From positions 248,001-312,000 of the forward strand of contig JAIYAE010000014.1 in the NCBI GenBank assembly GCA_027489175.1: DNA of 64,000 bases, given 5' to 3'. Of this stretch, positions 1 through 64,000 are shown in pieces (position 1 is the first letter of the stretch; each line of letters opens with the position of its first letter). Source of the stretch: Rhodobacter sp. (GTDB lineage Bacteria > Pseudomonadota > Alphaproteobacteria > Rhodobacterales > Rhodobacteraceae). The notes beneath the pieces are model-generated. The model saw only the letters and a list, made by a program, of their open reading frames with translations, had not been told where the DNA came from and made no database searches. Position numbers and translations under genes: made by a program.

Positions 1-504
1 AACGCCGCCCCGGCCTTTGTCTTCGGCCTCTGGTCGCATCCGGCCCTCGTCTCGGCCTGGTGGGGGCCGGAACACCACCACTTGACTACCTGCGAGATCG
101 ATTTCCGCCCCGGCGGCAACTGGCGCTTCAACATGGAGAAGGACGGCGCGGCGCATTGGGCGCATGGCACCTATCATGAGATTGTGCCGGATGAGCGGCT
201 GATGTTTTCCTACCGCTTCCCGATGTTTGCCGTGCAATCCATCGTCTCGTTGCGGTTTGAGGCGGATGGGCAGGGCACGCGCCTTCATTTCCTGCAGACC
301 GGCTTTCCGAATGAGGAACACTTCATCGGCCACAAGGGTGGCTGGACCTCGACCTTCAGCATCCTTGAGGACCTGCTTTTGAAGCTGCACGGCATCGGCT
401 CCGTTTACCCGACGCTACCGCAGCCGAAGATCAGCGCGGTGGCGGAAGACCTTGCCGAGGCGCGGCGCCGCCATGATGCCGCTACCGCTGCCCCCGCGCC
501 ATGA
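1..504 (+). CDS. SRPBCC/AHSA1-family protein (5' end outside window)
   Basis: The reading frame is open from base 1, so the true start lies upstream and only the last 167 codons are visible. The protein looks like an AHSA1-type START-fold (SRPBCC) protein: the visible part opens with a W-WG-P segment, followed by a TCEIDFRPGG strand and a RF-M strand, then a G-Y-EI-P-E turn and a C-terminal amphipathic stretch. Such proteins bind small hydrophobic ligands or assist folding. No catalytic residue can be named. The last 23 bp overlap the 3' end of the convergent MoxR gene. Confidence 0.75.
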   Translation, partial: NAAPAFVFGLWSHPALVSAWWGPEHHHLTTCEIDFRPGGNWRFNMEKDGAAHWAHGTYHEIVPDERLMFSYRFPMFAVQSIVSLRFEADGQGTRLHFLQTGFPNEEHFIGHKGGWTSTFSILEDLLLKLHGIGSVYPTLPQPKISAVAEDLAEARRRHDAATAAPAP

Positions 505-1321
505 AGGCCAGCCGTTCGAACAGCTGCACATCCTGTTCGTTCTTCAAAAGCGCGCCATGCAGCCGGGGCAGGGCGTTCTTCGGGTCCTTCCGCAAATCCT
601 CGGGCGCAAGATCCTCGGCCAAGAGGAGCCGCAGCCAATCCAGCACCTCGCTGGTGGAGGGTTTCTTCTTCAGCCCCGGCACCTCGCGCAGCTCATAGAA
701 TTGGGTCAGCGCGGCGGTCAGAAGCTGGTCTTTGATGTCAGGGAAATGCACCCGGACGATGGCGGCCAGCGTCTCGGCATCGGGAAAGCGGATGTAGTGA
801 AAGAAACAGCGGCGCAGGAACGCGTCAGGCAGTTCCTTTTCGTTGTTCGAGGTGATGATGACCACAGGGCGCTGCCGGGCGCGGATCGTCTCACCGGTCT
901 CGTAGACATGAAACTCCATCCGGTCGAGTTCCTGCAGAAGGTCATTGGGAAATTCGATATCCGCCTTGTCGATCTCGTCGATCAGCAGGACGACGCGCGC
1001 CTCAGCCTCAAACGCCTGCCAAAGCTTGCCCTTTCGGATGTAGTTCTTCACGTCATTGACCCGCGCATCGCCCAACTGGCTGTCGCGCAACCGGCTGACC
1101 GCATCGTATTCATAGAGGCCCTGTTGCGCCTTGGTTGTGCTTTTCACATGCCATTCAATCAGCGGCAGGTGCAGCGCCCCCGCCACCTGCCGGGCAAGCT
1201 CGGTCTTGCCGGTCCCCGGCTCTCCCTTCACCAGCAAGGGCCGCTGCAAGGTGACCGCCGCATTGACCGCCACCGTCAGGTCATCCGTCGCGATGTAGCC
1301 ATCGGTCGATGCAAATTTCAT
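482..1321 (-). CDS. MoxR-family AAA+ ATPase
   Basis: A 279-residue AAA+ ATPase of the MoxR class, which usually acts as a metal-cofactor or protein-complex chaperone with a von Willebrand factor A partner. The Walker A motif GEPGTGKT lies near residue 34, Walker B is LLIDEIDKAD, and a sensor segment TSNNEKELPDAF-RRC follows. I start at the ATG at 1321 (MKFASTDGYI), the usual family beginning, rather than an in-frame start 36 bases upstream. The frame downstream lies on the opposite strand, so no VWA partner is adjacent here, which is unusual for the family. Confidence 0.88.
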   Translation of the reverse strand: MKFASTDGYIATDDLTVAVNAAVTLQRPLLVKGEPGTGKTELARQVAGALHLPLIEWHVKSTTKAQQGLYEYDAVSRLRDSQLGDARVNDVKNYIRKGKLWQAFEAEARVVLLIDEIDKADIEFPNDLLQELDRMEFHVYETGETIRARQRPVVIITSNNEKELPDAFLRRCFFHYIRFPDAETLAAIVRVHFPDIKDQLLTAALTQFYELREVPGLKKKPSTSEVLDWLRLLLAEDLAPEDLRKDPKNALPRLHGALLKNEQDVQLFERLAFMARGQR

Positions 1322-1492
1322 TGCGTTCTCAACATCCTGTTTGCAGTCCTTACACAAACCCTACCTAGGCCAAGAAAATGTCGCAACCGCTAGTGACAAT
1401 GGCACTGCCTTGGGCTAAATGCCCGGCAGCGGAGGCGCATCATGACAGAAGCCCACCTGTCGGAGCGATCCGGCGCAGAGGAGAGAGTGTCA

Positions 1493-1915
1493 ATGAAGGC
1501 TGAGGTTTTCCTGCCCGACGACTACCGTCCTGCCGAGGACGAACCCTTCATGAACGAACGCCAGCTTGAATACTTCCGCCGCAAATTGCTGGTCTGGAAG
1601 CAGGAGTTGCTGGACCAATCGGCCGAAACCATCGACAGCCTGCAAGACAGCGGCCGCAACGTCCCCGACATCGCTGACCGGGCGTCCGAAGAAACCGACC
1701 GGGCGCTGGAATTGCGCACCCGGGACCGCCAGCGCAAGCTGGTTGGCAAGATCGACGCGGCCCTGCGCCGCATCGACAATGGCGAGTTCGGCTATTGTGA
1801 CGTGACGGGCGAACCGATCAGCCTGAAGCGGCTTGATGCGCGTCCGATCGCGACCATGACGTTGGAAGCGCAGGAAAAGCACGAACGCCGCGAGAAAGTG
1901 CACCGCGAGGATTGA
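1493..1915 (+). CDS. dksA: DksA/TraR-family RNA polymerase-binding regulator
   Basis: A 140-residue DksA-like protein, expected to bind the RNA polymerase secondary channel and, with ppGpp, adjust transcription of stable RNA and biosynthetic genes. The coiled-coil region contains the tip pattern around DIADRAS-ETDRA, and the C-terminal finger region reads CDVTGEPISLKRLDARP. Only one cysteine remains in the finger, the form known in Rhodobacter DksA, which folds without zinc. I chose the ATG at 1493 because AGGAGAG lies just upstream. An earlier in-frame ATG at 1442 would add 17 residues. Confidence 0.88.
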   Translation: MKAEVFLPDDYRPAEDEPFMNERQLEYFRRKLLVWKQELLDQSAETIDSLQDSGRNVPDIADRASEETDRALELRTRDRQRKLVGKIDAALRRIDNGEFGYCDVTGEPISLKRLDARPIATMTLEAQEKHERREKVHRED

Positions 1916-1934
1916 TCCCGAAAGGGGCCGGAAC

Positions 1935-2348
1935 ATGTCCAGCCCATCCGACAGACACCTGACCGGGGGCTGCTATTGCGGCGCGGTCGGGTACAGCGTC
2001 GCCGATGCCTTCGACTATTCGCTCATCTGCCATTGCGGCAACTGCCGGCGCACGACAGGGTCCGCCTTCAAGCCCTTTGCCGGCATCCCGCGCGATCGTC
2101 TGACGATCACCAAGGGCGGCGACCGGCTGATGATCTATGGCGACGCCCTGACCAACAACACCCATTGTGGCACTTGCGGATCGTTTCTCTTTTCCGTGGT
2201 CCGCGAAGGCCAATGGGTCCATGTCGCATTGGGCACCTTGATCGACACGCCCAGCATTCGGCCCTGGGCGCATATCTTTGTCGGGTCAAAGGCCGCGTGG
2301 CACCAGATCACCGACGACCTGCCGCAATATCAGGAATTTCCGGAATGA
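1935..2348 (+). CDS. GFA-family (glutathione-dependent formaldehyde-activating enzyme-like) protein
   Basis: A 137-residue protein of the GFA/CENP-V fold. The zinc-binding cysteines are visible as GGCYCGAV near residue 12, CHCGNCRRTTGSAF near 33, and HCGTCGS near 73. The founding member condenses glutathione with formaldehyde, but most homologues have no proven substrate, so the role here is open. An AAAGGGG stretch precedes the ATG. The stop overlaps the start of the next gene by four bases (ATGA), so the two are probably co-translated. Confidence 0.85.
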   Translation: MSSPSDRHLTGGCYCGAVGYSVADAFDYSLICHCGNCRRTTGSAFKPFAGIPRDRLTITKGGDRLMIYGDALTNNTHCGTCGSFLFSVVREGQWVHVALGTLIDTPSIRPWAHIFVGSKAAWHQITDDLPQYQEFPE

Positions 2349-3529
2349 CGCTGATCGGCCAGCCCGTCACGATCATTGGGGCCGGGGTGGCAGGCCTTGC
2401 TGCCGCCCGAGCTTTGGCGCTGCGCGGTGCAAAGGTGACCGTGCTGGAACAGGCCGATGCCATCCGTGAGGTGGGGGCTGGCCTGCAAATCTCACCCAAC
2501 GGTGCGGCGGTGTTGCGGGCGCTGGGGTTGCAAGGGGCGCTGGAGGCGGCCTCGACCCGGGCCGAGGCGGTGCAACTGATGGACGGGCCGACGGGTGACC
2601 CGGTCACGCGGCTTGACCTTGCGCGCCTGCGCCCGGGGCAGGGCTATCACTTCCTCCACCGGGCCGACCTGATCGCGCTTTTGCTGCAGGGAGCGACCGA
2701 GGCGGGGGTGACACTGCGCCTCTTGTCCCGCACCCTGACGGTTGACCTGGACGGCCCGCGCCCCGCCGTGGTGCTCGACGGGGGCGAGAGGGTGGAAACC
2801 CCGCTTCTGATCGGGGCCGATGGCCTGCATTCCCGCCTGCGGGCGGCGCTGAATGGCGACCGGCCGCCGTTCTTTACTGGTCAGGTCGCCTGGCGCGCGG
2901 TGATCCCTTGCGAACCCGGTTCCGCGCCGGTGGCCGAAGTGCACATGGGACCAGGCCGCCATCTGGTCAGCTACCCCCTGCGCGGTGGCACGCTCCGCAA
3001 CATCGTCGCCGTCGAAGAACGCGCGAAATGGGCCGAGGAAAGCTGGACCCTGCGCGATGATCCGATGGACCTGCGCCTTGCCTTTACGGGTTTTGCCCCC
3101 CGGGTGACCGGTTGGCTGGAGCGGGTAGAGGACCCCTGGCTTTGGGGCCTTTTCCGCCATCCGGTAGCCGCAACCTGGACCCGGACCCTGCCACAAGGCG
3201 CGGTGGCGATTCTTGGAGATGCGGCGCACCCTACGCTGCCTTTCCTGGCCCAAGGTGCATCCATGGCGCTGGAAGATGCCTGGGTGCTGGCCGAAATGCT
3301 GGCGTCACATGACACGGCCGGGGCGGCGCTTGCGGCCTATCAGGCAGTGCGGAAGCCGCGCACCACCCGGATCGTCGCCGCCGCGAACGGGAATGCCCGG
3401 GCCTATCACCTGTCGGGCTTGCCGCGACTGATTGGCCACACCGGCCTGCGGCTGTTGGGCCGGGTATCGCCGGGCCTGATGCTGTCGCGCTTTGACTGGC
3501 TTTACGGGCACGACGTTACCGCCCCGTAG
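2345..3529 (+). CDS. FAD-dependent monooxygenase (salicylate/hydroxybenzoate hydroxylase type)
   Basis: A 394-residue class A flavoprotein monooxygenase. The N-terminal dinucleotide-binding motif is IIGAGVAGLAAARALALRG, the DG motif appears as LIGADGLHSRLR, and the GD motif is VAILGDAAHPTLPFLAQGA. These enzymes use NAD(P)H and oxygen to hydroxylate aromatic rings. The substrate cannot be read from sequence. Translation is coupled to the GFA gene by an ATGA overlap. Its TAG stop lies inside a perfect 38-bp palindrome (3521-3558). Confidence 0.88.
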   Translation: MTLIGQPVTIIGAGVAGLAAARALALRGAKVTVLEQADAIREVGAGLQISPNGAAVLRALGLQGALEAASTRAEAVQLMDGPTGDPVTRLDLARLRPGQGYHFLHRADLIALLLQGATEAGVTLRLLSRTLTVDLDGPRPAVVLDGGERVETPLLIGADGLHSRLRAALNGDRPPFFTGQVAWRAVIPCEPGSAPVAEVHMGPGRHLVSYPLRGGTLRNIVAVEERAKWAEESWTLRDDPMDLRLAFTGFAPRVTGWLERVEDPWLWGLFRHPVAATWTRTLPQGAVAILGDAAHPTLPFLAQGASMALEDAWVLAEMLASHDTAGAALAAYQAVRKPRTTRIVAAANGNARAYHLSGLPRLIGHTGLRLLGRVSPGLMLSRFDWLYGHDVTAP

Positions 3530-3558
3530 GATGGGCAATATTGCCCATCCTACGGGGC
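3521..3558. repeat. Perfect 38-bp palindrome between convergent genes (REP-like / bidirectional terminator)
   Basis: Two 19-base arms (GCCCCGTAGGATGGGCAAT and its complement) meet with no loop. The palindrome covers the stop codon of the FAD monooxygenase and ends six bases before the stop of the convergent exonuclease III gene. A related GTAGGGTGCGC-type element occurs twice near 33.6 kb, so it is probably a dispersed repeat. It may also serve as a terminator for both genes, though no T-run follows. Confidence 0.8.
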
Positions 3559-3563
3559 GCACC

Positions 3564-4343
3564 CTACGCCGCCAGCCGCACCCAGACCGGCACATGGTCG
3601 GACGGTTTGTCACCGCCGCGCACGGCTTTGTCGATGCCTGCCTCTTCCAGCCGGTCGGCGGCTTGCGGGCTGAGGAGGAGGTGGTCGATGCGGATGCCGT
3701 TGTTCCGCTCCCACGCCACGGCCTGATAATCCCAGAACGTGTAGACGCCGGGTGAGGCATCGCGCGCCCTTATCGCATCGGTCAGGCCCAGGTTCAGCAT
3801 TCGGCGAAACGCCTCACGGCTTTGCGGCAGGTAGAGCGCATCGGTGACCCAATTTTCCGGCTTGGCCGCATCCACCCCTTGCGGGATCACGTTGTAATCG
3901 CCAAGGCAGACGAAGGGCTCTTCGCTTGCCAAAAGGTCGCGCACCCGCACCTCCATCCGGTCCATCCAGGCGAGTTTGTAATCATACTTCGGCCCCGGCG
4001 CGGGGTTGCCGTTCGGCAGGTAAAGCCCGCAGACCCGCACCGGCCGGCCTGCATCCACCACCGCCTCGATCCAGCGCGCCTGGTCGTCGCTGTCATCCCC
4101 CGGCAAGCCACGCCGGATGTCCGACAGGGGCAGCTTCGACAGGATCGCCACCCCGTTGAAGCCCTTTTGCCCGTGGGTTTCCACCCGGTAACCCAGCGCC
4201 TCGAACACCTCACGCGGGAAGGCGTCATCGACTGACTTGATCTCTTGCAGGCAAACGACATCCGGCGTGGCGCTGGCCAGCCATGCAGGAAGCGCCTCAA
4301 TCCGGGCCTTGATGCCGTTGATGTTGAAGGTGGCAAGTTTCAT
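3564..4343 (-). CDS. xth: Exodeoxyribonuclease III
   Basis: A 259-residue exonuclease III/AP endonuclease, which cleaves abasic sites in base-excision repair and has 3'-5' exonuclease and 3'-phosphatase activity. Family motifs are all present: MKLATFNINGIKAR at the start, VCLQEIKS with the metal-binding Glu near residue 34, LYLPNGN, LGDYNV with Asp and Asn near 150, and IRIDHLLLS plus SDHVPVW at the C-terminus with the catalytic Asp-His pair. Full length for the family. The gene converges on the FAD monooxygenase with a palindrome between them. Confidence 0.95.
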   Translation of the reverse strand: MKLATFNINGIKARIEALPAWLASATPDVVCLQEIKSVDDAFPREVFEALGYRVETHGQKGFNGVAILSKLPLSDIRRGLPGDDSDDQARWIEAVVDAGRPVRVCGLYLPNGNPAPGPKYDYKLAWMDRMEVRVRDLLASEEPFVCLGDYNVIPQGVDAAKPENWVTDALYLPQSREAFRRMLNLGLTDAIRARDASPGVYTFWDYQAVAWERNNGIRIDHLLLSPQAADRLEEAGIDKAVRGGDKPSDHVPVWVRLAA

Positions 4344-4391
4344 CAGGCAGCCCTCCGCTTTGCCCCATCTAGGCCCTGATGGTGGCCGCGT

Positions 4392-5111
4392 TCAAGCGGT
4401 CTGGCGCAGGGGCAGGGTGGCGGCTTTCAGCCAAAGCCTGTCGACCCGGTCAAGTTCGCCCGGATCAAAGGCATCCGCCGCTTCCCAGTACCGGCCCGAG
4501 GGGACCAGATACCCAAGTGCCGCCTCAGCCTCCAGCGCTTCGGCGGCATGGTCGGGGCAGAAGGCGCGGGGCCGGGCGTGGGCCGCCGCTGCCCGGGCCA
4601 CCCGCGGGAAGATCAGCCGCGACGGCCCGGTCGACAGGTTCACCATCGCGCAGCCCTGCATCGCCGCGATGACCTGCAGCCGTGCGGCCTTCGCCTCAAG
4701 GCTGCGCAGGGTGATGTCCTTGCGCAACGGGTCCGGCGCGCCGGTGCCGTAGAAATGCGTGTTCCCGGTCGCTGCATAGTGCATGTCGCAGCCAAAGGCC
4801 GCGATCACCCGGGGCTTAAGGGCAGAGAGGGCCCAGTAGGCCGCCGTAAAGGCCATGGTCGCCCCGGCATAGACAAAGCCGCCATAGGCATTCTGCGCCG
4901 GAACAAAGGCCTCTTCGGTGACCAGGGTCTGGTCACCACTCGGCACCGGCCGCCGATCCGGCGGAAAATCCCAAGGGAACACCGCCGCGTCCCAATCCAT
5001 CCGCACGCGCCAGGCATTGTTGATCGCAATCACCCGGTCAAACGGCGCGCGCGGCCAGTGGGCCGCTTCCGCAACCATCGGGGCCGATCCCAGCATCAAG
5101 ACAGCAGTCAT
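4392..5111 (-). CDS. Hypothetical protein, possibly Rossmann/glycosyltransferase-like
   Basis: A 239-residue protein I do not recognise with certainty. It opens with MTAVLMLGSAP, a beta strand and glycine loop, then RVIAINNAWRVR and a central FGCDMHY segment followed by GNTHFYG. That layout recalls DUF115/MptE-like or sialyltransferase-like Rossmann proteins, but this is only a resemblance. I start at 5111 because GAGAGGG lies about eight bases upstream. An in-frame ATG 15 bases earlier lacks a better site. No signal peptide or membrane segment is seen. Confidence 0.7.
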   Translation of the reverse strand: MTAVLMLGSAPMVAEAAHWPRAPFDRVIAINNAWRVRMDWDAAVFPWDFPPDRRPVPSGDQTLVTEEAFVPAQNAYGGFVYAGATMAFTAAYWALSALKPRVIAAFGCDMHYAATGNTHFYGTGAPDPLRKDITLRSLEAKAARLQVIAAMQGCAMVNLSTGPSRLIFPRVARAAAAHARPRAFCPDHAAEALEAEAALGYLVPSGRYWEAADAFDPGELDRVDRLWLKAATLPLRQTA

Positions 5112-5189
5112 CTGGCACCCTCTCAACTCTGAGGGCGGACTTAGAGCGTAACGCGACCCGGACCACCCCGGACCCGCGCGAAATCCGTG

Positions 5190-5522
5190 TCAGATGGAAA
5201 AAGACGTGCCGCAGCCGCAGCTTGAGGTCGCGTTGGGGTTCTGCACCACGAAGCGCGCGCCGATCAGCTCATCGGTGAAATCGATCACGGCATTGGCCAG
5301 GAAGGGCAGGCTGACGCTGTCGACCAGCACCTTTTGTCCGTCCTTTTCCAGCACCAGATCATCGGCCCCGGCGTCGTCCAGCCGGATGTCGTACTGAAAC
5401 CCCGAACAGCCGCCGCCGTCGACGGCCACGCGCAAGGACTTCACCTCACCGGTCAGTTCCGCAATCTCGGCCAGCCGGGCAAAGGCCCGGTCGGTCACCT
5501 TGGGGGGAAGCGTCAGTTCCAT
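5190..5522 (-). CDS. erpA: HesB/IscA-family iron-sulfur cluster insertion protein
   Basis: A 110-residue A-type Fe-S carrier that passes clusters to apo-enzymes. The three conserved cysteines are present: GGGCSGFQY near residue 37 and SSCGCGTSF at the C-terminus. I chose the ATG at 5522 (MELTLPPKVTD), giving the usual family length; an upstream in-frame start at 5570 would add 16 poorly conserved residues. It is divergent from the dGTPase gene, 73 bp away, an arrangement I recall as common in Rhodobacterales. Confidence 0.9.
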   Translation of the reverse strand: MELTLPPKVTDRAFARLAEIAELTGEVKSLRVAVDGGGCSGFQYDIRLDDAGADDLVLEKDGQKVLVDSVSLPFLANAVIDFTDELIGARFVVQNPNATSSCGCGTSFSI

Positions 5523-5595
5523 GGCTGTTCCCGTATCCTTCTGCGCATGAGGCGAATATAGGTCACCCAACCGCCGCGAACAAGCCGAGGCCTTG

Positions 5596-6768
5596 ATGCT
5601 GCAGCCCTATGCCTGTCACCCGGATGCGTCGCTTGGGCGACGCTGGCCGGAACGGCTGTCGTCCTTCCGCTCGCCCTTCCAGCGCGACCGGGACCGGATC
5701 ATCCATTCCAGCGCCTTCCGCCGTCTGAAACACAAGACGCAAGTCTTTGTCGAACATGAGGGCGACTATTACCGCACCCGCCTGACCCACACGATCGAGG
5801 TGGCACAGGTCGCCCGCACCATCGCCGGCGTCCTTGGCCTGAACACCGACCTCGCCGAGGCGGTGGCTTTGGCGCATGACCTGGGCCACACGCCCTTCGG
5901 CCATACCGGCGAAGATGCGCTGGAGCGGCTGATGGTGCCTTATGGCGGCTTTGACCATAACGCGCAGGCCTTGCGGATCGTGACGCGGCTGGAACGGCAT
6001 TACGCCGATTTCGACGGGCTGAACCTGACCTGGGAGACGCTGGAAGGCATTGCCAAGCACAATGGCCCGGTGATTGGCCCCAATGCCGACAAAAAGCATG
6101 ACGGCCCGTTGCCCTATGCCTTGGCTGAGGTGAACGCCGAATGGGACCTGCGGCTGGACACCCATGCATCCGCCGAGGCGCAGGTGGCCGCCATCGCCGA
6201 TGACGTGGCCTATTCGCACCATGACTTGCATGATGGCCTGCGCTCCGGCCTATTCACCGAGGCTGACCTGATGGAGCTTCCGGTTACCGGCCCCGCCTTT
6301 GAAGAGGTGGACCGCCTTTATCCCGGCCTTGATAAGATGCGCCGCCGGCATGAAGCGCTGCGCCGGGTCTTTGGCCGGATGGTCGAAGATGTGATCGCCG
6401 TGGCGCAGAACCGGCTGACCAGCGCGCAGCCGAAATCGGTCGAAGAGATCCGGCAGCTTGGCACCACGGTGATCCGGTTTTCCAAGCCGCTCTTCCAGGA
6501 CCTGAAAGCCGTGCGCAGCTTTCTTTTCCACCGGATGTACCGCGCGCCCAGCGTGATGGCCGTCCGGGCCGAGGTGACGCAGAAGCTCGATGACCTTTTC
6601 CCGCTTTTTCTGCGCAACCCGACCCTGCTGCCCCCTGAATGGCAGGCCGATGTGCAGGCTGCTACGGATGAGGTCCAGCTTGCGCGCGTGATCGCCGACT
6701 ATGTGGCCGGCATGACGGACCGCTTCGCCATCCAGGAACACCAGCGGCTCTGCGGCTCCGGCTCCTGA
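5596..6768 (+). CDS. dgt: Deoxyguanosinetriphosphate triphosphohydrolase (dGTPase) family protein
   Basis: A 390-residue HD-domain dNTP triphosphohydrolase. It converts dGTP (or other dNTPs) to the nucleoside and triphosphate and so helps control nucleotide pools. The metal-binding HD residues are visible: TRLTHTIEVAQ near residue 60 and LAHDLGHTPFGHTGE near 95, with RRLKHKTQVF in front. I use the ATG at 5596; a TTG directly before it would add one residue. A cluster of three hairpins follows the stop. Confidence 0.93.
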   Translation: MLQPYACHPDASLGRRWPERLSSFRSPFQRDRDRIIHSSAFRRLKHKTQVFVEHEGDYYRTRLTHTIEVAQVARTIAGVLGLNTDLAEAVALAHDLGHTPFGHTGEDALERLMVPYGGFDHNAQALRIVTRLERHYADFDGLNLTWETLEGIAKHNGPVIGPNADKKHDGPLPYALAEVNAEWDLRLDTHASAEAQVAAIADDVAYSHHDLHDGLRSGLFTEADLMELPVTGPAFEEVDRLYPGLDKMRRRHEALRRVFGRMVEDVIAVAQNRLTSAQPKSVEEIRQLGTTVIRFSKPLFQDLKAVRSFLFHRMYRAPSVMAVRAEVTQKLDDLFPLFLRNPTLLPPEWQADVQAATDEVQLARVIADYVAGMTDRFAIQEHQRLCGSGS

Positions 6769-6813
6769 CGCCGACAGACAGCACCCGTGCGACCGTCCAG
6801 ACGCCTCCGGCGG

Positions 6814-6932
6814 GAGTATTTGGAAAAAGAGCAAACGGACTTGCTCTTTTCTCAAATACTCTCAAGGGGTTTGGGGACAGAATGTCCCCATCACCGAAGG
6901 CTTTTGGCGCGCCTCATGGCGCGCTGAAAGCC
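6814..6932. repeat. Cluster of three hairpins between convergent dgt and dsbB
   Basis: Three inverted repeats follow one another: arms 6814-6834/6841-6861 (21 bases, two mismatches, six-base loop); arms 6873-6878/6884-6889 (GGGGAC/GTCCCC); and arms 6899-6913/6918-6932 (15 bases, two mismatches, TCAT loop). The first is preceded by GCCTCCGGCGGGAGTATTT, a string I recall as frequent between genes in this bacterial family. They probably end transcription from both sides, or form a composite REP-like element. Confidence 0.7.
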
Positions 6933-6989
6933 TGAGTTCAGGGGCTTGCGGCGGCAAGCCGCTCCGCCTGTAACCCGGCCGGGCAGGGG

Positions 6990-7460
6990 TCAGTCGCGCC
7001 GAAGCGCAGCCGCCGCCCAGACGCCCGCCAGACCCAGCGACACCAGCATGTTCCACCCGGCCATCGATATCCCCAGCATCGACCAGGCAATCGCATCGCA
7101 GCGCACCGGGGCTGCGACATCCACCGCAGGGTTCAGAAGATCCGCCGCGGAAATCCCCTCGATCGACCCGGCGGTGCAAGAGGCCAGCCCCGCCCACCAG
7201 CCTTGCTCGACCCCGACATGAAAGCCCCCGATCCCCGCCGTCGTCAGGGCCGCAAGCGCCCCAAGCCAGGCCAGGCCGCGCCAGCCGGTGGTCAGCGCCA
7301 CCGCGCCGATCAGAACCGCCGCCGCATGCGGCCAGCGCTGCCAGAGACACAGCTGGCACGGCGCCATGCCGCCGATGTATTGAAACGCAAAGGCCCCCGC
7401 CAGAAGGGCGGCAGAGCCAAGCGTCGCGAGAAGGGTCAGGTGGCGGCGGGTCAGGGTCAT
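6990..7460 (-). CDS. dsbB: DsbB-family disulfide bond formation protein
   Basis: A 156-residue inner-membrane protein that reoxidises DsbA and passes electrons to quinone. Four hydrophobic segments are visible. The first periplasmic loop carries the CQLC redox pair (PCQLCLWQRWPH), and the second loop has a cysteine in LASCTAG and another in VRCDAIAW, matching the second pair. I start at the ATG at 7460 (MTLTRRHLTLL); a longer frame reaches 7637 but its extra N-terminus is proline/arginine-rich and unlike the family. No DsbA gene is nearby. Confidence 0.88.
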   Translation of the reverse strand: MTLTRRHLTLLATLGSAALLAGAFAFQYIGGMAPCQLCLWQRWPHAAAVLIGAVALTTGWRGLAWLGALAALTTAGIGGFHVGVEQGWWAGLASCTAGSIEGISAADLLNPAVDVAAPVRCDAIAWSMLGISMAGWNMLVSLGLAGVWAAAALRRD

Positions 7461-7752
7461 CAGGGCAAGTCTTTCGGTCTTTGCCGGGGCAGGGCACGGG
7501 GCAGGGGTTGCGCGGCCAGACCATACGCCGGTCCTGTGCCGGGGGAAAGGTCCGGGAAAACTCTGGGCAAAGGGTCTGTGGCGCGGCGAAGGATTGGTGC
7601 TTTCAGCACGGCACGCTTGCGGGTAATCTCTCGGCAAGGGGCCGTCTCAGCTTGGTGACCAAAGTCTGAAGGCCGTGCGTAACGATTTGGAATTCCACGG
7701 CTCTCCGCCTGTCCCGGCCCGGGACAGCGACAGCCAAAAAGGGGGCGGGACC

Positions 7753-8610
7753 ATGGACTGGAAAGGCCGGCGCGGCAGTTCGAATATCGAGGATCGGCGG
7801 CGGGCCGGTGGCGGCGGTGCCGCGCGGGCCGGGGGCGTTGGCGGGGTGGGGCTGGTTGCGGTCCTCTTGATCGGCTGGTTCCTTGGCATCGACGTCACCC
7901 CGCTTCTGCAGGACCAATCCGCCCCGGGCCCCGCCACTGCCACGGCGGAACTGACCGCTGAAGACCGCGCCGAGGGGGAATTCGTCTCGGTCGTTTTGGC
8001 CGATACCGAAGAAATCTGGGCCCGCGTCTTTCAGGAACAGCTGGGCCGCACCTACCGCCCCGCGACGCTGGTTCTCTTCAAGGAGGGCACCCGCTCCGCC
8101 TGTGGCGGCGCGTCCGAGGCGACGGGGCCGTTCTACTGCCCGGCTGACCGGAAGGTCTATCTCGACACAAGCTTCTTCACCACCCTGTCGCGCCGACTTG
8201 GCGCCGGGGGCGACTTCGCCGCCGCCTATGTCGTCGCCCACGAGATCGGCCACCATGTCCAGAACGAGCTTGGCATTCTGGGCGAAGCCAACCGGGTGCG
8301 GCAGCAGGTGGCAGAGGCGGAAAGCAACAGCATTTCAGTCCGGGTCGAGCTGCAGGCCGATTGCCTGTCCGGCATCTGGGCGCGTGAGGCTTCGGCCACG
8401 CTGGGGGTGGTGGAGCGGGGCGATCTGGAAGAGGCCGTGAACGCCGCGCGGCAGATCGGCGATGACACCTTGCAGCGCAACGCCGGCCAGCGCCCGATGC
8501 CGCATACCTTTACCCATGGCACGTCGGAACAGCGCGCGCGCTGGTTCATGATCGGGCTTGAATCCGGCCAGATGGAAGATTGCGACACCTTCGCCGCCAC
8601 CCGCTTGTGA
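7753..8610 (+). CDS. Neutral zinc metallopeptidase (YpfJ-like)
   Basis: A 285-residue protein of the neutral zinc metallopeptidase family. An N-terminal basic segment MDWKGRRGSSNIEDRR and a glycine-rich stretch precede one membrane helix (about residues 30-48). The catalytic zinc site is VVAHEIGHHVQ near residue 163, with a downstream ELQADCLSG segment as expected for the third zinc ligand. The cell role is not well known. The start at 7753 follows a GGGGGCGGGA site; an upstream in-frame ATG at 7675 would break the family N-terminus. Confidence 0.88.
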   Translation: MDWKGRRGSSNIEDRRRAGGGGAARAGGVGGVGLVAVLLIGWFLGIDVTPLLQDQSAPGPATATAELTAEDRAEGEFVSVVLADTEEIWARVFQEQLGRTYRPATLVLFKEGTRSACGGASEATGPFYCPADRKVYLDTSFFTTLSRRLGAGGDFAAAYVVAHEIGHHVQNELGILGEANRVRQQVAEAESNSISVRVELQADCLSGIWAREASATLGVVERGDLEEAVNAARQIGDDTLQRNAGQRPMPHTFTHGTSEQRARWFMIGLESGQMEDCDTFAATRL

Positions 8611-8673
8611 CAGCTTCGGATTGACCGGCCGGCATTGACGGGCCCGCGAAGCTTGACTAAACGGTCGTCGGTG

Positions 8674-8757
8674 GCCCGAGTGGTGGAATGGTAGACGCAG
8701 GGGACTCAAAATCCTCCGCCGCAAGGCTTGCGAGTTCGAGTCTCGCCTCGGGCACCA
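8674..8757 (+). tRNA. tRNA-Leu (anticodon CAA)
   Basis: The acceptor stem GCCCGAG pairs with CTCGGGC, followed by A and an encoded CCA. The anticodon stem GGGGA/TCCTC (one G-T pair) encloses the loop CTCAAAA, giving anticodon CAA at 8707-8709. A class II variable arm and the T-loop TTCGAGT are present. It reads UUG codons. Confidence 0.96.
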
Positions 8758-9238
8758 CACTCTTCCTTGCAACCGATGCTGCCCGGGCCCAGTCCTGCCC
8801 AGGTGATTCGCCCTCCTCGCAGTGCTTTGTTGCCAGTTTGTGCCATTCGGTCCAGACCATGTCTGACTGGGAAACACTTGGCGGCCCTGGTGCTTTCTTG
8901 GATGGTTTTTTCCAATCTTCGCATTGATCTACCATGAGTTGCATGGCCTTGGCCGTGGCTTGGCATCCGGGACAGCAAAGGTCTGCAACCTTTGGGTTAA
9001 AAAAGCGCATTAACGAAGGTTTACCGGTCATTTTGGCAGCGATCAGCCGACGATCCCCTTCTGGCCGTCACCGAAGCTGCACGGAAGCGGAAACTCTGCT
9101 TCACTCTGAAGATGTATTACATTCAGGTTAACCAAAACGGATGCGGGGATTTTTCTTTTCAGGACACCCCCGAAGCAGGTAGTTAAACTTGGAACATTCT
9201 GCTGCCATGCGGATACTCACTTGGGGACAGTTGTCGAA
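8758..9238. other. Gene-poor stretch downstream of tRNA-Leu
   Basis: No convincing gene is seen in these roughly 480 bases. A minus-strand open frame from about 9031 runs into the tRNA and has a cysteine- and tryptophan-rich composition with no motif, so I do not accept it. The stretch is visibly lower in GC than its neighbours near 8980-9200 and could be the remains of an old insertion at the tRNA, but no repeat of the tRNA 3' end was found in it. Confidence 0.5.
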
Positions 9239-9916
9239 ATGCCTGACGTAGCGCCAGCCAAACCAGCCGACCCTGCCGTGTCGTTCCTGTCGGACGGCGC
9301 TGCACCGGTGCGCAGCACACCCTGCTTCACGCCCGGCACCATGGTCACCACCCAGCGCGGCGAATGTCCGGTGGAGCATCTGACCGTCGGCGACCGCGTG
9401 ATCACCCGGGACAACGGCATGCAGCCGGTGCGCTGGATTGGCAAAACGCAGATGTTTCTGTATGATTTTCAGGCCGACCCGCATCTCTTGCCGGTCTTCA
9501 TCCGGCAGGGCGCGTTGGGCAAAGGCCTGCCGGAGCGTGACATGATGCTGTCGCCGAACCACCGGGTGCTGGTTGCCAATGAACGCACGGCGCTGCGCTT
9601 TCGCGAGCGTGAGGTGCTGGTGGCGGCTAAGCATCTCACGACGCATGGCGTGCATACCGTCCAGTCCAGCGGCACGACCTACATCCACTTCATGTGCGAC
9701 CGGCATGAGATCGTGCTGGCCGATGGCATCTGGACCGAAAGTTTCCAGCCCGAGGATCACAGCCTCAAGGGCATCGGCAACGCCCAACGGCTGGAAATCT
9801 ACGAAATCTTCCCGGACCTGAAGACCGCTGCAGGCCGGGCAGCCTATGGTGCTGCCCGCCCGACGGCTACGGGATCGGAAATGACGGAAGGCGCCGCTCA
9901 GACGGCGGGAGTGTAA
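9239..9916 (+). CDS. Hint-domain protein (stand-alone)
   Basis: A 225-residue protein made almost wholly of a Hint (hedgehog/intein-type) domain. The domain begins at Cys29 in PCFTPGTMV, continues with GDRVITRDNGMQPVRWIG and LSPNHRVLV, and ends with CDRHEIVLADGIWTESFQP. The ATG at 9239 gives the expected short N-terminus; a TTG at 9221 is a weaker alternative. The same domain is fused to the next gene. In proteobacteria these domains are thought to mediate self-cleavage, but the residues needed for splicing at the C-terminal side are not apparent. Confidence 0.85.
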   Translation: MPDVAPAKPADPAVSFLSDGAAPVRSTPCFTPGTMVTTQRGECPVEHLTVGDRVITRDNGMQPVRWIGKTQMFLYDFQADPHLLPVFIRQGALGKGLPERDMMLSPNHRVLVANERTALRFREREVLVAAKHLTTHGVHTVQSSGTTYIHFMCDRHEIVLADGIWTESFQPEDHSLKGIGNAQRLEIYEIFPDLKTAAGRAAYGAARPTATGSEMTEGAAQTAGV

Positions 9917-10072
9917 GGTCTTTCGGGGCCAATAACGTTTGATTGAGGGCAGAGTTCATCCCTTTGGGGCAGCAAGGGCACAAAGAAAGCCCAAAAGCAG
10001 CCCGATCAAGGCCAAACCCGGCCTTGGTTCTTGGATAGACCGCTGCGAAACCGGGCAGAAGGCAGAACAGAG

Positions 10073-13000
10073 ATGGCAACGGTAACTGGTTCGACGGGCA
10101 ATGACCTGCTTGACGCAGCCGACGGCGTGACGGCCGACAATGATGTCATAGACGGCCTTGCTGGCAACGACACGATCCTGGGCCTTGGTGGCGATGACGT
10201 GATCACCGGCGGACCGGCGACGGTTGTCACACCGCCACTGGATTTCAACTGGTCGGCAGTGCCCGATCCAGGTCCTGTGGGGGCAGGAGGGCAAATCGAC
10301 GATAACGACCCGCTTCCTAACTCGATCACCCAGAATACTGGCGGCATCAACGTAACCGCGACGTATACGGACTTAGGTCCAGGTAACGAATACACTTACG
10401 CGACGGACGGGACGTTTGACGATGCCTCGTCAATTTCGACGTCATCAAGCGCATTTCTTGGTGGATCGGGGCAGACTGGCAATATCTCGTCTGTGACGCT
10501 TGGATTTGCAGCGGTCAGCGGGTCGGGCTTCGACAACGCCGTCCAGAACGTTGGCTTTAATATCAACGACATCGACTCTAGCAATGACAATGGTACCGAC
10601 AACCAAATTGACCGGGTCACCATCCAGGCATTCAACGGCACCAGCCCGGTTACCGTAACCTTTACTCCCAATGGCAATGACGTCTTTGTAACCAACCCGG
10701 ACGGGTCGGTGACGATCACGGCCACGCAGAACAGCACGACAGGCACCAACAGCGTAAATGGTTGGGCTGGGATTTCCATCCCGGGACCGGTGACCAGCAT
10801 AGTCATCACCTATTCGAACGCGGGTGACGCAAGCAACAACTCCAATCAGCAGATCCTGATCTCGGATGTGCAGTTTACCCCGGTTGCCTTGCCGGACAAT
10901 GACAGCATTTCTGGCGGAAGCGGCAACGACACCATCTTTGGCGGCATCGGCAATGACACCATCGACGGTGGGGCCGACAATGATGTGATCGAGGGCGGGG
11001 CCGGGAACGATTCCCTGATCGGCAACACGGGCGTTGACACGCTCAGCTATGCAAGCTCGACCGCCGGGGTGAACGTCAACCTTGCCACCGGCGCGGTCTC
11101 GGGCGGGCATGCGACGGGCGACACGATCTCGGGGTTCGAGAATGTGACGGGCTCCGAACTTGGGGATACGCTGACCGGCGACAACAACGACAACGTGTTG
11201 TCGGGCCTTGGCGGTGTCGACTCGCTGAACGGTGCCGGGGGCAATGACACGCTGATCGGCGGCGCGGGTGCGGATGTTCTGGTTGGCGGAGCGGGCACTG
11301 ACACTGCCAGCTATCAAACCGCAACCGCAGGCGTGACCGCCAACCTTGCCACGCCCGCAGGCAACACCGGCGACGCGGCTGGGGACAGCTACAACTCGAT
11401 CGAGAATCTTATCGGTTCAACCCTCAATGACAGCTTGGGCGGCAATGCCGGGGCAAACGTTCTTGAGGGCCTGGCCGGCGCTGACACGCTGTCCGGCTCA
11501 ACCGGGGCGGACACGCTGTTTGGCGGGGCGGATGTTGACCGGCTGTTCGGCGGCATCGACAATGACGTGCTGGACGGCGGCACCGGGGCCGACTTTCTGT
11601 TCGGCGGGTCTGGCAGCGACACGCTTGCTGGCGGTGACGGGGGTGACGCCGTCGATGGCGGTCAGGGCTTCGACTATGCCGACTACAGCGGGTCAAATGC
11701 TGCTGTCTCGGTCAATCTGGGCGACAGCTCGCCAGAATCCGGCGGGCATGCCGCCTCGGATACGCTGTCCAGCATCGAAGGGCTGATCGGGTCGGGCTTC
11801 GACGATATCCTGACCGGGGACATGAAGGCCAACATCATCTCGGGTGGCGGCGGTGCCGATACCATCCAAGGGGGCTTTGGCAGCGATTCCATTCTGGGTG
11901 GCGACGGGAACGATGTGATCGATGCCGGGCCTGACACCCCGCCGGTCACCACGCCGCCGCTGCCGCAGGACCTGCGCCTTGATTGGGACGCGCAACTGCT
12001 AACGAACCCGAACCCCAATATCGAGGCGGGCTTCACCCAGACCACCGGCGGCATCAACATCCAGGTGACCTATACTGAGGATGACAATGCCACCAACACG
12101 TCCTTCACCATCGACAACGGACCACTTGATGTCGGCCTGGGCGACAGTGTTCCGATTTATGCGGTCACCGGCGAAGCGGGCGGCCGGACCTTTGATACCA
12201 CATCCGCTGGGGTCTTGAGCCGGGCGAATGGTGGCCCCGGCACAACTGAAACAACGATCAACTTCTCATCCGCGGCCAATTCCGGCCTGACGGGCGAGGT
12301 GAGCAATGTCTATTTCCGCATCTCTGACATCGACATTCTGAACGGAGGCAATGGGTTCCGGGACACCGTTACTGTCTTGGCCTTTGACGCACTTGGCAAT
12401 CCGGTTCTGGTCGACTTTACGGTGGTGGCGTCGCAGATCACCGAAACCGGCAACACACTGACGGCCAGCGGGCCCTCGGTCGCTGCGGTCGCCCCTGATA
12501 CGCCCTCTGGTTCGGCACTGGTCTTCATTGAAGGGCCGGTGGCCAGCATCGTCATCCAGTATGGCGATGCGAACAACCCCGGCTCGCAGCAGGCCATCCT
12601 GCTGTCGGATGTCCTGTTCACCACCATCCCGGAAAGCGTTGCCAACGCCGACGACGATACGGTGTCCGGCGGCTTGGGCGATGACCTGATCCAGGCCGGT
12701 ATTGGCGTCGACAGCCTGATGGGCGACGATGGGAACGACACTCTTCTTGGCGAGGCCGGCAATGACCTGCTGTTCGGCGGCATCGGCCGCGACAGCATTG
12801 ACGGCGGGATTGGCGACGACCAGCTTGAGGGTGGCGACGACAACGACACGATCCTTGGTGACACGGGCAGTGACGCGATCTTCGGCGGCTCAGGGGCGGA
12901 CAGCATTGAAGGCGGCGACGGCAACGACACCATCCTGTTCGGGGATGGTGACGACACCGTCTATGGCGGCAACGGCGATGATCTGATCGACGATATCGGC

Positions 13001-14041
13001 GGTGACCAACTTGGCGGCGTCAACCTCATCTATGGCGGCAGCGGCAATGACACCGTCTATACCGGTGACGATGCTGACCAGATCTTTGGCGACGCTGGGA
13101 ATGACGTCCTGTTTGGCGAGGATGGCAACGACACGATCACCGGCGGCACCGGCAATGACACGGTCTATGGCGATCAGGGCAATGATGTCTTTGTCATCGG
13201 GCTGAACGATGTGAACACCGTGGCGGGCGGCGACGTCGACAACGCCACCCTGGTTCCGCCTTACGAGGTGATCTACGGTGGAGGTGGTCCCGGTGCTTCA
13301 GCAGGCGACAATGACACGATTGACCTGTCGGCCTTCGGCTTTTCCCGTGTGGTCATCGTCCCAAGCTCCTTGGACCCGGAAAACGGCTACATCAAGATCC
13401 TGAATACCGCAGGCGTCGAGATTGGCCGGATCGACTACTTCAACATCGAGAACATCTTCCCCTGCTTCACCCCCGGCGTGATGATCCTGACCGACCGTGG
13501 CGAGGTTCCGGTTGAGGCGCTGGCTCCGGGCGATCTGGTGATGACGCGTGACAGCGGCCTCCAGCCTGTGCGTTGGGTCGGGCGGCGCGACCTTGGTCTT
13601 GTGGACCTGATGGCCGACCCGAATCTGCAACCGATTGAAATCGCTACCGGCGCTTTGGCGAATGGGCCAGAGCGGGTGCTGCGCGTCTCGCCGCAACACC
13701 GGGTGCTGGTCGAAGGCGCGCGGGCCGAACTGATGTTCGGCGAGGCCGAGGTTCTCGTGGCAGCCAAGCACCTGCTGGGCCAGGCCGGAGTGACCCGTGT
13801 TCTGCCGCTGGAGGGGGTTTCCTACATCCACATCCTCTTTGACCGGCACGAGATCGTGCAGTCTGACGGGGTCTGGACCGAAAGCTTCCAGCCGGCTGAC
13901 CGGATGCTCTCTGCGATGGATTCCGAGGTGCGGGGCGAAGTGCTGAAGCTCTTCCCACAACTGGCGCAAAGCAATGATGCGTTCCCCGCCGCCCGCCTGT
14001 CCTTGAAGGCGCATGAGGCACGGGTGTTGCTGGCGGGCTGA
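10073..14041 (+). CDS. RTX calcium-binding repeat protein with two related beta modules and C-terminal Hint domain
   Basis: A 1322-residue acidic protein, probably secreted. Glycine-rich RTX nonapeptides (GGxGxDxxx) fill roughly residues 4-50, 275-625 and 863-1085 and are expected to fold into calcium-filled parallel beta rolls. Two related modules of about 230 residues interrupt them at 53-275 and 627-863; both carry TTGGIN-TYT- and GPV-SIVI-Y patterns and end with a QxILxSDVxFT strand. A Hint domain starts at Cys1131 (PCFTPGVMI) and reads GDLVMTRDSGLQPVRWVG, SPQHRVLV and DRHEIVQSDGVWTESFQP, much like the preceding gene. No type I secretion genes are nearby. The start at 10073 follows an AGAACAGAG site. 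Confidence 0.88.
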   Translation: MATVTGSTGNDLLDAADGVTADNDVIDGLAGNDTILGLGGDDVITGGPATVVTPPLDFNWSAVPDPGPVGAGGQIDDNDPLPNSITQNTGGINVTATYTDLGPGNEYTYATDGTFDDASSISTSSSAFLGGSGQTGNISSVTLGFAAVSGSGFDNAVQNVGFNINDIDSSNDNGTDNQIDRVTIQAFNGTSPVTVTFTPNGNDVFVTNPDGSVTITATQNSTTGTNSVNGWAGISIPGPVTSIVITYSNAGDASNNSNQQILISDVQFTPVALPDNDSISGGSGNDTIFGGIGNDTIDGGADNDVIEGGAGNDSLIGNTGVDTLSYASSTAGVNVNLATGAVSGGHATGDTISGFENVTGSELGDTLTGDNNDNVLSGLGGVDSLNGAGGNDTLIGGAGADVLVGGAGTDTASYQTATAGVTANLATPAGNTGDAAGDSYNSIENLIGSTLNDSLGGNAGANVLEGLAGADTLSGSTGADTLFGGADVDRLFGGIDNDVLDGGTGADFLFGGSGSDTLAGGDGGDAVDGGQGFDYADYSGSNAAVSVNLGDSSPESGGHAASDTLSSIEGLIGSGFDDILTGDMKANIISGGGGADTIQGGFGSDSILGGDGNDVIDAGPDTPPVTTPPLPQDLRLDWDAQLLTNPNPNIEAGFTQTTGGINIQVTYTEDDNATNTSFTIDNGPLDVGLGDSVPIYAVTGEAGGRTFDTTSAGVLSRANGGPGTTETTINFSSAANSGLTGEVSNVYFRISDIDILNGGNGFRDTVTVLAFDALGNPVLVDFTVVASQITETGNTLTASGPSVAAVAPDTPSGSALVFIEGPVASIVIQYGDANNPGSQQAILLSDVLFTTIPESVANADDDTVSGGLGDDLIQAGIGVDSLMGDDGNDTLLGEAGNDLLFGGIGRDSIDGGIGDDQLEGGDDNDTILGDTGSDAIFGGSGADSIEGGDGNDTILFGDGDDTVYGGNGDDLIDDIGGDQLGGVNLIYGGSGNDTVYTGDDADQIFGDAGNDVLFGEDGNDTITGGTGNDTVYGDQGNDVFVIGLNDVNTVAGGDVDNATLVPPYEVIYGGGGPGASAGDNDTIDLSAFGFSRVVIVPSSLDPENGYIKILNTAGVEIGRIDYFNIENIFPCFTPGVMILTDRGEVPVEALAPGDLVMTRDSGLQPVRWVGRRDLGLVDLMADPNLQPIEIATGALANGPERVLRVSPQHRVLVEGARAELMFGEAEVLVAAKHLLGQAGVTRVLPLEGVSYIHILFDRHEIVQSDGVWTESFQPADRMLSAMDSEVRGEVLKLFPQLAQSNDAFPAARLSLKAHEARVLLAG

Positions 14042-14044
14042 CCG

Positions 14045-14629
14045 TCAGCAACCGCGCCAGGCGGCCCAGTCTTCCGGCGTATCAAGATCGGTCGTCGCGT
14101 GACTGCCCGGCAGGGCAATCAGGCGCAGCCGATCCTTGTGCCGAGCAAGCAGGCTGCGCGCGCCTTCGTCGCCGTCCAAGGCCGCGATTTCCGGGCGGCA
14201 CCAGACGGGCAGGCAGACCGGGTGGCCCGGCGTTCCATCCGCCGCCGTGCCGCGCAGGATCAAATCTGGCGTCGCCTGCCATTCGCGCAGCATCAGCTTC
14301 AGATCGTCAGCGGTGATTTCGGGAAGATCGGCCAGAAGCAACAAAACCGGCACGGCCTCGGGAATTGCCGTAAATCCCGCTTTCAGGCTGGCGGCCATGC
14401 CAGTTGCGGCCTCTGGAACAGGAACCTGGGTGACTGCCAGCCCGGCAAGCGCCGCGTTGCGCAAGGGGCGGTCGGGCGGCAGGGTGACGGTGACCTTGGC
14501 CCCGGTCGCAAGCGCCGCGACCGTGACGCGCGCCAAAAGCGGCTGCCCCTCCACCAATTCCAACAGCTTGTCCGCCCCCCGCATGCGTGAGGAGGCTCCG
14601 GCAGCCAGGATCAGGATGTGCGGGGTCAT
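14045..14629 (-). CDS. MobA-like NTP transferase family protein
   Basis: A 194-residue nucleotidyltransferase of the MobA/MocA type. The nucleotide-binding signature is LILAAGASSRMRGADKLLE at the N-terminus, with a VLLLLADLPEIT acidic motif near residue 100 for metal binding and GHPVCLP further on. Relatives attach CMP or GMP to molybdenum cofactor, and others are sugar-nucleotide enzymes; which applies is not clear here. I start at 14629 (MTPHILIL), preceded by TCGGGAC. A strong terminator (14647-14674) separates it from the upstream oxidoreductase gene. Confidence 0.85.
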   Translation of the reverse strand: MTPHILILAAGASSRMRGADKLLELVEGQPLLARVTVAALATGAKVTVTLPPDRPLRNAALAGLAVTQVPVPEAATGMAASLKAGFTAIPEAVPVLLLLADLPEITADDLKLMLREWQATPDLILRGTAADGTPGHPVCLPVWCRPEIAALDGDEGARSLLARHKDRLRLIALPGSHATTDLDTPEDWAAWRGC

Positions 14630-14646
14630 GTCCCGATGATGCCATG

Positions 14647-14674
14647 AAAAAAGGGGGGCCGTCTGCCCCCCTTT
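14647..14674 (-). terminator. Rho-independent terminator of the GcvT/FAD oxidoreductase gene
   Basis: Read on the minus strand, AAAGGGGGG pairs with CCCCCCTTT around a short loop, and the T-run continues (TTTTTT). It lies about 20 bases after the stop of the oxidoreductase gene and just before the start of the MobA-like gene. Confidence 0.9.
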
Positions 14675-14695
14675 CCACCACATCACCGCAAGCAA

Positions 14696-17110
14696 TCAGC
14701 CGCGCATCCGGCCGCCGTCATCCCAGATGGGCGCGAGGTGCACGGTAGCCGGGCGGCGTTCGCCAAGGATTTCGATCTCGCATGCCAGACCGTCCGCTAC
14801 CTTGTCGGCGGGCAGGAAGCCCATGGCAACGGATTTGCCCGTGGTGTGGCTGTAGCCGCCGGACGTGCAGAAGCCCACTACGGCACCGTCAAGCCAGATC
14901 GGCTCCCACGCGACGACGTCGGCGTCTTTCGCGTCAACGATGAAGCTGACCAGCTTGCGCTTTGGCCCGCTGGCCTTTTCGGCGGTCGCGGCGGCCTTGC
15001 CGATCCAGTCTGCCTCCTTGTTCCAGCGGATGAAGCGGTCAAGGCCGGTTTCAGCCGGGGTATAGTCGGGGCTGAACTCACGCCCCCAGGAGCCGAACCA
15101 TTTGTCCAGCCGCAACGACATCATCGCCCGCATCCCGAAGGGGCGCAGGCCAAGGTCTGCGCCAGCCGCGTTCAAAGTGTCCCACAGGTGGCGGACGGAC
15201 ATGTGATCGGTGAAGATTTCATATCCAAGATCAGCGGTATAGCTGACACGCTGCACGATGCAGTTGGCCATGCCCACGGTCAGGCGCTTCACGTCCATGA
15301 ACTTGAACGCGTCCGCGCTGACATCGCTTCGCGTAACCCTCGACAGCAATTCCCGCGCGTTCGGCCCCGCGATCTGGAAGCCAGAGCGGGCGTCGGAGAT
15401 GTTTTCGACCCGCACCCCCTCCATCGCGTTTTGTTCAAACCAGCGCTCGTGCCAGCCCTGCGCGCCGTAGCTGGCGGTCAGCTGAAATTCATGTTCGGAA
15501 AGGCAGGACACCGTGAAATCGCCGATGATCTTGCCAGAATGCGCCAGCATTGGGGTCAGCGACAAGCGGCCCAGTTTCGGGATGTTCCCGGCCATGATCC
15601 TGTCCAGCCAGGCGCGCGCGTTCAGGCCAGTGACGCGGTACTTACCGAAGTTCTGCACCTCGTTGATGCCGACGCCCTCGCGGACGGCCAGCACTTCCTG
15701 ACGCGTCGCCTCCCAGGCATTGGAGCGTTTGAAGGACGGCTCTTCATAGCGCGGCTCGCCCGGCAGGGCGTGGTAGTTCACCACCTCAAGCCCGTATTGC
15801 TGGCCCCAGACGGCGTTCATGCCGTCAAAGACCTCATACATCGGCGTGGTGCGGAAGGGGCGGGCGGCGGGGCGTTCCTCGTTCGGGTAGGAAACGCTGA
15901 AGCGCATCTGGTAGTTTTCGATCACCTTCGGCACGGTATAGCCGGGGCTGGTCCAGGTGCCGAAGCGGCTGACGTCAAAGCCGCGCGGGTCACGTTCAAC
16001 CTCGCCCTCGATCATCCATTGCGCCAGGGCCAGACCCATGCCGCCGCCTTGGGAGAAGCCCGCCATGACCGCGCAGGCTGACCAGTAGTTGCGCAGGCCC
16101 TGCACCGGGCCGATCAAGGGGTTGCCGTCCGGGGCAAAGGTGAAAGGCCCGTGGATCACCCGCTTCACACCCGCACGCTGCAGAGCGGGGAAGCGCTTGT
16201 ACGAAAACTCGATCGAGTCGGCGATCTTGTCATAGGCATCGGGCAGAAGTTCCTGCCCCCAGGTCCAAGGCGTGCCGTCGATGCTCCACCCTTCACACGG
16301 CTTTTCGTAGAACCCGATGCAGAAGCCCCGGCCTTCCTGGCGGAGGTAGGACTCGCCACCCGGGTCCATCACATGCGGGAACTCGCGGCCGCCACGGGCG
16401 ACGATTTCGGGGATGTCATCGGTGACCAGATACTGGTGCGCCATCGGCAGAAGGGGCAGGTAGACCCCCGCCATCGCGCCAACCTCACGCGCCCACAAGC
16501 CTGCGGCGTTCACCAGATGCTCACAGGTCACAGTGCCCTTGTCGGTGACGACCTCCCAGCCATCCTTGGTCGGGTTGGTGGCGATGACCTTGGTGTGCAG
16601 CACGATCTCGGCGCCGCCCATCTTGGCGGCTTTCGCATAGGCGTGGGTGGTGCCGTAGGGGTCAAGGTGGCCATCCAAGGGGTCATAAAGCGCGCCGATG
16701 ATGCCTTCGAGGTTGACCATCCCGTCGGTCAGCTTGGCGATTTCCTCCGGCCCGAGGATTTCCGTATCCAGCCCCATATAGCGGTGCTTGGCGCGTTCGG
16801 CCTTCAGCTGTTCAAACCGCGCGGGGTTGTCGGCCAGGGTGATCCCGCCGACATGGTGGAGGCCGCAAGACATGCCGGTGATCGCCTCAAGCTCCTTATA
16901 CAGCCGGATCGTATAGCCCTGCAGCGCCGCCATGTTGGTGTCGCCGTTCAGCGTGTGAAACCCGCCCGCCGCGTGCCAGGTAGAGCCTGCGGTCAGTTCC
17001 GCCCGCTCGATCAGCATGACATCGGACCAGCCCAGCTTGGTCAGGTGGTAAAGCACCGAACAGCCGACAACGCCGCCGCCGATGACGACCACGCGGGAAT
17101 GGGTTTTCAT
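14696..17110 (-). CDS. FAD-dependent oxidoreductase with GcvT domain (dimethylglycine/sarcosine dehydrogenase-like)
   Basis: An 804-residue two-part enzyme. The N-terminal half is a DAO-type FAD domain starting VVVIGGGVVGCSVLYHL, with the flavin-contact segment GSTWHAAGGFHT near residue 47. The C-terminal half is a folate-binding GcvT domain. Relatives oxidatively demethylate dimethylglycine or sarcosine and hand the one-carbon unit to tetrahydrofolate. I start at 17110 because GAGGAGT lies upstream. It is last in the one-direction ABC importer cluster, suggesting that the importer supplies its methylated-amine or amino-acid substrate. Confidence 0.88.
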   Translation of the reverse strand: MKTHSRVVVIGGGVVGCSVLYHLTKLGWSDVMLIERAELTAGSTWHAAGGFHTLNGDTNMAALQGYTIRLYKELEAITGMSCGLHHVGGITLADNPARFEQLKAERAKHRYMGLDTEILGPEEIAKLTDGMVNLEGIIGALYDPLDGHLDPYGTTHAYAKAAKMGGAEIVLHTKVIATNPTKDGWEVVTDKGTVTCEHLVNAAGLWAREVGAMAGVYLPLLPMAHQYLVTDDIPEIVARGGREFPHVMDPGGESYLRQEGRGFCIGFYEKPCEGWSIDGTPWTWGQELLPDAYDKIADSIEFSYKRFPALQRAGVKRVIHGPFTFAPDGNPLIGPVQGLRNYWSACAVMAGFSQGGGMGLALAQWMIEGEVERDPRGFDVSRFGTWTSPGYTVPKVIENYQMRFSVSYPNEERPAARPFRTTPMYEVFDGMNAVWGQQYGLEVVNYHALPGEPRYEEPSFKRSNAWEATRQEVLAVREGVGINEVQNFGKYRVTGLNARAWLDRIMAGNIPKLGRLSLTPMLAHSGKIIGDFTVSCLSEHEFQLTASYGAQGWHERWFEQNAMEGVRVENISDARSGFQIAGPNARELLSRVTRSDVSADAFKFMDVKRLTVGMANCIVQRVSYTADLGYEIFTDHMSVRHLWDTLNAAGADLGLRPFGMRAMMSLRLDKWFGSWGREFSPDYTPAETGLDRFIRWNKEADWIGKAAATAEKASGPKRKLVSFIVDAKDADVVAWEPIWLDGAVVGFCTSGGYSHTTGKSVAMGFLPADKVADGLACEIEILGERRPATVHLAPIWDDGGRMRG

Positions 17111-17222
17111 GAAGCGACTCCTCGGACTGCGACCGGGGCCAATGTGTCTGCGGACGACCGCAGGATCACGCGGGTTTGCGACAGACAATGTCGCCTTCAG
17201 GCCAGCCCGCACCTCAGCACCG

Positions 17223-18779
17223 CTATTCCCGGATCGGAAGCGACCTTGTGGAGAGCAACGCGATACTGCGGGCCGAGTACTGCCAAAGCTGGTGCAACTG
17301 CGGATAGATGCAGAGATAGCCAGGTTCCAGCGCGGCGGCTTGCGGGCTTTGCAAGGCCTCTACCGCCGCAACCGCCAGTTCCGCGCGTTCAAGCCGGGTC
17401 ATCCTGCTGTCCCCAAAGCCAGTGCCTTCCACCCGGTCGCGCACCTCGGTCATCAGATCCTGCGGCAGATCACAGCCCATCTTCCGGTCAAGCGTGGCCA
17501 GTCGCAAAAGCGTGGTCAGGCGCAACACCTCGGCCGGTGAGGCATTTTTTGCCGATTGCCCCAGCCGCCAGAGCGCCGCTTGCGCGACGGGCGCTGGCCA
17601 GGCCGCCTCGATCAGGCTGAAGGCACGGGTGATATCTGCGGTATCGCGGGTTTCCGATCTGATCTGCGGGTCAAACTCAGTAGCGATGAAGGTCAAGGCA
17701 AGGTCGGACGGCGCAATGTACAGCCGGTTGCGACCCCAAACGTCCATGAGCGCGCTCCAGGTCAGGAACTGCCGGTCAAAGAGCGCCGGAACCGTGGGGT
17801 CGATGGCGCCCAGCGACGCGGCAAGGGTGCGGGGGGCCAGCGCGTCGAACGCGGCGCGTGCTTCCACGGGCCGTCCCGCCGCAAGGTGCCAACCGGCCAA
17901 GGGGAAGGCGAACGTGAAACTGGCCCATACGACATGATCGACGGCATCCTGCGGGTCTTGGGCCTCTTCCGCGGCCGTCAAGTCCCGCTGCAGCACGGTG
18001 TTATCGGGGTTGATCCAGTTCAGTTGATCGGACAGGGCGGCACGCGCGGCAGTCTCGCCACTGCAGCGCAGCAAAACCTCCATGGCAAGCATGTCGCGCA
18101 GGTTCACGATGGAAAAGCCGATTTCCGCGGCCTTCATCCGCCCAGCCAGCCCCTCTGCGGGATCTTGCCCGGCGGCGCGCAGCCTTTCGCAGTCATGCAC
18201 CAGAAGACTGGCACGCAGGAACTCGGCCCCTTCGTCGAATTCGCCGCCGGTTCTTTCAAGCTCGTCAAAACGGGCCACCCGGGCCAGACGGTCGATGTCA
18301 TTGACCGCAAGCCAGAACAGCATCTGGTGATAAGCGGGGTATGAGGTCTCGCGGATCAGGTCGGCATTGGCCTCGAAGAGGTCCAGCGTCGCAGTGGCCG
18401 TTGCAGGGGCGGCATCGCGCAGGTCGATGAACGCGCGCAGGATGTATTTCCACCGTTCTTCAGTGGTCCCCGGGGGCAGGGTGCGGTCAAGGACGGCAGC
18501 CGTAAGGTCTTTGATCGTGGCGGGCGGACGCGCGGCCGGGCCACGCAGCGCGGCAAGTCGCTCTCTCGCGGCGTCTCGGCGTTCGTAGGCATCCGTGCCG
18601 TGGTAGAGTTCAGTGCTGCCGGGTTGATCGGGGTCCAGCAGGTGGGCAGCGCGGGCGGCAAAGCACGCTGCATCCGTCAGCAGGCAAGCTGGGTCGGCCT
18701 GCAAAGACCGCCACAGGCTGGGCAACCCCGCACCGATTGCCAGACATGCGGCACCGAGCAGCATAGCGCGAAAGGTCAT
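17223..18779 (-). CDS. Exported protein of unknown function in ABC-importer cluster
   Basis: A 518-residue protein I cannot assign. It begins with a likely signal peptide (MTFRAMLLGAACLAIGAG) followed by a cysteine-bearing segment (DPACLLTDAACFAARAAHLL). The remainder is alpha-helical in appearance, rich in Ala, Leu and Arg, with TPR-like spacing but no clean repeat. I start at 18779 after a GGGGG stretch. It lies between livM (97 bp upstream) and the FAD oxidoreductase (112 bp downstream) on the same strand, so it may be part of one long transcript. Confidence 0.7.
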   Translation of the reverse strand: MTFRAMLLGAACLAIGAGLPSLWRSLQADPACLLTDAACFAARAAHLLDPDQPGSTELYHGTDAYERRDAARERLAALRGPAARPPATIKDLTAAVLDRTLPPGTTEERWKYILRAFIDLRDAAPATATATLDLFEANADLIRETSYPAYHQMLFWLAVNDIDRLARVARFDELERTGGEFDEGAEFLRASLLVHDCERLRAAGQDPAEGLAGRMKAAEIGFSIVNLRDMLAMEVLLRCSGETAARAALSDQLNWINPDNTVLQRDLTAAEEAQDPQDAVDHVVWASFTFAFPLAGWHLAAGRPVEARAAFDALAPRTLAASLGAIDPTVPALFDRQFLTWSALMDVWGRNRLYIAPSDLALTFIATEFDPQIRSETRDTADITRAFSLIEAAWPAPVAQAALWRLGQSAKNASPAEVLRLTTLLRLATLDRKMGCDLPQDLMTEVRDRVEGTGFGDSRMTRLERAELAVAAVEALQSPQAAALEPGYLCIYPQLHQLWQYSARSIALLSTRSLPIRE

Positions 18780-18875
18780 GTGGCCCCCGTTCTCAAGATC
18801 GAAAGCGTGGCAGATCGCTGCCACGCCCTCAACGCAGGGATACCAGACCTTTTGGGCAGACCTGTGGGACGGCCG

Positions 18876-20177
18876 TTACTTTTCGGGGATCAGCCCGCGC
18901 GGGCTGAACCGCAGGACCAAAAGCAGGATCACCCCCATCGACAAGAGCCGCATGTGTTCGGCGCTCGCCACCAGATGCGCCTTGATGACGCCCTCCGGCA
19001 GCCCGGCGGTCACGAAGCCCATGATGTTCGGCCCGATGTTTTCCACCACCAGCCACAGCCAGCCGATCAGCAAGCCGCCCAGGACCGTGCCCCAGTTGTT
19101 GCCCGATCCGCCGACGATCACCATCACCCAGACCAGGAAGGTGAACCGCAAGGGGTTATAGGTGCCCGGCGTCATCTGCCCGTCCATCGAGGTCATCATC
19201 GCGCCAGCAAAGCCGATCACGGCAGACCCCAGGATGAACACCTGAAGATGCCGTCCGGTCACGTCCTTGCCCATGGCAGCGGCTGACACTTCGTTGTCGC
19301 GGATCGCCCGCATCATCCGGCCCCAGGGGCTGTTCAGCGCCCGCTCAAACAGCCAGATCACCAGACCCAGCACGATGCCGAACATGCCGGCATACAAAAG
19401 CTTGACCCCGATGGTCGAGGCGGTCACCGGGTCCAGACCCCAGTTCGCGACAAAGTCCAAAAAGCCGGGCTGCTGCTGCAACTCAACCTCATAGGGCACC
19501 GGCCAGGGGCGGGGTAGGTCGGTCAGGTTCTTCACGCCGCGCCCCAGCCAGTCTTCGTTCTTCAGGACCGAGACAATGATTTCCGCAATCCCCAGCGTCG
19601 CAATCGCCAGATAGTCCGACCGCAACCCAAGCGCCGTCTTGCCGATGGCCCAGGCGGCGGCGGCGGCCAAAAGACCCCCGACCGGCCAGGCGATCAGCGA
19701 CGGCAGGCCAAGCCCGCCAAGGTTGCCGGCGAATTCGGGGTTCACCGCCTCGGCTGCGATGACATTGGGGTCAAAGACCGCACGGAAGAGGAAGAACCCG
19801 CCGATCAGGATGGCCGCCACGATCAGCGCGCGCATCCGCCCGGGCGCAAGCCGGCGCCAGGCAAAGACCGCCGCCATCCCGGCCAGCGCGCCCAGGACCA
19901 GCGCCAACAGGATCCCCGGCCCCCCCGCCTGCCAGTTTTCCGCGTTCGGGCGCGAGGAGATCAGGACGACCGCCAGCCCCCCCAGCGCGGTAAAGCCCAT
20001 CGTCCCCACGGAAAACAGCCCGGCATAGCCCCATTGCATGTTCACGCCCAAGGCCGCGATGGTGGCGAGGAGCGCCGCGTTCAGGATCGACAGCGACAGG
20101 TTCCAGCTTTGCAGAAACCCGGTCGCCAGATAGAGGCAGGCCACCAGCCCGAACAGGATCAGATTGCGCGTGTTCAC
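18876..20177 (-). CDS. livM: Branched-chain-type amino acid ABC transporter permease LivM
   Basis: A 433-residue inner-membrane permease of the LivM type, with about ten hydrophobic segments. The cytoplasmic coupling region reads RMMRAIRDNEVSAAAMGKD near residue 285, which is diagnostic for the family, and the N-terminal ALGVNMQWGYAGLFSVG segment also fits. It pairs with LivH to form the channel. The start is a GTG that overlaps the livH stop by four bases. Somewhat longer than E. coli LivM-type permeases. Confidence 0.93.
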   Translation of the reverse strand: MNTRNLILFGLVACLYLATGFLQSWNLSLSILNAALLATIAALGVNMQWGYAGLFSVGTMGFTALGGLAVVLISSRPNAENWQAGGPGILLALVLGALAGMAAVFAWRRLAPGRMRALIVAAILIGGFFLFRAVFDPNVIAAEAVNPEFAGNLGGLGLPSLIAWPVGGLLAAAAAWAIGKTALGLRSDYLAIATLGIAEIIVSVLKNEDWLGRGVKNLTDLPRPWPVPYEVELQQQPGFLDFVANWGLDPVTASTIGVKLLYAGMFGIVLGLVIWLFERALNSPWGRMMRAIRDNEVSAAAMGKDVTGRHLQVFILGSAVIGFAGAMMTSMDGQMTPGTYNPLRFTFLVWVMVIVGGSGNNWGTVLGGLLIGWLWLVVENIGPNIMGFVTAGLPEGVIKAHLVASAEHMRLLSMGVILLLVLRFSPRGLIPEK

Positions 20178-21184
20178 AGCGATTTCCCCTTGAAGAGGCC
20201 GGTCGGCATGAACAGAAGCACGATGATCAGGATCGTGAAGCTGACCGCGAATTTATAGTCGGTGGACAGAAGCTGCATCAGCGCGTTCACTTCCAACTGC
20301 TCGGGCAGAAGGTAATTCACCACCTTTTTCCAGGCGTTGGTCACCATCACCTCGGAAAAGGCGATGACGAACCCGCCCGCGATGGCCCCCAGCGGGCTGC
20401 CCAGGCCACCGACGATGGCGGCGGCAAAGATCGGCAGCAGCAGCTGGAAATAGGTGAAGGGTTTGAACGACTTGTCGAGGCCGTAGAGCGTCCCCGCAAT
20501 GGTGGCGATCCCGGCGGCAATGATCCAGGTCACCGCAACCACCCGGTCAGGGTTGATGCCGGACAACAGCGCCAGATCCTCATTGTCAGAAAACGCCCGC
20601 ATCGATTTGCCGGTGCGGGTCTTCTGCAGGAACCAGAAAAGCACCGCCACCACGATCACCGCGGTCACCACGGTTACGGCCTGGGTGGTCTTGATCGCCA
20701 GAGGCTCGGCCAGGCCGGTCATTTCCTTGAAGGCATTGGGGTTCAGCAAGAACCGTTCGCCATCGCTGAAGTTCTGCTCATCCACCCCGATGATGAACCG
20801 GATGACGCCATTCATCACGAACATCACGCCCAAAGACACGATGACGACGATGGTGGGCGAGGCCTTCTTGCGGCGGTAAAAGCGATAGACCACCCGGTCG
20901 GTGCCCAAGACGAATGCCGCCGTGGCCGCGATGCCGAAGGGCAGGGCGAGAAGGGCGGTGGGCAAGGGGCCGAAGGTGATGCCAAGGGACTGGAACCACC
21001 AGGTCATCAGGATCGTGACCATGGCGCCAAAGGCCATCGTGTCGCCGTGGGCAAAGTTGGAAAAGCGCAGGATGCCGTAGATCAGCGTCACCCCCAGCGC
21101 CCCCAGCGCCAGCTGCGCGCCATAGGCGAGGCCGGGGATGAACACGAAGTTCAGAAAGGCGACAAGGGCGTTCAGGACGTCCAT
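20174..21184 (-). CDS. livH: Branched-chain-type amino acid ABC transporter permease LivH
   Basis: A 336-residue inner-membrane permease of the LivH type. Its start region has YGAQLALGALGVTLIYGILRFSNFAHGD-like spacing with a typical FAHG motif, and the coupling helix reads RAFSDNEDLALLSGINPDRV near residue 200. It sits directly after the small exported protein at 21185 with no gap and overlaps livM by four bases, so translation of the three is probably coupled. Confidence 0.93.
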   Translation of the reverse strand: MDVLNALVAFLNFVFIPGLAYGAQLALGALGVTLIYGILRFSNFAHGDTMAFGAMVTILMTWWFQSLGITFGPLPTALLALPFGIAATAAFVLGTDRVVYRFYRRKKASPTIVVIVSLGVMFVMNGVIRFIIGVDEQNFSDGERFLLNPNAFKEMTGLAEPLAIKTTQAVTVVTAVIVVAVLFWFLQKTRTGKSMRAFSDNEDLALLSGINPDRVVAVTWIIAAGIATIAGTLYGLDKSFKPFTYFQLLLPIFAAAIVGGLGSPLGAIAGGFVIAFSEVMVTNAWKKVVNYLLPEQLEVNALMQLLSTDYKFAVSFTILIIVLLFMPTGLFKGKSL

Positions 21185-21556
21185 TTATTGTCCGATCTCA
21201 TTGCACTGACCATAGTGACCGGCGATCTCCAAGCGCGTTCCGATGCGGGAATGGGACGTGCGCATTATCCGTCCGTCTGGAAGAAGCGTCAGGAAGTTGG
21301 ATTTTTCGTCGCCAAATTCCGCAAAGCTTTCGCCTTGCGAGGAGCGTCCGACAAGGCCCATCGCGCTGGTCCAGCCGTGTCCCTCGAAGACCGCACCAGT
21401 CTCGGAAATCGTCAGACGATAGGTCAACGCTGGGTCAAGCACGCCGCATCCAGTCTCAAGGAAGCAAGCCGCGTCGATCACGCAGTCCAGTGTCCGCGCG
21501 GTCGTCGCATTGCCCGGCATGCAAAGTGCGATGGTGCAAGCAACAGTCAGACGCAT
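21185..21556 (-). CDS. Small exported cysteine-rich protein within liv operon
   Basis: A 123-residue protein of unknown function with a short signal-peptide-like N-terminus (MRLTVACTIALCMPGNATTA) and cysteines in LDCVIDAACFLETGCGV, plus one near the C-terminus. This could form disulfides in the periplasm. It lies between livF (four bases away) and livH (zero bases), so it is certainly in the operon. It may assist the importer or respond to its substrate, but that is inference. Confidence 0.72.
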   Translation of the reverse strand: MRLTVACTIALCMPGNATTARTLDCVIDAACFLETGCGVLDPALTYRLTISETGAVFEGHGWTSAMGLVGRSSQGESFAEFGDEKSNFLTLLPDGRIMRTSHSRIGTRLEIAGHYGQCNEIGQ

Positions 21557-21560
21557 GTTG

Positions 21561-22271
21561 TCATCCCCCCAGAAAACTGCGGCGGACTTCCGGGTCGGCC
21601 ATCAGGGCCTTGCCGGTGTCGGTAAACCGATTTGCGCCCTGCACCAGGACATAGCCTTTGTCGGCAATCTCCAGCGCTTGGCGGGCGTTCTGTTCGACCA
21701 TCAGGATGGAAATGCCGGTGCGGGCGACTTCGATGATGCGGTCGAAAAGCTCATCCATCACGATGGGGCTGACGCCCGCTGTCGGTTCGTCCAGCATAAG
21801 GACCTTCGGCTGCGTCATCAGCGCGCGGCCGACGGCAACCTGCTGGCGCTGGCCGCCCGACAATTCCCCCGCCGCCTGATAGCGCTTGGTCTTCAGGATC
21901 GGGAACAGGTGATACACCTGCTCCAGCGTGCCCTTGATGTCGTCGCGGCGCAGGAACGCGCCCATTTCAAGATTTTCCTCCACCGTCATCGAGGTGAAGA
22001 TGTTCTGCGTCTGCGGCACGAAGGCCATGCCTTTGGCGACGCGGGCCTGCGGGGTCAGGGCGGTGATATCCTCACCATCCAGCCGCACCTTGCCGCCGCG
22101 CAAGCGCAGCATGCCAAAGACCGCCTTCATCGCAGTGGATTTGCCCGCGCCATTCGGGCCGACAATCACCGCGATTTCGCCGGGTTCCACGGCAATGGTG
22201 CAGGCGTGCAGGATGTCGACCGTGCCATAGCCGCCGGTCATCGCCTCGCCGATCAGGAAGGGTTCGCTCAT
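21561..22271 (-). CDS. livF: Branched-chain-type amino acid ABC transporter ATP-binding protein LivF
   Basis: A 236-residue ABC ATPase. Walker A is GPNGAGKST, the signature is ELSGGQRQQVAVGRAL, Walker B is VLMLDEPTAG and the H-loop region is MVEQNARQAL. The GVSP after Walker B is typical of LivF. I start at 22271 (MSEPFLIG), which overlaps the stop of the preceding exported-protein gene in ATGA form. Confidence 0.93.
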   Translation of the reverse strand: MSEPFLIGEAMTGGYGTVDILHACTIAVEPGEIAVIVGPNGAGKSTAMKAVFGMLRLRGGKVRLDGEDITALTPQARVAKGMAFVPQTQNIFTSMTVEENLEMGAFLRRDDIKGTLEQVYHLFPILKTKRYQAAGELSGGQRQQVAVGRALMTQPKVLMLDEPTAGVSPIVMDELFDRIIEVARTGISILMVEQNARQALEIADKGYVLVQGANRFTDTGKALMADPEVRRSFLGG

Positions 22272-22780
22272 GCCGGCAGGTCCAGTCTTATCGCCGCGCA
22301 CAGCTCTTCATGCGCCGTGCGGTGGGTTTGGTCAAAATCTGCGGCCGTGGCCGTGGTGGTGACGTCCAGCGCCAGCCCTTCGCCGACATAGCCGGTCATC
22401 GCCACGATCATTTGGTCCTCATAGCGGGGCCGCCAGGCAGAGCCGACGGCCAACCGGCCGTCAATCTCGGAAAACCAGGTGTCCAACACCGGGCCGCGTG
22501 ACCGCATGGGGGCCTGGCCCTGTTCCCAGTTGGCCCAGACCTCACCCTCGGCATCTAGGCCAGTTTCCAGGCGGATGGTCGCGCTAAGTCCGGTGGCGTG
22601 GGTCAGGGTGATGACCCCGTCAGCGGCAGTGCCCCGCGCCCAGCCCCAGACATCGCAAAGCCGCAGGCCCGGCAATGCCGTGTTGCAGGTTTCCGCCCGC
22701 ACCGTGGCGGGCAGCAGGGCGAAGCTCAGCATGGCAAGGGGCAGAAGCCCAAACGTGTTGCGGCGGGTCATGGGCGGCAT
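22268..22780 (-). CDS. Exported protein of unknown function within liv operon
   Basis: A 170-residue protein with an N-terminal signal peptide (basic MPPMTRRNT, then a hydrophobic run ending ATVRAETC). Cysteines sit in ETCNTALPGLRLCDVWG and near the C-terminus (ELCAAIRL). No family recognised. I chose 22780 because GGAG lies eight bases upstream; the open frame extends to 22894, but that part looks non-coding. It sits between livG and livF, with a four-base overlap into livF. Confidence 0.7.
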   Translation of the reverse strand: MPPMTRRNTFGLLPLAMLSFALLPATVRAETCNTALPGLRLCDVWGWARGTAADGVITLTHATGLSATIRLETGLDAEGEVWANWEQGQAPMRSRGPVLDTWFSEIDGRLAVGSAWRPRYEDQMIVAMTGYVGEGLALDVTTTATAADFDQTHRTAHEELCAAIRLDLPA

Positions 22781-22890
22781 GGGTTTTCTCCGGTTCGGGC
22801 GTTGCGCTGAGCGCAACGCAGGTGTCCGGATTGGACGCAAGCCGCAAGGCATAGCCTTGGCCCGGGTAAGGTTTTCCGCCAAGGCAGGGG

Positions 22891-23676
22891 TCACGCCGTC
22901 CCCTCCTTCATCTTGTTCTTCAGGCCGGTGCCCAGATATGCCTCGATCACGCGCTCGTCCGCCTTCACTTCGGCGACCGTGCCTTGGGCCAGCACATGCC
23001 CCTCGGCCATCACGATCACCGGGTCACACAGGCGGGCGATGAAATCCATGTCGTGTTCGATGACGCAAAACGTATAGCCGCGTTCCTTGTTCAGCCGCAC
23101 GATCGCATCGCCGATGGTGTTCAGAAGCGTGCGGTTCACGCCCGCGCCCACCTCATCCAGAAAGACGATCTTGGCATCGACCATCATCGTCCGGCCCAGC
23201 TCCAGCAGCTTCTTCTGCCCGCCCGAGATGTTTGAGGCTTTCTGGTCCGCCAGATGGCTGATCGTCAGAAACTCCAGCACCTCATCGGCTTTCGCGCGGA
23301 TGCGGGCCTCTTCCTCGGCCACCTTGCCGCGGTTGAACCAGGTGTTCCACAACCTCTCACCCGACTGGTTGGCGGGGACCATCATCAGGTTTTCGCGCAC
23401 GGTCATCGACCCGAATTCATGCGCGATCTGGAAGGTGCGCAACAGGCCCTTGTGAAACAGCACATGCGGCGGCAGGCCGGTGATATCTTCGCCGTCCATC
23501 AGGACGCGGCCAGAGGTCGGCGGCAGACGCCCGGCGATCACGTTGAACAGCGTGGTTTTCCCAGCACCATTCGGCCCGATCAGCCCGGTGATCGACCCGG
23601 TCTTGATGGTTAGCGACGCCCCGTCAACGGCGCGAAAGCCCCCGAAATGCCGGTGAAGGTCTTCGACAACGATCAT
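22891..23676 (-). CDS. livG: Branched-chain-type amino acid ABC transporter ATP-binding protein LivG
   Basis: A 261-residue ABC ATPase. Walker A reads GPNGAGKTTLFNVIAG, the signature is NISGGQKKLLELGR, Walker B is IVFLDEVGAGVN and the H-loop is CVIEHDMDFI. In Walker B, the usual DEP is DEV. It pairs with LivF to power the importer. A hairpin (23747-23777) lies between it and the upstream livK, probably reducing read-through from the strongly expressed binding-protein gene. Confidence 0.92.
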   Translation of the reverse strand: MIVVEDLHRHFGGFRAVDGASLTIKTGSITGLIGPNGAGKTTLFNVIAGRLPPTSGRVLMDGEDITGLPPHVLFHKGLLRTFQIAHEFGSMTVRENLMMVPANQSGERLWNTWFNRGKVAEEEARIRAKADEVLEFLTISHLADQKASNISGGQKKLLELGRTMMVDAKIVFLDEVGAGVNRTLLNTIGDAIVRLNKERGYTFCVIEHDMDFIARLCDPVIVMAEGHVLAQGTVAEVKADERVIEAYLGTGLKNKMKEGTA

Positions 23677-23746
23677 CCATTTCCCCCAGAAGTCCCGCCT
23701 CTGTCCCGCAACAGCTGTTGTCCGCTACGGTCGGGCAGGTACTTGT

Positions 23747-23777
23747 GCAACGGCCCGGGGGATGCCCGGGCCGTTGC
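23747..23777 (-). terminator. Attenuator-type hairpin between livK and livG
   Basis: Perfect 13-base arms (GCAACGGCCCGGG and its complement) enclose a five-base loop. There is no T-run, so it may be a partial terminator or an RNA end that stabilises livK mRNA. Such hairpins often lie between a binding-protein gene and the rest of its ABC operon. Confidence 0.65.
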
Positions 23778-23800
23778 GGTCTGTCAACCGGAAACCCGGA

Positions 23801-25006
23801 TCAACGGAAGGTGACGGTTTCGTACTTGCCGCCCTTGACTTCGAACTGCTTGTAACGGCCGGCGCTTTCGCCCGGACCGATCAGCGTGACACCCGAAGCG
23901 CCGTCATAGTCGATGGCGGTGCCGGCAGCGATCAGCTCTAGCGCCTTGCCGATCTCGCCCGGCAGGATCTTCACGCCCGACCCGTCAGCAGGGCCGTTCG
24001 CGATTTCCAGAACCTTGTCCTTGTAGACTTGCGGATCGGTCGACCCGGCCGCCTGCATCGCCAGGATGATCAGGGCAGCGGCGTCATAGGACTCCATCGT
24101 GTAGGGCGAGGTGGCGTCGAACGGAACCGGCGCGGTCTTGCCCATTTCGGTCAGGATCGCAGCACCGGCCGAGTCCGACTGCGCAACCTGGCCGTAGGAC
24201 CCGTCCAGCGCGGGGCCAATGGCGACGGGCAGGCTGTCGCCCACCATGCCGCCCGGCAGACCGAACTGGCTGAACGCGCCACTGTCGAGCGAGGCCTGGA
24301 TGATGCCCTTGCCGCCCTGGTCCAGATAGCCCGCGACGACCAGCAGATCGCCACCAGCCGAGGCGAGTGCCGCGACTTCGGCCGAATAGTCGGCCTTGCC
24401 GTCTTCATGTGCCGCGTTGATCGTGATCGTGCCGCCCTTGGCGGTGAAGGCCGAGGCGATGGCTTCCGCCAGACCCTTGCCGTAGTCGTTGTTGGTGTAG
24501 GTCAGCGCGATCGACTTCACGCCCTTCTCCACCAGAATGTCCGCCATGACTTCGCCTTCACGCGCATCCGAAGGTGCGGTGCGGAAGAACAGGCCGTCAT
24601 CTTCCGCCGAGGTCAGCGCAGGCGAGGTGGCCGAAGGCGAGATCATGACCATCCCGTTCGGACGCGCCACGTTCTGCAGCACAGCGCCGGTGATGCCGGA
24701 ACAGTCGCCGCCGATCATGCCCTTGATGCCTTCCGCGGTGATCAGACGTTCGGCAGCCGCCGTGCCCGCTGCGGTGTCGATGGCGCAGGTGCTGTCGGCG
24801 CGCACGCCCACGACGGTCGAGCCGTTCAGGAACTTGCCCGAATCCGTGGCCTCTTTCATCGCAAGGTCAGCCGCTGCCGCCATGTGACCGGTCAGCGATT
24901 CAATCGGCCCGGTGAAGCCGATGAAGATGCCCAGTTTGACGTCCTCAGCCGAAGCCGCGCCTGCCAGGGCCGACACGGCCGCAGTCGCGAGAAGCAGTTT
25001 TTTCAT
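23801..25006 (-). CDS. livK: Branched-chain-type amino acid ABC transporter substrate-binding protein LivK
   Basis: A 401-residue periplasmic binding protein of the type I (Leu/Ile/Val) fold, beginning with a clear signal peptide (MKKLLLATAAVSALAGAASA, cleavage after ASA). The mature N-terminus EDVKLGIFIGFTGPIESLTG and a later LTYTNNDYGKGLAEA segment fit the family. The ligand is uncertain; the neighbouring GcvT/FAD enzyme suggests a methylated amine or amino acid. It starts at 25006 after GGGAG and is divergent from the sugar dehydrogenase gene, so the 184-bp gap should hold both promoters. Confidence 0.92.
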   Translation of the reverse strand: MKKLLLATAAVSALAGAASAEDVKLGIFIGFTGPIESLTGHMAAAADLAMKEATDSGKFLNGSTVVGVRADSTCAIDTAAGTAAAERLITAEGIKGMIGGDCSGITGAVLQNVARPNGMVMISPSATSPALTSAEDDGLFFRTAPSDAREGEVMADILVEKGVKSIALTYTNNDYGKGLAEAIASAFTAKGGTITINAAHEDGKADYSAEVAALASAGGDLLVVAGYLDQGGKGIIQASLDSGAFSQFGLPGGMVGDSLPVAIGPALDGSYGQVAQSDSAGAAILTEMGKTAPVPFDATSPYTMESYDAAALIILAMQAAGSTDPQVYKDKVLEIANGPADGSGVKILPGEIGKALELIAAGTAIDYDGASGVTLIGPGESAGRYKQFEVKGGKYETVTFR

Positions 25007-25190
25007 TTTTGTCTCCCTAAGTGGATCGCAATCCTGCACGCGACCCTAGAGGCCCACATTCAAAAAGAAAAGCGCTTTGACGGAAGAAAAACGCCGCCTT
25101 CCGGCCCCGGATTACGCGGGTGTGAGGCGGCGTGACTGGCAGCTTTGCGCAGTCACACCTATCTCTGATTGCACGATGATGGAGGGTGAC

Positions 25191-26312
25191 ATGCGCAGGT
25201 TTGGATTGCAGCTTGGAACGGGTCTTTCGGCGCTGATGATCGGCGCCGGCATGGCCGGGGCGTCGGGGGTTGTCGAAACCTCGGCCGAGACCCTGCAGAT
25301 CACACCCGTGGCGGAAGGTCTGGTTGAACCCTGGGCCATCGGCTTTTTGCCGGACGGCGCCTTTCTGGTCACCGAACGCGAAGGCCAGCTGAAACACTTC
25401 GCAGCCCCCCTTGCGGAACCCCAACTGGTGAGCGGCCTGCCAGAGATTGAGGTGGACGGGCAGGGCGGTCTTCTGGACGTCCTGATCCCGCAGGATTTCG
25501 CCACCACGCGTGAGGTGTGGCTGACATATTCCAAGCCGCAAGACGGCGGGTCGGGCACGGCCATCGGCAAGGGCACCCTCTCTGCCGATGGCAGCACGCT
25601 TGAAGGCTTCACCCCGCTGTTCGAAATGCCTGCCGGATCGTCCGGCGGGCGTCACTTCGGTGCGCGGATGGTGGAAGCGGCGGATGGCACGATCTTCCTG
25701 ACGCTGGGGGATCGCGGCACCGGGCCAGACGGACTGCACGCGCAGGATATGGCGGTGGGTGAGGGGAAGATCATCCACCTCAACCGTGACGGCAGCCCTG
25801 CCACCCTGCTTGACGGCGCGCTGCCCGGCCTGTTCAGCCTTGGCCACCGCAACCCGCAAGGGGCCACGCTTGACCTTGAGGGCCGCCTTCTGGTCGTGGA
25901 ACACGGCGCGCAAGGCGGGGATGAGCTGAACGCGCCCGAGGTTGGCCGCAACTATGGCTGGCCGGTCATCAGCTATGGCGTCAATTACAACGATGCGCCC
26001 ATCGGCGTTGGAACCTCGGCTGACGGGATGGAGCAGCCCTTGCACTACTGGGACCCCTCCATCGCGCCGTCGGGCCTTCTGGTCTATTCCGGCGCGCTGG
26101 TGCCGGACTGGCGCGGGGATATCCTCTTTGGCTCGCTCAACAGCGATTTTCTTGGACGGCTTGATCCTGACACCGCTGCGGACACGGGCTATGCCGAGGA
26201 ACGCCTCACCACCCCGGAAACCGGCCGCGTGCGGGATGTGGTGGAAGCGCCGGACGGGTCAATCTGGTTCCTGTCCGTGGCCAATGGCGCAGCCTACCGG
26301 ATGGCGCCGTAA
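25191..26312 (+). CDS. PQQ-dependent aldose sugar dehydrogenase-like protein
   Basis: A 373-residue exported protein of the soluble glucose/aldose dehydrogenase (YliI/Asd) beta-propeller family. A signal peptide (MRRFGLQLGTGLSALMIGAG) precedes VEPWAIGFLPDGAFLVTEREG, then LGDRGTGPDGLHAQ, SLGHRNPQG with the catalytic-region His, EHGAQGGDELN and NYGWPVISYG, all family markers. It would oxidise sugars in the periplasm with pyrroloquinoline quinone. I chose 25191 because GGAGGGTGAC directly precedes it; the open frame begins at 25077. No PQQ synthesis genes are in view. Confidence 0.9.
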   Translation: MRRFGLQLGTGLSALMIGAGMAGASGVVETSAETLQITPVAEGLVEPWAIGFLPDGAFLVTEREGQLKHFAAPLAEPQLVSGLPEIEVDGQGGLLDVLIPQDFATTREVWLTYSKPQDGGSGTAIGKGTLSADGSTLEGFTPLFEMPAGSSGGRHFGARMVEAADGTIFLTLGDRGTGPDGLHAQDMAVGEGKIIHLNRDGSPATLLDGALPGLFSLGHRNPQGATLDLEGRLLVVEHGAQGGDELNAPEVGRNYGWPVISYGVNYNDAPIGVGTSADGMEQPLHYWDPSIAPSGLLVYSGALVPDWRGDILFGSLNSDFLGRLDPDTAADTGYAEERLTTPETGRVRDVVEAPDGSIWFLSVANGAAYRMAP

Positions 26313-26387
26313 ACCCTAGCAGATCATTAACGTAGTCTGTAAGTCTATGAAATCACTGGGCAGGGCAAATGTCCCTGCACGGGATAA

Positions 26388-27407
26388 TCAGATCGACAAC
26401 CGCACCGGCACCACGCCCGGCATCCCTTGGGTGCCACGTTCGCGGTAGGGGGTCGTGTTGTAATGGCTGCGGTAGCATTTCGAGAAATGCGATGGGCTGG
26501 CAAAGCCGCAAGCCAGCGCAACGTTGATCACGCTCATGTCGGTCTGCATCAGCAGGTTCCGCGCCTTTTGCAGCCTGAGTTCCATGTAATAGCGCTTGGG
26601 CGAGCGGTTGAGGTAGCGACGGAAGAGCCGTTCCAGCTGGCGGGTTGACATCCCCACTTCCTCAGCCAGGTCGGCGGGCGACATCGGGTCTTCGATATTG
26701 CCCTCCATCATCTGGATGACCTGGCTCAACTTCGGATGCCGCACCCCGATCCGCGTCGGGATCGACAGGCGCTGGGTGTCCTGGTCGGTGCGGATCGTGG
26801 AATAGATCATCTGGTCGGCGACGGTGTTGGCCAGATCCTCGCCATGGTCCCCGGCAATGATCTTTAGCATCAGGTCGATGGAGGAAATCCCCCCCGCCGT
26901 GGTCCAGCGGTTGCCGTCCATCACGAAGACCGACTTCGTCAGTCGCACCTCGTCAAACTCCTCGGCAAACCCGTCCTGGTTTTCCCAGTGGATCGTGGCT
27001 TTCTTGCCGTCCAGAAGCCCCGCCTTGGCCAGCGCATGCCCGCCGGTGCAGATGCCGCCGATGGTCACTCCGCGCCGGGCCTCGCGCCGCAGCCAGCTGA
27101 CCACGCCTTTGGTGGTGGTGCGCTGGATGTCCAGGCCGCCGCAGACCAGGATGGTATCTTCGCGGTCCATCTCTTCCAGCCCCAGCTCCAGCCGGAAGGT
27201 GGCGCCGTTTGAGCAGGACTTCTCGCTCCCCTCGCCGCAAAGGACCCAAGAGTAGAGCGCCTCACCCGAGACCCGGTTGGCGATGCGCAAGGGTTCGATC
27301 GCGCCGGCAAAGCTGATCATCGTGAACTTGTCCAGAAGCACGAAGACAAAGCGGCGCGGTTCGTCGGCCTTGACGGTTTGCGTGGCTTTGCGGGGCGGGA
27401 GCGTCAT
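26388..27407 (-). CDS. GlxA-family transcriptional regulator (DJ-1/PfpI + AraC domains)
   Basis: A 339-residue regulator with an N-terminal DJ-1/PfpI-like amidase-type domain ([20 protein letters not shown], then [18 protein letters not shown] with a cysteine at the nucleophile position) and a C-terminal AraC DNA-binding domain with two helix-turn-helices ([20 protein letters not shown] and [20 protein letters not shown]). Related proteins sense nitrogen compounds such as glycine betaine or arginine derivatives. The frame is open far upstream to 28277, but that part is the complement of the DAHP synthase gene, so I start at 27407. It diverges from that gene across a 168-bp gap. Confidence 0.92.
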
Positions 27408-27575
27408 GTCTGCGACCTGTATATGTCGTTTGCATGCTACCGAACCCGAAATTCTGCTGCGCCGCAAGGGCCGAACCATGCGGTTTTCGCCCAATCGCCC
27501 TTTGCAAGGCGGAAACGGGGGGCTATACCGCTCGCCGATCTGCCTCATTGCAGGCGCAGGCTTCGGAGAATGGCG

Positions 27576-28946
27576 ATGACCAAGGGATGGACGAAAGCAG
27601 CATGGCGCGCGAAACCGCGGGTGCAGATGCCGGATTATCCCGACGCCGCGGCCCTGACGGCGGTTGAGGCGCAGCTTGCCAAATATCCGCCGCTGGTTTT
27701 TGCGGGCGAGGCGCGGCGGTTGAAGAAGCAACTGGCGCTGGCGGCCGAGGGCAAGGCGTTCCTTTTGCAAGGCGGCGACTGCGCTGAAAGCTTTGCCGAG
27801 TTTTCGGCCGACAACATCCGCGACACGTTCCGCGTGATGCTGCAGATGGCGGTCGTCCTGACCTATGCCGCCAAGGTGCCGGTCATCAAGGTCGGCCGGA
27901 TGGCAGGCCAGTTCGCCAAGCCCCGCAGCGCTCCGACCGAAGTGATCAACGGGGTTGAGCTGGCATCCTACAAGGGCGACATCATCAACGGGTTTGAGGC
28001 GACGGTCGAAGCCCGCACCCCCGATCCATCGCGGATGCTGCAGGCCTATACCCAGGCGGCGGCCAGCCTGAACCTCTTGCGCGCGTTCTCGACCGGCGGT
28101 TTTGCCGACATTCACCGCGTCCACAGCTGGACGCTGGGCTTTGCCGAACATGACAAGGCCGAACGGTACCGCGAAATGGCGAACCGGATTTCGGACGCCT
28201 TGGACTTCATGAACGCCGCTGGCGTGAACAGCGACACGGCCAATGAACTGAGCCGCGTCGACTTCTATACCAGCCACGAAGCGCTGCTCTTGGAGTATGA
28301 AGAGGCGCTCTGCCGCGTCGACAGCATCACCGGGCAGAACGTGGCCGGGTCAGGCCACATGATCTGGATCGGCGACCGGACCCGCCAGCCCGACGGCGCG
28401 CATGTCGAATTCGCGCGGGGGGTTCTCAACCCGATCGGCCTGAAATGTGGCCCGACCACCACGGCAGAAGACCTGAAAGTCCTGATGGCCAAGCTCAACC
28501 CAGAGAATGAGCCCGGCCGTCTGACCCTGATCGCCCGCTTCGGTGCGGGCAAGGTGGGCGAACACCTGCCGCGCCTGATCAAGACTGTCCAGTCGGAAGG
28601 CGCGAGCGTTGTCTGGTCCTGCGACCCGATGCATGGCAACACGATCAAGTCGCCCTCGGGCTACAAGACCCGGCCCTTCGACAGCGTTCTGCGCGAGGTG
28701 CGGGAGTTCTTCGCGATCCAAAAGGCCGAGGGCACCGTCCCGGGCGGCGTGCATTTCGAGATGACGGGCCAGGACGTGACCGAATGCACCGGTGGCCTGC
28801 GGGCCGTGTCGGACGAGAACCTTGCCGACCGCTATCACACCGCATGCGATCCGCGTCTGAACGCCAGCCAGTCGCTGGAACTGGCGTTCCTTGTCGCAGA
28901 AGAGCTATCAAGCCAGCGCGAGGCGGCGCGGCGGGTGGCGCTTTAA
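27576..28946 (+). CDS. aroG: Class II 3-deoxy-7-phosphoheptulonate synthase (DAHP synthase)
   Basis: A 456-residue class II (plant-type) DAHP synthase, the first step of the shikimate pathway, joining phosphoenolpyruvate and erythrose 4-phosphate. Markers are [14 protein letters not shown] near residue 65, [16 protein letters not shown] near 104, and the later [10 protein letters not shown] and [15 protein letters not shown] segments, which hold metal and substrate residues. Length matches the family. I prefer the ATG at 27576, with GGAG seven bases upstream; the ATG at 27570 is too close to it. A T-tailed terminator follows. Confidence 0.95.
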
Positions 28947-28968
28947 GCCATCGGCCAGCATTAAAGCA

Positions 28969-29000
28969 GGGCGGCGCGGGGCATCCCGGCCGCCCTTTTT
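28969..29000 (+). terminator. Rho-independent terminator of the DAHP synthase gene
   Basis: GGGCGGC pairs with GCCGCCC around an inner CGGG/CCCG stem, and five Ts follow. It lies about 22 bases after the stop codon. Confidence 0.88.
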
Positions 29001-29016
29001 CATGCTGCTTTCCCGT

Positions 29017-29619
29017 TCAGCTGCGGACCAGCGTCAGATAGGGCGTGCGGCGGGCGGGCGCGGGGATCACCGCTGCGGGTGCGGGCTCCGGGGTCACCCG
29101 CTCTTCCGTGCGGCGCAGGATTGTCAGTTTCAGGCGCGGGCCGATCAGCCCTTCGGCCAGCCCAAAGCACCCCAGCACCAGCTTCCGGTCAGGCCCGTCG
29201 GTCAAAGGCAGCAGCAAGAGCCGCCCCACCGCTCCCGGCCCACCCCGGTTGGCGCCCAGGTAAAGTTCGGTCAGCTTCTCGCCAGTGGCGACCGGCTCCA
29301 AAGCCTCGGCCAGCATGTCGCGCGACTCGGCGGCAAAAAGGCATGACAGCGGCAGCCCGCGCAGATCCATCCCGGCGGCCTCGGTCAGCGCTGACCCGGC
29401 GATGCGCACCTGCACAAGGCCCTTGCCGATCGGTTCGGCCAGAAACACCCGGTCCAGAACGCCGCCAAGGCCACGCGGGTCAAGCTGGGCACGATCCGGC
29501 AACCCACCGTCGCGGCGCAGGCCCTCCCAATAGGCGCGGACTTGCGACGGGCCGGCAAACAGCTCTGGAGGCGCGCGGCGCGGCAGAAGGCGAACCAGGT
29601 CGGTCAGTCGTAGTTCCAT
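29017..29619 (-). CDS. PAS-domain protein
   Basis: A 200-residue protein of the alphaproteobacterial single-PAS family (PAS_5 type). It has the family pattern: AYWEGLRRDGGLPDRAQLDP near residue 28, then an RIAGSALTEAAGMDLRG PAS core and RLLLLPLTDG strand. A proline-rich tail ends with TPYLTLVRS. The ligand and output are unknown. I start at 29619, where GGAGG lies seven bases upstream, rather than at the ATG at 29631. It is convergent with the DAHP synthase gene. Confidence 0.82.
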   Translation of the reverse strand: MELRLTDLVRLLPRRAPPELFAGPSQVRAYWEGLRRDGGLPDRAQLDPRGLGGVLDRVFLAEPIGKGLVQVRIAGSALTEAAGMDLRGLPLSCLFAAESRDMLAEALEPVATGEKLTELYLGANRGGPGAVGRLLLLPLTDGPDRKLVLGCFGLAEGLIGPRLKLTILRRTEERVTPEPAPAAVIPAPARRTPYLTLVRS

Positions 29620-29796
29620 TGTCGCCTCCATTTCGCAGCCATCGGGACCAGCACTTGCAGCGCCATCCCCATCACGCCATGAAGAAACATTACCCCCGAT
29701 CGTAAGGATTCGGGCGAAAATCTAATCAAATGGTAAATGACGCGCCCGCCGGGGGTGCCCCATGGGTGGCAAAGGCGTGGCAGGGAAAGGGTCCAG

Positions 29797-30690
29797 ATGA
29801 TCTCGATGACAGGCTTTGCCGCGCGGCGCGGCGCGGGGGCGGGCCATGCCTGGACCTGGGATTTGCGGGCCGTGAACGGCAAGGGGTTTGACCTGCGCCT
29901 GCGCCTGCCAGACTGGATCGACGGGTTGGAGCTTGCGGTCAGAGCCGAGGTGCAGAAAGCCGTGACGCGTGGCAATGTCAGCCTGACGCTGAAGATCGCC
30001 GCCGATGACGCGCGGGAAGCCAGCGCCTTCCGGCTGAACGCGGCCAACATGGTCGCGGCCCTTGCCGCCCTTGCCGAGGTGGAAGACGCAGCGCGCAGGG
30101 CGGGCGTCACGCTGCATCCCCCCACATCCACCGACCTTCTGACCCTGCGCGGCATTCTGGACGCCACGGCGCAAGACGTGGACACGTCACCGTTGCGTCA
30201 GGCGCTTCTGGCCGATCTGCCCGCACTTCTGGCCGACTTTGCGGCCATGCGGGCCACCGAGGGTGCAGCCTTGGCCAGCGTCATCGCGGCCCAGATCGAC
30301 CAGATCGCCGCTTTGACCGAGGCCGCGCGCAGCGAAACCGCCGACCGCGCCGCGACGCAAGCGCAAACCCTGCGCGACAGCGTGGCCCGCGTCCTTGCCG
30401 TGACCGATGCCGTCGATGCCGGACGGCTGGCACAGGAACTGGCTCTGATCGCCGTCAAGACTGACGTGACCGAGGAGTTGGACCGCCTGACCGCCCATGT
30501 CGCCGCCGCCCGCGCCCATCTGGCCGACCCCGCCCCCGTGGGCCGCAAGCTGGATTTCCTGATGCAGGAATTCATGCGTGAGGCGAACACCCTCTGCTCC
30601 AAAGCGCAATCACTGGCGATGACCCGCATCGGCCTTGACCTGAAAACCGTGATCGATCAGATGCGCGAGCAGGTGCAGAATGTGGAATGA
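29797..30690 (+). CDS. YicC/YloC-family endoribonuclease
   Basis: A 297-residue YicC-family protein. It opens with MISMTGFAARRG, continues with LRAVNGKGFDLRLRLPD near residue 28, and ends with a DUF1732 region containing GRKLDFLMQEFMREANTLCSKAQ, all diagnostic. E. coli YicC cleaves small RNAs, and the family is now viewed as endoribonucleases. I start at 29797 after AGGGAAAGGG. It is followed by gmk three bases later, the widely conserved yicC-gmk pairing. Confidence 0.93.
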   Translation: MISMTGFAARRGAGAGHAWTWDLRAVNGKGFDLRLRLPDWIDGLELAVRAEVQKAVTRGNVSLTLKIAADDAREASAFRLNAANMVAALAALAEVEDAARRAGVTLHPPTSTDLLTLRGILDATAQDVDTSPLRQALLADLPALLADFAAMRATEGAALASVIAAQIDQIAALTEAARSETADRAATQAQTLRDSVARVLAVTDAVDAGRLAQELALIAVKTDVTEELDRLTAHVAAARAHLADPAPVGRKLDFLMQEFMREANTLCSKAQSLAMTRIGLDLKTVIDQMREQVQNVE

Positions 30691-30693
30691 CCA

Positions 30694-31326
30694 ATGATCC
30701 GGCGCGGGCTTTTGCTGATCCTTTCCTCGCCTTCCGGGGCGGGAAAATCCACTCTCAGCCGCCGGTTGATGGCCTGGGACACGACGATGCGCTTTTCGAT
30801 CTCGGCCACCACGCGCGCCCCCAGACCGGGGGAAGAGGACGGCCGCGAATACTATTTCCGGTCGCGGGACCAGTTTGAAGCCATGGTGAAATCCGGCGAG
30901 ATGCTGGAACATGCCGAAGTGTTCGGCAACCTCTACGGCTCACCTCGCGCGCCGGTGCTGGCCGCGATGGAGGCGGGTACAGACACCGTCTTTGACATCG
31001 ACTGGCAAGGCGGCCAGCAGATCGCCCAGGCGATGCGGGATGATGTGGTGTCAGTCTTCATCCTGCCGCCCTCGATTGCCGAACTGGACCGCCGCTTGCG
31101 GTCGCGCGGGCAAGACAGTGAAGAGGTGATCGCCGGCCGGATGGCCAAAAGCCGGGATGAGATCAGCCATTGGGCAGAATATGACTATGTGCTGGTCAAT
31201 GATGATCTGGACCAGACCTTTGACCGGCTCACCGCCATCCTTACCGCCGAACGCCTGCGCCGCGAACGCCAGCCGCAACTGTCTGCCTTCGTCCGCGCCC
31301 TGAACAAGGAGTTTGAGGCCCGATGA
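30694..31326 (+). CDS. gmk: Guanylate kinase
   Basis: A 210-residue guanylate kinase, which converts GMP to GDP with ATP. The P-loop is [15 protein letters not shown], the GMP-binding segment is [19 protein letters not shown], followed by FGNLYGSPR and [13 protein letters not shown]. Full length for the family. It starts three bases after the yicC stop and overlaps the next gene by four bases, so the three genes form an operon. Confidence 0.97.
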
Positions 31327-31841
31327 TCTACACCCTCGACGGTATCGCCCCGGACATTGACCCCAGCGCCTGGGTCGCCCCGGATGCCAACGTGATGGGT
31401 CGTGTGGTGCTGGAGGCCGAAGCCTCCGTCTGGTTCGGCGCCACCTTGCGCGGCGACAATGAAGAGATCCGCGTGGGCGCAGGTTCAAACGTGCAAGAGG
31501 GGTGCGTTCTGCACACCGACATCGGCTTTCCCCTGGTGATCGCCGCAAATTGCACCATTGGGCACAAGGCGATTCTGCATGGCTGCACGATCGGCGAAGG
31601 CAGCCTGATCGGCATGGGCGCGATCGTCCTGAATGGGGCCAGGATCGGGCGCGGCTGCCTGATCGGCGCCGGCGCCCTGGTGACGGAAGGGAAAGAGATC
31701 CCCGATGGCTCCCTGGTCATGGGCGCGCCAGGCAAGGTGGTGCGGATGATCGACGCGGCCGGACTGGCACGGCTTCTGGCCTCGGCTGAAGGCTACCGCC
31801 AGAACGCCCGCCGCTTCCGCCTTGGTCTGGTGGCTGGGTGA
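31323..31841 (+). CDS. Gamma-carbonic anhydrase family protein (hexapeptide repeat)
   Basis: A 172-residue left-handed beta-helix protein of the gamma-carbonic anhydrase/PaaY/YrdA group. It carries hexapeptide repeats from about residue 17 ([20 protein letters not shown]) and the metal-ligand histidines in [23 protein letters not shown]. Members may bind zinc and hydrate CO2, but many lack shown activity. Translation is coupled to gmk by an ATGA overlap. Confidence 0.9.
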
Positions 31842-31872
31842 CCGGCTTTGGAGTGGCAGTCCTGTGATCGCG

Positions 31873-32211
31873 TCAGGTTCCGCCGGGGTCTTCCACCATT
31901 TCCAGCGTCATCCCCTGCCGCACGGCATGCGACCGCAATTCCCGCAGCACGACCTGCCGGTTCGGCAGCTTTGGCGTCATCACCCTGAGAAGCCCCCGGT
32001 ATCCCCGGCTTCCCAGGGCCTCGATGATTTCAAGGGCATCAAAATCGGCGCAGAACAGTGGGGCCACCACCAATTCCAGCGTCGGCGACAACGGAGTGTG
32101 ATCCGGCAGGGCAGCAAAACTGATCGACGCCGCTTCTTCAGGCCGAATGCTATCCTGCGCGAACCGCGCATTGGGGATCCCGACCACCAGGCATCTCAGC
32201 GCCTTGACCAT
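31873..32211 (-). CDS. Conserved hypothetical protein (pseudo-receiver-like)
   Basis: A 112-residue cytoplasmic protein I cannot assign. It starts MVKALRCLVVGIPNARFAQD and has an alternating strand/helix look with an LVVAPLFCADFDALEII core, then RGYRGLLRVMTPKLPNRQVV, which resembles a receiver-like fold without the phosphoacceptor arrangement. It lies divergent from the PhoR-type kinase, 206 bp away, so a signalling link is possible but not shown. Confidence 0.6.
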   Translation of the reverse strand: MVKALRCLVVGIPNARFAQDSIRPEEAASISFAALPDHTPLSPTLELVVAPLFCADFDALEIIEALGSRGYRGLLRVMTPKLPNRQVVLRELRSHAVRQGMTLEMVEDPGGT

Positions 32212-32417
32212 GCAGTTTCATGCGCCTCTTAAATCGTGGGGGCACTGCGAAAACCGGTTCTAAATGGGATAACCGCAGGCGCCGTCCAAAAGTCCGGACA
32301 AAAGCCGGGAGCGAACTACACCACATCAGATGCGTGGAAATTACAGTGATTTTCTGGCAAGGCAAGACCGCAAGGGCCTCGCCTTTGCAGAAACGTTAAC
32401 AGAGAAGGGCCCAAGCC

Positions 32418-33434
32418 ATGGTTGACACCGGCTTTGCGCGGTTGCTGCAAGGGGTGCCGATGCCCGCGATGCTGGTCCAGCGCGAGGACCGGGTGCTGGC
32501 CTGCAACGCTCTGGCCCTGGCGCTGCTGGGCGACGGGATCGTCGACCGCAACCCCGCCGTGGCCGTCCGCACACCTGCCGTCCTGTCGGCGATCAGCGCG
32601 GCCGCGCGCAGCGGTGGGGTGCATGAGGCGCGGATGACCATCCGCCGCGACGGCCAGGAGCAGCTTTTTCAGGTCACCGTCTCGGCCCAGGGCGAGGGGC
32701 TTGTCCTGTGCATCTTCCGCGACATCAGCGAGGTTGAGAAGGCCGGGGCGATGCGGCGCGATTTCGTGGCCAATGTCAGCCATGAGTTGCGCACCCCCCT
32801 TACGGCCCTGATCGGTTTCATCGAAACCCTCCGCCATGCCGCGCGCGATGACCCTGCGGCGCGGGACCGGTTCCTGGCGATCATGGAGCATGAGGCGGGG
32901 CGGATGAACCGCCTGGTGCGCGACCTTCTGCAGCTCAGCCGGGTGGAGGCCGAGGAACGCGTCCGCCCCAAGGATGCGGTGGAGGTGCGGGGGCTTCTGG
33001 AAGGGGTGATCTCCTCGCTGAAAGGCGTGGCCGAACGCGAGGGGTCAACGGTCGTGCTGGCGGGCGCGGGGGCGGTGGTGCCGGGCGACCAGGACCAGCT
33101 GACCCAGGTCTTCACCAACTTGATCGAGAACGCGCTGAAATACGGCGCGGCGGGGCAGGTGGTGCGGGTGACGCTGAGCCCGGAAGACACCGTGCGCGGC
33201 CCGGCGGTGCGGGTCGAGGTCGCAGATCAGGGCGAGGGGATCGACCCGGTCCACATCCCCCGGCTGACGGAGAGGTTCTACCGGGTCGATAGCCACCGGT
33301 CGCGTGAGATGGGGGGGACGGGGCTGGGGCTGGCCATCGTCAAGCACATCGTGAGCCGGCACCGGGGCTGGCTGCGGGTAGACAGCACCCCGGGCGAGGG
33401 GAGCCGGTTCTCGGTGGTGCTGCCGCTGGGGTGA
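32418..33434 (+). CDS. phoR: Sensor histidine kinase, PhoR type
   Basis: A 338-residue histidine kinase without membrane segments. A PAS-like region (residues 8-105) is followed by the H-box FVANVSHELRTPLTAL near 115, then an N-box VFTNLIENALKYG, a G1 box VADQGEGIDP and a G2 box GGTGLGLAIVKHIV. The layout is that of PhoR, which senses phosphate status through the Pst transporter in this group. Neither phoB nor pst genes follow; the next 400 bases hold repeats, so the usual phosphate cluster has been broken or is elsewhere. The name is a best guess. Confidence 0.82.
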   Translation: MVDTGFARLLQGVPMPAMLVQREDRVLACNALALALLGDGIVDRNPAVAVRTPAVLSAISAAARSGGVHEARMTIRRDGQEQLFQVTVSAQGEGLVLCIFRDISEVEKAGAMRRDFVANVSHELRTPLTALIGFIETLRHAARDDPAARDRFLAIMEHEAGRMNRLVRDLLQLSRVEAEERVRPKDAVEVRGLLEGVISSLKGVAEREGSTVVLAGAGAVVPGDQDQLTQVFTNLIENALKYGAAGQVVRVTLSPEDTVRGPAVRVEVADQGEGIDPVHIPRLTERFYRVDSHRSREMGGTGLGLAIVKHIVSRHRGWLRVDSTPGEGSRFSVVLPLG

Positions 33435-33554
33435 GGTGGGGGCCGCAAGGGACTCCTTCTGTCCACGGTGGACATTCTCGGATTATAATTTGGAAGCAAT
33501 GACTTGCGCGTGGGCGTTAGGGGTTTGTTAAGGGGGTGGTTAAGGGAGTGTGAA

Positions 33555-33584
33555 GCCCCGTAGGGTGCGCATTCATTGCGCACC
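33555..33584 (+). repeat. REP-like palindromic repeat, copy 1
   Basis: Begins GCCCCGTAGGGTGCGC and has inner arms GGTGCGC/GCGCACC at 33564-33570 and 33578-33584 with a seven-base loop. It is repeated in inverse orientation 60 bases downstream and resembles the palindrome at 3521-3558. Confidence 0.75.
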
Positions 33585-33644
33585 GTCCCCACCAGCCGCC
33601 CGCGAGACGCTGGACCAGGAGTTCCGCAAGACACTACGAAACAT

Positions 33645-33679
33645 GGTGCGCCATGAATGCGCACCCTACGGAACGGGGC
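33645..33679 (-). repeat. REP-like palindromic repeat, copy 2 (inverted)
   Basis: Read on the minus strand it contains CGTAGGGTGCGCATTCAT as in copy 1, with inner arms GGTGCGC/GCGCACC at 33645-33651 and 33659-33665. Together the two copies form a large inverted repeat, a layout seen with REP pairs that are mobilised by RAYT transposases. No such transposase is in this window. Confidence 0.75.
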
Positions 33680-33835
33680 CGCCCAGAGCATCGGCATCGC
33701 GGCGGTGCTGGTGCAGGCTATGGACGAGAAGGGGCGGAGGGCATGGTATCTATCGCAGGCGGAGTGACTGGAGTTCCCGGCGGGGACGTGGGCGCTGTAG
33801 TTGGCGGTCGGAGCGGTGGTTGACGGCACACTGCC

Positions 33836-34714
33836 TTAAGTTTGTTTCAAGCGATCAATTTGGGCTAGCCAGCGAACAAAAGATAAACCTTGAGAGATCA
33901 AAAGAATCGCAACCTCTTCGCTGGGTTGTGTTGGCTCTTCCACCCCTTCTTCGTGCCTGTAAAAGTGAACTGCATTTATCCAGTCCTTAAAGCTTTCAAG
34001 AAGCTTTGACGAAGCTGACTGAAGGACGGGAGAGTCCTTGTAGAGGGACTGCTGGTCCGGCCCAATCCGATCTCCTGCGCTCTTGGAGTCCAATCGAGGC
34101 AGACTGTACATCAGTTTGAAAAGGTTTTCGGTAGCAGCGAAAGATGATCTGATTGCCGCTTTGTAGTCCGGTGGGATCATCTTGAGAGATGTATCAATAG
34201 CTTCTACGTTTGATGCAGTTGCAGCATATCTCGGCGATGAAAGTGCAGCGATAGCTGAATGCTTGGTTGCACCAAATGCACTGTCGACGACAGGGTGAAC
34301 TCCACCCACCTCGTCAAGCTCATACGCTAGGCTCTCTTCACGAAAAATCCGTTGCACCTCGGTTATGAACCTCGATACATCACGGCTGTAGGACGAGCGG
34401 ATTTCGTCAGCCAAGACAGTAACTGAATCAAGCAATTCAGACACGGTAATTCGGTTAAAGTACCACTCCCAGTATTCGTGGAATGTACCCGAAACAGCCT
34501 TAGATGCGAACCTAATTCCAAGTTCTCGCTCAATGCGGTTGATCGCCACTTTCTTATAATCGGTCGTGTGGCGTCGGCCATCGTACTTTGACGTCGGAAA
34601 GGTGGACTCACAGAGTTTTGCAATGCGGAAACGAGCTTTCGGACTATCTTTCAATAGTCCTTCAATGTGAATATACACGTGTGAAAACCGTCTTCCGACG
34701 GAGCGTTCTTCCAT
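33836..34714 (-). CDS. Hypothetical protein, possibly abortive-infection/HEPN-related
   Basis: A 292-residue protein with no family I can name securely. It is mostly helical. The C-terminal part reads SFKDWINAVHFYRHEEG, then EVAILLISQGLSFVRWLAQID, similar to the ends of some uncharacterised proteins found in phage-defence islands. No clear nuclease motif is seen. Its base composition is visibly lower in GC than the neighbours and it sits beside REP-like repeats, both of which suggest acquisition by transfer. Confidence 0.6.
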   Translation of the reverse strand: MEERSVGRRFSHVYIHIEGLLKDSPKARFRIAKLCESTFPTSKYDGRRHTTDYKKVAINRIERELGIRFASKAVSGTFHEYWEWYFNRITVSELLDSVTVLADEIRSSYSRDVSRFITEVQRIFREESLAYELDEVGGVHPVVDSAFGATKHSAIAALSSPRYAATASNVEAIDTSLKMIPPDYKAAIRSSFAATENLFKLMYSLPRLDSKSAGDRIGPDQQSLYKDSPVLQSASSKLLESFKDWINAVHFYRHEEGVEEPTQPSEEVAILLISQGLSFVRWLAQIDRLKQT

Positions 34715-34865
34715 GCTCTACGTCTCCAAAACAAATCTAGGTCGACTGTACAGTGCGCCAAGACCGAGGAGCAAGTGGCGAAGTGTGTAGCTAATTCAGA
34801 GAGCTGGCTAAGTTCCGCAACAAGTCAATCCGAGCATCTCACTCTCCAGCGGTCGCAACGACCCC

Positions 34866-35798
34866 TCACAACCTCCCCAACCGCTCCGTCAGCAGCCGGT
34901 AGAACCCGTTCCGGTCCACGCCGCCGATGAACATCGCGTTGGGCTCGCGGTCTGTCACGCGCCACCAGTCGGCGACGGTCATGCCGAGGGTGAGGTCGCT
35001 CCCCGTCTCGATCTCCACGTTGATGTGGCGGCCGGTGAAGAGGGACGGCTCCAGAAGGTAGGCGATCACGCAAGGATCGTGCAGGGGGGCGCCGGCGCTG
35101 CCGTATTTCGCGGTGTCGTAGCGTTCGAAGAAGTCGGTCCAGCTGGCCACCGCCTGGCCGACGGGGGTGCCGAGGGCGCGCATCTCCTCAACCCAGTCCC
35201 GGCTGGTCAGGGCCTTGTGGGTCACGTCGAGGGGCATCACGACGAGGGGCACGCCGGAGCGGAAGATGATCTGGGCGGCCTCGGGGTCGACGTAGATGTT
35301 GAACTCGGCCGCGGGGGTGATGTTGCCGACCTCAAAATAGGCGCCGCCCATCAGGACGATCTCGGCCACGCGGGGGATGATGTCGGGGGCGGCGAGGAAG
35401 GCGGCGGCGATGTTGGTCAGGGGGCCGAGGGGGCAGAGGGTGATGGTGCCGGGCGGGTGGCTGCGCAGGGTGTCGACGAGGTGGTCGACGGCGTCCTGCG
35501 GCTGGAGGGGAAGGCGGGGCGCAGGCAGGGGGATGCCGTCAAGGCCGGTCTTGCCATGCACGTGTTCTGCGGTGACGAGCTTGCGCTGGAGGGGGGCGCT
35601 GCGGCCCGCATAGACCGGCGTGGTTTTGCCAGCAAGTTCAACGATCTGCCGGGCGTTCCGTTCCGTCAGCACAAGGGGGACGTTGCCCGCGACGGCGGTG
35701 AGGGAGAGGACCTCAAGCTCAGGCGAGGCGAGGGCGAGGAGGATGGCGACGGCGTCGTCCTGGCCGGGGTCGGTGTCGATGATGATCTTGCGCGGCAT
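34866..35798 (-). CDS. Nucleoside hydrolase (inosine-uridine preferring type)
   Basis: A 310-residue nucleoside hydrolase that splits ribonucleosides into base and ribose. The calcium-binding motif DTDPGQDDA is at residues 8-16, followed by the AVAGNVPL segment, LGPLTNIAAA near 125, AEFNIYVDPEAA and the C-terminal HDPCVIAYL. Full length. It starts after AAGGAG. A strong hairpin lies between it and the iron-binding protein gene upstream, so co-transcription is reduced at best. Confidence 0.93.
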   Translation of the reverse strand: MPRKIIIDTDPGQDDAVAILLALASPELEVLSLTAVAGNVPLVLTERNARQIVELAGKTTPVYAGRSAPLQRKLVTAEHVHGKTGLDGIPLPAPRLPLQPQDAVDHLVDTLRSHPPGTITLCPLGPLTNIAAAFLAAPDIIPRVAEIVLMGGAYFEVGNITPAAEFNIYVDPEAAQIIFRSGVPLVVMPLDVTHKALTSRDWVEEMRALGTPVGQAVASWTDFFERYDTAKYGSAGAPLHDPCVIAYLLEPSLFTGRHINVEIETGSDLTLGMTVADWWRVTDREPNAMFIGGVDRNGFYRLLTERLGRL

Positions 35799-35857
35799 GG
35801 GCGACTCCTTTTTGCGGCAGGAGACGGTGGCGGCGCCGAATTGTCCAGAGGGAGGGT

Positions 35858-35884
35858 GGCCCGCCCCGGTGAATGGGGCGGGCC
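35858..35884 (-). terminator. Hairpin between iron-binding protein gene and nucleoside hydrolase gene
   Basis: Perfect 10-base arms GGCCCGCCCC/GGGGCGGGCC enclose a seven-base loop. It lies just after the stop of the iron-binding protein gene. No T-run follows, so it may be an attenuator or mRNA-stabilising structure. Confidence 0.65.
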
Positions 35885-35894
35885 GAGAGGGGGG

Positions 35895-36893
35895 TCAGCC
35901 GTCGAAGTTGACGGTCTCCATGATCTTCACTGCGGCGGGGCGTTGTGCGGCGATGTCGGCGAGGGGGAGAGCGTCGGGCGTGAACTCGCCCCAGCTGGCG
36001 ACGAGGGCGGAGCGTTCGACGCCGGGCTTGACGGGGTATTCGTGGTTGGTCTCGGCGTAGATCTTCTGGGCGGCGTCGGAGGAGAGCCATTCCATGAAGC
36101 GCAGGGCGTTTTCCTGGTTCGGGGCGGATTTGGTCATGGCGACGCCGGAGATGTTGAGGTGCGTGCCGCCATTCTCAAAGGTCGGGAAGACGATGTTGAC
36201 GCTTTCGGCGGCGGGCACCTGTTCGGGGTCGGCGAGCATCTGGCCCATGTAGTAGGTGTTGCCAAGCGCGATGTCGCATTCACCGGCGGCGATGGCCTTG
36301 ACCTGGTCCCGGTCGCCGCCATCGGGTTTGCGGGCGAGGTTGGCCTTCAGACCCTCGGCCCAGGCGGTGGCGGCTTCTTCGCCATCATGGGCGATCACTG
36401 CGCCAAGGAGGGCGACGTTGTAGTCGTGGAGGCCAGAGCGGGTGCAGAGGCGGCCCTTCCACTTGTCCGAGGCGAGGTCTTCGTAAGTGGTCACCTCACC
36501 CGGGGCGACGCGGTCCTTGGAGGCATAGACGATGCGGGCGCGGGCGGTCAGGCCGAACCACTGGTCACCGGGATCGCGCAGGGTTTCGGGGATGTTGGCC
36601 TCAAGCACGTCGGACTGCACGGGCTGCGTGACGCCGGCTTCGACGATCTGCATCAGGCGGGCGATGTCGACGGTCAGGACCAGGTCAGCGGGGGAGCGGT
36701 CACCCTCGGCCACCAGACGTTCGGCCATGCCCTTGTCGACGAAGGCCACGTTCACCTTGATGCCGGTCTCGGCGGTGAAGGCATCGACCAGGGGCTGGAT
36801 CAGCTCGGGCTGGCGATGGGAATAGACGTTGATCTCTTGCGCGAGGACCGGGGTGGTGCAGGCAAGAAGGGCGAGGGTGGTGAGGCGCAGCAT
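35895..36893 (-). CDS. Fe(3+) ABC transporter substrate-binding protein (FbpA/FutA-like)
   Basis: A 332-residue periplasmic iron-binding protein. A signal peptide (MLRLTTLALLACTTPVLA) is followed by QEINVYSHRQPELIQPLV, the typical start of ferric-binding proteins. The paired iron-ligand tyrosines are Tyr214-Tyr215 in GNTYYMGQ. It would hand iron to an inner-membrane permease and ATPase, but neither is adjacent. An AAGGAG site precedes the ATG. Upstream is a clear promoter and an iron-box-like sequence, consistent with induction under iron shortage. Confidence 0.93.
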   Translation of the reverse strand: MLRLTTLALLACTTPVLAQEINVYSHRQPELIQPLVDAFTAETGIKVNVAFVDKGMAERLVAEGDRSPADLVLTVDIARLMQIVEAGVTQPVQSDVLEANIPETLRDPGDQWFGLTARARIVYASKDRVAPGEVTTYEDLASDKWKGRLCTRSGLHDYNVALLGAVIAHDGEEAATAWAEGLKANLARKPDGGDRDQVKAIAAGECDIALGNTYYMGQMLADPEQVPAAESVNIVFPTFENGGTHLNISGVAMTKSAPNQENALRFMEWLSSDAAQKIYAETNHEYPVKPGVERSALVASWGEFTPDALPLADIAAQRPAAVKIMETVNFDG

Positions 36894-36924
36894 GGCTGAC
36901 TCCTTTGGTCGGGTTTATGCGGCG

Positions 36925-36973
36925 TATAAACCTGACTGTTTTGCTTGGGTCAAGAGGCTGAGTGATTTAGTCA
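36925..36973 (-). promoter_or_regulatory. Promoter with iron-box-like operator for the iron-binding protein gene
   Basis: On the minus strand a -35 element TTGACC (36948-36953) is followed 17 bases later by -10 TTTATA (36925-36930). Just upstream at 36959-36973 is TGA-N9-TCA, which fits the iron-responsive box described for alphaproteobacteria (RirA/IscR type). The spacing and position suggest repression or activation according to iron or Fe-S status. Confidence 0.6.
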
Positions 36974-37034
36974 GCATTTTTTGTGGAGAGGGCGAAGCCT
37001 CCGGCGGGGAAACTTGAAGACATAGAATGGCAGG

Positions 37035-37841
37035 TCAGGCCTTGGTTGCCTTTTCCTCAGCCTTGGCGCGGTTCCAGAGGCTGTCCATCTCGTCCAGATC
37101 GCTGTCGGTAGGGGTCTTGCCACCTTCGGCCAGCCAGTCCTCGATCCGGGCGAAGCGGCGGGTGAATTTCTGGTTGGCGGCGCGCAAGGCGGCTTCGGGG
37201 TCAACCTTCAGATGCCGCGCGAGGTTGGCCATGACGAAGAAGAGGTCGCCGATTTCCTCGGTCAGTTCGGTATGGGTCAGGGTGTCGCGGGCTTCGACCA
37301 CCTCACGCGCTTCTTCGATCAGCTTGTCGAGGACCTGATCGGTGGAGGGCCAGTCAAAGCCGACCCTTGCCGCGCGGTTTTGCAGTTTAACGGCACGGGT
37401 CAGGGCGGGCAGGGCGAGGGCCACGCCGTCAAGCGTGCGGGCCGTGCCGCGTTCGCGGGCCTTCTGCGCCTCCCAGTCGCGGGTCTGCTGGTCGGCGGTC
37501 TTGGTCCGCGACTCGGTGCCAAAGACATGCGGGTGGCGGGCGATCATTTTGTCTGAGATCGCGGTGACGACCTCGGCAAAGGTGAAGTGCCCCGCCTCGG
37601 CCGCCATCTGGGCGTGGTAGACGGTCTGGAAAAGCAGATCGCCAAGTTCGCCCTTCAACTCGCCCCAGGCGGCGCGTTCGATCGCATCGGCCACCTCATG
37701 CGCCTCCTCCAGCGTGTAGGGCGCTATGGTGGCGAAGGTTTGCTCAATATCCCAGGGGCAGCCGGTGGCCGGGTCGCGCAGGGCGGCCATGATGGCAAGC
37801 AGGCGGTCGATGCCGTTGGGGGGAAATGTGTCGGTGGTCAC
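37035..37841 (-). CDS. mazG: Nucleoside triphosphate pyrophosphohydrolase MazG
   Basis: A 268-residue protein with two MazG domains. The first holds the metal-binding EExxE-type segment (YTLEEAHEVADAIE, then ELKGELGDLLFQTVYHAQ); the second repeats the pattern (IEEAREVVEA, then TEEIGDLFFVMANLARH). It hydrolyses NTPs to NMP and pyrophosphate, cleansing nucleotide pools and lowering ppGpp in E. coli. The start is a GTG at 37841. A hairpin separates it from the outer-membrane protein gene upstream. Confidence 0.94.
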   Translation of the reverse strand: MTTDTFPPNGIDRLLAIMAALRDPATGCPWDIEQTFATIAPYTLEEAHEVADAIERAAWGELKGELGDLLFQTVYHAQMAAEAGHFTFAEVVTAISDKMIARHPHVFGTESRTKTADQQTRDWEAQKARERGTARTLDGVALALPALTRAVKLQNRAARVGFDWPSTDQVLDKLIEEAREVVEARDTLTHTELTEEIGDLFFVMANLARHLKVDPEAALRAANQKFTRRFARIEDWLAEGGKTPTDSDLDEMDSLWNRAKAEEKATKA

Positions 37842-37847
37842 GAAATG

Positions 37848-37878
37848 CCTGCGCCCGGAACGAGTGTCCGGGCGCAGG
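37848..37878 (-). terminator. Hairpin after the outer-membrane protein gene
   Basis: Perfect 12-base arms CCTGCGCCCGGA/TCCGGGCGCAGG enclose a seven-base loop. It lies 45 bases after the outer-membrane gene stop and just before the mazG GTG. It lacks a T-run but is strong enough to act as a terminator. Confidence 0.7.
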
Positions 37879-37922
37879 ATAGGGATTTCGCAGGCGCTGT
37901 CACGCCCGTTCGGCAGTGTCGG

Positions 37923-38552
37923 TCAGAACTTGAGGCCGACCCGCAGCGACAGGGTTTCGACGTCGAGAAACGTCTCTTGGACGGTGAACGAGGCGTCACC
38001 CGTCAGATCCCGCGAGAGGTATTCCAAACCAACGATAAGGCGTTCCGTCGCCATGACATCGACACCAAGGCCGAAGGACGGACCTTTGGGGTTCCATTCA
38101 TCCCCCGGCCCACTGGTATAGCTGCCGAGAGAATATCCCAACACGCCATAGATCAGCGCGCGGTTCATGGCCAGGCCGACCCGGCCCTTGAGGTCGATGC
38201 TGTTGTTGACCTCGCAGCAGGTGAACCCTGTTACGAAGGTGTCGTTGAACGAGGTCAAGGCGATTTCCCCACCGAACACCAAAGACCCGTTCTGCCGAAG
38301 ATATCCGACATGGAGCCCCGTCGCTGTGCCATCGTCGAGGTCGACGGGGGGAGTGGGAACAAAAGACAAGTCGAAATCGCCCGAGGTTCTGCCAAAGCTC
38401 AGTCCGCCGTAGAAACCCGACCAGTCGGTTGCGGCTGCAGGGGCCGACGTGGCTACCGGTGCCGGATCATCGGCAACTGCGGTTGGACCACCGGCCACGG
38501 CGACTTGCGCCAGGCACAGTGAGGTGACGAAGGCTGGGAAAAATGCTTTCAT
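37923..38552 (-). CDS. Outer membrane beta-barrel protein
   Basis: A 209-residue protein with a signal peptide (MKAFFPAFVTSLCLAQVAVA) and a proline/alanine-rich linker, followed by DWSGFYGGLSFGRTSG, the usual start of an Omp25/OmpA-like eight-stranded barrel. Alternating strands follow (GLHVGYLRQNGSLVFGGEIA) and the chain ends LSLRVGLKF with a terminal phenylalanine, as expected for barrel assembly. The cysteine pair in TCCEVNN is unusual for a barrel loop. It starts after GGAGCAAG. Confidence 0.87.
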   Translation of the reverse strand: MKAFFPAFVTSLCLAQVAVAGGPTAVADDPAPVATSAPAAATDWSGFYGGLSFGRTSGDFDLSFVPTPPVDLDDGTATGLHVGYLRQNGSLVFGGEIALTSFNDTFVTGFTCCEVNNSIDLKGRVGLAMNRALIYGVLGYSLGSYTSGPGDEWNPKGPSFGLGVDVMATERLIVGLEYLSRDLTGDASFTVQETFLDVETLSLRVGLKF

Positions 38553-38769
38553 CGGCTTGCTCCGTTTAAATTTGGTGCAGAATAATACAATCGAGAGTGT
38601 TTTCAGAGCCTGGACGATTTGCCCTTTTCACGCTTCGTCGGGTCTGATGCATCGTGGCAACACAAAAGTGTCACGGGAAATGGCCGAGGGTGCGGTATCC
38701 CGGCATTGCGGTGTGCCGGCTTTTCAGATTTGATCAAAGATCATCGTTGGCTGCCTAGGACCCGATCAC

Positions 38770-39933
38770 ATGCCCGTTCTGAACCGCATTGCCTCATATG
38801 CCGAAGAGATGAAGGGGTGGCGTCAGCATTTGCACCGGCATCCGGAACTGGCCTTCGAGTGCCACCAGACGGCGGCGTTCATCGCCGACCGCCTGCGCGA
38901 GATCGGGGTGGATGAAATCCATACCGGGATCGCCAAGACCGGGATCGTGGCGCTGATCAAGGGGCGCACCGAGGGTCCGGTGATCGGCCTACGCGCCGAT
39001 ATGGACGCGCTGCCGATCCAAGAGATCACCGGCGCCCCACATGCCAGCACGGTCCCTGGCAAGATGCATGCCTGCGGGCATGACGGCCATGTGACCATGC
39101 TGCTGGGGGCCGCAAAATACCTGGCCGAGACGCGGAATTTCGCGGGCACCGTGGCGCTGATCTTCCAGCCGGCGGAAGAGGATGGCGGCGGCGGGCAGGT
39201 GATGGTGCAGGAAGGCATGATGGACCGGTTCGCCATCAGCCAGGTCTACGGTATCCACAACGCGCCGAACGTGCCCTTCGGGCATTTCAACACCACGCCC
39301 GGGCCGTTGATGGCATCGGTTGACACGGCCTTTGTCTACATCACCGGCAAGGGCGGGCATGGGGCCACGCCGCATGAATGCGTGGACCCGGTGGTTGCGG
39401 TGGTCGGCATGGTTCAGGCGATCCAGACGATCATCCCGCGCAACGTCTATGCGCTGGAAGAGGCGGTGATCTCGGTCACGCAAATCCACACCGGGACGGC
39501 CAGCAACATCATCCCGGAAGAAGCGATGTTCTGCGCCACGATCCGCTGCTTCAAGCCCGATGTGCGGGCGCTGCTGAAAAAGCGGTTCCATGAGATTGTC
39601 GAAGGTCATGCCACCGCCTATGGCGTGACCGCGCGGGTGGATTACGACTGGGGCTATCCTGCGACGATCAACCATGAAGACCAGACCGACTTTGCCGCCG
39701 AGGTCGCACGTGACGTGGTGGGGGTCGATGCGGTTGATGCGCGGGCCAACCGCGAAATGGGGTCGGAAGATTTCAGCTATATGCTGGAGGCGCGGCCGGG
39801 GGCGTATCTGTTCCTTGGCACGGGCCCGGGGGCGGGGCTGCACCATGCGGCCTATGACTTCAACGATGAGGCGGCACCGATCGGCGCCAGCTTCTTTGCG
39901 CGGCTGGTGGAACGGGCGCAGCCGGTCGCCTGA
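38770..39933 (+). CDS. M20-family amidohydrolase (hippurate hydrolase-like)
   Basis: A 387-residue metallo-amidohydrolase of the M20/M40 group. The N-terminus reads WRQHLHRHPELAFECHQTA, the metal ligands lie in GLRADMDALPIQE, MHACGHDGHVTMLLGAA and FQPAEEDGGGG, and a dimerisation domain follows TGKGGHGATPHECVDPV. Relatives cleave N-acyl amino acids such as hippurate, or auxin conjugates; the substrate is not known. It may feed the amino-acid or polyamine genes downstream. Confidence 0.92.
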   Translation: MPVLNRIASYAEEMKGWRQHLHRHPELAFECHQTAAFIADRLREIGVDEIHTGIAKTGIVALIKGRTEGPVIGLRADMDALPIQEITGAPHASTVPGKMHACGHDGHVTMLLGAAKYLAETRNFAGTVALIFQPAEEDGGGGQVMVQEGMMDRFAISQVYGIHNAPNVPFGHFNTTPGPLMASVDTAFVYITGKGGHGATPHECVDPVVAVVGMVQAIQTIIPRNVYALEEAVISVTQIHTGTASNIIPEEAMFCATIRCFKPDVRALLKKRFHEIVEGHATAYGVTARVDYDWGYPATINHEDQTDFAAEVARDVVGVDAVDARANREMGSEDFSYMLEARPGAYLFLGTGPGAGLHHAAYDFNDEAAPIGASFFARLVERAQPVA

Positions 39934-40159
39934 GGCGGCCTTGCTGGGTCGGCGCATGGCCGGTTCTGGGCTTTGTCGCCAGATCGGGGACGAATCGTTC
40001 CCGTCCGGTTCTTTGGGCTGAAAATCTGTTTGCAGACGCTACCCATCGCCCCTGGGGCGCGTTGGACCGCTAGCCTTTGGGGCTGTGTCCTTGTGCCACG
40101 TCGGGCTGGCAAGGCATGGTCAAAATGCTAGGTTTGCATGTCTGTAGCCGGAGTAAACG

Positions 40160-41566
40160 ATGCCCTCAGTGCTTGCCTTGTCCCTGCCGTCTGCGGCCGA
40201 CCTTTGGGCGATGGACCTTGAGCACGCGCTGCATCCCTGGACTCATTTTGGCAGTTTTGAACGCGAAGGCGCCTTGGTGATTGCCAAGGGCGAAGGCTGC
40301 TGGCTTTGGGATGCCGACGGGCGGCGCTATTTCGATGCGGTGGGGGGCCTGTGGTGCACCAACATCGGCCTTGGCCGGCGCGAGATGGCTTTGGCGATGG
40401 CCGATCAGGCGGAACGGCTGGCGTTCTCGAACACCTTTGTCGACATGACTAACGAACCCTCGGCCCGGCTGGCAGCGCGGCTGGCGGAACTGTCGCCCGG
40501 GGACCTGAACCGGGTGCATTTCACCACCGGCGGATCGACGGCGGTGGAATCGGCGGTGCGGATGGCGGGGTATTACCAGCACGCGATGGGCCGGCCGAAA
40601 AAGCAGGGGATCGTGGCGCGGAACCATTCCTATCACGGGTCCACCTACCTGTCGCAGTCGGTGGGCAAGCGCCCTGGCGACAGGGTGGAGGAGTTTCGCT
40701 ACAAGACCGATGGCATCTGGCATCTGTCGGTGCCAGACCCCTACCGCCGCCCGGCCCATATGAGCGAAGCGGCCTTCTGTGACTGGCTGATCGCCGAGTT
40801 TCAGGCGCTGATCACCCGTGTGGGCGCCGACCGGATCGGCGCCTTCATCGCCGAGCCGATCCAGGCCAGCGGCGGGGTGATCGTGCCACCCGAAGGTTAC
40901 CTCAAGCGGATGTGGGAGGTGTGTCAACGCCATGACATCCTGTTTATCGCCGATGAGGTTGTCACGGCCTTCGGACGGCTGGGGCACTGGTTCGCCTCAT
41001 GGGACGAATTTGGCGTGCTGCCTGACATGATCTGCACGGCGAAGGGGCTGACCTCGGGCTATGTGCCGATGGGGGCCCTGCTGTTCTCGGACCGGATCTG
41101 GGATGTGATGGCCGAAGGTGGCGCGCGCTGGTTCACCAGTGGCTTCACCTATGCCGGGCATCCCGTCGCCTCGGCCGTGGCGCTGAAGAACATCGAGATC
41201 ATCGAGCGTGAGGATCTGCTGGGCAATGCGACCAGGGTCGGCGCCTATTTTGAGAAGCGGATGGGTGAATTGGCGGAACTGCCGCTGGTTGGTGACGTGC
41301 GGGGCAAGAAGCTGATGGTCTGCGTGGAATGTGTGGCCAACAAGGAAACCAAGGCCGTGCTTCCCGATGCGGTGAACGAAAGCAAACGCATCTCGAACGC
41401 GGCCGAGGCGATGGGGCTGATGGTCCGCCCGATGGGCCATCTGAACGTGATGTCGCCGCCCCTCGTCATCACCGAAGCGCAGGCCGATTTCGTGGCCGAG
41501 GTGCTGGAACGCGCAATCCGTCAGGTCACGGATGAGCTGGTGCGCGAAGGCTACAAGCTGGGCTAA
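40160..41566 (+). CDS. Class III aminotransferase (putrescine/omega-amino acid type)
   Basis: A 468-residue PLP-dependent class III aminotransferase. It carries [16 protein letters not shown] near residue 122, the [16 protein letters not shown] segment, [15 protein letters not shown] with the PLP-contacting Asp, and the lysine that binds PLP in [14 protein letters not shown]. Relatives use putrescine, beta-alanine or taurine with pyruvate. The adjacent agmatinase makes putrescine, so a polyamine-catabolic role is likely but inferred. It starts after CCGGAG. Confidence 0.9.
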
Positions 41567-41666
41567 GCCCTGCCTTGACACTGGCGGGCCGGTCCTTACT
41601 GCTGCGCGCTGACGGATCCGCGCGGTCTCCGCTCCCAGAACGATAGCGCTTGCAAGGGGGGACACC

Positions 41667-42632
41667 ATGGCCCTGGAAGATGCCAAATCCGAAGTTGACA
41701 CTGCCTTCACCCGCAAGGGCCTGCGCGGCTATGCCTTTGAAAACGCGTTCGGGGGGGCGACAAGTTTCCTGCGCCGGACCTATACCAAGGACCTGACCGG
41801 GGTAGACCTTGCGATCACCGGCGTGCCTTTCGATCAGGCGGTCACGCACCGCGCCGGCACCCGTTTTGGCCCCCGCGCGATCCGTGAGGCGTCATCCCTC
41901 ATGCCCTATGACCCGCCCTACGGCTGGCCCACCAACCCGCTGGAGGAGATTGGCGTCATCGACTACGGCGACTGCGCCTTCGATTACGCCAAGGTGTCGG
42001 ACTTTCCCGATACGCTGACCGCCCATATCCGCACGATCTTGCAGGCCGGGGCAGGGACCATCACGCTGGGCGGTGACCACTACATCACCTACCCGATTCT
42101 GAAGGCCTATGCCGAAAAGTTCGGACCCCTCGGCGTGATCCATTTCGATGCCCATTCCGACCTGTGGCCGGATGACGACCTGACCCGGATCGACCATGGC
42201 ACCATGCTCTACAAGGCGGTGAAGACCGGGATCGTCGACCCCAAGCGATCCGTCCAGATCGGCATCCGCACCACGACCGAGGATTATCTGGGCGTCCATG
42301 TCATCGACGCGCGCGAGGTGCATGAAAAGGGCGTGGCGGCGGCGGTGGCCAAGGCCAAGGACATCGTTGGCGATAAGGCCACCTATGTGACTTTCGACAT
42401 CGACTGCCTTGATCCTTCCGCCGCGCCCGGCACCGGCACGCCGGTCTGGGGTGGCCTGCACAGCTGGCAGGCGGCGGCGGCCTTGCGCGATCTGGCGGGG
42501 ATCAACATGGTTGGCGGCGATATCGTCGAAGTCTCGCCCCCCTATGACACCACCGGCGCCACGGCGATTGCGGGCGCGCATGTCGCCTATGAGCTGATCT
42601 GCCTTTACCATTGGGCCCGGACACAAAGGTGA
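41667..42632 (+). CDS. speB: Agmatinase
   Basis: A 321-residue ureohydrolase that splits agmatine into putrescine and urea. The manganese ligands are visible in TLGGDHYITYP, VIHFDAHSDLWPDDD and VTFDIDCLDPSAAPGTGTP. The N-terminus has the VTHRAGTRFGPRAIREAS segment typical of agmatinases rather than arginases. AAGGGGGG precedes the ATG. With the aminotransferase upstream it could form a short route from agmatine through putrescine. Some relatives prefer guanidinobutyrate or similar compounds. Confidence 0.92.
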   Translation: MALEDAKSEVDTAFTRKGLRGYAFENAFGGATSFLRRTYTKDLTGVDLAITGVPFDQAVTHRAGTRFGPRAIREASSLMPYDPPYGWPTNPLEEIGVIDYGDCAFDYAKVSDFPDTLTAHIRTILQAGAGTITLGGDHYITYPILKAYAEKFGPLGVIHFDAHSDLWPDDDLTRIDHGTMLYKAVKTGIVDPKRSVQIGIRTTTEDYLGVHVIDAREVHEKGVAAAVAKAKDIVGDKATYVTFDIDCLDPSAAPGTGTPVWGGLHSWQAAAALRDLAGINMVGGDIVEVSPPYDTTGATAIAGAHVAYELICLYHWARTQR

Positions 42633-42640
42633 GACGCCGC

Positions 42641-43105
42641 ATGACCTTTCTTCTTCTGCTGATCGGCGCCGTCCTTCTGGGCTTTGCCACCTATGTGCGG
42701 CTGGCGCCGTCCGATCCGGCGCGCTGGCATGTGGACCCGACGGTCGCGGTGGCGCCGGACCTCGCGCTTTCCCCGCTGGGCGAAGCCGCGCGGATTGTCA
42801 CAACCCTTAACTCTGCCGCTGCCCGGGTCGAAGCGCTGGGGCCACAGCGCGCATCCCTTGCCCGGCTGGATGAGATTGCCATGGCCACCCCCCGCACGGT
42901 ACGTCTGGCCGGCAGCCCCGAGGAGGGGCGGATCACCTGGGTCACCCGGTCGGCGTTTTGGGGGTTTCCGGACTACATCACCGCACAAGCTATGACGCAT
43001 GACGTGGCGACGAGCGAGGTCACGGTCCTGGCCCGCGCGCGCTTCGGCTCCAGCGATCTTGGAGTGAATGCTGCACGGCTTAAAGACTGGCTTTCGCGCC
43101 TTTAG
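42641..43105 (+). CDS. DUF1499-family protein
   Basis: A 154-residue protein with one N-terminal membrane helix (MTFLLLLIGAVLLGFATYVR) followed by LAPSDPARWHVDP, typical of DUF1499. The rest is a soluble domain with a TWVTRSAFWGFPDYITAQA segment and a C-terminal RARFGSSDLGVNAARLKDWL, also characteristic. Its function is unknown. The ATG at 42641 lies eight bases after the agmatinase stop, so the two genes are probably co-transcribed. Confidence 0.85.
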   Translation: MTFLLLLIGAVLLGFATYVRLAPSDPARWHVDPTVAVAPDLALSPLGEAARIVTTLNSAAARVEALGPQRASLARLDEIAMATPRTVRLAGSPEEGRITWVTRSAFWGFPDYITAQAMTHDVATSEVTVLARARFGSSDLGVNAARLKDWLSRL

Positions 43106-43249
43106 GCTTTCATTCTGGCCCAAGTACCCCGGGGCTGCCTTTGGTGCGCCATTGGTTCGAGACCCAAAGGCGGCGGGCAGCGGCCCGGCGGCTGGGTGCA
43201 GTCATTGGCCCCCTTGACCGGCCCCGGGATTGCCGCCAAACCCCCGGCC

Positions 43250-44305
43250 ATGGTTCCCTTGGACAAACTTGCCCAGATCACCCAGCGTTTCGAGTTTCTC
43301 GAAGCGCAGTTGCATGCCGGTGCGTCGCACGGGGATATTGCGCGGATCAGCAAGGAATACTCTGACTTGAAGCCCGTGGCCGAGGAAATCGCCGCCTATC
43401 GCCAGGCGCTGACAGATTTGGCCGAGGCTGAGGCGATGCTGTCGGACCCCGAGATGAAGGCCCTCGCCGAAGAGGAAATTCCAACCCTCCGCGCCCGTAT
43501 CCCCGAGATGGAGCAGGCGCTGCGGTTGGCGCTTTTGCCGAAGGACGCCGCTGATGCGCGTCCGGCCATCGTGGAAATCCGCCCCGGCACTGGCGGGGAT
43601 GAAGCAAGCCTGTTCGCTGCCGACCTTGCGCGGATGTACCAGCGCCATGCGGAAAAGATGGGCTGGCGCTGGGAAGTGCTGGAAGAGCAGACCAGCGATC
43701 TTGGCGGCATCAAGGAACTTGTCGCGCTGGTTTCAGGCGAGGGGGTCTTTGCCCGGCTGAAGTACGAATCCGGCGTGCACCGCGTGCAGCGCGTGCCCGA
43801 GACCGAGGCGCAAGGCCGCGTCCACACCTCGGCGGCAACGGTGGCGGTGCTGCCCGAGGCGGAAGAGGTGGATATCTCGATCCCCGCCAGCGACATCCGG
43901 ATCGACACGATGCGCGCCTCAGGGGCCGGCGGGCAACACGTCAACACCACGGATTCCGCGGTTAGGATCACGCACTTGCCAACCGGGATCATCGTGACGA
44001 GCGCCGAGAAGTCGCAGCACCGCAACAAGGAAATCGCGATGCAGGTGTTGCGGTCGCGGCTTTACGAGGCGGAACGCGCCCGGGTCCATGACGCCCGCGC
44101 GGCGGACCGGAAATCGCAGGTCGGCTCTGGCGACCGGTCGGAACGCATCCGCACCTACAACTTCCCGCAAGGCCGGATGACCGACCACCGGATCAACCTG
44201 ACGCTTTACGCGCTGCCGCAGATCATGGCGGGGGACCTCACGGAAATCATCGACGCGCTGACCGCGCAGGATCAGGCCGACCGACTGGCCGAGATGGACG
44301 GATGA
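43250..44305 (+). CDS. prfA: Peptide chain release factor 1
   Basis: A 351-residue class I release factor reading UAA and UAG. The peptidyl-transferase GGQ motif is in [16 protein letters not shown], and the stop-codon recognition P-x-T motif is in [15 protein letters not shown]. The N-terminus [21 protein letters not shown] fits the family. I start at 43250; the open frame begins at 43196 but the extra residues are not conserved. No strong ribosome binding site is seen. The stop overlaps prmC by four bases. Confidence 0.96.
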
Positions 44306-45159
44306 CAGCGCGCGAAGCGCTGATCGCCGCCGTGGCCCGGCTGGAGGCGGCTGGGATCGACGGCGCCGCGCGAGATGCCCGTATCCTTCTGGCCCATGCC
44401 TTGGGGGTGGGGGCGGACCGCCTGACCCTGCACCTTGCCGATCAGATGACGACGCCGCAGGCGCAGTCCTACGACGAGGCCCTCGCGCGTCGCGCACGCC
44501 ATCAACCGGTGGCGCAGATCACCGGGCGGCGGCTCTTCTGGGGGCTGGAGTTCCGGGTGACGCCTGACACGCTCGACCCCCGGCCTGAGACTGAAACCCT
44601 GGTGGCTGAGGCGTTGACGCGGCCGTTCCTGAAGATGCTGGACCTTGGCACCGGGACCGGCTGCATCCTTCTGGCCTGTCTGAAGCATATGCCCATGGCG
44701 CGCGGGGTGGGGGTTGATGCCTCGCCCGCTGCGCTGGGGGTTGCGGTGGGGAATGCCGCGGATCTGGGGCTTGAAGGGCGGGCACGCTTCCGGCAGTCGG
44801 ACTGGTTTTCTGCTGTTGAAGGGCAGTTTGACCTGATCGTCTCCAACCCGCCCTATATCGCCGCCGCGGAGATGGCAGCCCTTGCTCCCGATGTCCGCGA
44901 CTGGGAGCCGCATCTGGCGCTGACCCCCGGCGGTGACGGGCTGGACGCCTACCGCACCATCGCGCGCGGGGCAGGGGCGCGGCTGTGCCCCGGCGGGCGG
45001 CTGCTTCTGGAGATCGGCCCGACACAAGGCGCGGCCGTGGCCGCCTTGCTGGAGGGGGCCGGTCTGACCGGGCTGCGCATCCTGCCGGACATGGATGGCC
45101 GCGACCGCGTTGTCGTCGCCATCAAACCACAGGCATCCGAGGGCGAAAGCTGCAGCTGA
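44302..45159 (+). CDS. prmC: Peptide chain release factor N(5)-glutamine methyltransferase
   Basis: A 285-residue SAM-dependent methyltransferase that modifies the glutamine of the GGQ motif in release factors. The SAM-binding motif I is [17 protein letters not shown], and the catalytic NPPY motif is in [14 protein letters not shown]. It also has the N-terminal helical domain ([18 protein letters not shown]) and an [11 protein letters not shown] segment. It directly follows its substrate gene prfA with an ATGA overlap. Confidence 0.96.
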
Positions 45160-45342
45160 AACCGGCGGATTTGCCCGATCTTGCGCAAATATTGCTTGTC
45201 AGCACACAGGGCTTGTGATTATTGGCATGGGCGCAGGTAGGGGTTGTCCCCGGCCTTGTGCGTATTGCCAGCCCCTGCGCGACCACGACCTTGCCGCCTG
45301 TTTCAGGGCGGCGGCCGCAGGCCAAAGCCATCAAAGGACAAG

Positions 45343-46215
45343 ATGCGCTCTTCGAAGAAACGCTCGCGTTCCAGCCAGAACCGCCCGCGCACCCTCGGCA
45401 ACATCATCAACCGCGTCTTTGACTCTTCGGGTCCCGAAGGCAAGGTGCGGGGCACGCCCCAGCAGATCATCGAGAAGTATCAGCAGCTTGCCCGTGACGC
45501 GCAGCTGTCGAACGACCGGGTCGCCGCGGAAAATTTCCTGCAGCATGCCGAGCATTATACCCGCATGCTGGCCGAAGCCACGCGGGAGATGGCCGCCGAA
45601 CAAGAGGCGCGGCAAGGCCAGTTCCAAGGTCAGGGCGGGCAGGGTTCCGGCCAGCAAGGCGGCAACCAGAACGCTGGCCAGAATGGGGGCCAGAACGGGG
45701 GCCAGAACGGCAACCAGAACGGTGGCTACCAGGGCAACGCGAATGGCGGCCAGAATGGGGGCCCGACCGGCGGTTATGGGCAACGCCCCGACCGTCAGGG
45801 CGACCGGCCGGATCGCAATGATCGCGCTGGTGAGCGGGGCGTCGATCGTAACGGTGACCGCAACAGTGACCGTTCGGGCGACCGCAATCCCGATCGTGGC
45901 ATGGACCGCCCCTCGGACCGCCGGCCCGAGCACGTCCGCGACGAGCGCGACTATGCGACCATGGATCAGCCATCAGCGCCCGATGTGATCGAGCTTGATG
46001 CCGGGGATGAGACCGGACTGGTCGAAACCCCGGAATCGGTGATCAAGCCCGAGCGCAAGCCCGCCCCACGCCCCCGCGCCCCCGCAGTCGAGGCGGGTCC
46101 GGAGCCTGAGGCCAGCCCCCGCGAAGATCGCGGACCCCGCCGTGCCCGCGGCCCGCGCAAACCGAAGGCCGAAGGCGGACCCGAGGGCGCGCCGCCCAAG
46201 GAAGCCGCCGAGTAG
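45343..46215 (+). CDS. DUF4167-family protein with long low-complexity tail
   Basis: A 290-residue protein. The N-terminal DUF4167 domain (about residues 1-90) reads SQNRPRTLGNIINRVFDSSG, then GTPQQIIEKYQQLARDAQLS and ENFLQHAEHYTRML. After it come tandem NGGQ-type repeats (residues about 95-145), a DRNGDRNSDRSGDR-type charged repeat (about 150-185), and a proline/arginine/glutamate tail. The lysine/arginine-rich ends suggest RNA or nucleic-acid binding, but the role is unknown. The ATG at 45343 follows AAAGGACA. Two terminators come after it. Confidence 0.88.
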   Translation: MRSSKKRSRSSQNRPRTLGNIINRVFDSSGPEGKVRGTPQQIIEKYQQLARDAQLSNDRVAAENFLQHAEHYTRMLAEATREMAAEQEARQGQFQGQGGQGSGQQGGNQNAGQNGGQNGGQNGNQNGGYQGNANGGQNGGPTGGYGQRPDRQGDRPDRNDRAGERGVDRNGDRNSDRSGDRNPDRGMDRPSDRRPEHVRDERDYATMDQPSAPDVIELDAGDETGLVETPESVIKPERKPAPRPRAPAVEAGPEPEASPREDRGPRRARGPRKPKAEGGPEGAPPKEAAE

Positions 46216-46237
46216 CCGGCGTACCGAAATCCCCCGA

Positions 46238-46263
46238 AAGGCCACCCGCGCGGTGGCCTTTTT
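46238..46263 (+). terminator. Rho-independent terminator after the DUF4167 gene
   Basis: AAGGCCACC pairs with GGTGGCCTT around a five-base loop and the run of Ts continues. It lies about 22 bases after the DUF4167 stop. Confidence 0.9.
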
Positions 46264-46288
46264 GCTGTCTGGCACGGTCGAAAAAGAC

Positions 46289-46327
46289 AAAGGGCCTGAC
46301 GCGGTGGCGTCAGGCCCTTTTGTTTTT
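46289..46327. terminator. Second strong hairpin terminator before attL
   Basis: A perfect 14-base stem (AAAGGGCCTGACGC and its complement) with a GGTG loop is followed by TGTTTTT. Its T-run touches the start of the att repeat. Before insertion of the element this would have lain just past the tRNA-Asn 3' end, and read on the minus strand (A-rich flank AAAAAGACAAA) it may have served the tRNA gene. Confidence 0.85.
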
Positions 46328-46373
46328 GGCTCCGGCGGTAGGGATCGAACCTACGACCAATTGATTAACAGTC
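46326..46373. repeat. attL: 48-bp direct repeat of the tRNA-Asn 3' end
   Basis: These 48 bases match 56411-56458 exactly and correspond to the 3' part of tRNA-Asn (minus strand) from the anticodon arm to the CCA end plus one base. Beyond it the sequence no longer continues as a tRNA. The remaining bases to 46540 hold no gene, only integrase arm-type repeats and the integrase ribosome binding site. Confidence 0.93.
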
Positions 46374-46478
46374 GGGTTTCCGGGGCAATCAGCATCTCAC
46401 TATGTAAAACTATCGGCAGGCAAAATAGCGCTTGTAATCAGCCCATAAGCGCGAAATGTTAGGGTAAGTGAGTAACAC

Positions 46479-46525
46479 GGGGGAACAGTGCCAATCGGCT
46501 ATTCTGTTCCCCCGTTTGTTCCCCC
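46479..46525. promoter_or_regulatory. Integrase arm-type sites, left end
   Basis: The octamer GTTCCCCC occurs at 46506-46513 and 46518-46525, and inverted (GGGGGAAC) at 46479-46486. The same octamer occurs as a pair near the other end of the element (56346-56364). Repeats placed like this at both ends are typical of the arm sites to which a tyrosine integrase binds. Confidence 0.6.
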
Positions 46526-46540
46526 AAGGAGGGTTGCCCT

Positions 46541-47779
46541 TTGAAACTGACAGCCCCGACGGTCGAGAAGATAGGCGGCGGCGATCGCCGGATGGAGATC
46601 CCCGACGACCTTTGCACCGGGCTTTACCTGGTGGTGCAGACCACGGGTCGGAAGGGATGGCAGGTCCGCTATCGGCACGGCGGGGTGCATCGCCGCATGA
46701 CCCTTGGGGCCTTCCCGACCCTCTCACTTGCAGCGGCGCGAGTGCGGGCGCGGGAGGTGATGGCCGCCGCAAGTGAGGGCCGCGACCCTGCGGAAGAGGT
46801 GAAGGCGGCGAAAGCACCGAAGGCCGTGGATGACCGCGACCTGATAAAATCGCTGATCAAGGATTTCCACAAGCGGCACCTTTCGACCCTCAAGACCGGG
46901 GACGCGGTCAAGCGCGAGCTCGATCGGCACGTGGTCGCGGCTTGGGGTGACCGGGACGTTGCCTCAATCACTCGGCGCGATGTGATCGAGCTGCTGGACA
47001 GAATCGCAGATACCGGGCGGGTGGTAAGCGCAAATCGGGTGCGGGCCTATCTGGGCAAGTTCTTCGCCTGGTGCATACAGCGGGACATTCTGCCCCTCTC
47101 GCCCATCGCAGGCGTCAAGCCAGTTGCGCGTGAGACCAGCCGCGACCGCGTCCTGTCAGATGCCGAGGTGCGGTGGCTGTGGCTGGCGTGTGAGGCCGAG
47201 GGCTTCCCGTGGGGGCCGATGGGCCGGATCCTGCTGTTGACCGGGCAGCGACTTTCGGAGGTCGCGCGGATGACAGATGGCGAGATCGAGGGCGACCTGT
47301 GGCGCCTGCCTGCAGCCAGGACGAAGAACGGCCGCGCGCATGCGGTTCCGCTATCCGATGCCGCCCGCGCCGTCCTTGGGGCCGTTCCCCGGATCAAGAG
47401 CGCGGCGGGCTACGTTTTCACCACATCAGGCGATACGCCGGTTTCAGGGTTTCACAAGGCGAGGGAGCACCTTGCGCGGCGGATGGCCGAGATCGCCGCC
47501 AAGGAACGCGGCGAGCCGGTGTCGATCGACCATTGGACCTTTCACGATCTAAGGCGGACGGCCGCGACGGGGATGGCGCGGATGGGGATTCCGGTGCGGG
47601 TGACAGAGGCGGTCCTGAACCACGTCAGCGGCACCGGCGGCGGGATCGTGGCCGTCTACCAGCGGCACGATTTCGCAGATGAGAAGCGCACCGCTCTGGA
47701 CGCCTGGGCGCGCATGGTGCTGCAGCTGGTCAAGGGGGGTGGCGGCAACGTGGTGCATTTGGCCGAGGTGCGGGGATGA
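46541..47779 (+). CDS. Tyrosine-type site-specific integrase
   Basis: A 412-residue integrase. An N-terminal DUF4102-type arm-binding domain (LTAPTVEKIGGGDRRMEIPD, with LGAFPTLSLAAARVRAREV) is followed by a SAM-like core-binding domain and the catalytic domain. Catalytic residues are Arg237 (LLTGQRLSEVAR), His335 and Arg338 (FHDLRRTAATGM), His361 (LNHVSG) and the nucleophile Tyr373 (AVYQRHD). The start is TTG at 46541, supported by AAGGAGGG seven bases upstream. It sits beside attL and would insert the element in tRNA-Asn. The next gene overlaps its stop. Confidence 0.95.
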   Translation: MKLTAPTVEKIGGGDRRMEIPDDLCTGLYLVVQTTGRKGWQVRYRHGGVHRRMTLGAFPTLSLAAARVRAREVMAAASEGRDPAEEVKAAKAPKAVDDRDLIKSLIKDFHKRHLSTLKTGDAVKRELDRHVVAAWGDRDVASITRRDVIELLDRIADTGRVVSANRVRAYLGKFFAWCIQRDILPLSPIAGVKPVARETSRDRVLSDAEVRWLWLACEAEGFPWGPMGRILLLTGQRLSEVARMTDGEIEGDLWRLPAARTKNGRAHAVPLSDAARAVLGAVPRIKSAAGYVFTTSGDTPVSGFHKAREHLARRMAEIAAKERGEPVSIDHWTFHDLRRTAATGMARMGIPVRVTEAVLNHVSGTGGGIVAVYQRHDFADEKRTALDAWARMVLQLVKGGGGNVVHLAEVRG

Positions 47780-48357
47780 GCGAAGCCTGGGACGAAGCCC
47801 TCTACAGCAAGGCCGACCAGAAAAAGCTCGCTGCTGTTTGCGCAGTGCTCGCTGATCGCTTCCCTGGTGTCAGCGGCGCTGTCTTGGGGGTTCAGGGCCG
47901 CCAGTTGCTGTTCACGGCAGAGACCGCTAGCGACATGGTTACCCGCCGGGCAGATGACGAGAAAGCGCTGCGGAAGCTGGCGCGTGTCCTGAACGATGCA
48001 GACGCGGTCATTCAAGGGTTGTCGAGGTTTAGTCGAGAGGCTTTCCTGCACCGAGCCTACATGGAGGGGATGCAGTGTTCCTTCGATCATGTAGCCGCCA
48101 TCGCGACTTCCGTCGCTGACAGAGTTCCGGAGACGCCTTTTCACAGCCGTGAGAACGTCAGGGCAATATTTCTAGTCGAGGATGCCCGGCGGGTCTGGTC
48201 GACAAACACCGCCAAGGAGGCGCCGCCGGGTGGACTGAACCCGGAGTCGCCCTTTGCGGCATTCCTAACCGATCTATTTGCGGCGTTGTCTGTCGGGTCT
48301 GAGCCGAGGTCCGCTTTCCAAGCTTGGCAAAAGTACAGAGATAGCGGGCTTTTCTAG
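47776..48357 (+). CDS. Hypothetical protein coupled to integrase
   Basis: A 193-residue protein of unknown function, soluble in appearance. It starts MSEAWDEALYSKADQKKLAAV, with a short LLFTAETASDMVTRRADDEK strand-helix and a helical REAFLHRAYMEGMQCSFDHV core. Its ATG overlaps the integrase stop (ATGA) and a GAGGTGCGGGG precedes it, so it is co-translated. Such genes often accompany integrases in alphaproteobacterial islands and may adjust excision, but this is inference. Confidence 0.75.
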   Translation: MSEAWDEALYSKADQKKLAAVCAVLADRFPGVSGAVLGVQGRQLLFTAETASDMVTRRADDEKALRKLARVLNDADAVIQGLSRFSREAFLHRAYMEGMQCSFDHVAAIATSVADRVPETPFHSRENVRAIFLVEDARRVWSTNTAKEAPPGGLNPESPFAAFLTDLFAALSVGSEPRSAFQAWQKYRDSGLF

Positions 48358-48431
48358 GCACATTCCTGTGCACGACGCCTAGGGCCGATCGGGGCAAACC
48401 TGTTGCTACAGAAAAGCAAAGGGTTACCTCA

Positions 48432-48641
48432 ATGGCAAACACTGGCGAAGACAGGTTGATCGGTTCCAATGAGGTCCGGTCCCGCCTTGGCGGAATTTCC
48501 GACATGACCTTGTGGCGCTGGCTGGCTTCGGCTGAGGTTGGCTTCCCCCGTCCGATCTACGTCCGCCGCCGCCGCTTTTGGCGAGAGTCCGATCTTGCGG
48601 CCTGGATGGCCGCGCAGGCTCCGGTTGCGCGGGTGGCGTGA
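48432..48641 (+). CDS. AlpA-family helix-turn-helix regulator (excisionase-like)
   Basis: A 69-residue DNA-binding protein of the AlpA/MerR-like type. The helix-turn-helix reads NEVRSRLGGISDMTLWRWLA, followed by FPRPIYVRRRRFWRESDLAAWM, the usual wing and final helix. AlpA-type proteins in P4-like elements activate excision or control the replication genes. Its stop overlaps the start of the primase-helicase gene (TGATG), tying it to replication. Confidence 0.88.
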   Translation: MANTGEDRLIGSNEVRSRLGGISDMTLWRWLASAEVGFPRPIYVRRRRFWRESDLAAWMAAQAPVARVA

Positions 48642-50053
48642 TGGGGGTCTCTGACGTCGCGGCGATTATGGCGAGTCCGCAGGACATCGATTTGCCGCCT
48701 GGCCTTGGGCTGCCGGCAGCCGCGCCACCGCCCGAGTTCCCTGACTTTGAGCCGACCGAACTGGCGCTTGCCGACACGGCAAAGGCGTGGGTCGAGGCTC
48801 TTGGCGGGTTTGTGATTCACGATGGCGACGCCTTCCTGTGGTTCGATGGCGACCGTTTCTGCAGAGAAGCTGGCAACGCAAAGGTGCAGGAGCTTTTCAA
48901 GGCCATGGTGCGGCAGGCAAGCAGCACCTGGAAGCCAGCCGATCACGCGAGAATGGGCCGTAGGGCGTCGATCGGCGGGGCGATGTCGCTTGCCGCGTCT
49001 TCCCTCTTTGTCGATCGGTCGACCCTCGATTCAGCCGACTTCCTGCTGCCTTGTCCGGGCGGAGTGACGGTCGACCTTGAAACCGGGAAGGTGCGCCGTT
49101 CAAGCCCAGCAGACCGTATGACGAAGCGCGCGGGGGTAGCGCCGGACGCGTCGGTGCGGATCCCGCAGTGGATCGCGTTCCTTGACCAGGTTTCTGGGGG
49201 TGACGAGGACTTCCCGCGCTTCGTCCAGGTCTGGTTCGGCTACATGCTGACAGGAAGCGTCTCGGCGCAGAAGCTTTTCTACATCGTCGGGCGCGGCGGC
49301 ACAGGCAAATCCACCCTTGTCGAAATCATTCGCTACGTGGTGGGTGATTTTGCCGCGATGACCGAGGCGGCAACCTTCGCTGAACAGCGCCACGAGCCGC
49401 ACCCGGCGGCACTGGCTGCGTTGGATGGGGCCCGCGCCGTCTTCGCCCCGGAGTTCGAGGGGCGCCGCATTGATGCGTCCAAGGCGAAGGCCTTCACCGG
49501 TGACGGGGCGATGTCCGTTCGGGGTATGCGGGAAAACTTCCGACAGGTGCGCGTGACCGGGAAGCTCGTCATGGTCGGCAATTCAGAACCGCAGCTGCGC
49601 ACTGTGGATGAGGCGATACGCCGGCGCTTTGTACTGATCCCGTTCAACTCGCCACCTTCAAAGGTCGACCCTGATCTGCCTGCGAAGCTGAAGGCTGAAG
49701 CGCCTGGCATCCTTGCGTGGGCCATCCGAGGTGCGCAGGAGTGGATCGAGGAAGGGCTCTACATCCCGCCTTCGGTCGCAAAGGCTAGTGCCGAGTATCT
49801 GGACGACCAGGATAGCTTTGGTTCCTGGGTCGAGGAACACCTCGACTGTACCGACCGCCTTGCATTCACCACATCTGCCGAGCTCTTCAATCATTGGAAG
49901 CTCTACGCCGACGGCGCGAACGAGGCTGCGGGGACCGCTAAGGCCTTCGGATCGCGGCTGCGCAAGATGGGGCTGCAGAGCGGGTGGACGCGCGTCTTGG
50001 GTAAGAGCGCGAAAGGCTGGTCAGGCTGCAAGCTGCGGGGTGTGGCGCCATGA
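48641..50053 (+). CDS. Phage/plasmid primase-helicase, P4/D5 type (SF3 helicase domain)
   Basis: A 470-residue replication protein. Residues about 60-190 form a D5_N-like domain (ALGGFVIHDGDAFLWFDGDR). The SF3 helicase core has Walker A VGRGGTGKSTLVEI near 235 and a region LDGARAVFAPEFEGRRID with the acidic residues, then LVMVGNSEPQLRTVDEAIRRRF. It lacks an obvious Toprim or archaeal primase domain at the N-terminus, so it may act mainly as a helicase or initiator. An iteron array follows within ten bases, and the ATG overlaps the AlpA stop. Confidence 0.9.
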   Translation: MGVSDVAAIMASPQDIDLPPGLGLPAAAPPPEFPDFEPTELALADTAKAWVEALGGFVIHDGDAFLWFDGDRFCREAGNAKVQELFKAMVRQASSTWKPADHARMGRRASIGGAMSLAASSLFVDRSTLDSADFLLPCPGGVTVDLETGKVRRSSPADRMTKRAGVAPDASVRIPQWIAFLDQVSGGDEDFPRFVQVWFGYMLTGSVSAQKLFYIVGRGGTGKSTLVEIIRYVVGDFAAMTEAATFAEQRHEPHPAALAALDGARAVFAPEFEGRRIDASKAKAFTGDGAMSVRGMRENFRQVRVTGKLVMVGNSEPQLRTVDEAIRRRFVLIPFNSPPSKVDPDLPAKLKAEAPGILAWAIRGAQEWIEEGLYIPPSVAKASAEYLDDQDSFGSWVEEHLDCTDRLAFTTSAELFNHWKLYADGANEAAGTAKAFGSRLRKMGLQSGWTRVLGKSAKGWSGCKLRGVAP

Positions 50054-50062
50054 TCTTGTTGT

Positions 50063-50176
50063 CTGCCACCGGTGCCACCGATGCCAACGATTTTACCAAG
50101 CTTAACCTCTTCCGCGCATGCGCGCGTGATGCGTCCAACAGTGCGGAACCGTTGGCATCGGTGGCACCGGTGGCAG
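50063..50176. promoter_or_regulatory. Mirrored iteron array, candidate replication origin
   Basis: Two perfect 27-base arms (50063-50089 and 50150-50176) face each other across a 60-base spacer. Each arm consists of three 9-bp units of the type TGCCACCGG, TGCCACCGA, TGCCAACG(A/G), at 50064-50090 forward and 50149-50175 reversed. The spacer has an AT-richer part (ATTTTACCAAGCTTAA) and a GCGCATGCGCGCG palindrome. Position directly after the primase-helicase gene favours an origin; a large hairpin RNA or terminator is the alternative. Confidence 0.6.
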
Positions 50177-50192
50177 GTCAGGTAGGTGCGCT

Positions 50193-50630
50193 ATGAGCGC
50201 TGCCTTCAATCGCGACGCCCGGCGCCGCATGGCGGCAGAGGCCAAGGCCCTTGCCCCGCGTCTTGCTGGCACAGCATTGGACTATGACGAGCGCGGGCGC
50301 CTAGTGCCTGTATCTGATGCGCGGGCGCAGGCCGTCTTGTGCCGCGCCTTTGAGCGGATGCTTAGAGCGGGCGGTGAGCCCCAGCTGCTGCAGTTGACTG
50401 AGGATGCTGCGTCAGCGTTCCCGCGCGGCGGCGGCGCGCCGGATGCCAAGGCGTCGGCCTGGCTAGCGGTGGGGCTCGATCGGGCCGGGATGGCAACCTA
50501 TGCCCTTCGGTGGCTGGACGTATCAGGCTGCAATCCCTTTGAGCGACGGGCCGTCGCCGAGATGGCGCTGTTCGCAGAGCTGGCGGTCGAGTGTGGGCAG
50601 GCAGGCTTCCCGGTGGCTGGTCGTGCGTGA
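50193..50630 (+). CDS. Hypothetical protein in element replication region
   Basis: A 145-residue soluble protein I do not recognise. It is alpha-helical, arginine/alanine-rich, with RDARRRMAAEAKALAPRLAG at the N-terminus and RAFERMLRAGGEPQLLQLTE in the middle. It follows the mirrored iteron array on the same strand and is on the element side of it, so it may help replication or regulation. A weak AGGTGCG site precedes the ATG. Confidence 0.65.
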   Translation: MSAAFNRDARRRMAAEAKALAPRLAGTALDYDERGRLVPVSDARAQAVLCRAFERMLRAGGEPQLLQLTEDAASAFPRGGGAPDAKASAWLAVGLDRAGMATYALRWLDVSGCNPFERRAVAEMALFAELAVECGQAGFPVAGRA

Positions 50631-50735
50631 GGGCAGGGGGGTGGGTCAAAGTCCAGGGGCCCGGGGTCTGCGGACCGGTCTGGGGAGTCATTCAGGGATT
50701 TTTTTTACCATCAGGTCAAATTTTTCGGTGATTGC

Positions 50736-50990
50736 ATGCAATTGACCATGTTCGGACCCACTCCCCAAACAACAAAGAATGTAGGCGGGCGCCCACGATG
50801 GGATAAAGCTAAGTATTATCAGGCACTTGTGGAGGAAAGGATCAGAGAAGGAAGGGTTCCAGGCGAGATTGCTGCAGAAGTCGGGATATCGGTCCCAACC
50901 TTGCGTCATTATTTTTCGGGTTTGCCTGCCTGGCAGAATAGGTGGGGCTACAAGTCGCGGTCGAAGAGCAGGAAAACACAAGATGCTTGA
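50736..50990 (+). CDS. Small helix-turn-helix protein
   Basis: An 84-residue basic protein. GGRPRWDKAKYYQALVEER is followed by a helix-turn-helix, GEIAAEVGISVPTLRHYFSG, then a lysine/arginine-rich end. It resembles the DNA-binding part of resolvases or of small terminase subunits, but is too short to be either in full. The ATG at 50736 has no clear binding site; one at 50748 is an alternative. It may be a regulator of the capsid genes that follow, or a truncated terminase small subunit. Confidence 0.65.
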   Translation: MQLTMFGPTPQTTKNVGGRPRWDKAKYYQALVEERIREGRVPGEIAAEVGISVPTLRHYFSGLPAWQNRWGYKSRSKSRKTQDA

Positions 50991-51137
50991 TCGGCAGCAA
51001 ATCTCCGGGTACGGTTGTGTGATGTTGTGCACCGCTTCGGCGGGCATCGCACCGACCGTCACCGCTTCGTGCGGGGCTTCGGAGAAACAGACCGGCTTTC
51101 ACGCCGATCCTTTCCCTTTGCAAATGACGGTACCCTC

Positions 51138-52526
51138 ATGACTGACAATCAGCACACCATCGTGAAATCGCGCGCCGACGTGCGCGCAATCCTTCAGCGC
51201 GCTGGCCTTGCCCGCGCTGCGGCCGACCTCATAGCGAAGGGCGGTTTTGCCGCCTTGGCCGAAAATCCCCACATCGAAAACGAAGAGGACCTTGAAATGT
51301 CTATCCAAGCCTTGCGCGAAAAGCGCGCAGAGAAAGCCACAGCCCTGAAGGCATTGGTCGCCAAGTCCAACTACAGCGTCGCCAGAGATCAGCCCGAGTA
51401 TGACCGGCTGATGAACGAGATCGACGGCTTGGACGTGGATATCCACCGGTACCATGCGGCCAACGAAAAGATCGCCAACGATGCTATGGGCGTCCCGATG
51501 GCGCGAAGCGGCGCCTTTCACTCTGCTGACGATCGAGAGTATCTCGACGCCTTTACGAATGTGCTACGAGCGCCGAAAGACTTGCGGGCCCGCGCCGCAC
51601 TTGCAGACCTTAATCCGCGCAACGCAGCGAGCGGTGGCACAGACGCGGCCGGTGGTTTCCTGGTCCCTGAGATCCTGCTTGGGCCACTGATGGCGCGAGC
51701 GGTCAACGCCAACCCGTTTCGCGAGCTGGTCCGCGTCGTTCAGGTCGGGACCCGGGATGTTTCCTTCCCGCTGTCCAACTCGAACAGCACGACCGGCTGG
51801 GTCGGGGAGGCGGCACCACGGCCGGCGACGGCCGAGGCCACCCTCTCAAGCGCAAAGCCGACCTTCGGAACGCTCTACAGCTATGTGGAGGCGACCGAGG
51901 AGCTGGTGATGGACAGCGCCTTCGACATTGGCCAATGGTTCGCTATGGAGGCCGGAAATGCGATGGGCGAAGCCGAGATGGCCTCAATCATCAGCGGTTC
52001 TGGCGTCGATCGTCCGTCTGGCCTACTGCTGACCGCGCCGACCACTGGCGCGGACGGTACGCGTGCAGCGACCGTTCTGAAGTATCTCCCGACCGGTACC
52101 GCCGCGACTCTCGGCGCAGCACCTTCGGACCTTCTTATCAGCACGCTCTACGACCTGAAAGCCGGTTACCGGGTGAACGCCAGCTGGGTCATGAACTCGG
52201 CAGTTGCGGGTGAGATCCGCAAACTGAAGGACAGCCAGGGCCGGTTCCTCTGGACCGATGGAATTGCCCAAGGTGAGCCTTCGACCCTGCTTGGATACCC
52301 AGTGCGGATTGCCGAGGCGATGGCCGGCGTAGGCGCGAACAACTTGCCGATCCTGTTCGGTGATTTCAGCCGGGCCTACGTCGCTTGTGACCTCGGGCCG
52401 CTTCGGGTGACCGTCGATGACAACGTGACCGTTCCGGGCCGCGTGAAGTGGTACATCCGTCGCCGGATGGGCGGCATCGTGTACGACAACAACGCCGTCC
52501 GGGCGATCAAGTGCGCCGTGAGCTGA
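51138..52526 (+). CDS. HK97-type major capsid protein, apparently fused to a prohead-protease tail
   Basis: A 462-residue frame. Residues 54-462 are a normal-sized HK97 capsid protein: a delta/scaffold helix (MSIQALREKRAEKATALKAL), then GGTDAAGGFLVPEILLG, a GWVGEAAPRPATAEATLSS segment and TPA-like P-domain strands. Residues 1-53 (with RADVRAILQRAGLARAAADL, then IAKGGFAALAE) look like the C-terminal tail of a prohead protease/scaffold protein. An internal ATG at 51297 has AGAGGA upstream and gives the usual capsid length, so either start could be used. No terminase, portal or intact protease precedes it. Confidence 0.88.
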   Translation: MTDNQHTIVKSRADVRAILQRAGLARAAADLIAKGGFAALAENPHIENEEDLEMSIQALREKRAEKATALKALVAKSNYSVARDQPEYDRLMNEIDGLDVDIHRYHAANEKIANDAMGVPMARSGAFHSADDREYLDAFTNVLRAPKDLRARAALADLNPRNAASGGTDAAGGFLVPEILLGPLMARAVNANPFRELVRVVQVGTRDVSFPLSNSNSTTGWVGEAAPRPATAEATLSSAKPTFGTLYSYVEATEELVMDSAFDIGQWFAMEAGNAMGEAEMASIISGSGVDRPSGLLLTAPTTGADGTRAATVLKYLPTGTAATLGAAPSDLLISTLYDLKAGYRVNASWVMNSAVAGEIRKLKDSQGRFLWTDGIAQGEPSTLLGYPVRIAEAMAGVGANNLPILFGDFSRAYVACDLGPLRVTVDDNVTVPGRVKWYIRRRMGGIVYDNNAVRAIKCAVS

Positions 52527-52572
52527 TAGCACTAGGCGCGGCGGGATCATCCGCCGCGCTGAGGCGCAAGAG

Positions 52573-52710
52573 ATGGGCAGGATGCGCCCGGTCGACCTGA
52601 GCCATGCATCCCCGTTCGTCGGTGAGTGGGCAAACCCCGACAAGACGCGGACCTACACCCTTTCGGAGGTCGCGGCGTCAGAAAAACAATGTGGGGCGGT
52701 TCAACTGTAG
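52573..52710 (+). CDS. Possible 45-residue small gene or gene remnant
   Basis: A short frame MGRMRPVDLSHASPFVGEWA, continuing NPDKTRTYTLSEVAASEKQ, lies between the capsid and tape-measure genes. The coding look is fair and a weak GCAAGAG precedes it, but no family is recognised. In complete phages this place holds head-tail connectors and tail proteins, so it may be what remains after a deletion. The rest of the 244-bp gap shows nothing further. Confidence 0.3.
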   Translation: MGRMRPVDLSHASPFVGEWANPDKTRTYTLSEVAASEKQCGAVQL

Positions 52711-52770
52711 TACCTGCATCGTCCTCGACACGCGTGATCGTACTTTTTAGAGAAATGGGATGTTTCGCAA

Positions 52771-54633
52771 ATGACAGAGCTCAGCGCCCTTAACGTTAAG
52801 ATCACCGGCGATGCTGACGGGTTGAATGCCGCGCTGAATACCGCGCAAAGGGGCGTGCAGACCTTCCAGAAGTCTGCGGAATCGTCGGCCAAGGTGTTTG
52901 AGCGTGCGTTCGCGCAAAGCGAAAAGTCTGTCGACCAGCTGCGCCGCGCCATCGACCCGGTCTATGCAAGTTCCAAGCGGTACGAGTCTGCGGTCGACAC
53001 ACTGGACGCGGCGCTGAAGCAAGGCACGATCACTCAGGCCGCCCATGCGCGGATGCTGGATCAGGCCAGCGCGACCTATCTGAGGGCGCAGAACGCGGCG
53101 GGGGCGATGGGGCAGCGCCTTGGCTTCCTCGGCAGCATGACAGACCAGGCCCGGGGCAAGATCCAGCAGGTCGGCTTCCAGGTGCAGGACTTCGCGGTTC
53201 AGGTCGGCGCGGGCACGTCGGCCACGCAAGCCTTCGCGCAACAGTTTCCGCAGCTGGCTGGTGCGTTCGGGCCTCTGGGCGTCGCCCTTGGCACGGTCGC
53301 GGCAATCCTTGTTCCGATCGCTGGCTACTTCCTGACTGCGGCCGCCAATTCCGACACCTTGACCGCGGCGGCGCAACGCCAGAAGACAGCGATTGAGGGG
53401 CTGACACAGGCAGCTGAAGCCCTTCGCCTTGAGCGCGAAATGGTTTCATCCGGCGCAAGCACCGTCGACGAGCAGCGCGGGCTTGAGGAACTGAACAGGC
53501 TGACGAAGGAGCGGGCGCTTCTGCAGCAGCAGGTGAATTCGTTCCAGAAGGCCGGGCGCCAAGCGCAGGCCGAGGAAGCAAAAGCGAAACTGTATCTGCT
53601 TGACCTGGATATCAAGATTGTGGAGGCCAAGCTGCGCACGCTGGCCTCCGAAGAGCAGATGGCCCCGGCAGTCGAGCGGAACAAGCAGGCGGCTGAAAAC
53701 TTCAAGGCAGTGCAAGACGCTATCGCTGCGGCCGACATAAGCGGCCCTTGGAACGCAGCCATTGGCGCGATCCAGAGGGCAATCAACAAGCAGAACGAAT
53801 ACCGGGCAGCGATGGCTGCAGCCATGGGCGCGAACGGTGGGGCGGGCCCGGGCCGAGGCGCTTCCCCGGGTGGGCCGCTGGTCGGATCGCCAGACCTTGC
53901 CGCCCTGCAGGCCGGTGGCGGCGTGATGCGGCCCATGCCTCCGGTTTCCGCCGCCGCCGGTGGTGGCGGGGGCGGCGGCGGTGGTGGCGGCGCAAGCGAG
54001 ATCGACAGCCTGCGTGCGTCGCTGATGACCAAAGAAGAGGTCGAGCTGGAATCCTACACCCGCCGGCAAGAGGCGCTGAAGATGGCCCTCGAACAGCGGA
54101 TGCTGACCGAGGACGAGTTCCGCAAAATGTCGGAAGACGCGCAGCGCCAGCACGCCGAAAAGATGACTCAGATCGACGTGTGGCGCTACGGCACGGCGCT
54201 GGACAAGGCGGGCGCTTTCTTCGGCGGCATGGCCGACGCGATGCAGGGCGGAAACGAGCGCATGGCTGCGATCGGGAAGAAGTTCGGCGCGGTAGAGGCT
54301 CTGATCAACGCCTGGCGGGCCTACAACCAGACGCTGGCCGATCCGTCCCTGCCGTTCTTCGCCAAGTTCGCCGCCGGGGCCAAGGTACTGGCCGCGGGCA
54401 TGGGCGCAGTGAACGCGATCAAGGGCGGCGGTGGCGGTGGGGGCCGATCCGGTGGTGCGGTCGCGGCCAACTCAACAGCCGCGCCGCAGCAGCAGGTTCA
54501 AACATTCAACTTCAACATCCAGAACGATCCGTTTGGGATTGGCCCCCGACTGGCGCGATCGATGGCAGAACAACTAAATGAAGCCAGCCGCAACGGGGTT
54601 AGCCTTCGCGCAACCGTCAACAACGCTGCATGA
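52771..54633 (+). CDS. Phage tail tape-measure-like protein
   Basis: A 620-residue protein. The N-terminus (ALNVKITGDADGLNAALNTA) matches the usual start of tape-measure proteins, followed by long coiled-coil helices and a hydrophobic segment around residues 167-195 (FPQLAGAFGPLGVALGTVAA). Glycine-rich linkers occur near 405 and 560. The C-terminus has FNFNIQNDPFGIGPRLARSM. It is short compared with many tape-measure proteins. No tail tube, chaperone or baseplate genes flank it, so it may be a leftover or have another role in the element. Confidence 0.85.
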   Translation: MTELSALNVKITGDADGLNAALNTAQRGVQTFQKSAESSAKVFERAFAQSEKSVDQLRRAIDPVYASSKRYESAVDTLDAALKQGTITQAAHARMLDQASATYLRAQNAAGAMGQRLGFLGSMTDQARGKIQQVGFQVQDFAVQVGAGTSATQAFAQQFPQLAGAFGPLGVALGTVAAILVPIAGYFLTAAANSDTLTAAAQRQKTAIEGLTQAAEALRLEREMVSSGASTVDEQRGLEELNRLTKERALLQQQVNSFQKAGRQAQAEEAKAKLYLLDLDIKIVEAKLRTLASEEQMAPAVERNKQAAENFKAVQDAIAAADISGPWNAAIGAIQRAINKQNEYRAAMAAAMGANGGAGPGRGASPGGPLVGSPDLAALQAGGGVMRPMPPVSAAAGGGGGGGGGGGASEIDSLRASLMTKEEVELESYTRRQEALKMALEQRMLTEDEFRKMSEDAQRQHAEKMTQIDVWRYGTALDKAGAFFGGMADAMQGGNERMAAIGKKFGAVEALINAWRAYNQTLADPSLPFFAKFAAGAKVLAAGMGAVNAIKGGGGGGGRSGGAVAANSTAAPQQQVQTFNFNIQNDPFGIGPRLARSMAEQLNEASRNGVSLRATVNNAA

Positions 54634-54696
54634 AGCCTCTACCAGGCGTCGCGAAATGGTGTGATCGTTCGGAAAGCATGGTTTCTTGAGGGGCAA

Positions 54697-54939
54697 ATGA
54701 CCGATTTCACCGAACGTCAAAGCATGATCGTCGCCCAGCACTGGGAAACTGCCCTAAAGGCATGCGTTGCAGATGGGGTGCCCGTGGATTTCGCATTGAG
54801 GACGCTGGCGGAATGCAGCTACGGCGGACTTAAGGGCGTGGCGGGCAGCGAAGCGAGCAAGAAGGAAATCCTTCGCATTCGCGACGACATTTGGGCGGAA
54901 CTTACGCTTCTTGCTGACAGGTGCGGGCCAGCGCAATGA
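54697..54939 (+). CDS. Small hypothetical protein
   Basis: An 80-residue acidic helical protein (MTDFTERQSMIVAQHWETAL, then DFALRTLAECSYGGLKGVAG). The ATG at 54697 follows GAGGGGCAA, a good binding site, in preference to an earlier in-frame ATT/ATG-type start at 54661. No family is recognised. It follows the tape-measure gene by 63 bases. Confidence 0.6.
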   Translation: MTDFTERQSMIVAQHWETALKACVADGVPVDFALRTLAECSYGGLKGVAGSEASKKEILRIRDDIWAELTLLADRCGPAQ

Positions 54940-54985
54940 GGCACAGTTAGGGTTGATTCCAGCGCCTGCGCCCTACCTAAGCGGC

Positions 54986-55171
54986 ATGCGCACATGGCCC
55001 CATACCGTTCCCCCAGACCTTCGCCGTCGCCTTGATGAAGCACTATCCTTTCGCAATCATGGCGCACCTGAGGTCTGGGGCGCGGTGCGCGACTGGCTGG
55101 AAGCGCATGACGTGCCGGTGCCGGACGGGATGGCCGTTGCCGCGCCGATCGAGGGGGCGCAGCGCGATTAG
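54986..55171 (+). CDS. Small hypothetical protein
   Basis: A 61-residue protein (MRTWPHTVPPDLRRRLDEAL, then SFRNHGAPEVWGAVRDWLEA). The composition is reasonable for a gene but the binding site is weak and the frame is open further upstream to 54911. It ends overlapping the stop of the convergent HEPN-type gene by four bases. Of moderate reliability. Confidence 0.45.
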   Translation: MRTWPHTVPPDLRRRLDEALSFRNHGAPEVWGAVRDWLEAHDVPVPDGMAVAAPIEGAQRD

Positions 55172-55695
55172 TAGCCTGTACGAGACCTGGTGCGTCGGTT
55201 GCGCAGTACGGCTTTCAATGTGTCGCGGATGTATACTGTTTCACGGAGCAAGTGGTCCACATCCTCGACCGCCAAATCTATCTGTCTCATCGAAAATGTC
55301 TGGTCTACGAACTGCCACACAGGCCCCGACTGACTTGGCCTCTGAAAATAGTGTTCAACCTCCAGTTTCCCCTTCGGAGTGAGATACCATGCGCCGTGAG
55401 CAGCAGTGTTTCGATTTTCACGCCCCACGTCGACTCTCTCCACGACGGCAGAAAGGCGAATAGCCAAGGGCGGCGGAATTTTTCCGATTGCTGACCGAAC
55501 GGCGTCGATAAGCTTAACGGTCACCTTCTTTATCTTTAAGTAGTGCCTGCGATCAAAATCGTCGTCCGGATCTTGGCCATCTGCTATCTGGACAATTTCC
55601 CAAAGCGCGAGTTCCACATGGGCGCAACTCTGGATGTAAATCCCCTGTTTAAGCAGGAACTCAGCGGGGAGCATGTCTTCAACTAGTCGCTTCAT
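55168..55695 (-). CDS. HEPN-type putative ribonuclease (toxin candidate)
   Basis: A 175-residue mostly helical protein. It carries RNTAAH at residues 95-100, the R-x4-H signature (with Asn after Arg) of HEPN ribonucleases, placed at the start of a helix as in that superfamily. The first part (FLLKQGIYIQSCAHVELALWE) is a likely packing helix. Its ATG overlaps the stop of the upstream Xre-like gene in ATGA form, so the two are co-translated. The layout fits a toxin-antitoxin or abortive-infection pair. GC content looks lower than in the core genes. Confidence 0.72.
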   Translation of the reverse strand: MKRLVEDMLPAEFLLKQGIYIQSCAHVELALWEIVQIADGQDPDDDFDRRHYLKIKKVTVKLIDAVRSAIGKIPPPLAIRLSAVVERVDVGRENRNTAAHGAWYLTPKGKLEVEHYFQRPSQSGPVWQFVDQTFSMRQIDLAVEDVDHLLRETVYIRDTLKAVLRNRRTRSRTGY

Positions 55696-55979
55696 CCGAT
55701 ATCTTCAGTGTACGGTGCAGAGTCTACGCTAATAGGATCCTTCCTTAGCGCCACGCCAGGCCCGTTCCCGTTCTCTGGCAGGAAGATGACGCCTGCAGAC
55801 TCAAGGGTTGAGCGAAGTAGGGCCTGTGTGGCAGCCGACGGTGCAGACTGCCCAGAGCCTTCCGCACGTTTCACTGTCATTGAACTCACACCTGCGTGCT
55901 GCGCCAGCATCGCTTGTGACCAGTTGATCAGGGCGCGACCGGCCCTGATTTGCGCAGATGTAGATTTCTCTTGTTCCAA
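55692..55979 (-). CDS. Xre-like helix-turn-helix regulator (antitoxin candidate)
   Basis: A 95-residue DNA-binding protein with a short Cro/C1-type helix-turn-helix (SAQIRAGRALINWSQAMLAQ, then HAGVSSMTVKRAEG) and a C-terminal VIFLPENGNGPGVAL strand. This arrangement is typical of small phage and antitoxin repressors. I start at a TTG at 55979 (MEQEKSTS); the frame is open further upstream to 56132, but those residues look non-coding and cover the operators. It is followed by the HEPN gene and likely represses its own operon through the GTTC-N7-GAAC sites. Confidence 0.75.
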   Translation of the reverse strand: MEQEKSTSAQIRAGRALINWSQAMLAQHAGVSSMTVKRAEGSGQSAPSAATQALLRSTLESAGVIFLPENGNGPGVALRKDPISVDSAPYTEDIG

Positions 55980-56011
55980 AATAGAACACGCCCTATGTTC
56001 CCTTATGGAAC
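55973..56011. promoter_or_regulatory. Paired GTTC-N7-GAAC operators between divergent genes
   Basis: Two palindromes, 55973-55987 and 55997-56011, both fit GTTC-N7-GAAC, and their centres are 24 bp apart. They overlap the start of the Xre-like gene and lie 38 bases upstream of the small plus-strand gene. This is where an autorepressor would sit. The pattern differs from the direct GTTC-N7-GTTC LexA box of alphaproteobacteria, so SOS control is not implied. Confidence 0.65.
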
Positions 56012-56048
56012 AGTATTCGTGTTCGCAACTCCAAACAAGAGGAAAGCC

Positions 56049-56288
56049 ATGACCCAGTGTATCGAACCTGAGCCGATCTATTCCAATGGTCGCAAGTTGG
56101 GGCCGGAAGACAAGGCAATGCAGCTGCGGCAACTTGCGCTGATCGGCCTGGCAGCCAGCGACAGCAACATGAACCTTTTACACATTGACGACGCTTTCCC
56201 GGCGCTTTTCGAGGTCATGCACCGGCTGGCTAGCGAAGTAGAGGAAGAGATCACCGAGATGCAGAGGATTGCCAAGCTGGTGGCCTAA
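56049..56288 (+). CDS. Small hypothetical protein next to attR
   Basis: A 79-residue acidic protein (MTQCIEPEPIYSNGRKLGPE, then MQLRQLALIGLAASDSNMNL) ending in a glutamate-rich helix. AGAGGAAAG precedes the ATG at 56049. It is divergent from the regulator/HEPN pair and shares their operators, so it is probably under the same control. No family recognised. A terminator follows. Confidence 0.65.
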   Translation: MTQCIEPEPIYSNGRKLGPEDKAMQLRQLALIGLAASDSNMNLLHIDDAFPALFEVMHRLASEVEEEITEMQRIAKLVA

Positions 56289-56345
56289 GGGATTGCAGTG
56301 CAGACGGGGAATTTTCCTCCAGGCGCAGGGCTTACATGCCGGGCC

Positions 56346-56364
56346 GTTCCCCCGGTGTTCCCCC
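56346..56364. promoter_or_regulatory. Integrase arm-type sites, right end
   Basis: GTTCCCCC occurs at 56346-56353 and 56357-56364, 11 bp apart start to start, matching the pair near the left end (12 bp apart). They lie about 50 bases inside attR. Confidence 0.6.
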
Positions 56365-56373
56365 GAAAATAAT

Positions 56374-56409
56374 AGGGCCTCAGCTATTACTAGCTAAGGC
56401 CCTGTTTTT
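56374..56409 (+). terminator. Rho-independent terminator before attR
   Basis: AGGGCCT pairs with AGGCCCT, with an inner AGCT/AGCT stem, and GTTTTT follows. It would end transcription from the small gene at 56049. On the minus strand it lies just past the tRNA-Asn 3' end. Confidence 0.85.
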
Positions 56410-56410
56410 A

Positions 56411-56458
56411 TTGGCTCCGGCGGTAGGGATCGAACCTACGACCAATTGATTAACAGTC
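56411..56458. repeat. attR: 48-bp direct repeat inside tRNA-Asn
   Basis: Identical to 46326-46373. Here the repeat is part of a complete tRNA-Asn gene, so the element carries the sequence that restores the tRNA after insertion. Confidence 0.93.
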
Positions 56459-56486
56459 AACTGCTCTACCGCTGAGCTACGCCGGA
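56412..56486 (-). tRNA. tRNA-Asn (anticodon GTT)
   Basis: On the minus strand the acceptor stem TCCGGCG pairs with CGCCGGA, followed by G and encoded CCA. The anticodon loop CTGTTAA gives GTT at 56452-56454, the D-arm is GCTCAGCGGTAGAGC and the T-loop is TTCGATC. Intact. It is the insertion site of the element at its left. Confidence 0.97.
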
Positions 56487-56555
56487 ACACGGGGGCCGTA
56501 TAGCAAGCCCATCTGGGGGCGTAAAGGGGCAAACGCCGGGAAAATGCGGGGGCGG

Positions 56556-57425
56556 TCAAAGCCGCGAAAAACGGGCGTCGGGATGCAGGGCAGGGCTTGC
56601 TGCAACCCGGTTTCTGGACGCCAGATCAATAAGATGCGCCAGGACGTTCCGCTCAGCCGCGGGGAGGAGGCTTGCGGGAACATCATGGTAGATCCGTCGG
56701 GTCAGGGGCGGGATATGGTCAGGGCCCTGGCCCAGCTGATCCAGGATCGCCGCCTCACGCGCGCGGCGGTGGGTGACAAGCTCGGCCAGGCGGGCGGCGG
56801 GGTCTGCGACCTCTGGCCCATGGCCGGGATGGAAACGCTGCCAGTCCCGTTCCTGCAACCGGGCGAGAGAGGCCATGTAGTCACCCATGTCGCCATCCGG
56901 CGGGGCGACGATGCTGGTGGCCCAGCCCATCACATGGTCGCCCGAAAACAGCGTCTGGCCAAGCGCCAGACAGAGATGGCCGCCGAGATGGCCGGGGGTG
57001 TGGTGGGCGACAAGTTCCCAATCCGGGCCGGAAAGGGTCTGACCGTCGGCAAGAAGGCAGGTTGGCTGAAAGACGAGATCCAGCCCCTCGCCCGCTGGGG
57101 GCAGGTGCGGGGCAAGTGCGGCCATCTGGGCCGATCGACCGGCATGGGCGGCGCCGAAGGCATGCACCGGCGCGCCGGTCAGGGCTGCAAGGCGGGGGGC
57201 AAGGGCGGAATGGTCAAGATGCGCATGCGTCACCAGGATATGACTGATCCGCTGGCCGGGGCCGACGGCCGCCTGGATTGCCGCCAGATGGTCGGGCAGG
57301 TCGGGACCGGGGTCGATCACGGCAAGGTCGGTCGCGCCCACCAGATAGGTGTTCGTCCCGGCCCCAGTCAGGGCCGAGGGGTTGGGGGCCGTCAGGCAGC
57401 GCAGCGGCGGGTCGCCGACGCTCAT
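56556..57425 (-). CDS. MBL-fold metallo-hydrolase
   Basis: A 289-residue metallo-beta-lactamase-fold hydrolase of the LACTB2/glyoxalase II-like group. The zinc motif is LVTHAHLDHSALAPRL near residue 65; further ligands lie in HHTPGHLGGH and LFSGDHVMGW. The C-terminal part (RRIYHDVPASLLPAAERNVL) is the helical extension seen in that group. The substrate is unknown. I start at 57425 (MSVGDPPLRC); an in-frame ATG 15 bases upstream is possible. It is divergent from the EnvZ-like kinase. Confidence 0.9.
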   Translation of the reverse strand: MSVGDPPLRCLTAPNPSALTGAGTNTYLVGATDLAVIDPGPDLPDHLAAIQAAVGPGQRISHILVTHAHLDHSALAPRLAALTGAPVHAFGAAHAGRSAQMAALAPHLPPAGEGLDLVFQPTCLLADGQTLSGPDWELVAHHTPGHLGGHLCLALGQTLFSGDHVMGWATSIVAPPDGDMGDYMASLARLQERDWQRFHPGHGPEVADPAARLAELVTHRRAREAAILDQLGQGPDHIPPLTRRIYHDVPASLLPAAERNVLAHLIDLASRNRVAASPALHPDARFSRL

Positions 57426-57484
57426 CGCGGGGCAGGGCACTGTGCCCTTCCCTTGCCAGGGTGCGGCGCGTAAGCTGATCCGTG

Positions 57485-58798
57485 ATGTCGATCCTGCAAC
57501 GTGTTCTTCCCCGAAGTCTTTACGGCCGCGCGGCGCTGATCCTGATCGTGCCTGTCGTGGCGATCCAGCTTGTCGTCTCCACCGCCTTCATCCAGCGCCA
57601 CTATGAAGGCGTCACCCGGCAGATGACGCAAGGGGTGGCGATCGATCTGGGCTTCATTCTGCAGGAAGTCGCGGCGGCAGACACGGTCGAGGCGGTCCGG
57701 TCCGACGTCTTTCGCCTGGCCGAGGCCCTGGCCGTCACGCTGACGCTGCCCGCCGGGCCGGACGCGCCCACGGCAGACCAGATCGCCGCGCTGGACCTTT
57801 CCGGTCGGGTGATCGTCGAGACGCTGCATGACCAGCTGCCCGCGTTGGTGGCCGCGGACGTCACCGATGAAGAGCGGATCGTGTCTTTGCGCTTTGACAC
57901 ACGGCACGGGCCGCTGCAGGCAGACCTGAGCCGGCGGCGGATGTCGGCGACCAATCCGCATCAGCTTTTGGTGCTGATGATCTTCACCTCGATCCTGATG
58001 ACGGTGATCGCTTACATGTTCCTGCGCAACCAGTTGCGCCCCATCACCAAACTGGCCCGCGCGGCCGAGGATTTCGGCAAAGGCCGCAACGTGCCCTACC
58101 GGCCGCGTGGCGCGCTTGAGGTGCGGGCTGCAGGGCGGGCGTTCCTCGACATGCGGGCGCGGATAGACCGGCAGATTGAACAGCGGACACTGATGCTGTC
58201 CGGCGTCAGCCATGATCTGCGCACGCCCTTGACCCGGCTGCGCCTTGGCCTGTCACTGATGCCCGAGGATGCCGAGGTGGCCGCCCTGCAGACCGACGTG
58301 ATCCAGATGGAGCGGATGGTGGACGAATTCCTTGCCTTCGTGCGGGGCGATGCGATGGAAGGCTCGGCCCCCACGGACGCTGTGGCGCTGGTGCAAGGCG
58401 TGGTCGCGAAAGCCGGGGACGGCGTGCGGCTGGCCGAGGTGACGGGCCGGGCTGAACCGGTGGAAATGCGGCCGCAGGCAGTGGAACGCGCGGTGCAGAA
58501 CCTGGTGTCGAATGCGCAGCGCTATGGCACTGTGGTTGAGGTGCGGCTGGAGTTTCTGGACCGCAGTCTGCGGATCAGCGTTGAAGACAATGGCCCCGGC
58601 ATCCCCGAAGATCAGCGGGACGAGGCGCTGCGCCCCTTTACCCGGCTGGAGCAATCCCGCGATCCAAACCGTGGCGGCGGGGTGGGGCTGGGGCTATCAA
58701 TTGCGTCTGACATTGCCCTCAGCCATGGAGGGACGCTGCGGCTGACGCGGTCTGACCGGCTTGGCGGTCTGCGGGCCGATCTGATGATCGCCCGCTAA
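57485..58798 (+). CDS. Sensor histidine kinase, EnvZ type
   Basis: A 437-residue membrane kinase. Membrane helices at about residues 14-34 and 160-180 enclose a periplasmic domain, then a HAMP domain (RNQLRPITKLARAAEDFG), an H-box LSGVSHDLRTPLTRLRL with the phospho-His near 237, an N-box RAVQNLVSNAQRYG and a G2 box GGGVGLGLSIASDIA. It resembles EnvZ. No response regulator is adjacent in this window, so its partner must be elsewhere. I use the ATG at 57485; a GTG lies one codon earlier. Confidence 0.9.
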   Translation: MSILQRVLPRSLYGRAALILIVPVVAIQLVVSTAFIQRHYEGVTRQMTQGVAIDLGFILQEVAAADTVEAVRSDVFRLAEALAVTLTLPAGPDAPTADQIAALDLSGRVIVETLHDQLPALVAADVTDEERIVSLRFDTRHGPLQADLSRRRMSATNPHQLLVLMIFTSILMTVIAYMFLRNQLRPITKLARAAEDFGKGRNVPYRPRGALEVRAAGRAFLDMRARIDRQIEQRTLMLSGVSHDLRTPLTRLRLGLSLMPEDAEVAALQTDVIQMERMVDEFLAFVRGDAMEGSAPTDAVALVQGVVAKAGDGVRLAEVTGRAEPVEMRPQAVERAVQNLVSNAQRYGTVVEVRLEFLDRSLRISVEDNGPGIPEDQRDEALRPFTRLEQSRDPNRGGGVGLGLSIASDIALSHGGTLRLTRSDRLGGLRADLMIAR

Positions 58799-58817
58799 GC
58801 GGTCATCGCCCAGACCC

Positions 58818-59297
58818 CTAGCGCCCGGCGCCCACCACCAAAATCCAGTGCAGCTTGCTGTCCGGGGCAGGGCTGACGGCAATGCCGATCCCAACCTCAC
58901 GCGCCTTGCGCAGAAGGATGTTGTCGCGGTGTTTGGGGGAATTCATCCACCACTGCACCGCCCGCGTCCCGGATCCAAAGCCGCGCCCGGTGTTTTCGGC
59001 GGCGGTGCGGAACGCATAGCCCACCTTGCGCAGCCGGGTTTTCAGCGTGCCACCATCCGACGAGGTATGGCTGATCGACTGCCGCTTGGCATTGTCGCAG
59101 GCATGGCCCTGCGCGGCCTTGGTCAGCTTGGCCGAGATTCGAAGCGGGGCCAGCCCTTGCGCCTTGCGTTCGGCGTTGAGGTTGGTCAGCACCTCGGTCT
59201 GCAGCGCCTTGGCATTGCCGGGAATGTCACAAGCAAAGGCCGGAGCGACCAGAGCGAGGCAGAAGAAAAGAACCGTCAGGGTTGTGTATAGTGGCAT
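58818..59297 (-). CDS. CAP/SCP-domain exported protein
   Basis: A 159-residue exported protein. A signal peptide (MPLYTTLTVLFFCLALVAPA) precedes a CAP domain: LTNLNAERKAQGLAPLRIS, a conserved His in SISHTSSDGGTLKTRL, AENTGRGFGSGTRAVQWWM with its Glu, and WMNSPKHRDNILL with the second His. Function in bacteria is not established. Convergent with the EnvZ-like gene and divergent from the CDP-alcohol phosphatidyltransferase gene. Confidence 0.9.
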   Translation of the reverse strand: MPLYTTLTVLFFCLALVAPAFACDIPGNAKALQTEVLTNLNAERKAQGLAPLRISAKLTKAAQGHACDNAKRQSISHTSSDGGTLKTRLRKVGYAFRTAAENTGRGFGSGTRAVQWWMNSPKHRDNILLRKAREVGIGIAVSPAPDSKLHWILVVGAGR

Positions 59298-59474
59298 CGC
59301 GCTCTCGTATCAGGAGTTACACCTGTGATCCCACAGCAGTTGGGCCGAAATCTGGCGCAATGGTGGGGAAGTAGTGAAACATGGGCAGCGCCAAGCATGT
59401 CAATCCGGCATCGGAAACGTGACTTTCCATGTCAGCCCGCCCCGGCGACAATATGCCGACGAGTAGGAGAAAAG

Positions 59475-60104
59475 ATGCTGGACGGGCTGATCCGCGGGGT
59501 GATCGATCCCCCGATGAACCGCAGTGGGCGGTGGCTGGCGGCGCGGGGGGCGTCAGCCAACTCGGTGACGTTCACCGGGCTTGGCCTTGGGCTTTTGGCG
59601 GCGGGGCTACTGGCCTTCGGGCTTTCGGGGCTTGTGGTCGTCCTGCCGCTTCTGGCCAGCCGTCTGGCCGATGGGTTGGACGGGGCCGTGGCACGGGCAT
59701 CCGGCAAGACGGATTTCGGCGGCTATCTGGACATCGTCTGCGACTTTGCCTTTTACGCCGCGATCCCTCTGGCCTTCGTCCTGCGCGACCCCGTATCCAA
59801 CGGTGCCGCGGGGGCGTTTCTGCTTTTGACCTTCTACGTCAACGGCGCCACCTTTCTGGGTTATGCCATCCTTGCCGCCAAGCGCGGGATGGAGACCTCA
59901 AGCCGCGGGGAAAAGTCGCTTTACTTCACCGCGGGCCTTTTGGAAGGCAGCGAGACGATCGGCTTTTTCGTCCTTCTCGCACTCCTGCCAGGGGTTTTTG
60001 TTCCGGCTGCCTGGATTTTCGGCAGCCTCTGTCTGGTGACGGCCTTTGCGCGGGTGCTGCTGGCGTGGCGGGTGTTCGGCCGAGACGGAAGCGCCGGGCG
60101 CTGA
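59475..60104 (+). CDS. CDP-alcohol phosphatidyltransferase family protein
   Basis: A 209-residue membrane enzyme that transfers a phosphatidyl group from a CDP-alcohol in phospholipid synthesis. The family signature DG-x2-AR-x8-G-x3-D-x3-D is visible as DGLDGAVARASGKTD followed by FGGYLDIVCD. Several membrane helices follow. The exact alcohol acceptor is not known. I chose the ATG at 59475, preceded by TAGGAGAAAAG; the open frame begins at 59325 but the extra part is not family-like. Confidence 0.9.
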   Translation: MLDGLIRGVIDPPMNRSGRWLAARGASANSVTFTGLGLGLLAAGLLAFGLSGLVVVLPLLASRLADGLDGAVARASGKTDFGGYLDIVCDFAFYAAIPLAFVLRDPVSNGAAGAFLLLTFYVNGATFLGYAILAAKRGMETSSRGEKSLYFTAGLLEGSETIGFFVLLALLPGVFVPAAWIFGSLCLVTAFARVLLAWRVFGRDGSAGR

Positions 60105-60216
60105 AAGCCCTTGGGTTGAATTCGCGCGACCCGCCCTTGCAGCCCCCGTTCCGCCCCACTAAGACTCTGGCAATACTCCGGCGATATTCCTCGCGAGATA
60201 CCGAAGGCAGGCACCG

Positions 60217-60849
60217 ATGCGCGATCCCGTTGACCACTACATGAACACCCTCGTCCCGATGGTCGTCGAACAGACCAGCCGGGGTGAGCGGGCCTATGAC
60301 ATCTTCAGCCGCATGCTGAAAGAGCGGATCATTTTCCTTGGCGGCCCGGTGCATGATGGCATGTCCAGCCTGATCTGCGCGCAGCTTCTGTTCCTTGAAT
60401 CGGAAAACCCGAGCAAGGAAATCAGCATGTACATCAACTCGCCCGGGGGCGTGGTGACGAGCGGTTTGTCGATCTACGACACGATGCAATACATCAAGCC
60501 GAAGGTCAGCACGCTGGTCATCGGGCAGGCGGCCTCAATGGGCTCGCTTCTGTTGACCGCCGGGCATCCCGGCATGCGCTTCAGCTTGCCGAACTCTCGG
60601 GTAATGGTTCACCAGCCTTCGGGCGGCTATCAGGGGCAGGCGACGGACATCATGATCCACGCCCGCGAAACCGAAAAGCTGAAGCGCCGGTTGAACGAGA
60701 TTTACGTCAAGCACACCGGCAACACCTATGAGGTGGTTGAGGCCGCGCTGGAGCGGGACAATTTCATGTCCGCCGAAGATGCAAAGGAATGGGGGCTGAT
60801 CGACAGCATCCTGGAAAGCCGTGGCAAGGCGGAAGACACGGTTGTTTAA
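60217..60849 (+). CDS. clpP: ATP-dependent Clp protease proteolytic subunit
   Basis: A 210-residue serine protease that forms the barrel of the Clp protease with ClpX. The catalytic Ser is in [14 protein letters not shown], the His in [14 protein letters not shown] and the Asp in [15 protein letters not shown]. The N-terminal processing region ([19 protein letters not shown]) fits. A hairpin terminator lies between it and clpX, though the two are on one strand and probably partly co-transcribed. Confidence 0.97.
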
Positions 60850-60857
60850 GGGCGTGT

Positions 60858-60883
60858 CCCGGCGGCTATACCGCCGGGATTTT
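60858..60883 (+). terminator. Hairpin terminator after clpP
   Basis: CCCGGCGG pairs with CCGCCGGG around a CTATA loop and ATTTT follows. It should reduce read-through into clpX, which begins about 100 bases later and may have its own promoter. Confidence 0.75.
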
Positions 60884-60980
60884 CAGATTGTGATGACTTT
60901 GGGCTTGGCTTAGACTTCTTCGTCAGGGACCCGGGCGGCGCGACCGGTCAAAGTCAGGGACAGCGTCTAGAGGACTGCGG

Positions 60981-62243
60981 ATGGCGAACAATTCCGGCGG
61001 CGACAGCAAGAATACGCTCTACTGCTCGTTCTGTGGCAAAAGCCAGCACGAGGTGCGCAAGCTGATCGCGGGGCCTACGGTCTTCATCTGCGATGAATGC
61101 GTCGAACTCTGCATGGACATCATCCGCGAGGAGACGAAGACCACCGGTCTGAAATCCTCGGATGGCGTGCCGACGCCACGCGAAATCTGCAAGGTCCTCG
61201 ACGATTACGTGATCGGCCAGATCCATGCCAAGCGGGTGCTGTCGGTCGCGGTGCACAACCACTACAAGCGGCTGAACCACACCTCGAAAACCGATATCGA
61301 ACTTTCAAAGTCGAACATCCTGCTGATCGGCCCGACCGGCTGCGGCAAGACGCTGCTTGCCCAGACGCTGGCGCGGATTCTGGATGTGCCGTTCACCATG
61401 GCCGATGCCACCACGCTGACCGAAGCCGGTTACGTGGGCGAGGATGTGGAGAACATCATCCTCAAGTTGCTGCAGGCCAGCGAATACAACGTCGAACGCG
61501 CGCAGCGCGGGATCGTCTATATCGACGAGGTCGACAAGATCACGCGCAAGTCGGACAACCCTTCGATCACGCGCGATGTGTCGGGCGAGGGCGTGCAGCA
61601 GGCGCTTCTGAAGATAATGGAAGGCACCGTTGCCAGCGTTCCACCGCAGGGGGGCCGCAAGCATCCGCAGCAGGAATTCCTGCAGGTGGACACGACGAAC
61701 ATCCTGTTCATCTGCGGCGGCGCTTTTGCGGGTCTGGAAAAGATCATCGCGCAGCGCAACAAGGGATCGGGCATCGGCTTTGGGGCTGATGTGAAAGGAC
61801 CTGAGGAGCGGTCGGTTGGCGAACTGTTCAAGGAACTGGAGCCGGAAGATCTGCTGAAATTCGGCCTGATCCCGGAATTCGTCGGCCGTCTGCCGGTGAT
61901 CGCCACCTTGACGGACCTTGATGAAGCGGCCCTCGTCACCATCCTGACCGAGCCGAAGAACGCGCTGGTCAAGCAATACCAGCGCCTGTTCGAGATTGAG
62001 GGCGTGAAGCTGACCTTCACCCCAGACGCCATGATCGCCATCGCCAAGCGCGCCATCAAGCGCAAGACTGGTGCGCGGGGTCTGCGGTCGATCATGGAAG
62101 ACATCCTCTTGGACACGATGTTCGAACTGCCGGGCATGGACGGGGTCGAAGAAGTGGTGGTCAAGGACGAGGCTGTGCATTCCGGCGCCAAGCCGATGCT
62201 GGTCTACACCGAGACCAAGAAGAAAGAACCGGTCAAGGCCTGA
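60981..62243 (+). CDS. clpX: ATP-dependent Clp protease ATP-binding subunit ClpX
   Basis: A 420-residue AAA+ unfoldase. The N-terminal zinc-binding domain reads [18 protein letters not shown], then [10 protein letters not shown], giving the four cysteines. Walker A is [15 protein letters not shown], Walker [13 protein letters not shown], and a sensor segment [13 protein letters not shown] follows. The pore loop and the ClpP-binding IGF loop (GIGFGAD) are present. It selects and unfolds substrates for ClpP. Full length. Confidence 0.98.
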
Positions 62244-62265
62244 GCGCCTGACCGCAAAGACCATA

Positions 62266-62292
62266 GGGCGGGCCTTCGGGTCCGCCCTTTTT
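62266..62292 (+). terminator. Rho-independent terminator after clpX
   Basis: GGGCGG pairs with CCGCCC, extended inward by C-G pairs around a TTCG loop, and five Ts follow. It lies 23 bases after the clpX stop. Confidence 0.9.
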
Positions 62293-62384
62293 CTTGGGCG
62301 CCGCACCGCCGCTGCGATCTGCTTGGCCCTAGACCTTGCCCCGTCTTTCCGCCATATCAGGGGCAACAGAACTGGAGGCCACGG

Positions 62385-62759
62385 ATGTACTTCCTGAAAC
62401 GCATGTTGACCTGGTGGAACACCCAAACGCTGGGCACGCAGCTCTTCACCGCGCGCCGTGGGGTGAAGGTGGGCAAGGATGACGCCGGGAACGTGTTTTA
62501 CCAGACGCGCGACGGCAAACGCCGCTGGGTGATCTTCAACGGTGAGATGGAAGCCTCGCGCGTGTCTCCGGACTGGCACGGCTGGCTGCACCACACCTGG
62601 GACCAGCCCCCGACCGAAGCGCCTCTGAAGAAGAAGGTCTGGGAAAAGCCGCACCAGGAAAACCTGACCGGCACGGTCGCCGCCTATGCCCCGCCCGGCT
62701 CGATCCGCCGCGCCGACCCGGTCGCGCGGCAGGATTATGAGGCGTGGCAGCCCGAGTGA
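62385..62759 (+). CDS. NDUFA12-family NADH:ubiquinone oxidoreductase accessory subunit
   Basis: A 124-residue protein homologous to the mitochondrial complex I accessory subunit NDUFA12 (B17.2). It has the family pattern [20 protein letters not shown], then [19 protein letters not shown] and [17 protein letters not shown]. In alphaproteobacteria it is an extra subunit of complex I, on the cytoplasmic side. A GGAGG site precedes the ATG. The stop overlaps mlaD by one base (TGATG). Confidence 0.93.
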
Positions 62760-63229
62760 TGGCGTACGAAAAGGCAGAGATTCTGACCGGGGCGGCGGTT
62801 CTGGCCGTGGCCATCGGTTTTGCTGTCTACGCGGCTCAGGGCTCGGGCCTTCTGGCGCAGCCGGAAACCTATCCGTTGACCGCGAGCTTCCGGTCAATCG
62901 AAGGGATCAGCGTCGGGTCGGATGTGCGACTTGCAGGGGTCAAGGTCGGCACCGTCACCGACATGACGCTGAACCCCGCCACCTTCTTTGCCGATGCCAA
63001 GATCAGCATGCGGTCTGATGTGCTTTTGCCGGTGGATTCGACAATTCTTGTGTCTTCCGAAGGGCTTCTGGGCGGAAACTTCATCGAGGTTCTGCCGGGT
63101 GGGGCTTTGGAAAACCTCGAACCCGGGGCCGAGATCGAAGATACCCAGGGCGCGGTCAGCCTGATCACGCTGCTTCTGAAATTCGTCGGCGGCAGTGACA
63201 CCCCGGCGGACGAGGCACCTCAGCCATGA
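62759..63229 (+). CDS. mlaD: Outer membrane lipid asymmetry maintenance protein MlaD
   Basis: A 156-residue MCE-domain protein of the MlaD type, which binds phospholipid between inner and outer membranes. One N-terminal helix (AEILTGAAVLAVAIGFAVYA) is followed by the MCE core: LTASFRSIEGISVGSDVRLA, GVKVGTVTDM and SSEGLLGGNFIEVLPGG. I start at 62759, overlapping the NDUFA12 stop; a GTG at 62744 is an alternative. MlaE and MlaF genes are not nearby, which is common in Rhodobacterales. Confidence 0.92.
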   Translation: MAYEKAEILTGAAVLAVAIGFAVYAAQGSGLLAQPETYPLTASFRSIEGISVGSDVRLAGVKVGTVTDMTLNPATFFADAKISMRSDVLLPVDSTILVSSEGLLGGNFIEVLPGGALENLEPGAEIEDTQGAVSLITLLLKFVGGSDTPADEAPQP

Positions 63230-63615
63230 AGGGCCTGTGGCTGGCGCTTGGCTGCCTGCTGGCCGCCCCTGCCATGGCGCAGGACTATGCCGAGGCGGAA
63301 GGCGCGACGCTGCGCTTTCTGGACAAGCTGACCAGCGAAACCGGCGATGTCAGCCTGAGCCGCGGCCAGGCGGCGCAGTTTGGCCGCCTTCTGGTCCGGC
63401 TCGACAGTTGCCGCTACCCGGCCGAAAACCCGGCCTCGGACGCCAGCGCGCATCTGACCGTGGTCGAAGAGGTCACGCAATCCACGATCTTCACCGGCTG
63501 GATGGTCGCGTCATCCCCGGCGCTGTCGGCACTGGATCACCCGCGCTATGACGTCTGGGTGCTGTCCTGCCTGTTGCCCGAAGCGGCCGACGGCCAGACC
63601 ACCGGCGACGAATAA
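63226..63615 (+). CDS. DUF2155-family exported protein
   Basis: A 129-residue exported protein with a signal peptide ([18 protein letters not shown]) and the DUF2155 core: [20 protein letters not shown], then [18 protein letters not shown] and [20 protein letters not shown]. Members have two conserved cysteines, here in DSCRYP and LSCLLP. Function unknown, possibly linked to the cell envelope. It overlaps mlaD by four bases and its end overlaps the convergent aat gene by 70 bp. Confidence 0.88.
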
Positions 63616-64000
63616 CCCGCCGGATAGAAACTGGCGGGCTGCGCCAGGGCTGCGGCAAGGCGGCGATGATACTCGGCCCGGGGGATTTCCACCGCTCCAA
63701 GGCTGGCCAGATGCGGCGTCAGGAACTGCGTGTCAAAGAGGCTGAAGCCCCCCGCGCGCAACCGGTGCACCGCATGGGCCAGCGCGATCTTTGAAGCATC
63801 TGTCACCCGCGAAAACATGCTTTCGCCGAAGAACGCGCCCCCAAGCGTGACCCCATAGACCCCCCCGACAAGCGTGCCGTCCTGCCGCACCTCAATGCTA
63901 TGGGCAAAGCCCCGGCGGTGGAGCTGGCCATAAAGCGTCTGGATGCGGTGGCTGATCCAAGTTTCCGCCCGCGCGGCACAGGCCTCCACCACCTCGTCAA
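63546..64000 (-). CDS. aat: Leucyl/phenylalanyl-tRNA--protein transferase (5' end outside window)
   Basis: Only the last about 151 codons are visible; the frame is open to the window end. It is the Aat enzyme that adds Leu or Phe to N-terminal Lys or Arg, marking proteins for ClpS/ClpAP. The core motif is [19 protein letters not shown], followed by [20 protein letters not shown] and YHRRLAAAL. The end (RQDSTQTS) matches what I recall of Rhodobacter homologues, supporting the unusual 70-bp overlap with the DUF2155 gene. Confidence 0.93.

Follow-up and report, generated by a model that had tools for sequence, protein, structure and literature searches.

A probable capsid-bearing phage satellite at tRNA-Asn in Rhodobacter sp., with a tape-measure gene beside its capsid gene

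Judged by its sequence and that of its relatives, a 10.1-kb element at tRNA-Asn in Rhodobacter sp. is most probably an unusually built phage satellite and not a wrecked prophage. We consider it probable that the element is an integrated satellite of the capsid-bearing kind, making its own capsid and borrowing its packaging from a helper. It lies in a 64,000-nt stretch of DNA, here called the window, and is bounded by exact 48-bp direct repeats, with 95% identity over 62 bp. An earlier note on this DNA had described the repeats as perfect, which the comparison of 46326-46373 with 56411-56458, overlapping tRNA-Asn(GTT), bears out. The element is integrated, bounded by att sites and without genes for a complete virion, the general mark of a phage satellite. 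Its features are as follows (window position, strand, description).

46326..46373, no strand: attL, a 48-bp copy of the 3' part of tRNA-Asn (repeat comparison)
46541..47779, +: tyrosine integrase, 412 aa, TTG start (Pfam, PHROGs)
47776..48357, +: orf193, overlapping the integrase stop; no family found
48432..48641, +: AlpA-like excisionase/regulator, 69 aa (phrog_66, phrog_4745)
48641..50053, +: P4-family D5_N/DUF5906 helicase, 470 aa, no primase domain seen (Pfam, PHROGs, TIGR01613)
50063..50176, no strand: likely replication origin, inverted arrays of 9-bp iterons (score reached by 0/200 shuffles)
50193..50630, +: orf145; locus L056 has a distant homologue in the corresponding position (sequence comparison)
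50736..50990, +: orf84, an 84-aa HTH protein (weak HTH matches, Pfam and PHROGs)
51138..51296, +: N-terminal extension of the capsid ORF, like the C-terminal tail of a prohead protease (58% over 33 aa to an L056 ORF)
51297..52526, +: HK97-fold major capsid protein proper (TIGR01554; internal ATG with GAGGA 7 nt upstream)
52771..54633, +: tape-measure protein (TMP), 620 aa (phrog_9483, 4e-19)
54697..54939, +: 80-aa ORF after the TMP
55168..55695, -: orf175, with an RNTAAH motif; possible cargo
55692..56132, -: XRE-type regulator (homologues in L056, L060 and L150)
56049..56288, +: 79-aa ORF (ORF call; no PADLOC family)
56411..56458, no strand: attR, within tRNA-Asn (repeat and tRNA call)
56412-56486, -: tRNA-Asn(GTT), its 3' part overlapped by the 48-bp repeat

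The genes for integration and regulation are those that the earlier note had named. The integrase matches Pfam and PHROGs families and is 60% identical to that of L148, 57% to L054, 61% to L362 and 58% to L366; in the last three the att core is identical to that of the window element. ORFs positioned like orf193 occur in L053, L055, L056, L148 and L150. The AlpA-like protein is recognised by phrog_66 and phrog_4745, with Pfam HTH_17 matching below its cut-off, and shares 49-55% identity with proteins of L148, L053, L054 and L150. The replication gene had been called a primase-helicase, of which the helicase half holds: the protein scores above the cut-off of TIGR01613 ('phage/plasmid primase, P4 family'), matches D5_N and DUF5906, and is 43% identical to its counterpart in L056 and 41% to that in L154. 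The full name is too strong, because the alignment covers the C-terminal half only of long primase families. The short family NF011296 has the same length as the helicase and is matched below its cut-off.

Beside the helicase gene lies a 30-nt inverted repeat (97%; 50063-50092/50147-50176) of 9-bp iterons, whose score of 27 compares with a best of 10 among 200 single-base shuffles, in agreement with the suggestion that the element has a likely origin of its own. Inverted repeats adjoin the replication gene in the window element, L053, L054, L055 and L060 (0/200 shuffles each), and a shorter one does so in L154 (0/200); the 9-bp spacing recurs in four elements. That of L056 is weak (1/200), and in L148 and L150 the repeat was no better than chance among 200 shuffles.

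The capsid gene is full-length. The protein matches TIGR01554 at E 1.9e-86 over model positions 2-385 of 385, confirming the HK97 capsid proposed earlier, and the capsid proper is a complete ORF with its own ATG and a Shine-Dalgarno-like sequence. A structure predicted for the 462-aa ORF (pLDDT 80) has as its nearest solved capsids those of RcGTA and of the cf-PICI EcCI2 (structure 9gyi); identity to the RcGTA chains is 34-39% over the aligned parts. The fusion of the capsid to a protease-like tail, which precedes it in frame, had been offered as evidence of deletion. We regard it as weak evidence for random deletion, because the counterpart of this tail is a stand-alone 80-aa ORF in L056.

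Fifteen further elements share this build: 13 with tRNA repeats, one circular metagenomic contig and one with undefined ends. With the window element included, 14 of the 16 have a direct repeat of 14-57 bp at a tRNA gene, and these 14 units measure 8,494-10,547 bp (mean 9,800, s.d. 571). All 16 have a capsid gene; a protease is found in 8, a TMP in 6, a small terminase (TerS) in 5 and a portal in 2, so that parts appear to be interchangeable: the capsid stands alone or is joined by small terminase, protease, TMP or portal. Six-frame searches of the 15 genomes or records containing these elements found no large terminase (PF03354 or PF03237) in any of the 16. The satellite option of the earlier note gains support from the recurrence of the design, the tRNA repeats, the narrow range of sizes and the absence of these terminases.

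The count of 16 is a lower bound, since further members may be present among the other listed loci. A first listing gave 30 loci (L001, L003-L031), seven of which are tree rows, and eight stretches were fetched: six from this listing, G077 from this and a second listing, and G010 from the second. From one listing of 80 loci, 12 were annotated and L130 was added as a tree row. Scanning genome contigs with a single capsid sequence found nothing, against 80 loci with a capsid alignment; of these, eight were annotated, four were duplicates and three more became tree rows. A further 80-locus listing contributed one newly fetched and annotated locus, L288. Five loci (L067, L288, L068, L152 and L070) are fragments without ends and are excluded from the element count. 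The L067 contig carries capsid, TMP and minor-tail genes; that of L288 carries a capsid gene, two TerS genes and a 723-aa protein without a PHROG match. Protease and capsid genes are present on L068, L152 and L070, the last with a tail-fibre gene as well.

In the capsid tree, a single supported clade (14 rows, 100/97) unites 11 of the 16 element capsids with those of three contig fragments, and none of its rows was identified as a complete phage; the remaining element capsids fall outside it. Fragment L067, whose minor-tail genes follow its TMP, lies within the clade and could be part of a phage. A constraint grouping 11 named satellite capsids was rejected (p-AU 6e-18) for a set that included the outlier L151 and omitted L067 and L068, both placed among its members.

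These relatives bear directly on the possibility that the element is a prophage reduced by deletion and now decaying, its capsid and TMP genes being leftovers of a head-tail operon. Only two structural genes are left, their capsid-then-TMP order is phage-like, a protease-like tail persists before the capsid gene, the helicase has no primase domain, and the TMP shares 42% identity with the TMPs of complete cyanophages (at 95% coverage for Microcystis phage Mae-JY02). However, similarly reduced sets recur at nearly one size in several genera with integrase and capsid genes open, and no complete phage was identified in the capsid clade. The note had held that a full-length prophage between the same flanks in related strains would mark this version as a remnant; none was present in the three congeners readable on both sides. 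Two congeners have an empty tRNA-Asn site, and in one the same att site is occupied by a different, satellite-like 9.8-kb capsid-bearing island. Recurrence, the narrow size range and the capsid clade lead us to reject a prophage remnant as the main reading and to consider it very improbable.

As the earlier note had stated, family searches of the element's scanned proteins found no terminase, portal, connector, tube or lysis gene, nor any HNH match, and a six-frame search of the host genome found no PF03354 or PF03237 terminase at the element. The HTH protein orf84 may, tentatively, be a small-terminase-type DNA-binding domain: in prophage L057 the ORF that immediately precedes TerL has an N-terminus weakly like it (41% over 44 aa), and an L149 ORF matches it at 41% over 66 aa. 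The element nevertheless seems to have no clear small terminase, the likeness of orf84 being at the level of the HTH only. The predicted fold of orf145 had no structural match at E <= 0.001. Near attR, orf175, with its presumably HEPN-like RNTAAH motif, is possibly cargo; it had no PADLOC match.

In the host genome, a 94% complete draft, the sole PF03237 terminase and the sole PF04860 portal both lie within a gene transfer agent (GTA) cluster, and a six-frame search did not find PF03354; we therefore see no resident helper. That the GTA might itself serve as the helper is suggested by these sole copies and by the relatedness of the element's capsid to that of RcGTA. We find this scarcely credible, since the family has members in Pseudomarimonas arenosa (L151), which we take to be a gammaproteobacterium, and in an Aestuariivirga MAG (L154), hosts that may lack a GTA, and since the element measures 10 kb whereas the DNA packaged in GTA particles is only about 4 kb long. 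We also reject descent of the element from a GTA: a GTA-type cluster is located elsewhere (G000:C34), and its capsid falls in another clade.

The tape-measure call of the earlier note stands (phrog_9483, 4e-19), and TMP genes of 581-1021 aa, all open, are present in six of the 16 elements. In five the TMP gene is directly 3' of the capsid gene and in L148 it follows capsid and TerS. A 673-aa gene of L151, suggested as a TMP by its size, instead matches Old, AriA and GajA models. The absence of a TMP from 10 elements means that it is not essential to the design, and together with the several different PHROGs that the TMPs match best it leaves room for a satellite that uses its capsid and carries the TMP as a passenger or relic. 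We think this rather unlikely: the six genes are open beside a capsid gene, with only TerS between in L148, their elements' capsids belong to three lineages, and the cf-PICI-like phage record vB_KppS-Ant also has a TMP. Capsid and TMP are paired in no fewer than three distinct capsid lineages, and the tape measures come from different families; this raises another possibility, which we put forward tentatively: a satellite family that replaces both size-setting proteins, the capsid for the head and the TMP for the tail, and borrows all else, including packaging motor and portal.

On our main reading, that of a capsid-bearing satellite, the element would work as follows. During growth of a helper phage in the same cell, the element would be excised by AlpA and the integrase and amplified by its helicase from the iteron origin. 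On the portal supplied by the helper, the element's capsid protein would assemble into a small shell, which the length of the genome puts at about T=3. Helper terminase would pack the element's DNA into it, and a helper tail would be attached. In those tails the satellite TMP may replace that of the helper and so set their length. A satellite could instead use its capsid and TMP to poison the helper's head and tail assembly without building a particle of its own. Satellites are known to block the tail assembly of other phages (PMC11364771), and the element has no partners with which to build a particle alone. By contrast, the capsid is full-length, with conserved columns and an HK97 fold, capsid-forming satellites are already known, and the presence beside the capsid gene of a protease (8 of 16 elements), a portal (2) or TerS (5) in the same element fits packaging better than poisoning; interference of this kind seems improbable to us.

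Among known systems, the cf-PICIs come close to the window element in having an integrase, an excisionase/regulator, a primase-type replication protein, an HK97 major capsid protein of their own (one of their criteria) and a small size. As described in PMC10690885, they also encode a portal, connectors, both terminase subunits and HNH, and PMC10803314 gives their average as 14 kb. Tails are the one thing for which cf-PICIs need a helper. The window element resembles them but, at 10.1 kb, lacks the portal, connectors and large terminase, and its capsid is in another clade; the comparators vB_KppS-Ant (LR881103) and Pmp8 (OR544139) were classed as cf-PICI here by gene content. SaPIs have iterons beside the replication gene, as does the window element. 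Classical PICIs and SaPIs share with it a size of about 10 kb and the integrase, and 5 of the 16 elements have the small terminase; PICIs are described as using or remodelling the helper's capsid (PMC10690885), whereas the window element encodes its own capsid. The integrase, AlpA (HTH_17) and DUF5906-type replication gene that define PICMIs (PMC10803314) are all found here, yet PICMIs insert at fis and leave capsids unremodelled, while this element sits at tRNA-Asn with a capsid gene.

The marker genes of P4 are sid, psu and delta. P4-like satellites share the P4-family primase C-terminal domain, AlpA and a size of about 10 kb; P4 itself is described as having no capsid gene (PMC7762592), unlike the window element. 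The likeness to RcGTA-type agents is one of capsid fold and sequence. GTAs are clusters of head and tail genes that have neither integrase nor att, whereas the window element is an island bounded by att sites. VEIMEs and tycheposons, which have been proposed as marine satellite families and are named in PMC11389934, may overlap with this family. Our literature search found no title or opening of an abstract describing such elements, an earlier description being possible; PMC12324425 deals with other elements.

Some known satellites shrink the helper's capsid, and others produce an entire head themselves. Between these two kinds is a gap into which islands that have a capsid gene and lack a packaging motor would fit. 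Such islands raise the testable question whether a helper's portal can support the assembly of a foreign capsid protein, and whether the helper's terminase can fill the resulting shell. Genomes enclosed by T=3 capsids have been predicted to average 11.8 kb, with limits of 8.1-17.1 kb, and the scarcity of T=3 among tailed phages has been called puzzling (PMC7762592). The natural 10-kb genomes of the present family, with their HK97-fold capsid genes, fall inside that predicted range. If the replacement of both size-setting proteins proves true, the family would be intermediate between satellites that remodel heads and those that build their own. The pairing of capsid with TMP suggests that tail length or content may also be a target of phage parasitism.

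Relatives of the window element (46326-56458) were sought with its capsid in 295 genomes of the family and in two scans of genome contigs, and the neighbourhoods of the matches were annotated with our own gene caller and BLAST. The first contig scan gave no match; the family search and the contig scan with an alignment returned many capsids of gene transfer agents (GTAs) together with a set of small islands. The search for the same gene set elsewhere, which the earlier note had proposed, yields 15 further elements, making 16 built on one plan, each with a capsid gene.

Host or record of each further element
L053, Marimonas lutisalis
L054 and L055, Rhodobacterales bacterium HKCCE3408
L056, MAG HLUCCO18
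L060, genome G077
L148, Roseovarius amoyensis
L149, Defluviimonas sediminis
L150, Thermohalobaculum xanthum
L151, Pseudomarimonas arenosa
L154, Aestuariivirga MAG
L220, Tropicimonas isoalkanivorans
L362 (3388-13200; G296:C50), genome G296, congener of the window
L365, genome G391
L366, genome G390
L069, IMG/VR contig, 8,908 bp, 141-bp terminal repeat

The perfect 48-bp end repeats claimed for the window element are exact and bound 10,133 bp at tRNA-Asn(GTT); its GC content is close to that of its surroundings, apart from a drop near 55-56 kb. A direct repeat of 14-57 bp at a tRNA gene is present in 14 of the 16 elements, the weakest being the 14 bp of L056, and these units measure 8,494-10,547 bp (mean 9,800, s.d. 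571). L150 lacks a tRNA, and its genes are flanked only by a 14-bp repeat (4772 and 15210); L069 is probably circular, given its terminal repeat. An identical tRNA-Asn core is used by four elements, the window's, L054, L362 and L366, the integrases of the last three sharing 57-61% identity with that of the first.

The earlier note had left a choice between a new kind of phage satellite and a prophage cut down by deletion, and had looked to related strains with a full prophage between the same flanks as the mark of a remnant. The right-flank gene is present in 29 of 32 genomes of the genus (host counted), and the att site is readable in G296, G298 and G314, the left-flank gene not having been found in the short stretches of the other loci. 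Two of these sites are empty, with the left-flank gene 135 (G298) and 184 bp (G314) from tRNA-Asn, and the same tRNA-Asn in G296 carries a different island, the 9.8-kb L362, with integrase (61%), AlpA, primase, capsid, protease and portal genes, in which no terminase was found. L366 shares its design.

The gene content read by the earlier note stands, tape-measure protein (TMP) included, except that the replication protein is only the helicase half of a P4-family primase; a small HTH protein encoded 5' of the capsid gene is to be added. The latter is weakly like the N-terminus of an ORF adjacent to the large terminase gene of prophage L057, and like an ORF of L149. Across the 16 elements, TMPs occur in six (window, L056, L060, L148, L149, L220), small terminases in five (L053, L148, L150 in part, L151, L365), S78-type proteases in eight (L054 and L055 by Pfam and PHROGs; L149, L154, L220, L069, L362 and L366 by BLAST to those two) and portals in two (L362 by PHROGs, L366 by BLAST); L220 also has a neck-type protein. 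Profile scans at E <= 0.001 gave no match to a family of head, packaging, tail or lysis proteins for 74 further proteins from the first 13 elements or for 14 from L362, L365 and L366; they left out a few ORFs of <75 aa and several replication genes (in L053, L054, L055, L060, L362 and L366) recognised by BLAST, position or likeness. A six-frame search of the 15 genomes or records holding the elements found no PF03354 or PF03237 large terminase inside any of the 16. In the Pseudomarimonas element, an Old/AriA/GajA-type ATPase gene adjoins the capsid gene (L151:10970-12991).

Further features of the window
45648-45779, 12-bp short direct repeats within the gene left of the element
47776-48357, ORF overlapping or abutting the integrase stop; such ORFs (about 140-226 aa) also in L053, L055, L056, L148, L150 and the cf-PICI-like record vB_KppS-Ant
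55168-55695, minus strand, protein with an RNTAAH motif, adjoining an XRE gene; no PADLOC match

We take the RNTAAH motif to be HEPN-like, and the protein is possibly defence cargo.

The suggestion that the element has its own origin is supported by inverted 9-bp iteron arrays directly 3' of the helicase gene; their score is 27, and none of 200 single-base shuffles exceeded 10. Nine elements went through this shuffle test, and inverted repeats exceeding all 200 shuffles adjoined the replication gene also in L053, L054, L055 and L060; that of L154 is shorter, yet likewise beyond all shuffles. The 9-bp spacing recurs in L053, L055 and L060. The repeat is weak in L056 (1/200 shuffles) and not above chance in L148 (65/200) or L150 (196/200).

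Residues 9-41 of the capsid ORF resemble protease C-tails, the best match being a stand-alone 80-aa ORF of L056 (58% over 33 aa, E 1e-9 in a set of 12). An internal ATG (51297) that has GAGGA 7 nt 5' of it is the start of the capsid proper, while the ATG further upstream lacks a clear ribosome site; the TIGR01554 match starts at residue 57. The predicted model (pLDDT 80) has a long helical N-terminal domain; its closest solved structures are RcGTA (E 2e-25) and the capsid-forming PICI (cf-PICI) EcCI2 (E 2e-20), and sequence search concurs. In a 43-row tree the window capsid falls in a 14-row clade (11 elements and three contig fragments; support 100/97), no row of which was identified as a complete phage; one fragment, L067, has minor-tail genes and may be a phage. 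Outside lie cf-PICI-like capsids, the portal-type pair L362/L366, L151, L060 (sister of GTA capsids, 99/98) and L220, on a long branch. Among 390 genomes of the order, at least 25 have a capsid match at 1e-95 and at least six of these a capsid above 530 bits (seven elements), the next match being 377 bits; four candidates were scored per genome, and these counts are lower bounds. The capsid encoded on one contig (L288:809-5520) shares 53% identity with that of the window; the contig also has two different small-terminase genes, a short ORF that we read as HNH-like and a gene for a 723-aa protein, possibly a tape measure. A metagenomic contig in which no ends were found (L070:2144-7207) encodes a protease, a capsid and a tail-fibre-type protein (phrog_5616), and may represent a satellite that brings its own tail-tip protein.

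Over 95% of its length, the window TMP shares 42% identity with its counterpart in cyanophage Mae-JY02; with the TMP of Pan4 it shares 40%. For the capsids of these phages, identity is only ~28%. Several genes, partly annotated as adaptors and tail proteins, lie between capsid and TMP in both phages; in the window the gap is 244 bp. The pairing looks repeated, since the best PHROG matches of the six TMPs differ (9483 and 10574 twice each, 2854 and 339 once each) and the accompanying capsids fall into three lineages (window clade, L060, L220). The 16.5-kb vB_KppS-Ant record (LR881103), which is like a cf-PICI by its gene content, also has a TMP (phrog_2854, 2e-176; L258:2036-4333), adjoining its terminase genes, and encodes portal and connector genes as well. 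Possible roles of the window TMP are incorporation into tails and interference with the helper, or it may be a passenger.

The host genome lacks PF03354, and its sole PF03237 terminase and sole PF04860 portal both lie inside an RcGTA-type cluster (L058, G000:C34) that has its own capsid, portal and terminase. Since no such terminase or portal lies outside this cluster, the helper is probably an infecting phage. PF03237 matches outside the elements occur in 14 of the 15 genomes or records, all except L069, some at least in GTA clusters; PF03354 exceeds the cut-off in one, Tropicimonas. There the terminase (G616:C15:684834-685361) is on another contig than L220, and possibly marks a helper prophage.

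Published descriptions give cf-PICIs a capsid, protease, portal, connectors, both terminase subunits and HNH (PMC10690885) and a mean size of 14 kb (PMC10803314). By these descriptions the window element, which has no portal, connectors or large terminase, is set apart, and we therefore do not file it as a cf-PICI. It may nevertheless function partly like one. A 10-kb genome fits a T=3 shell by a published size model (PMC7762592). Judged by the gene families of the element, integrase and AlpA would excise it, the helicase would replicate it at the iterons, its own capsid protein would form a small shell, and a helper terminase would package its DNA.
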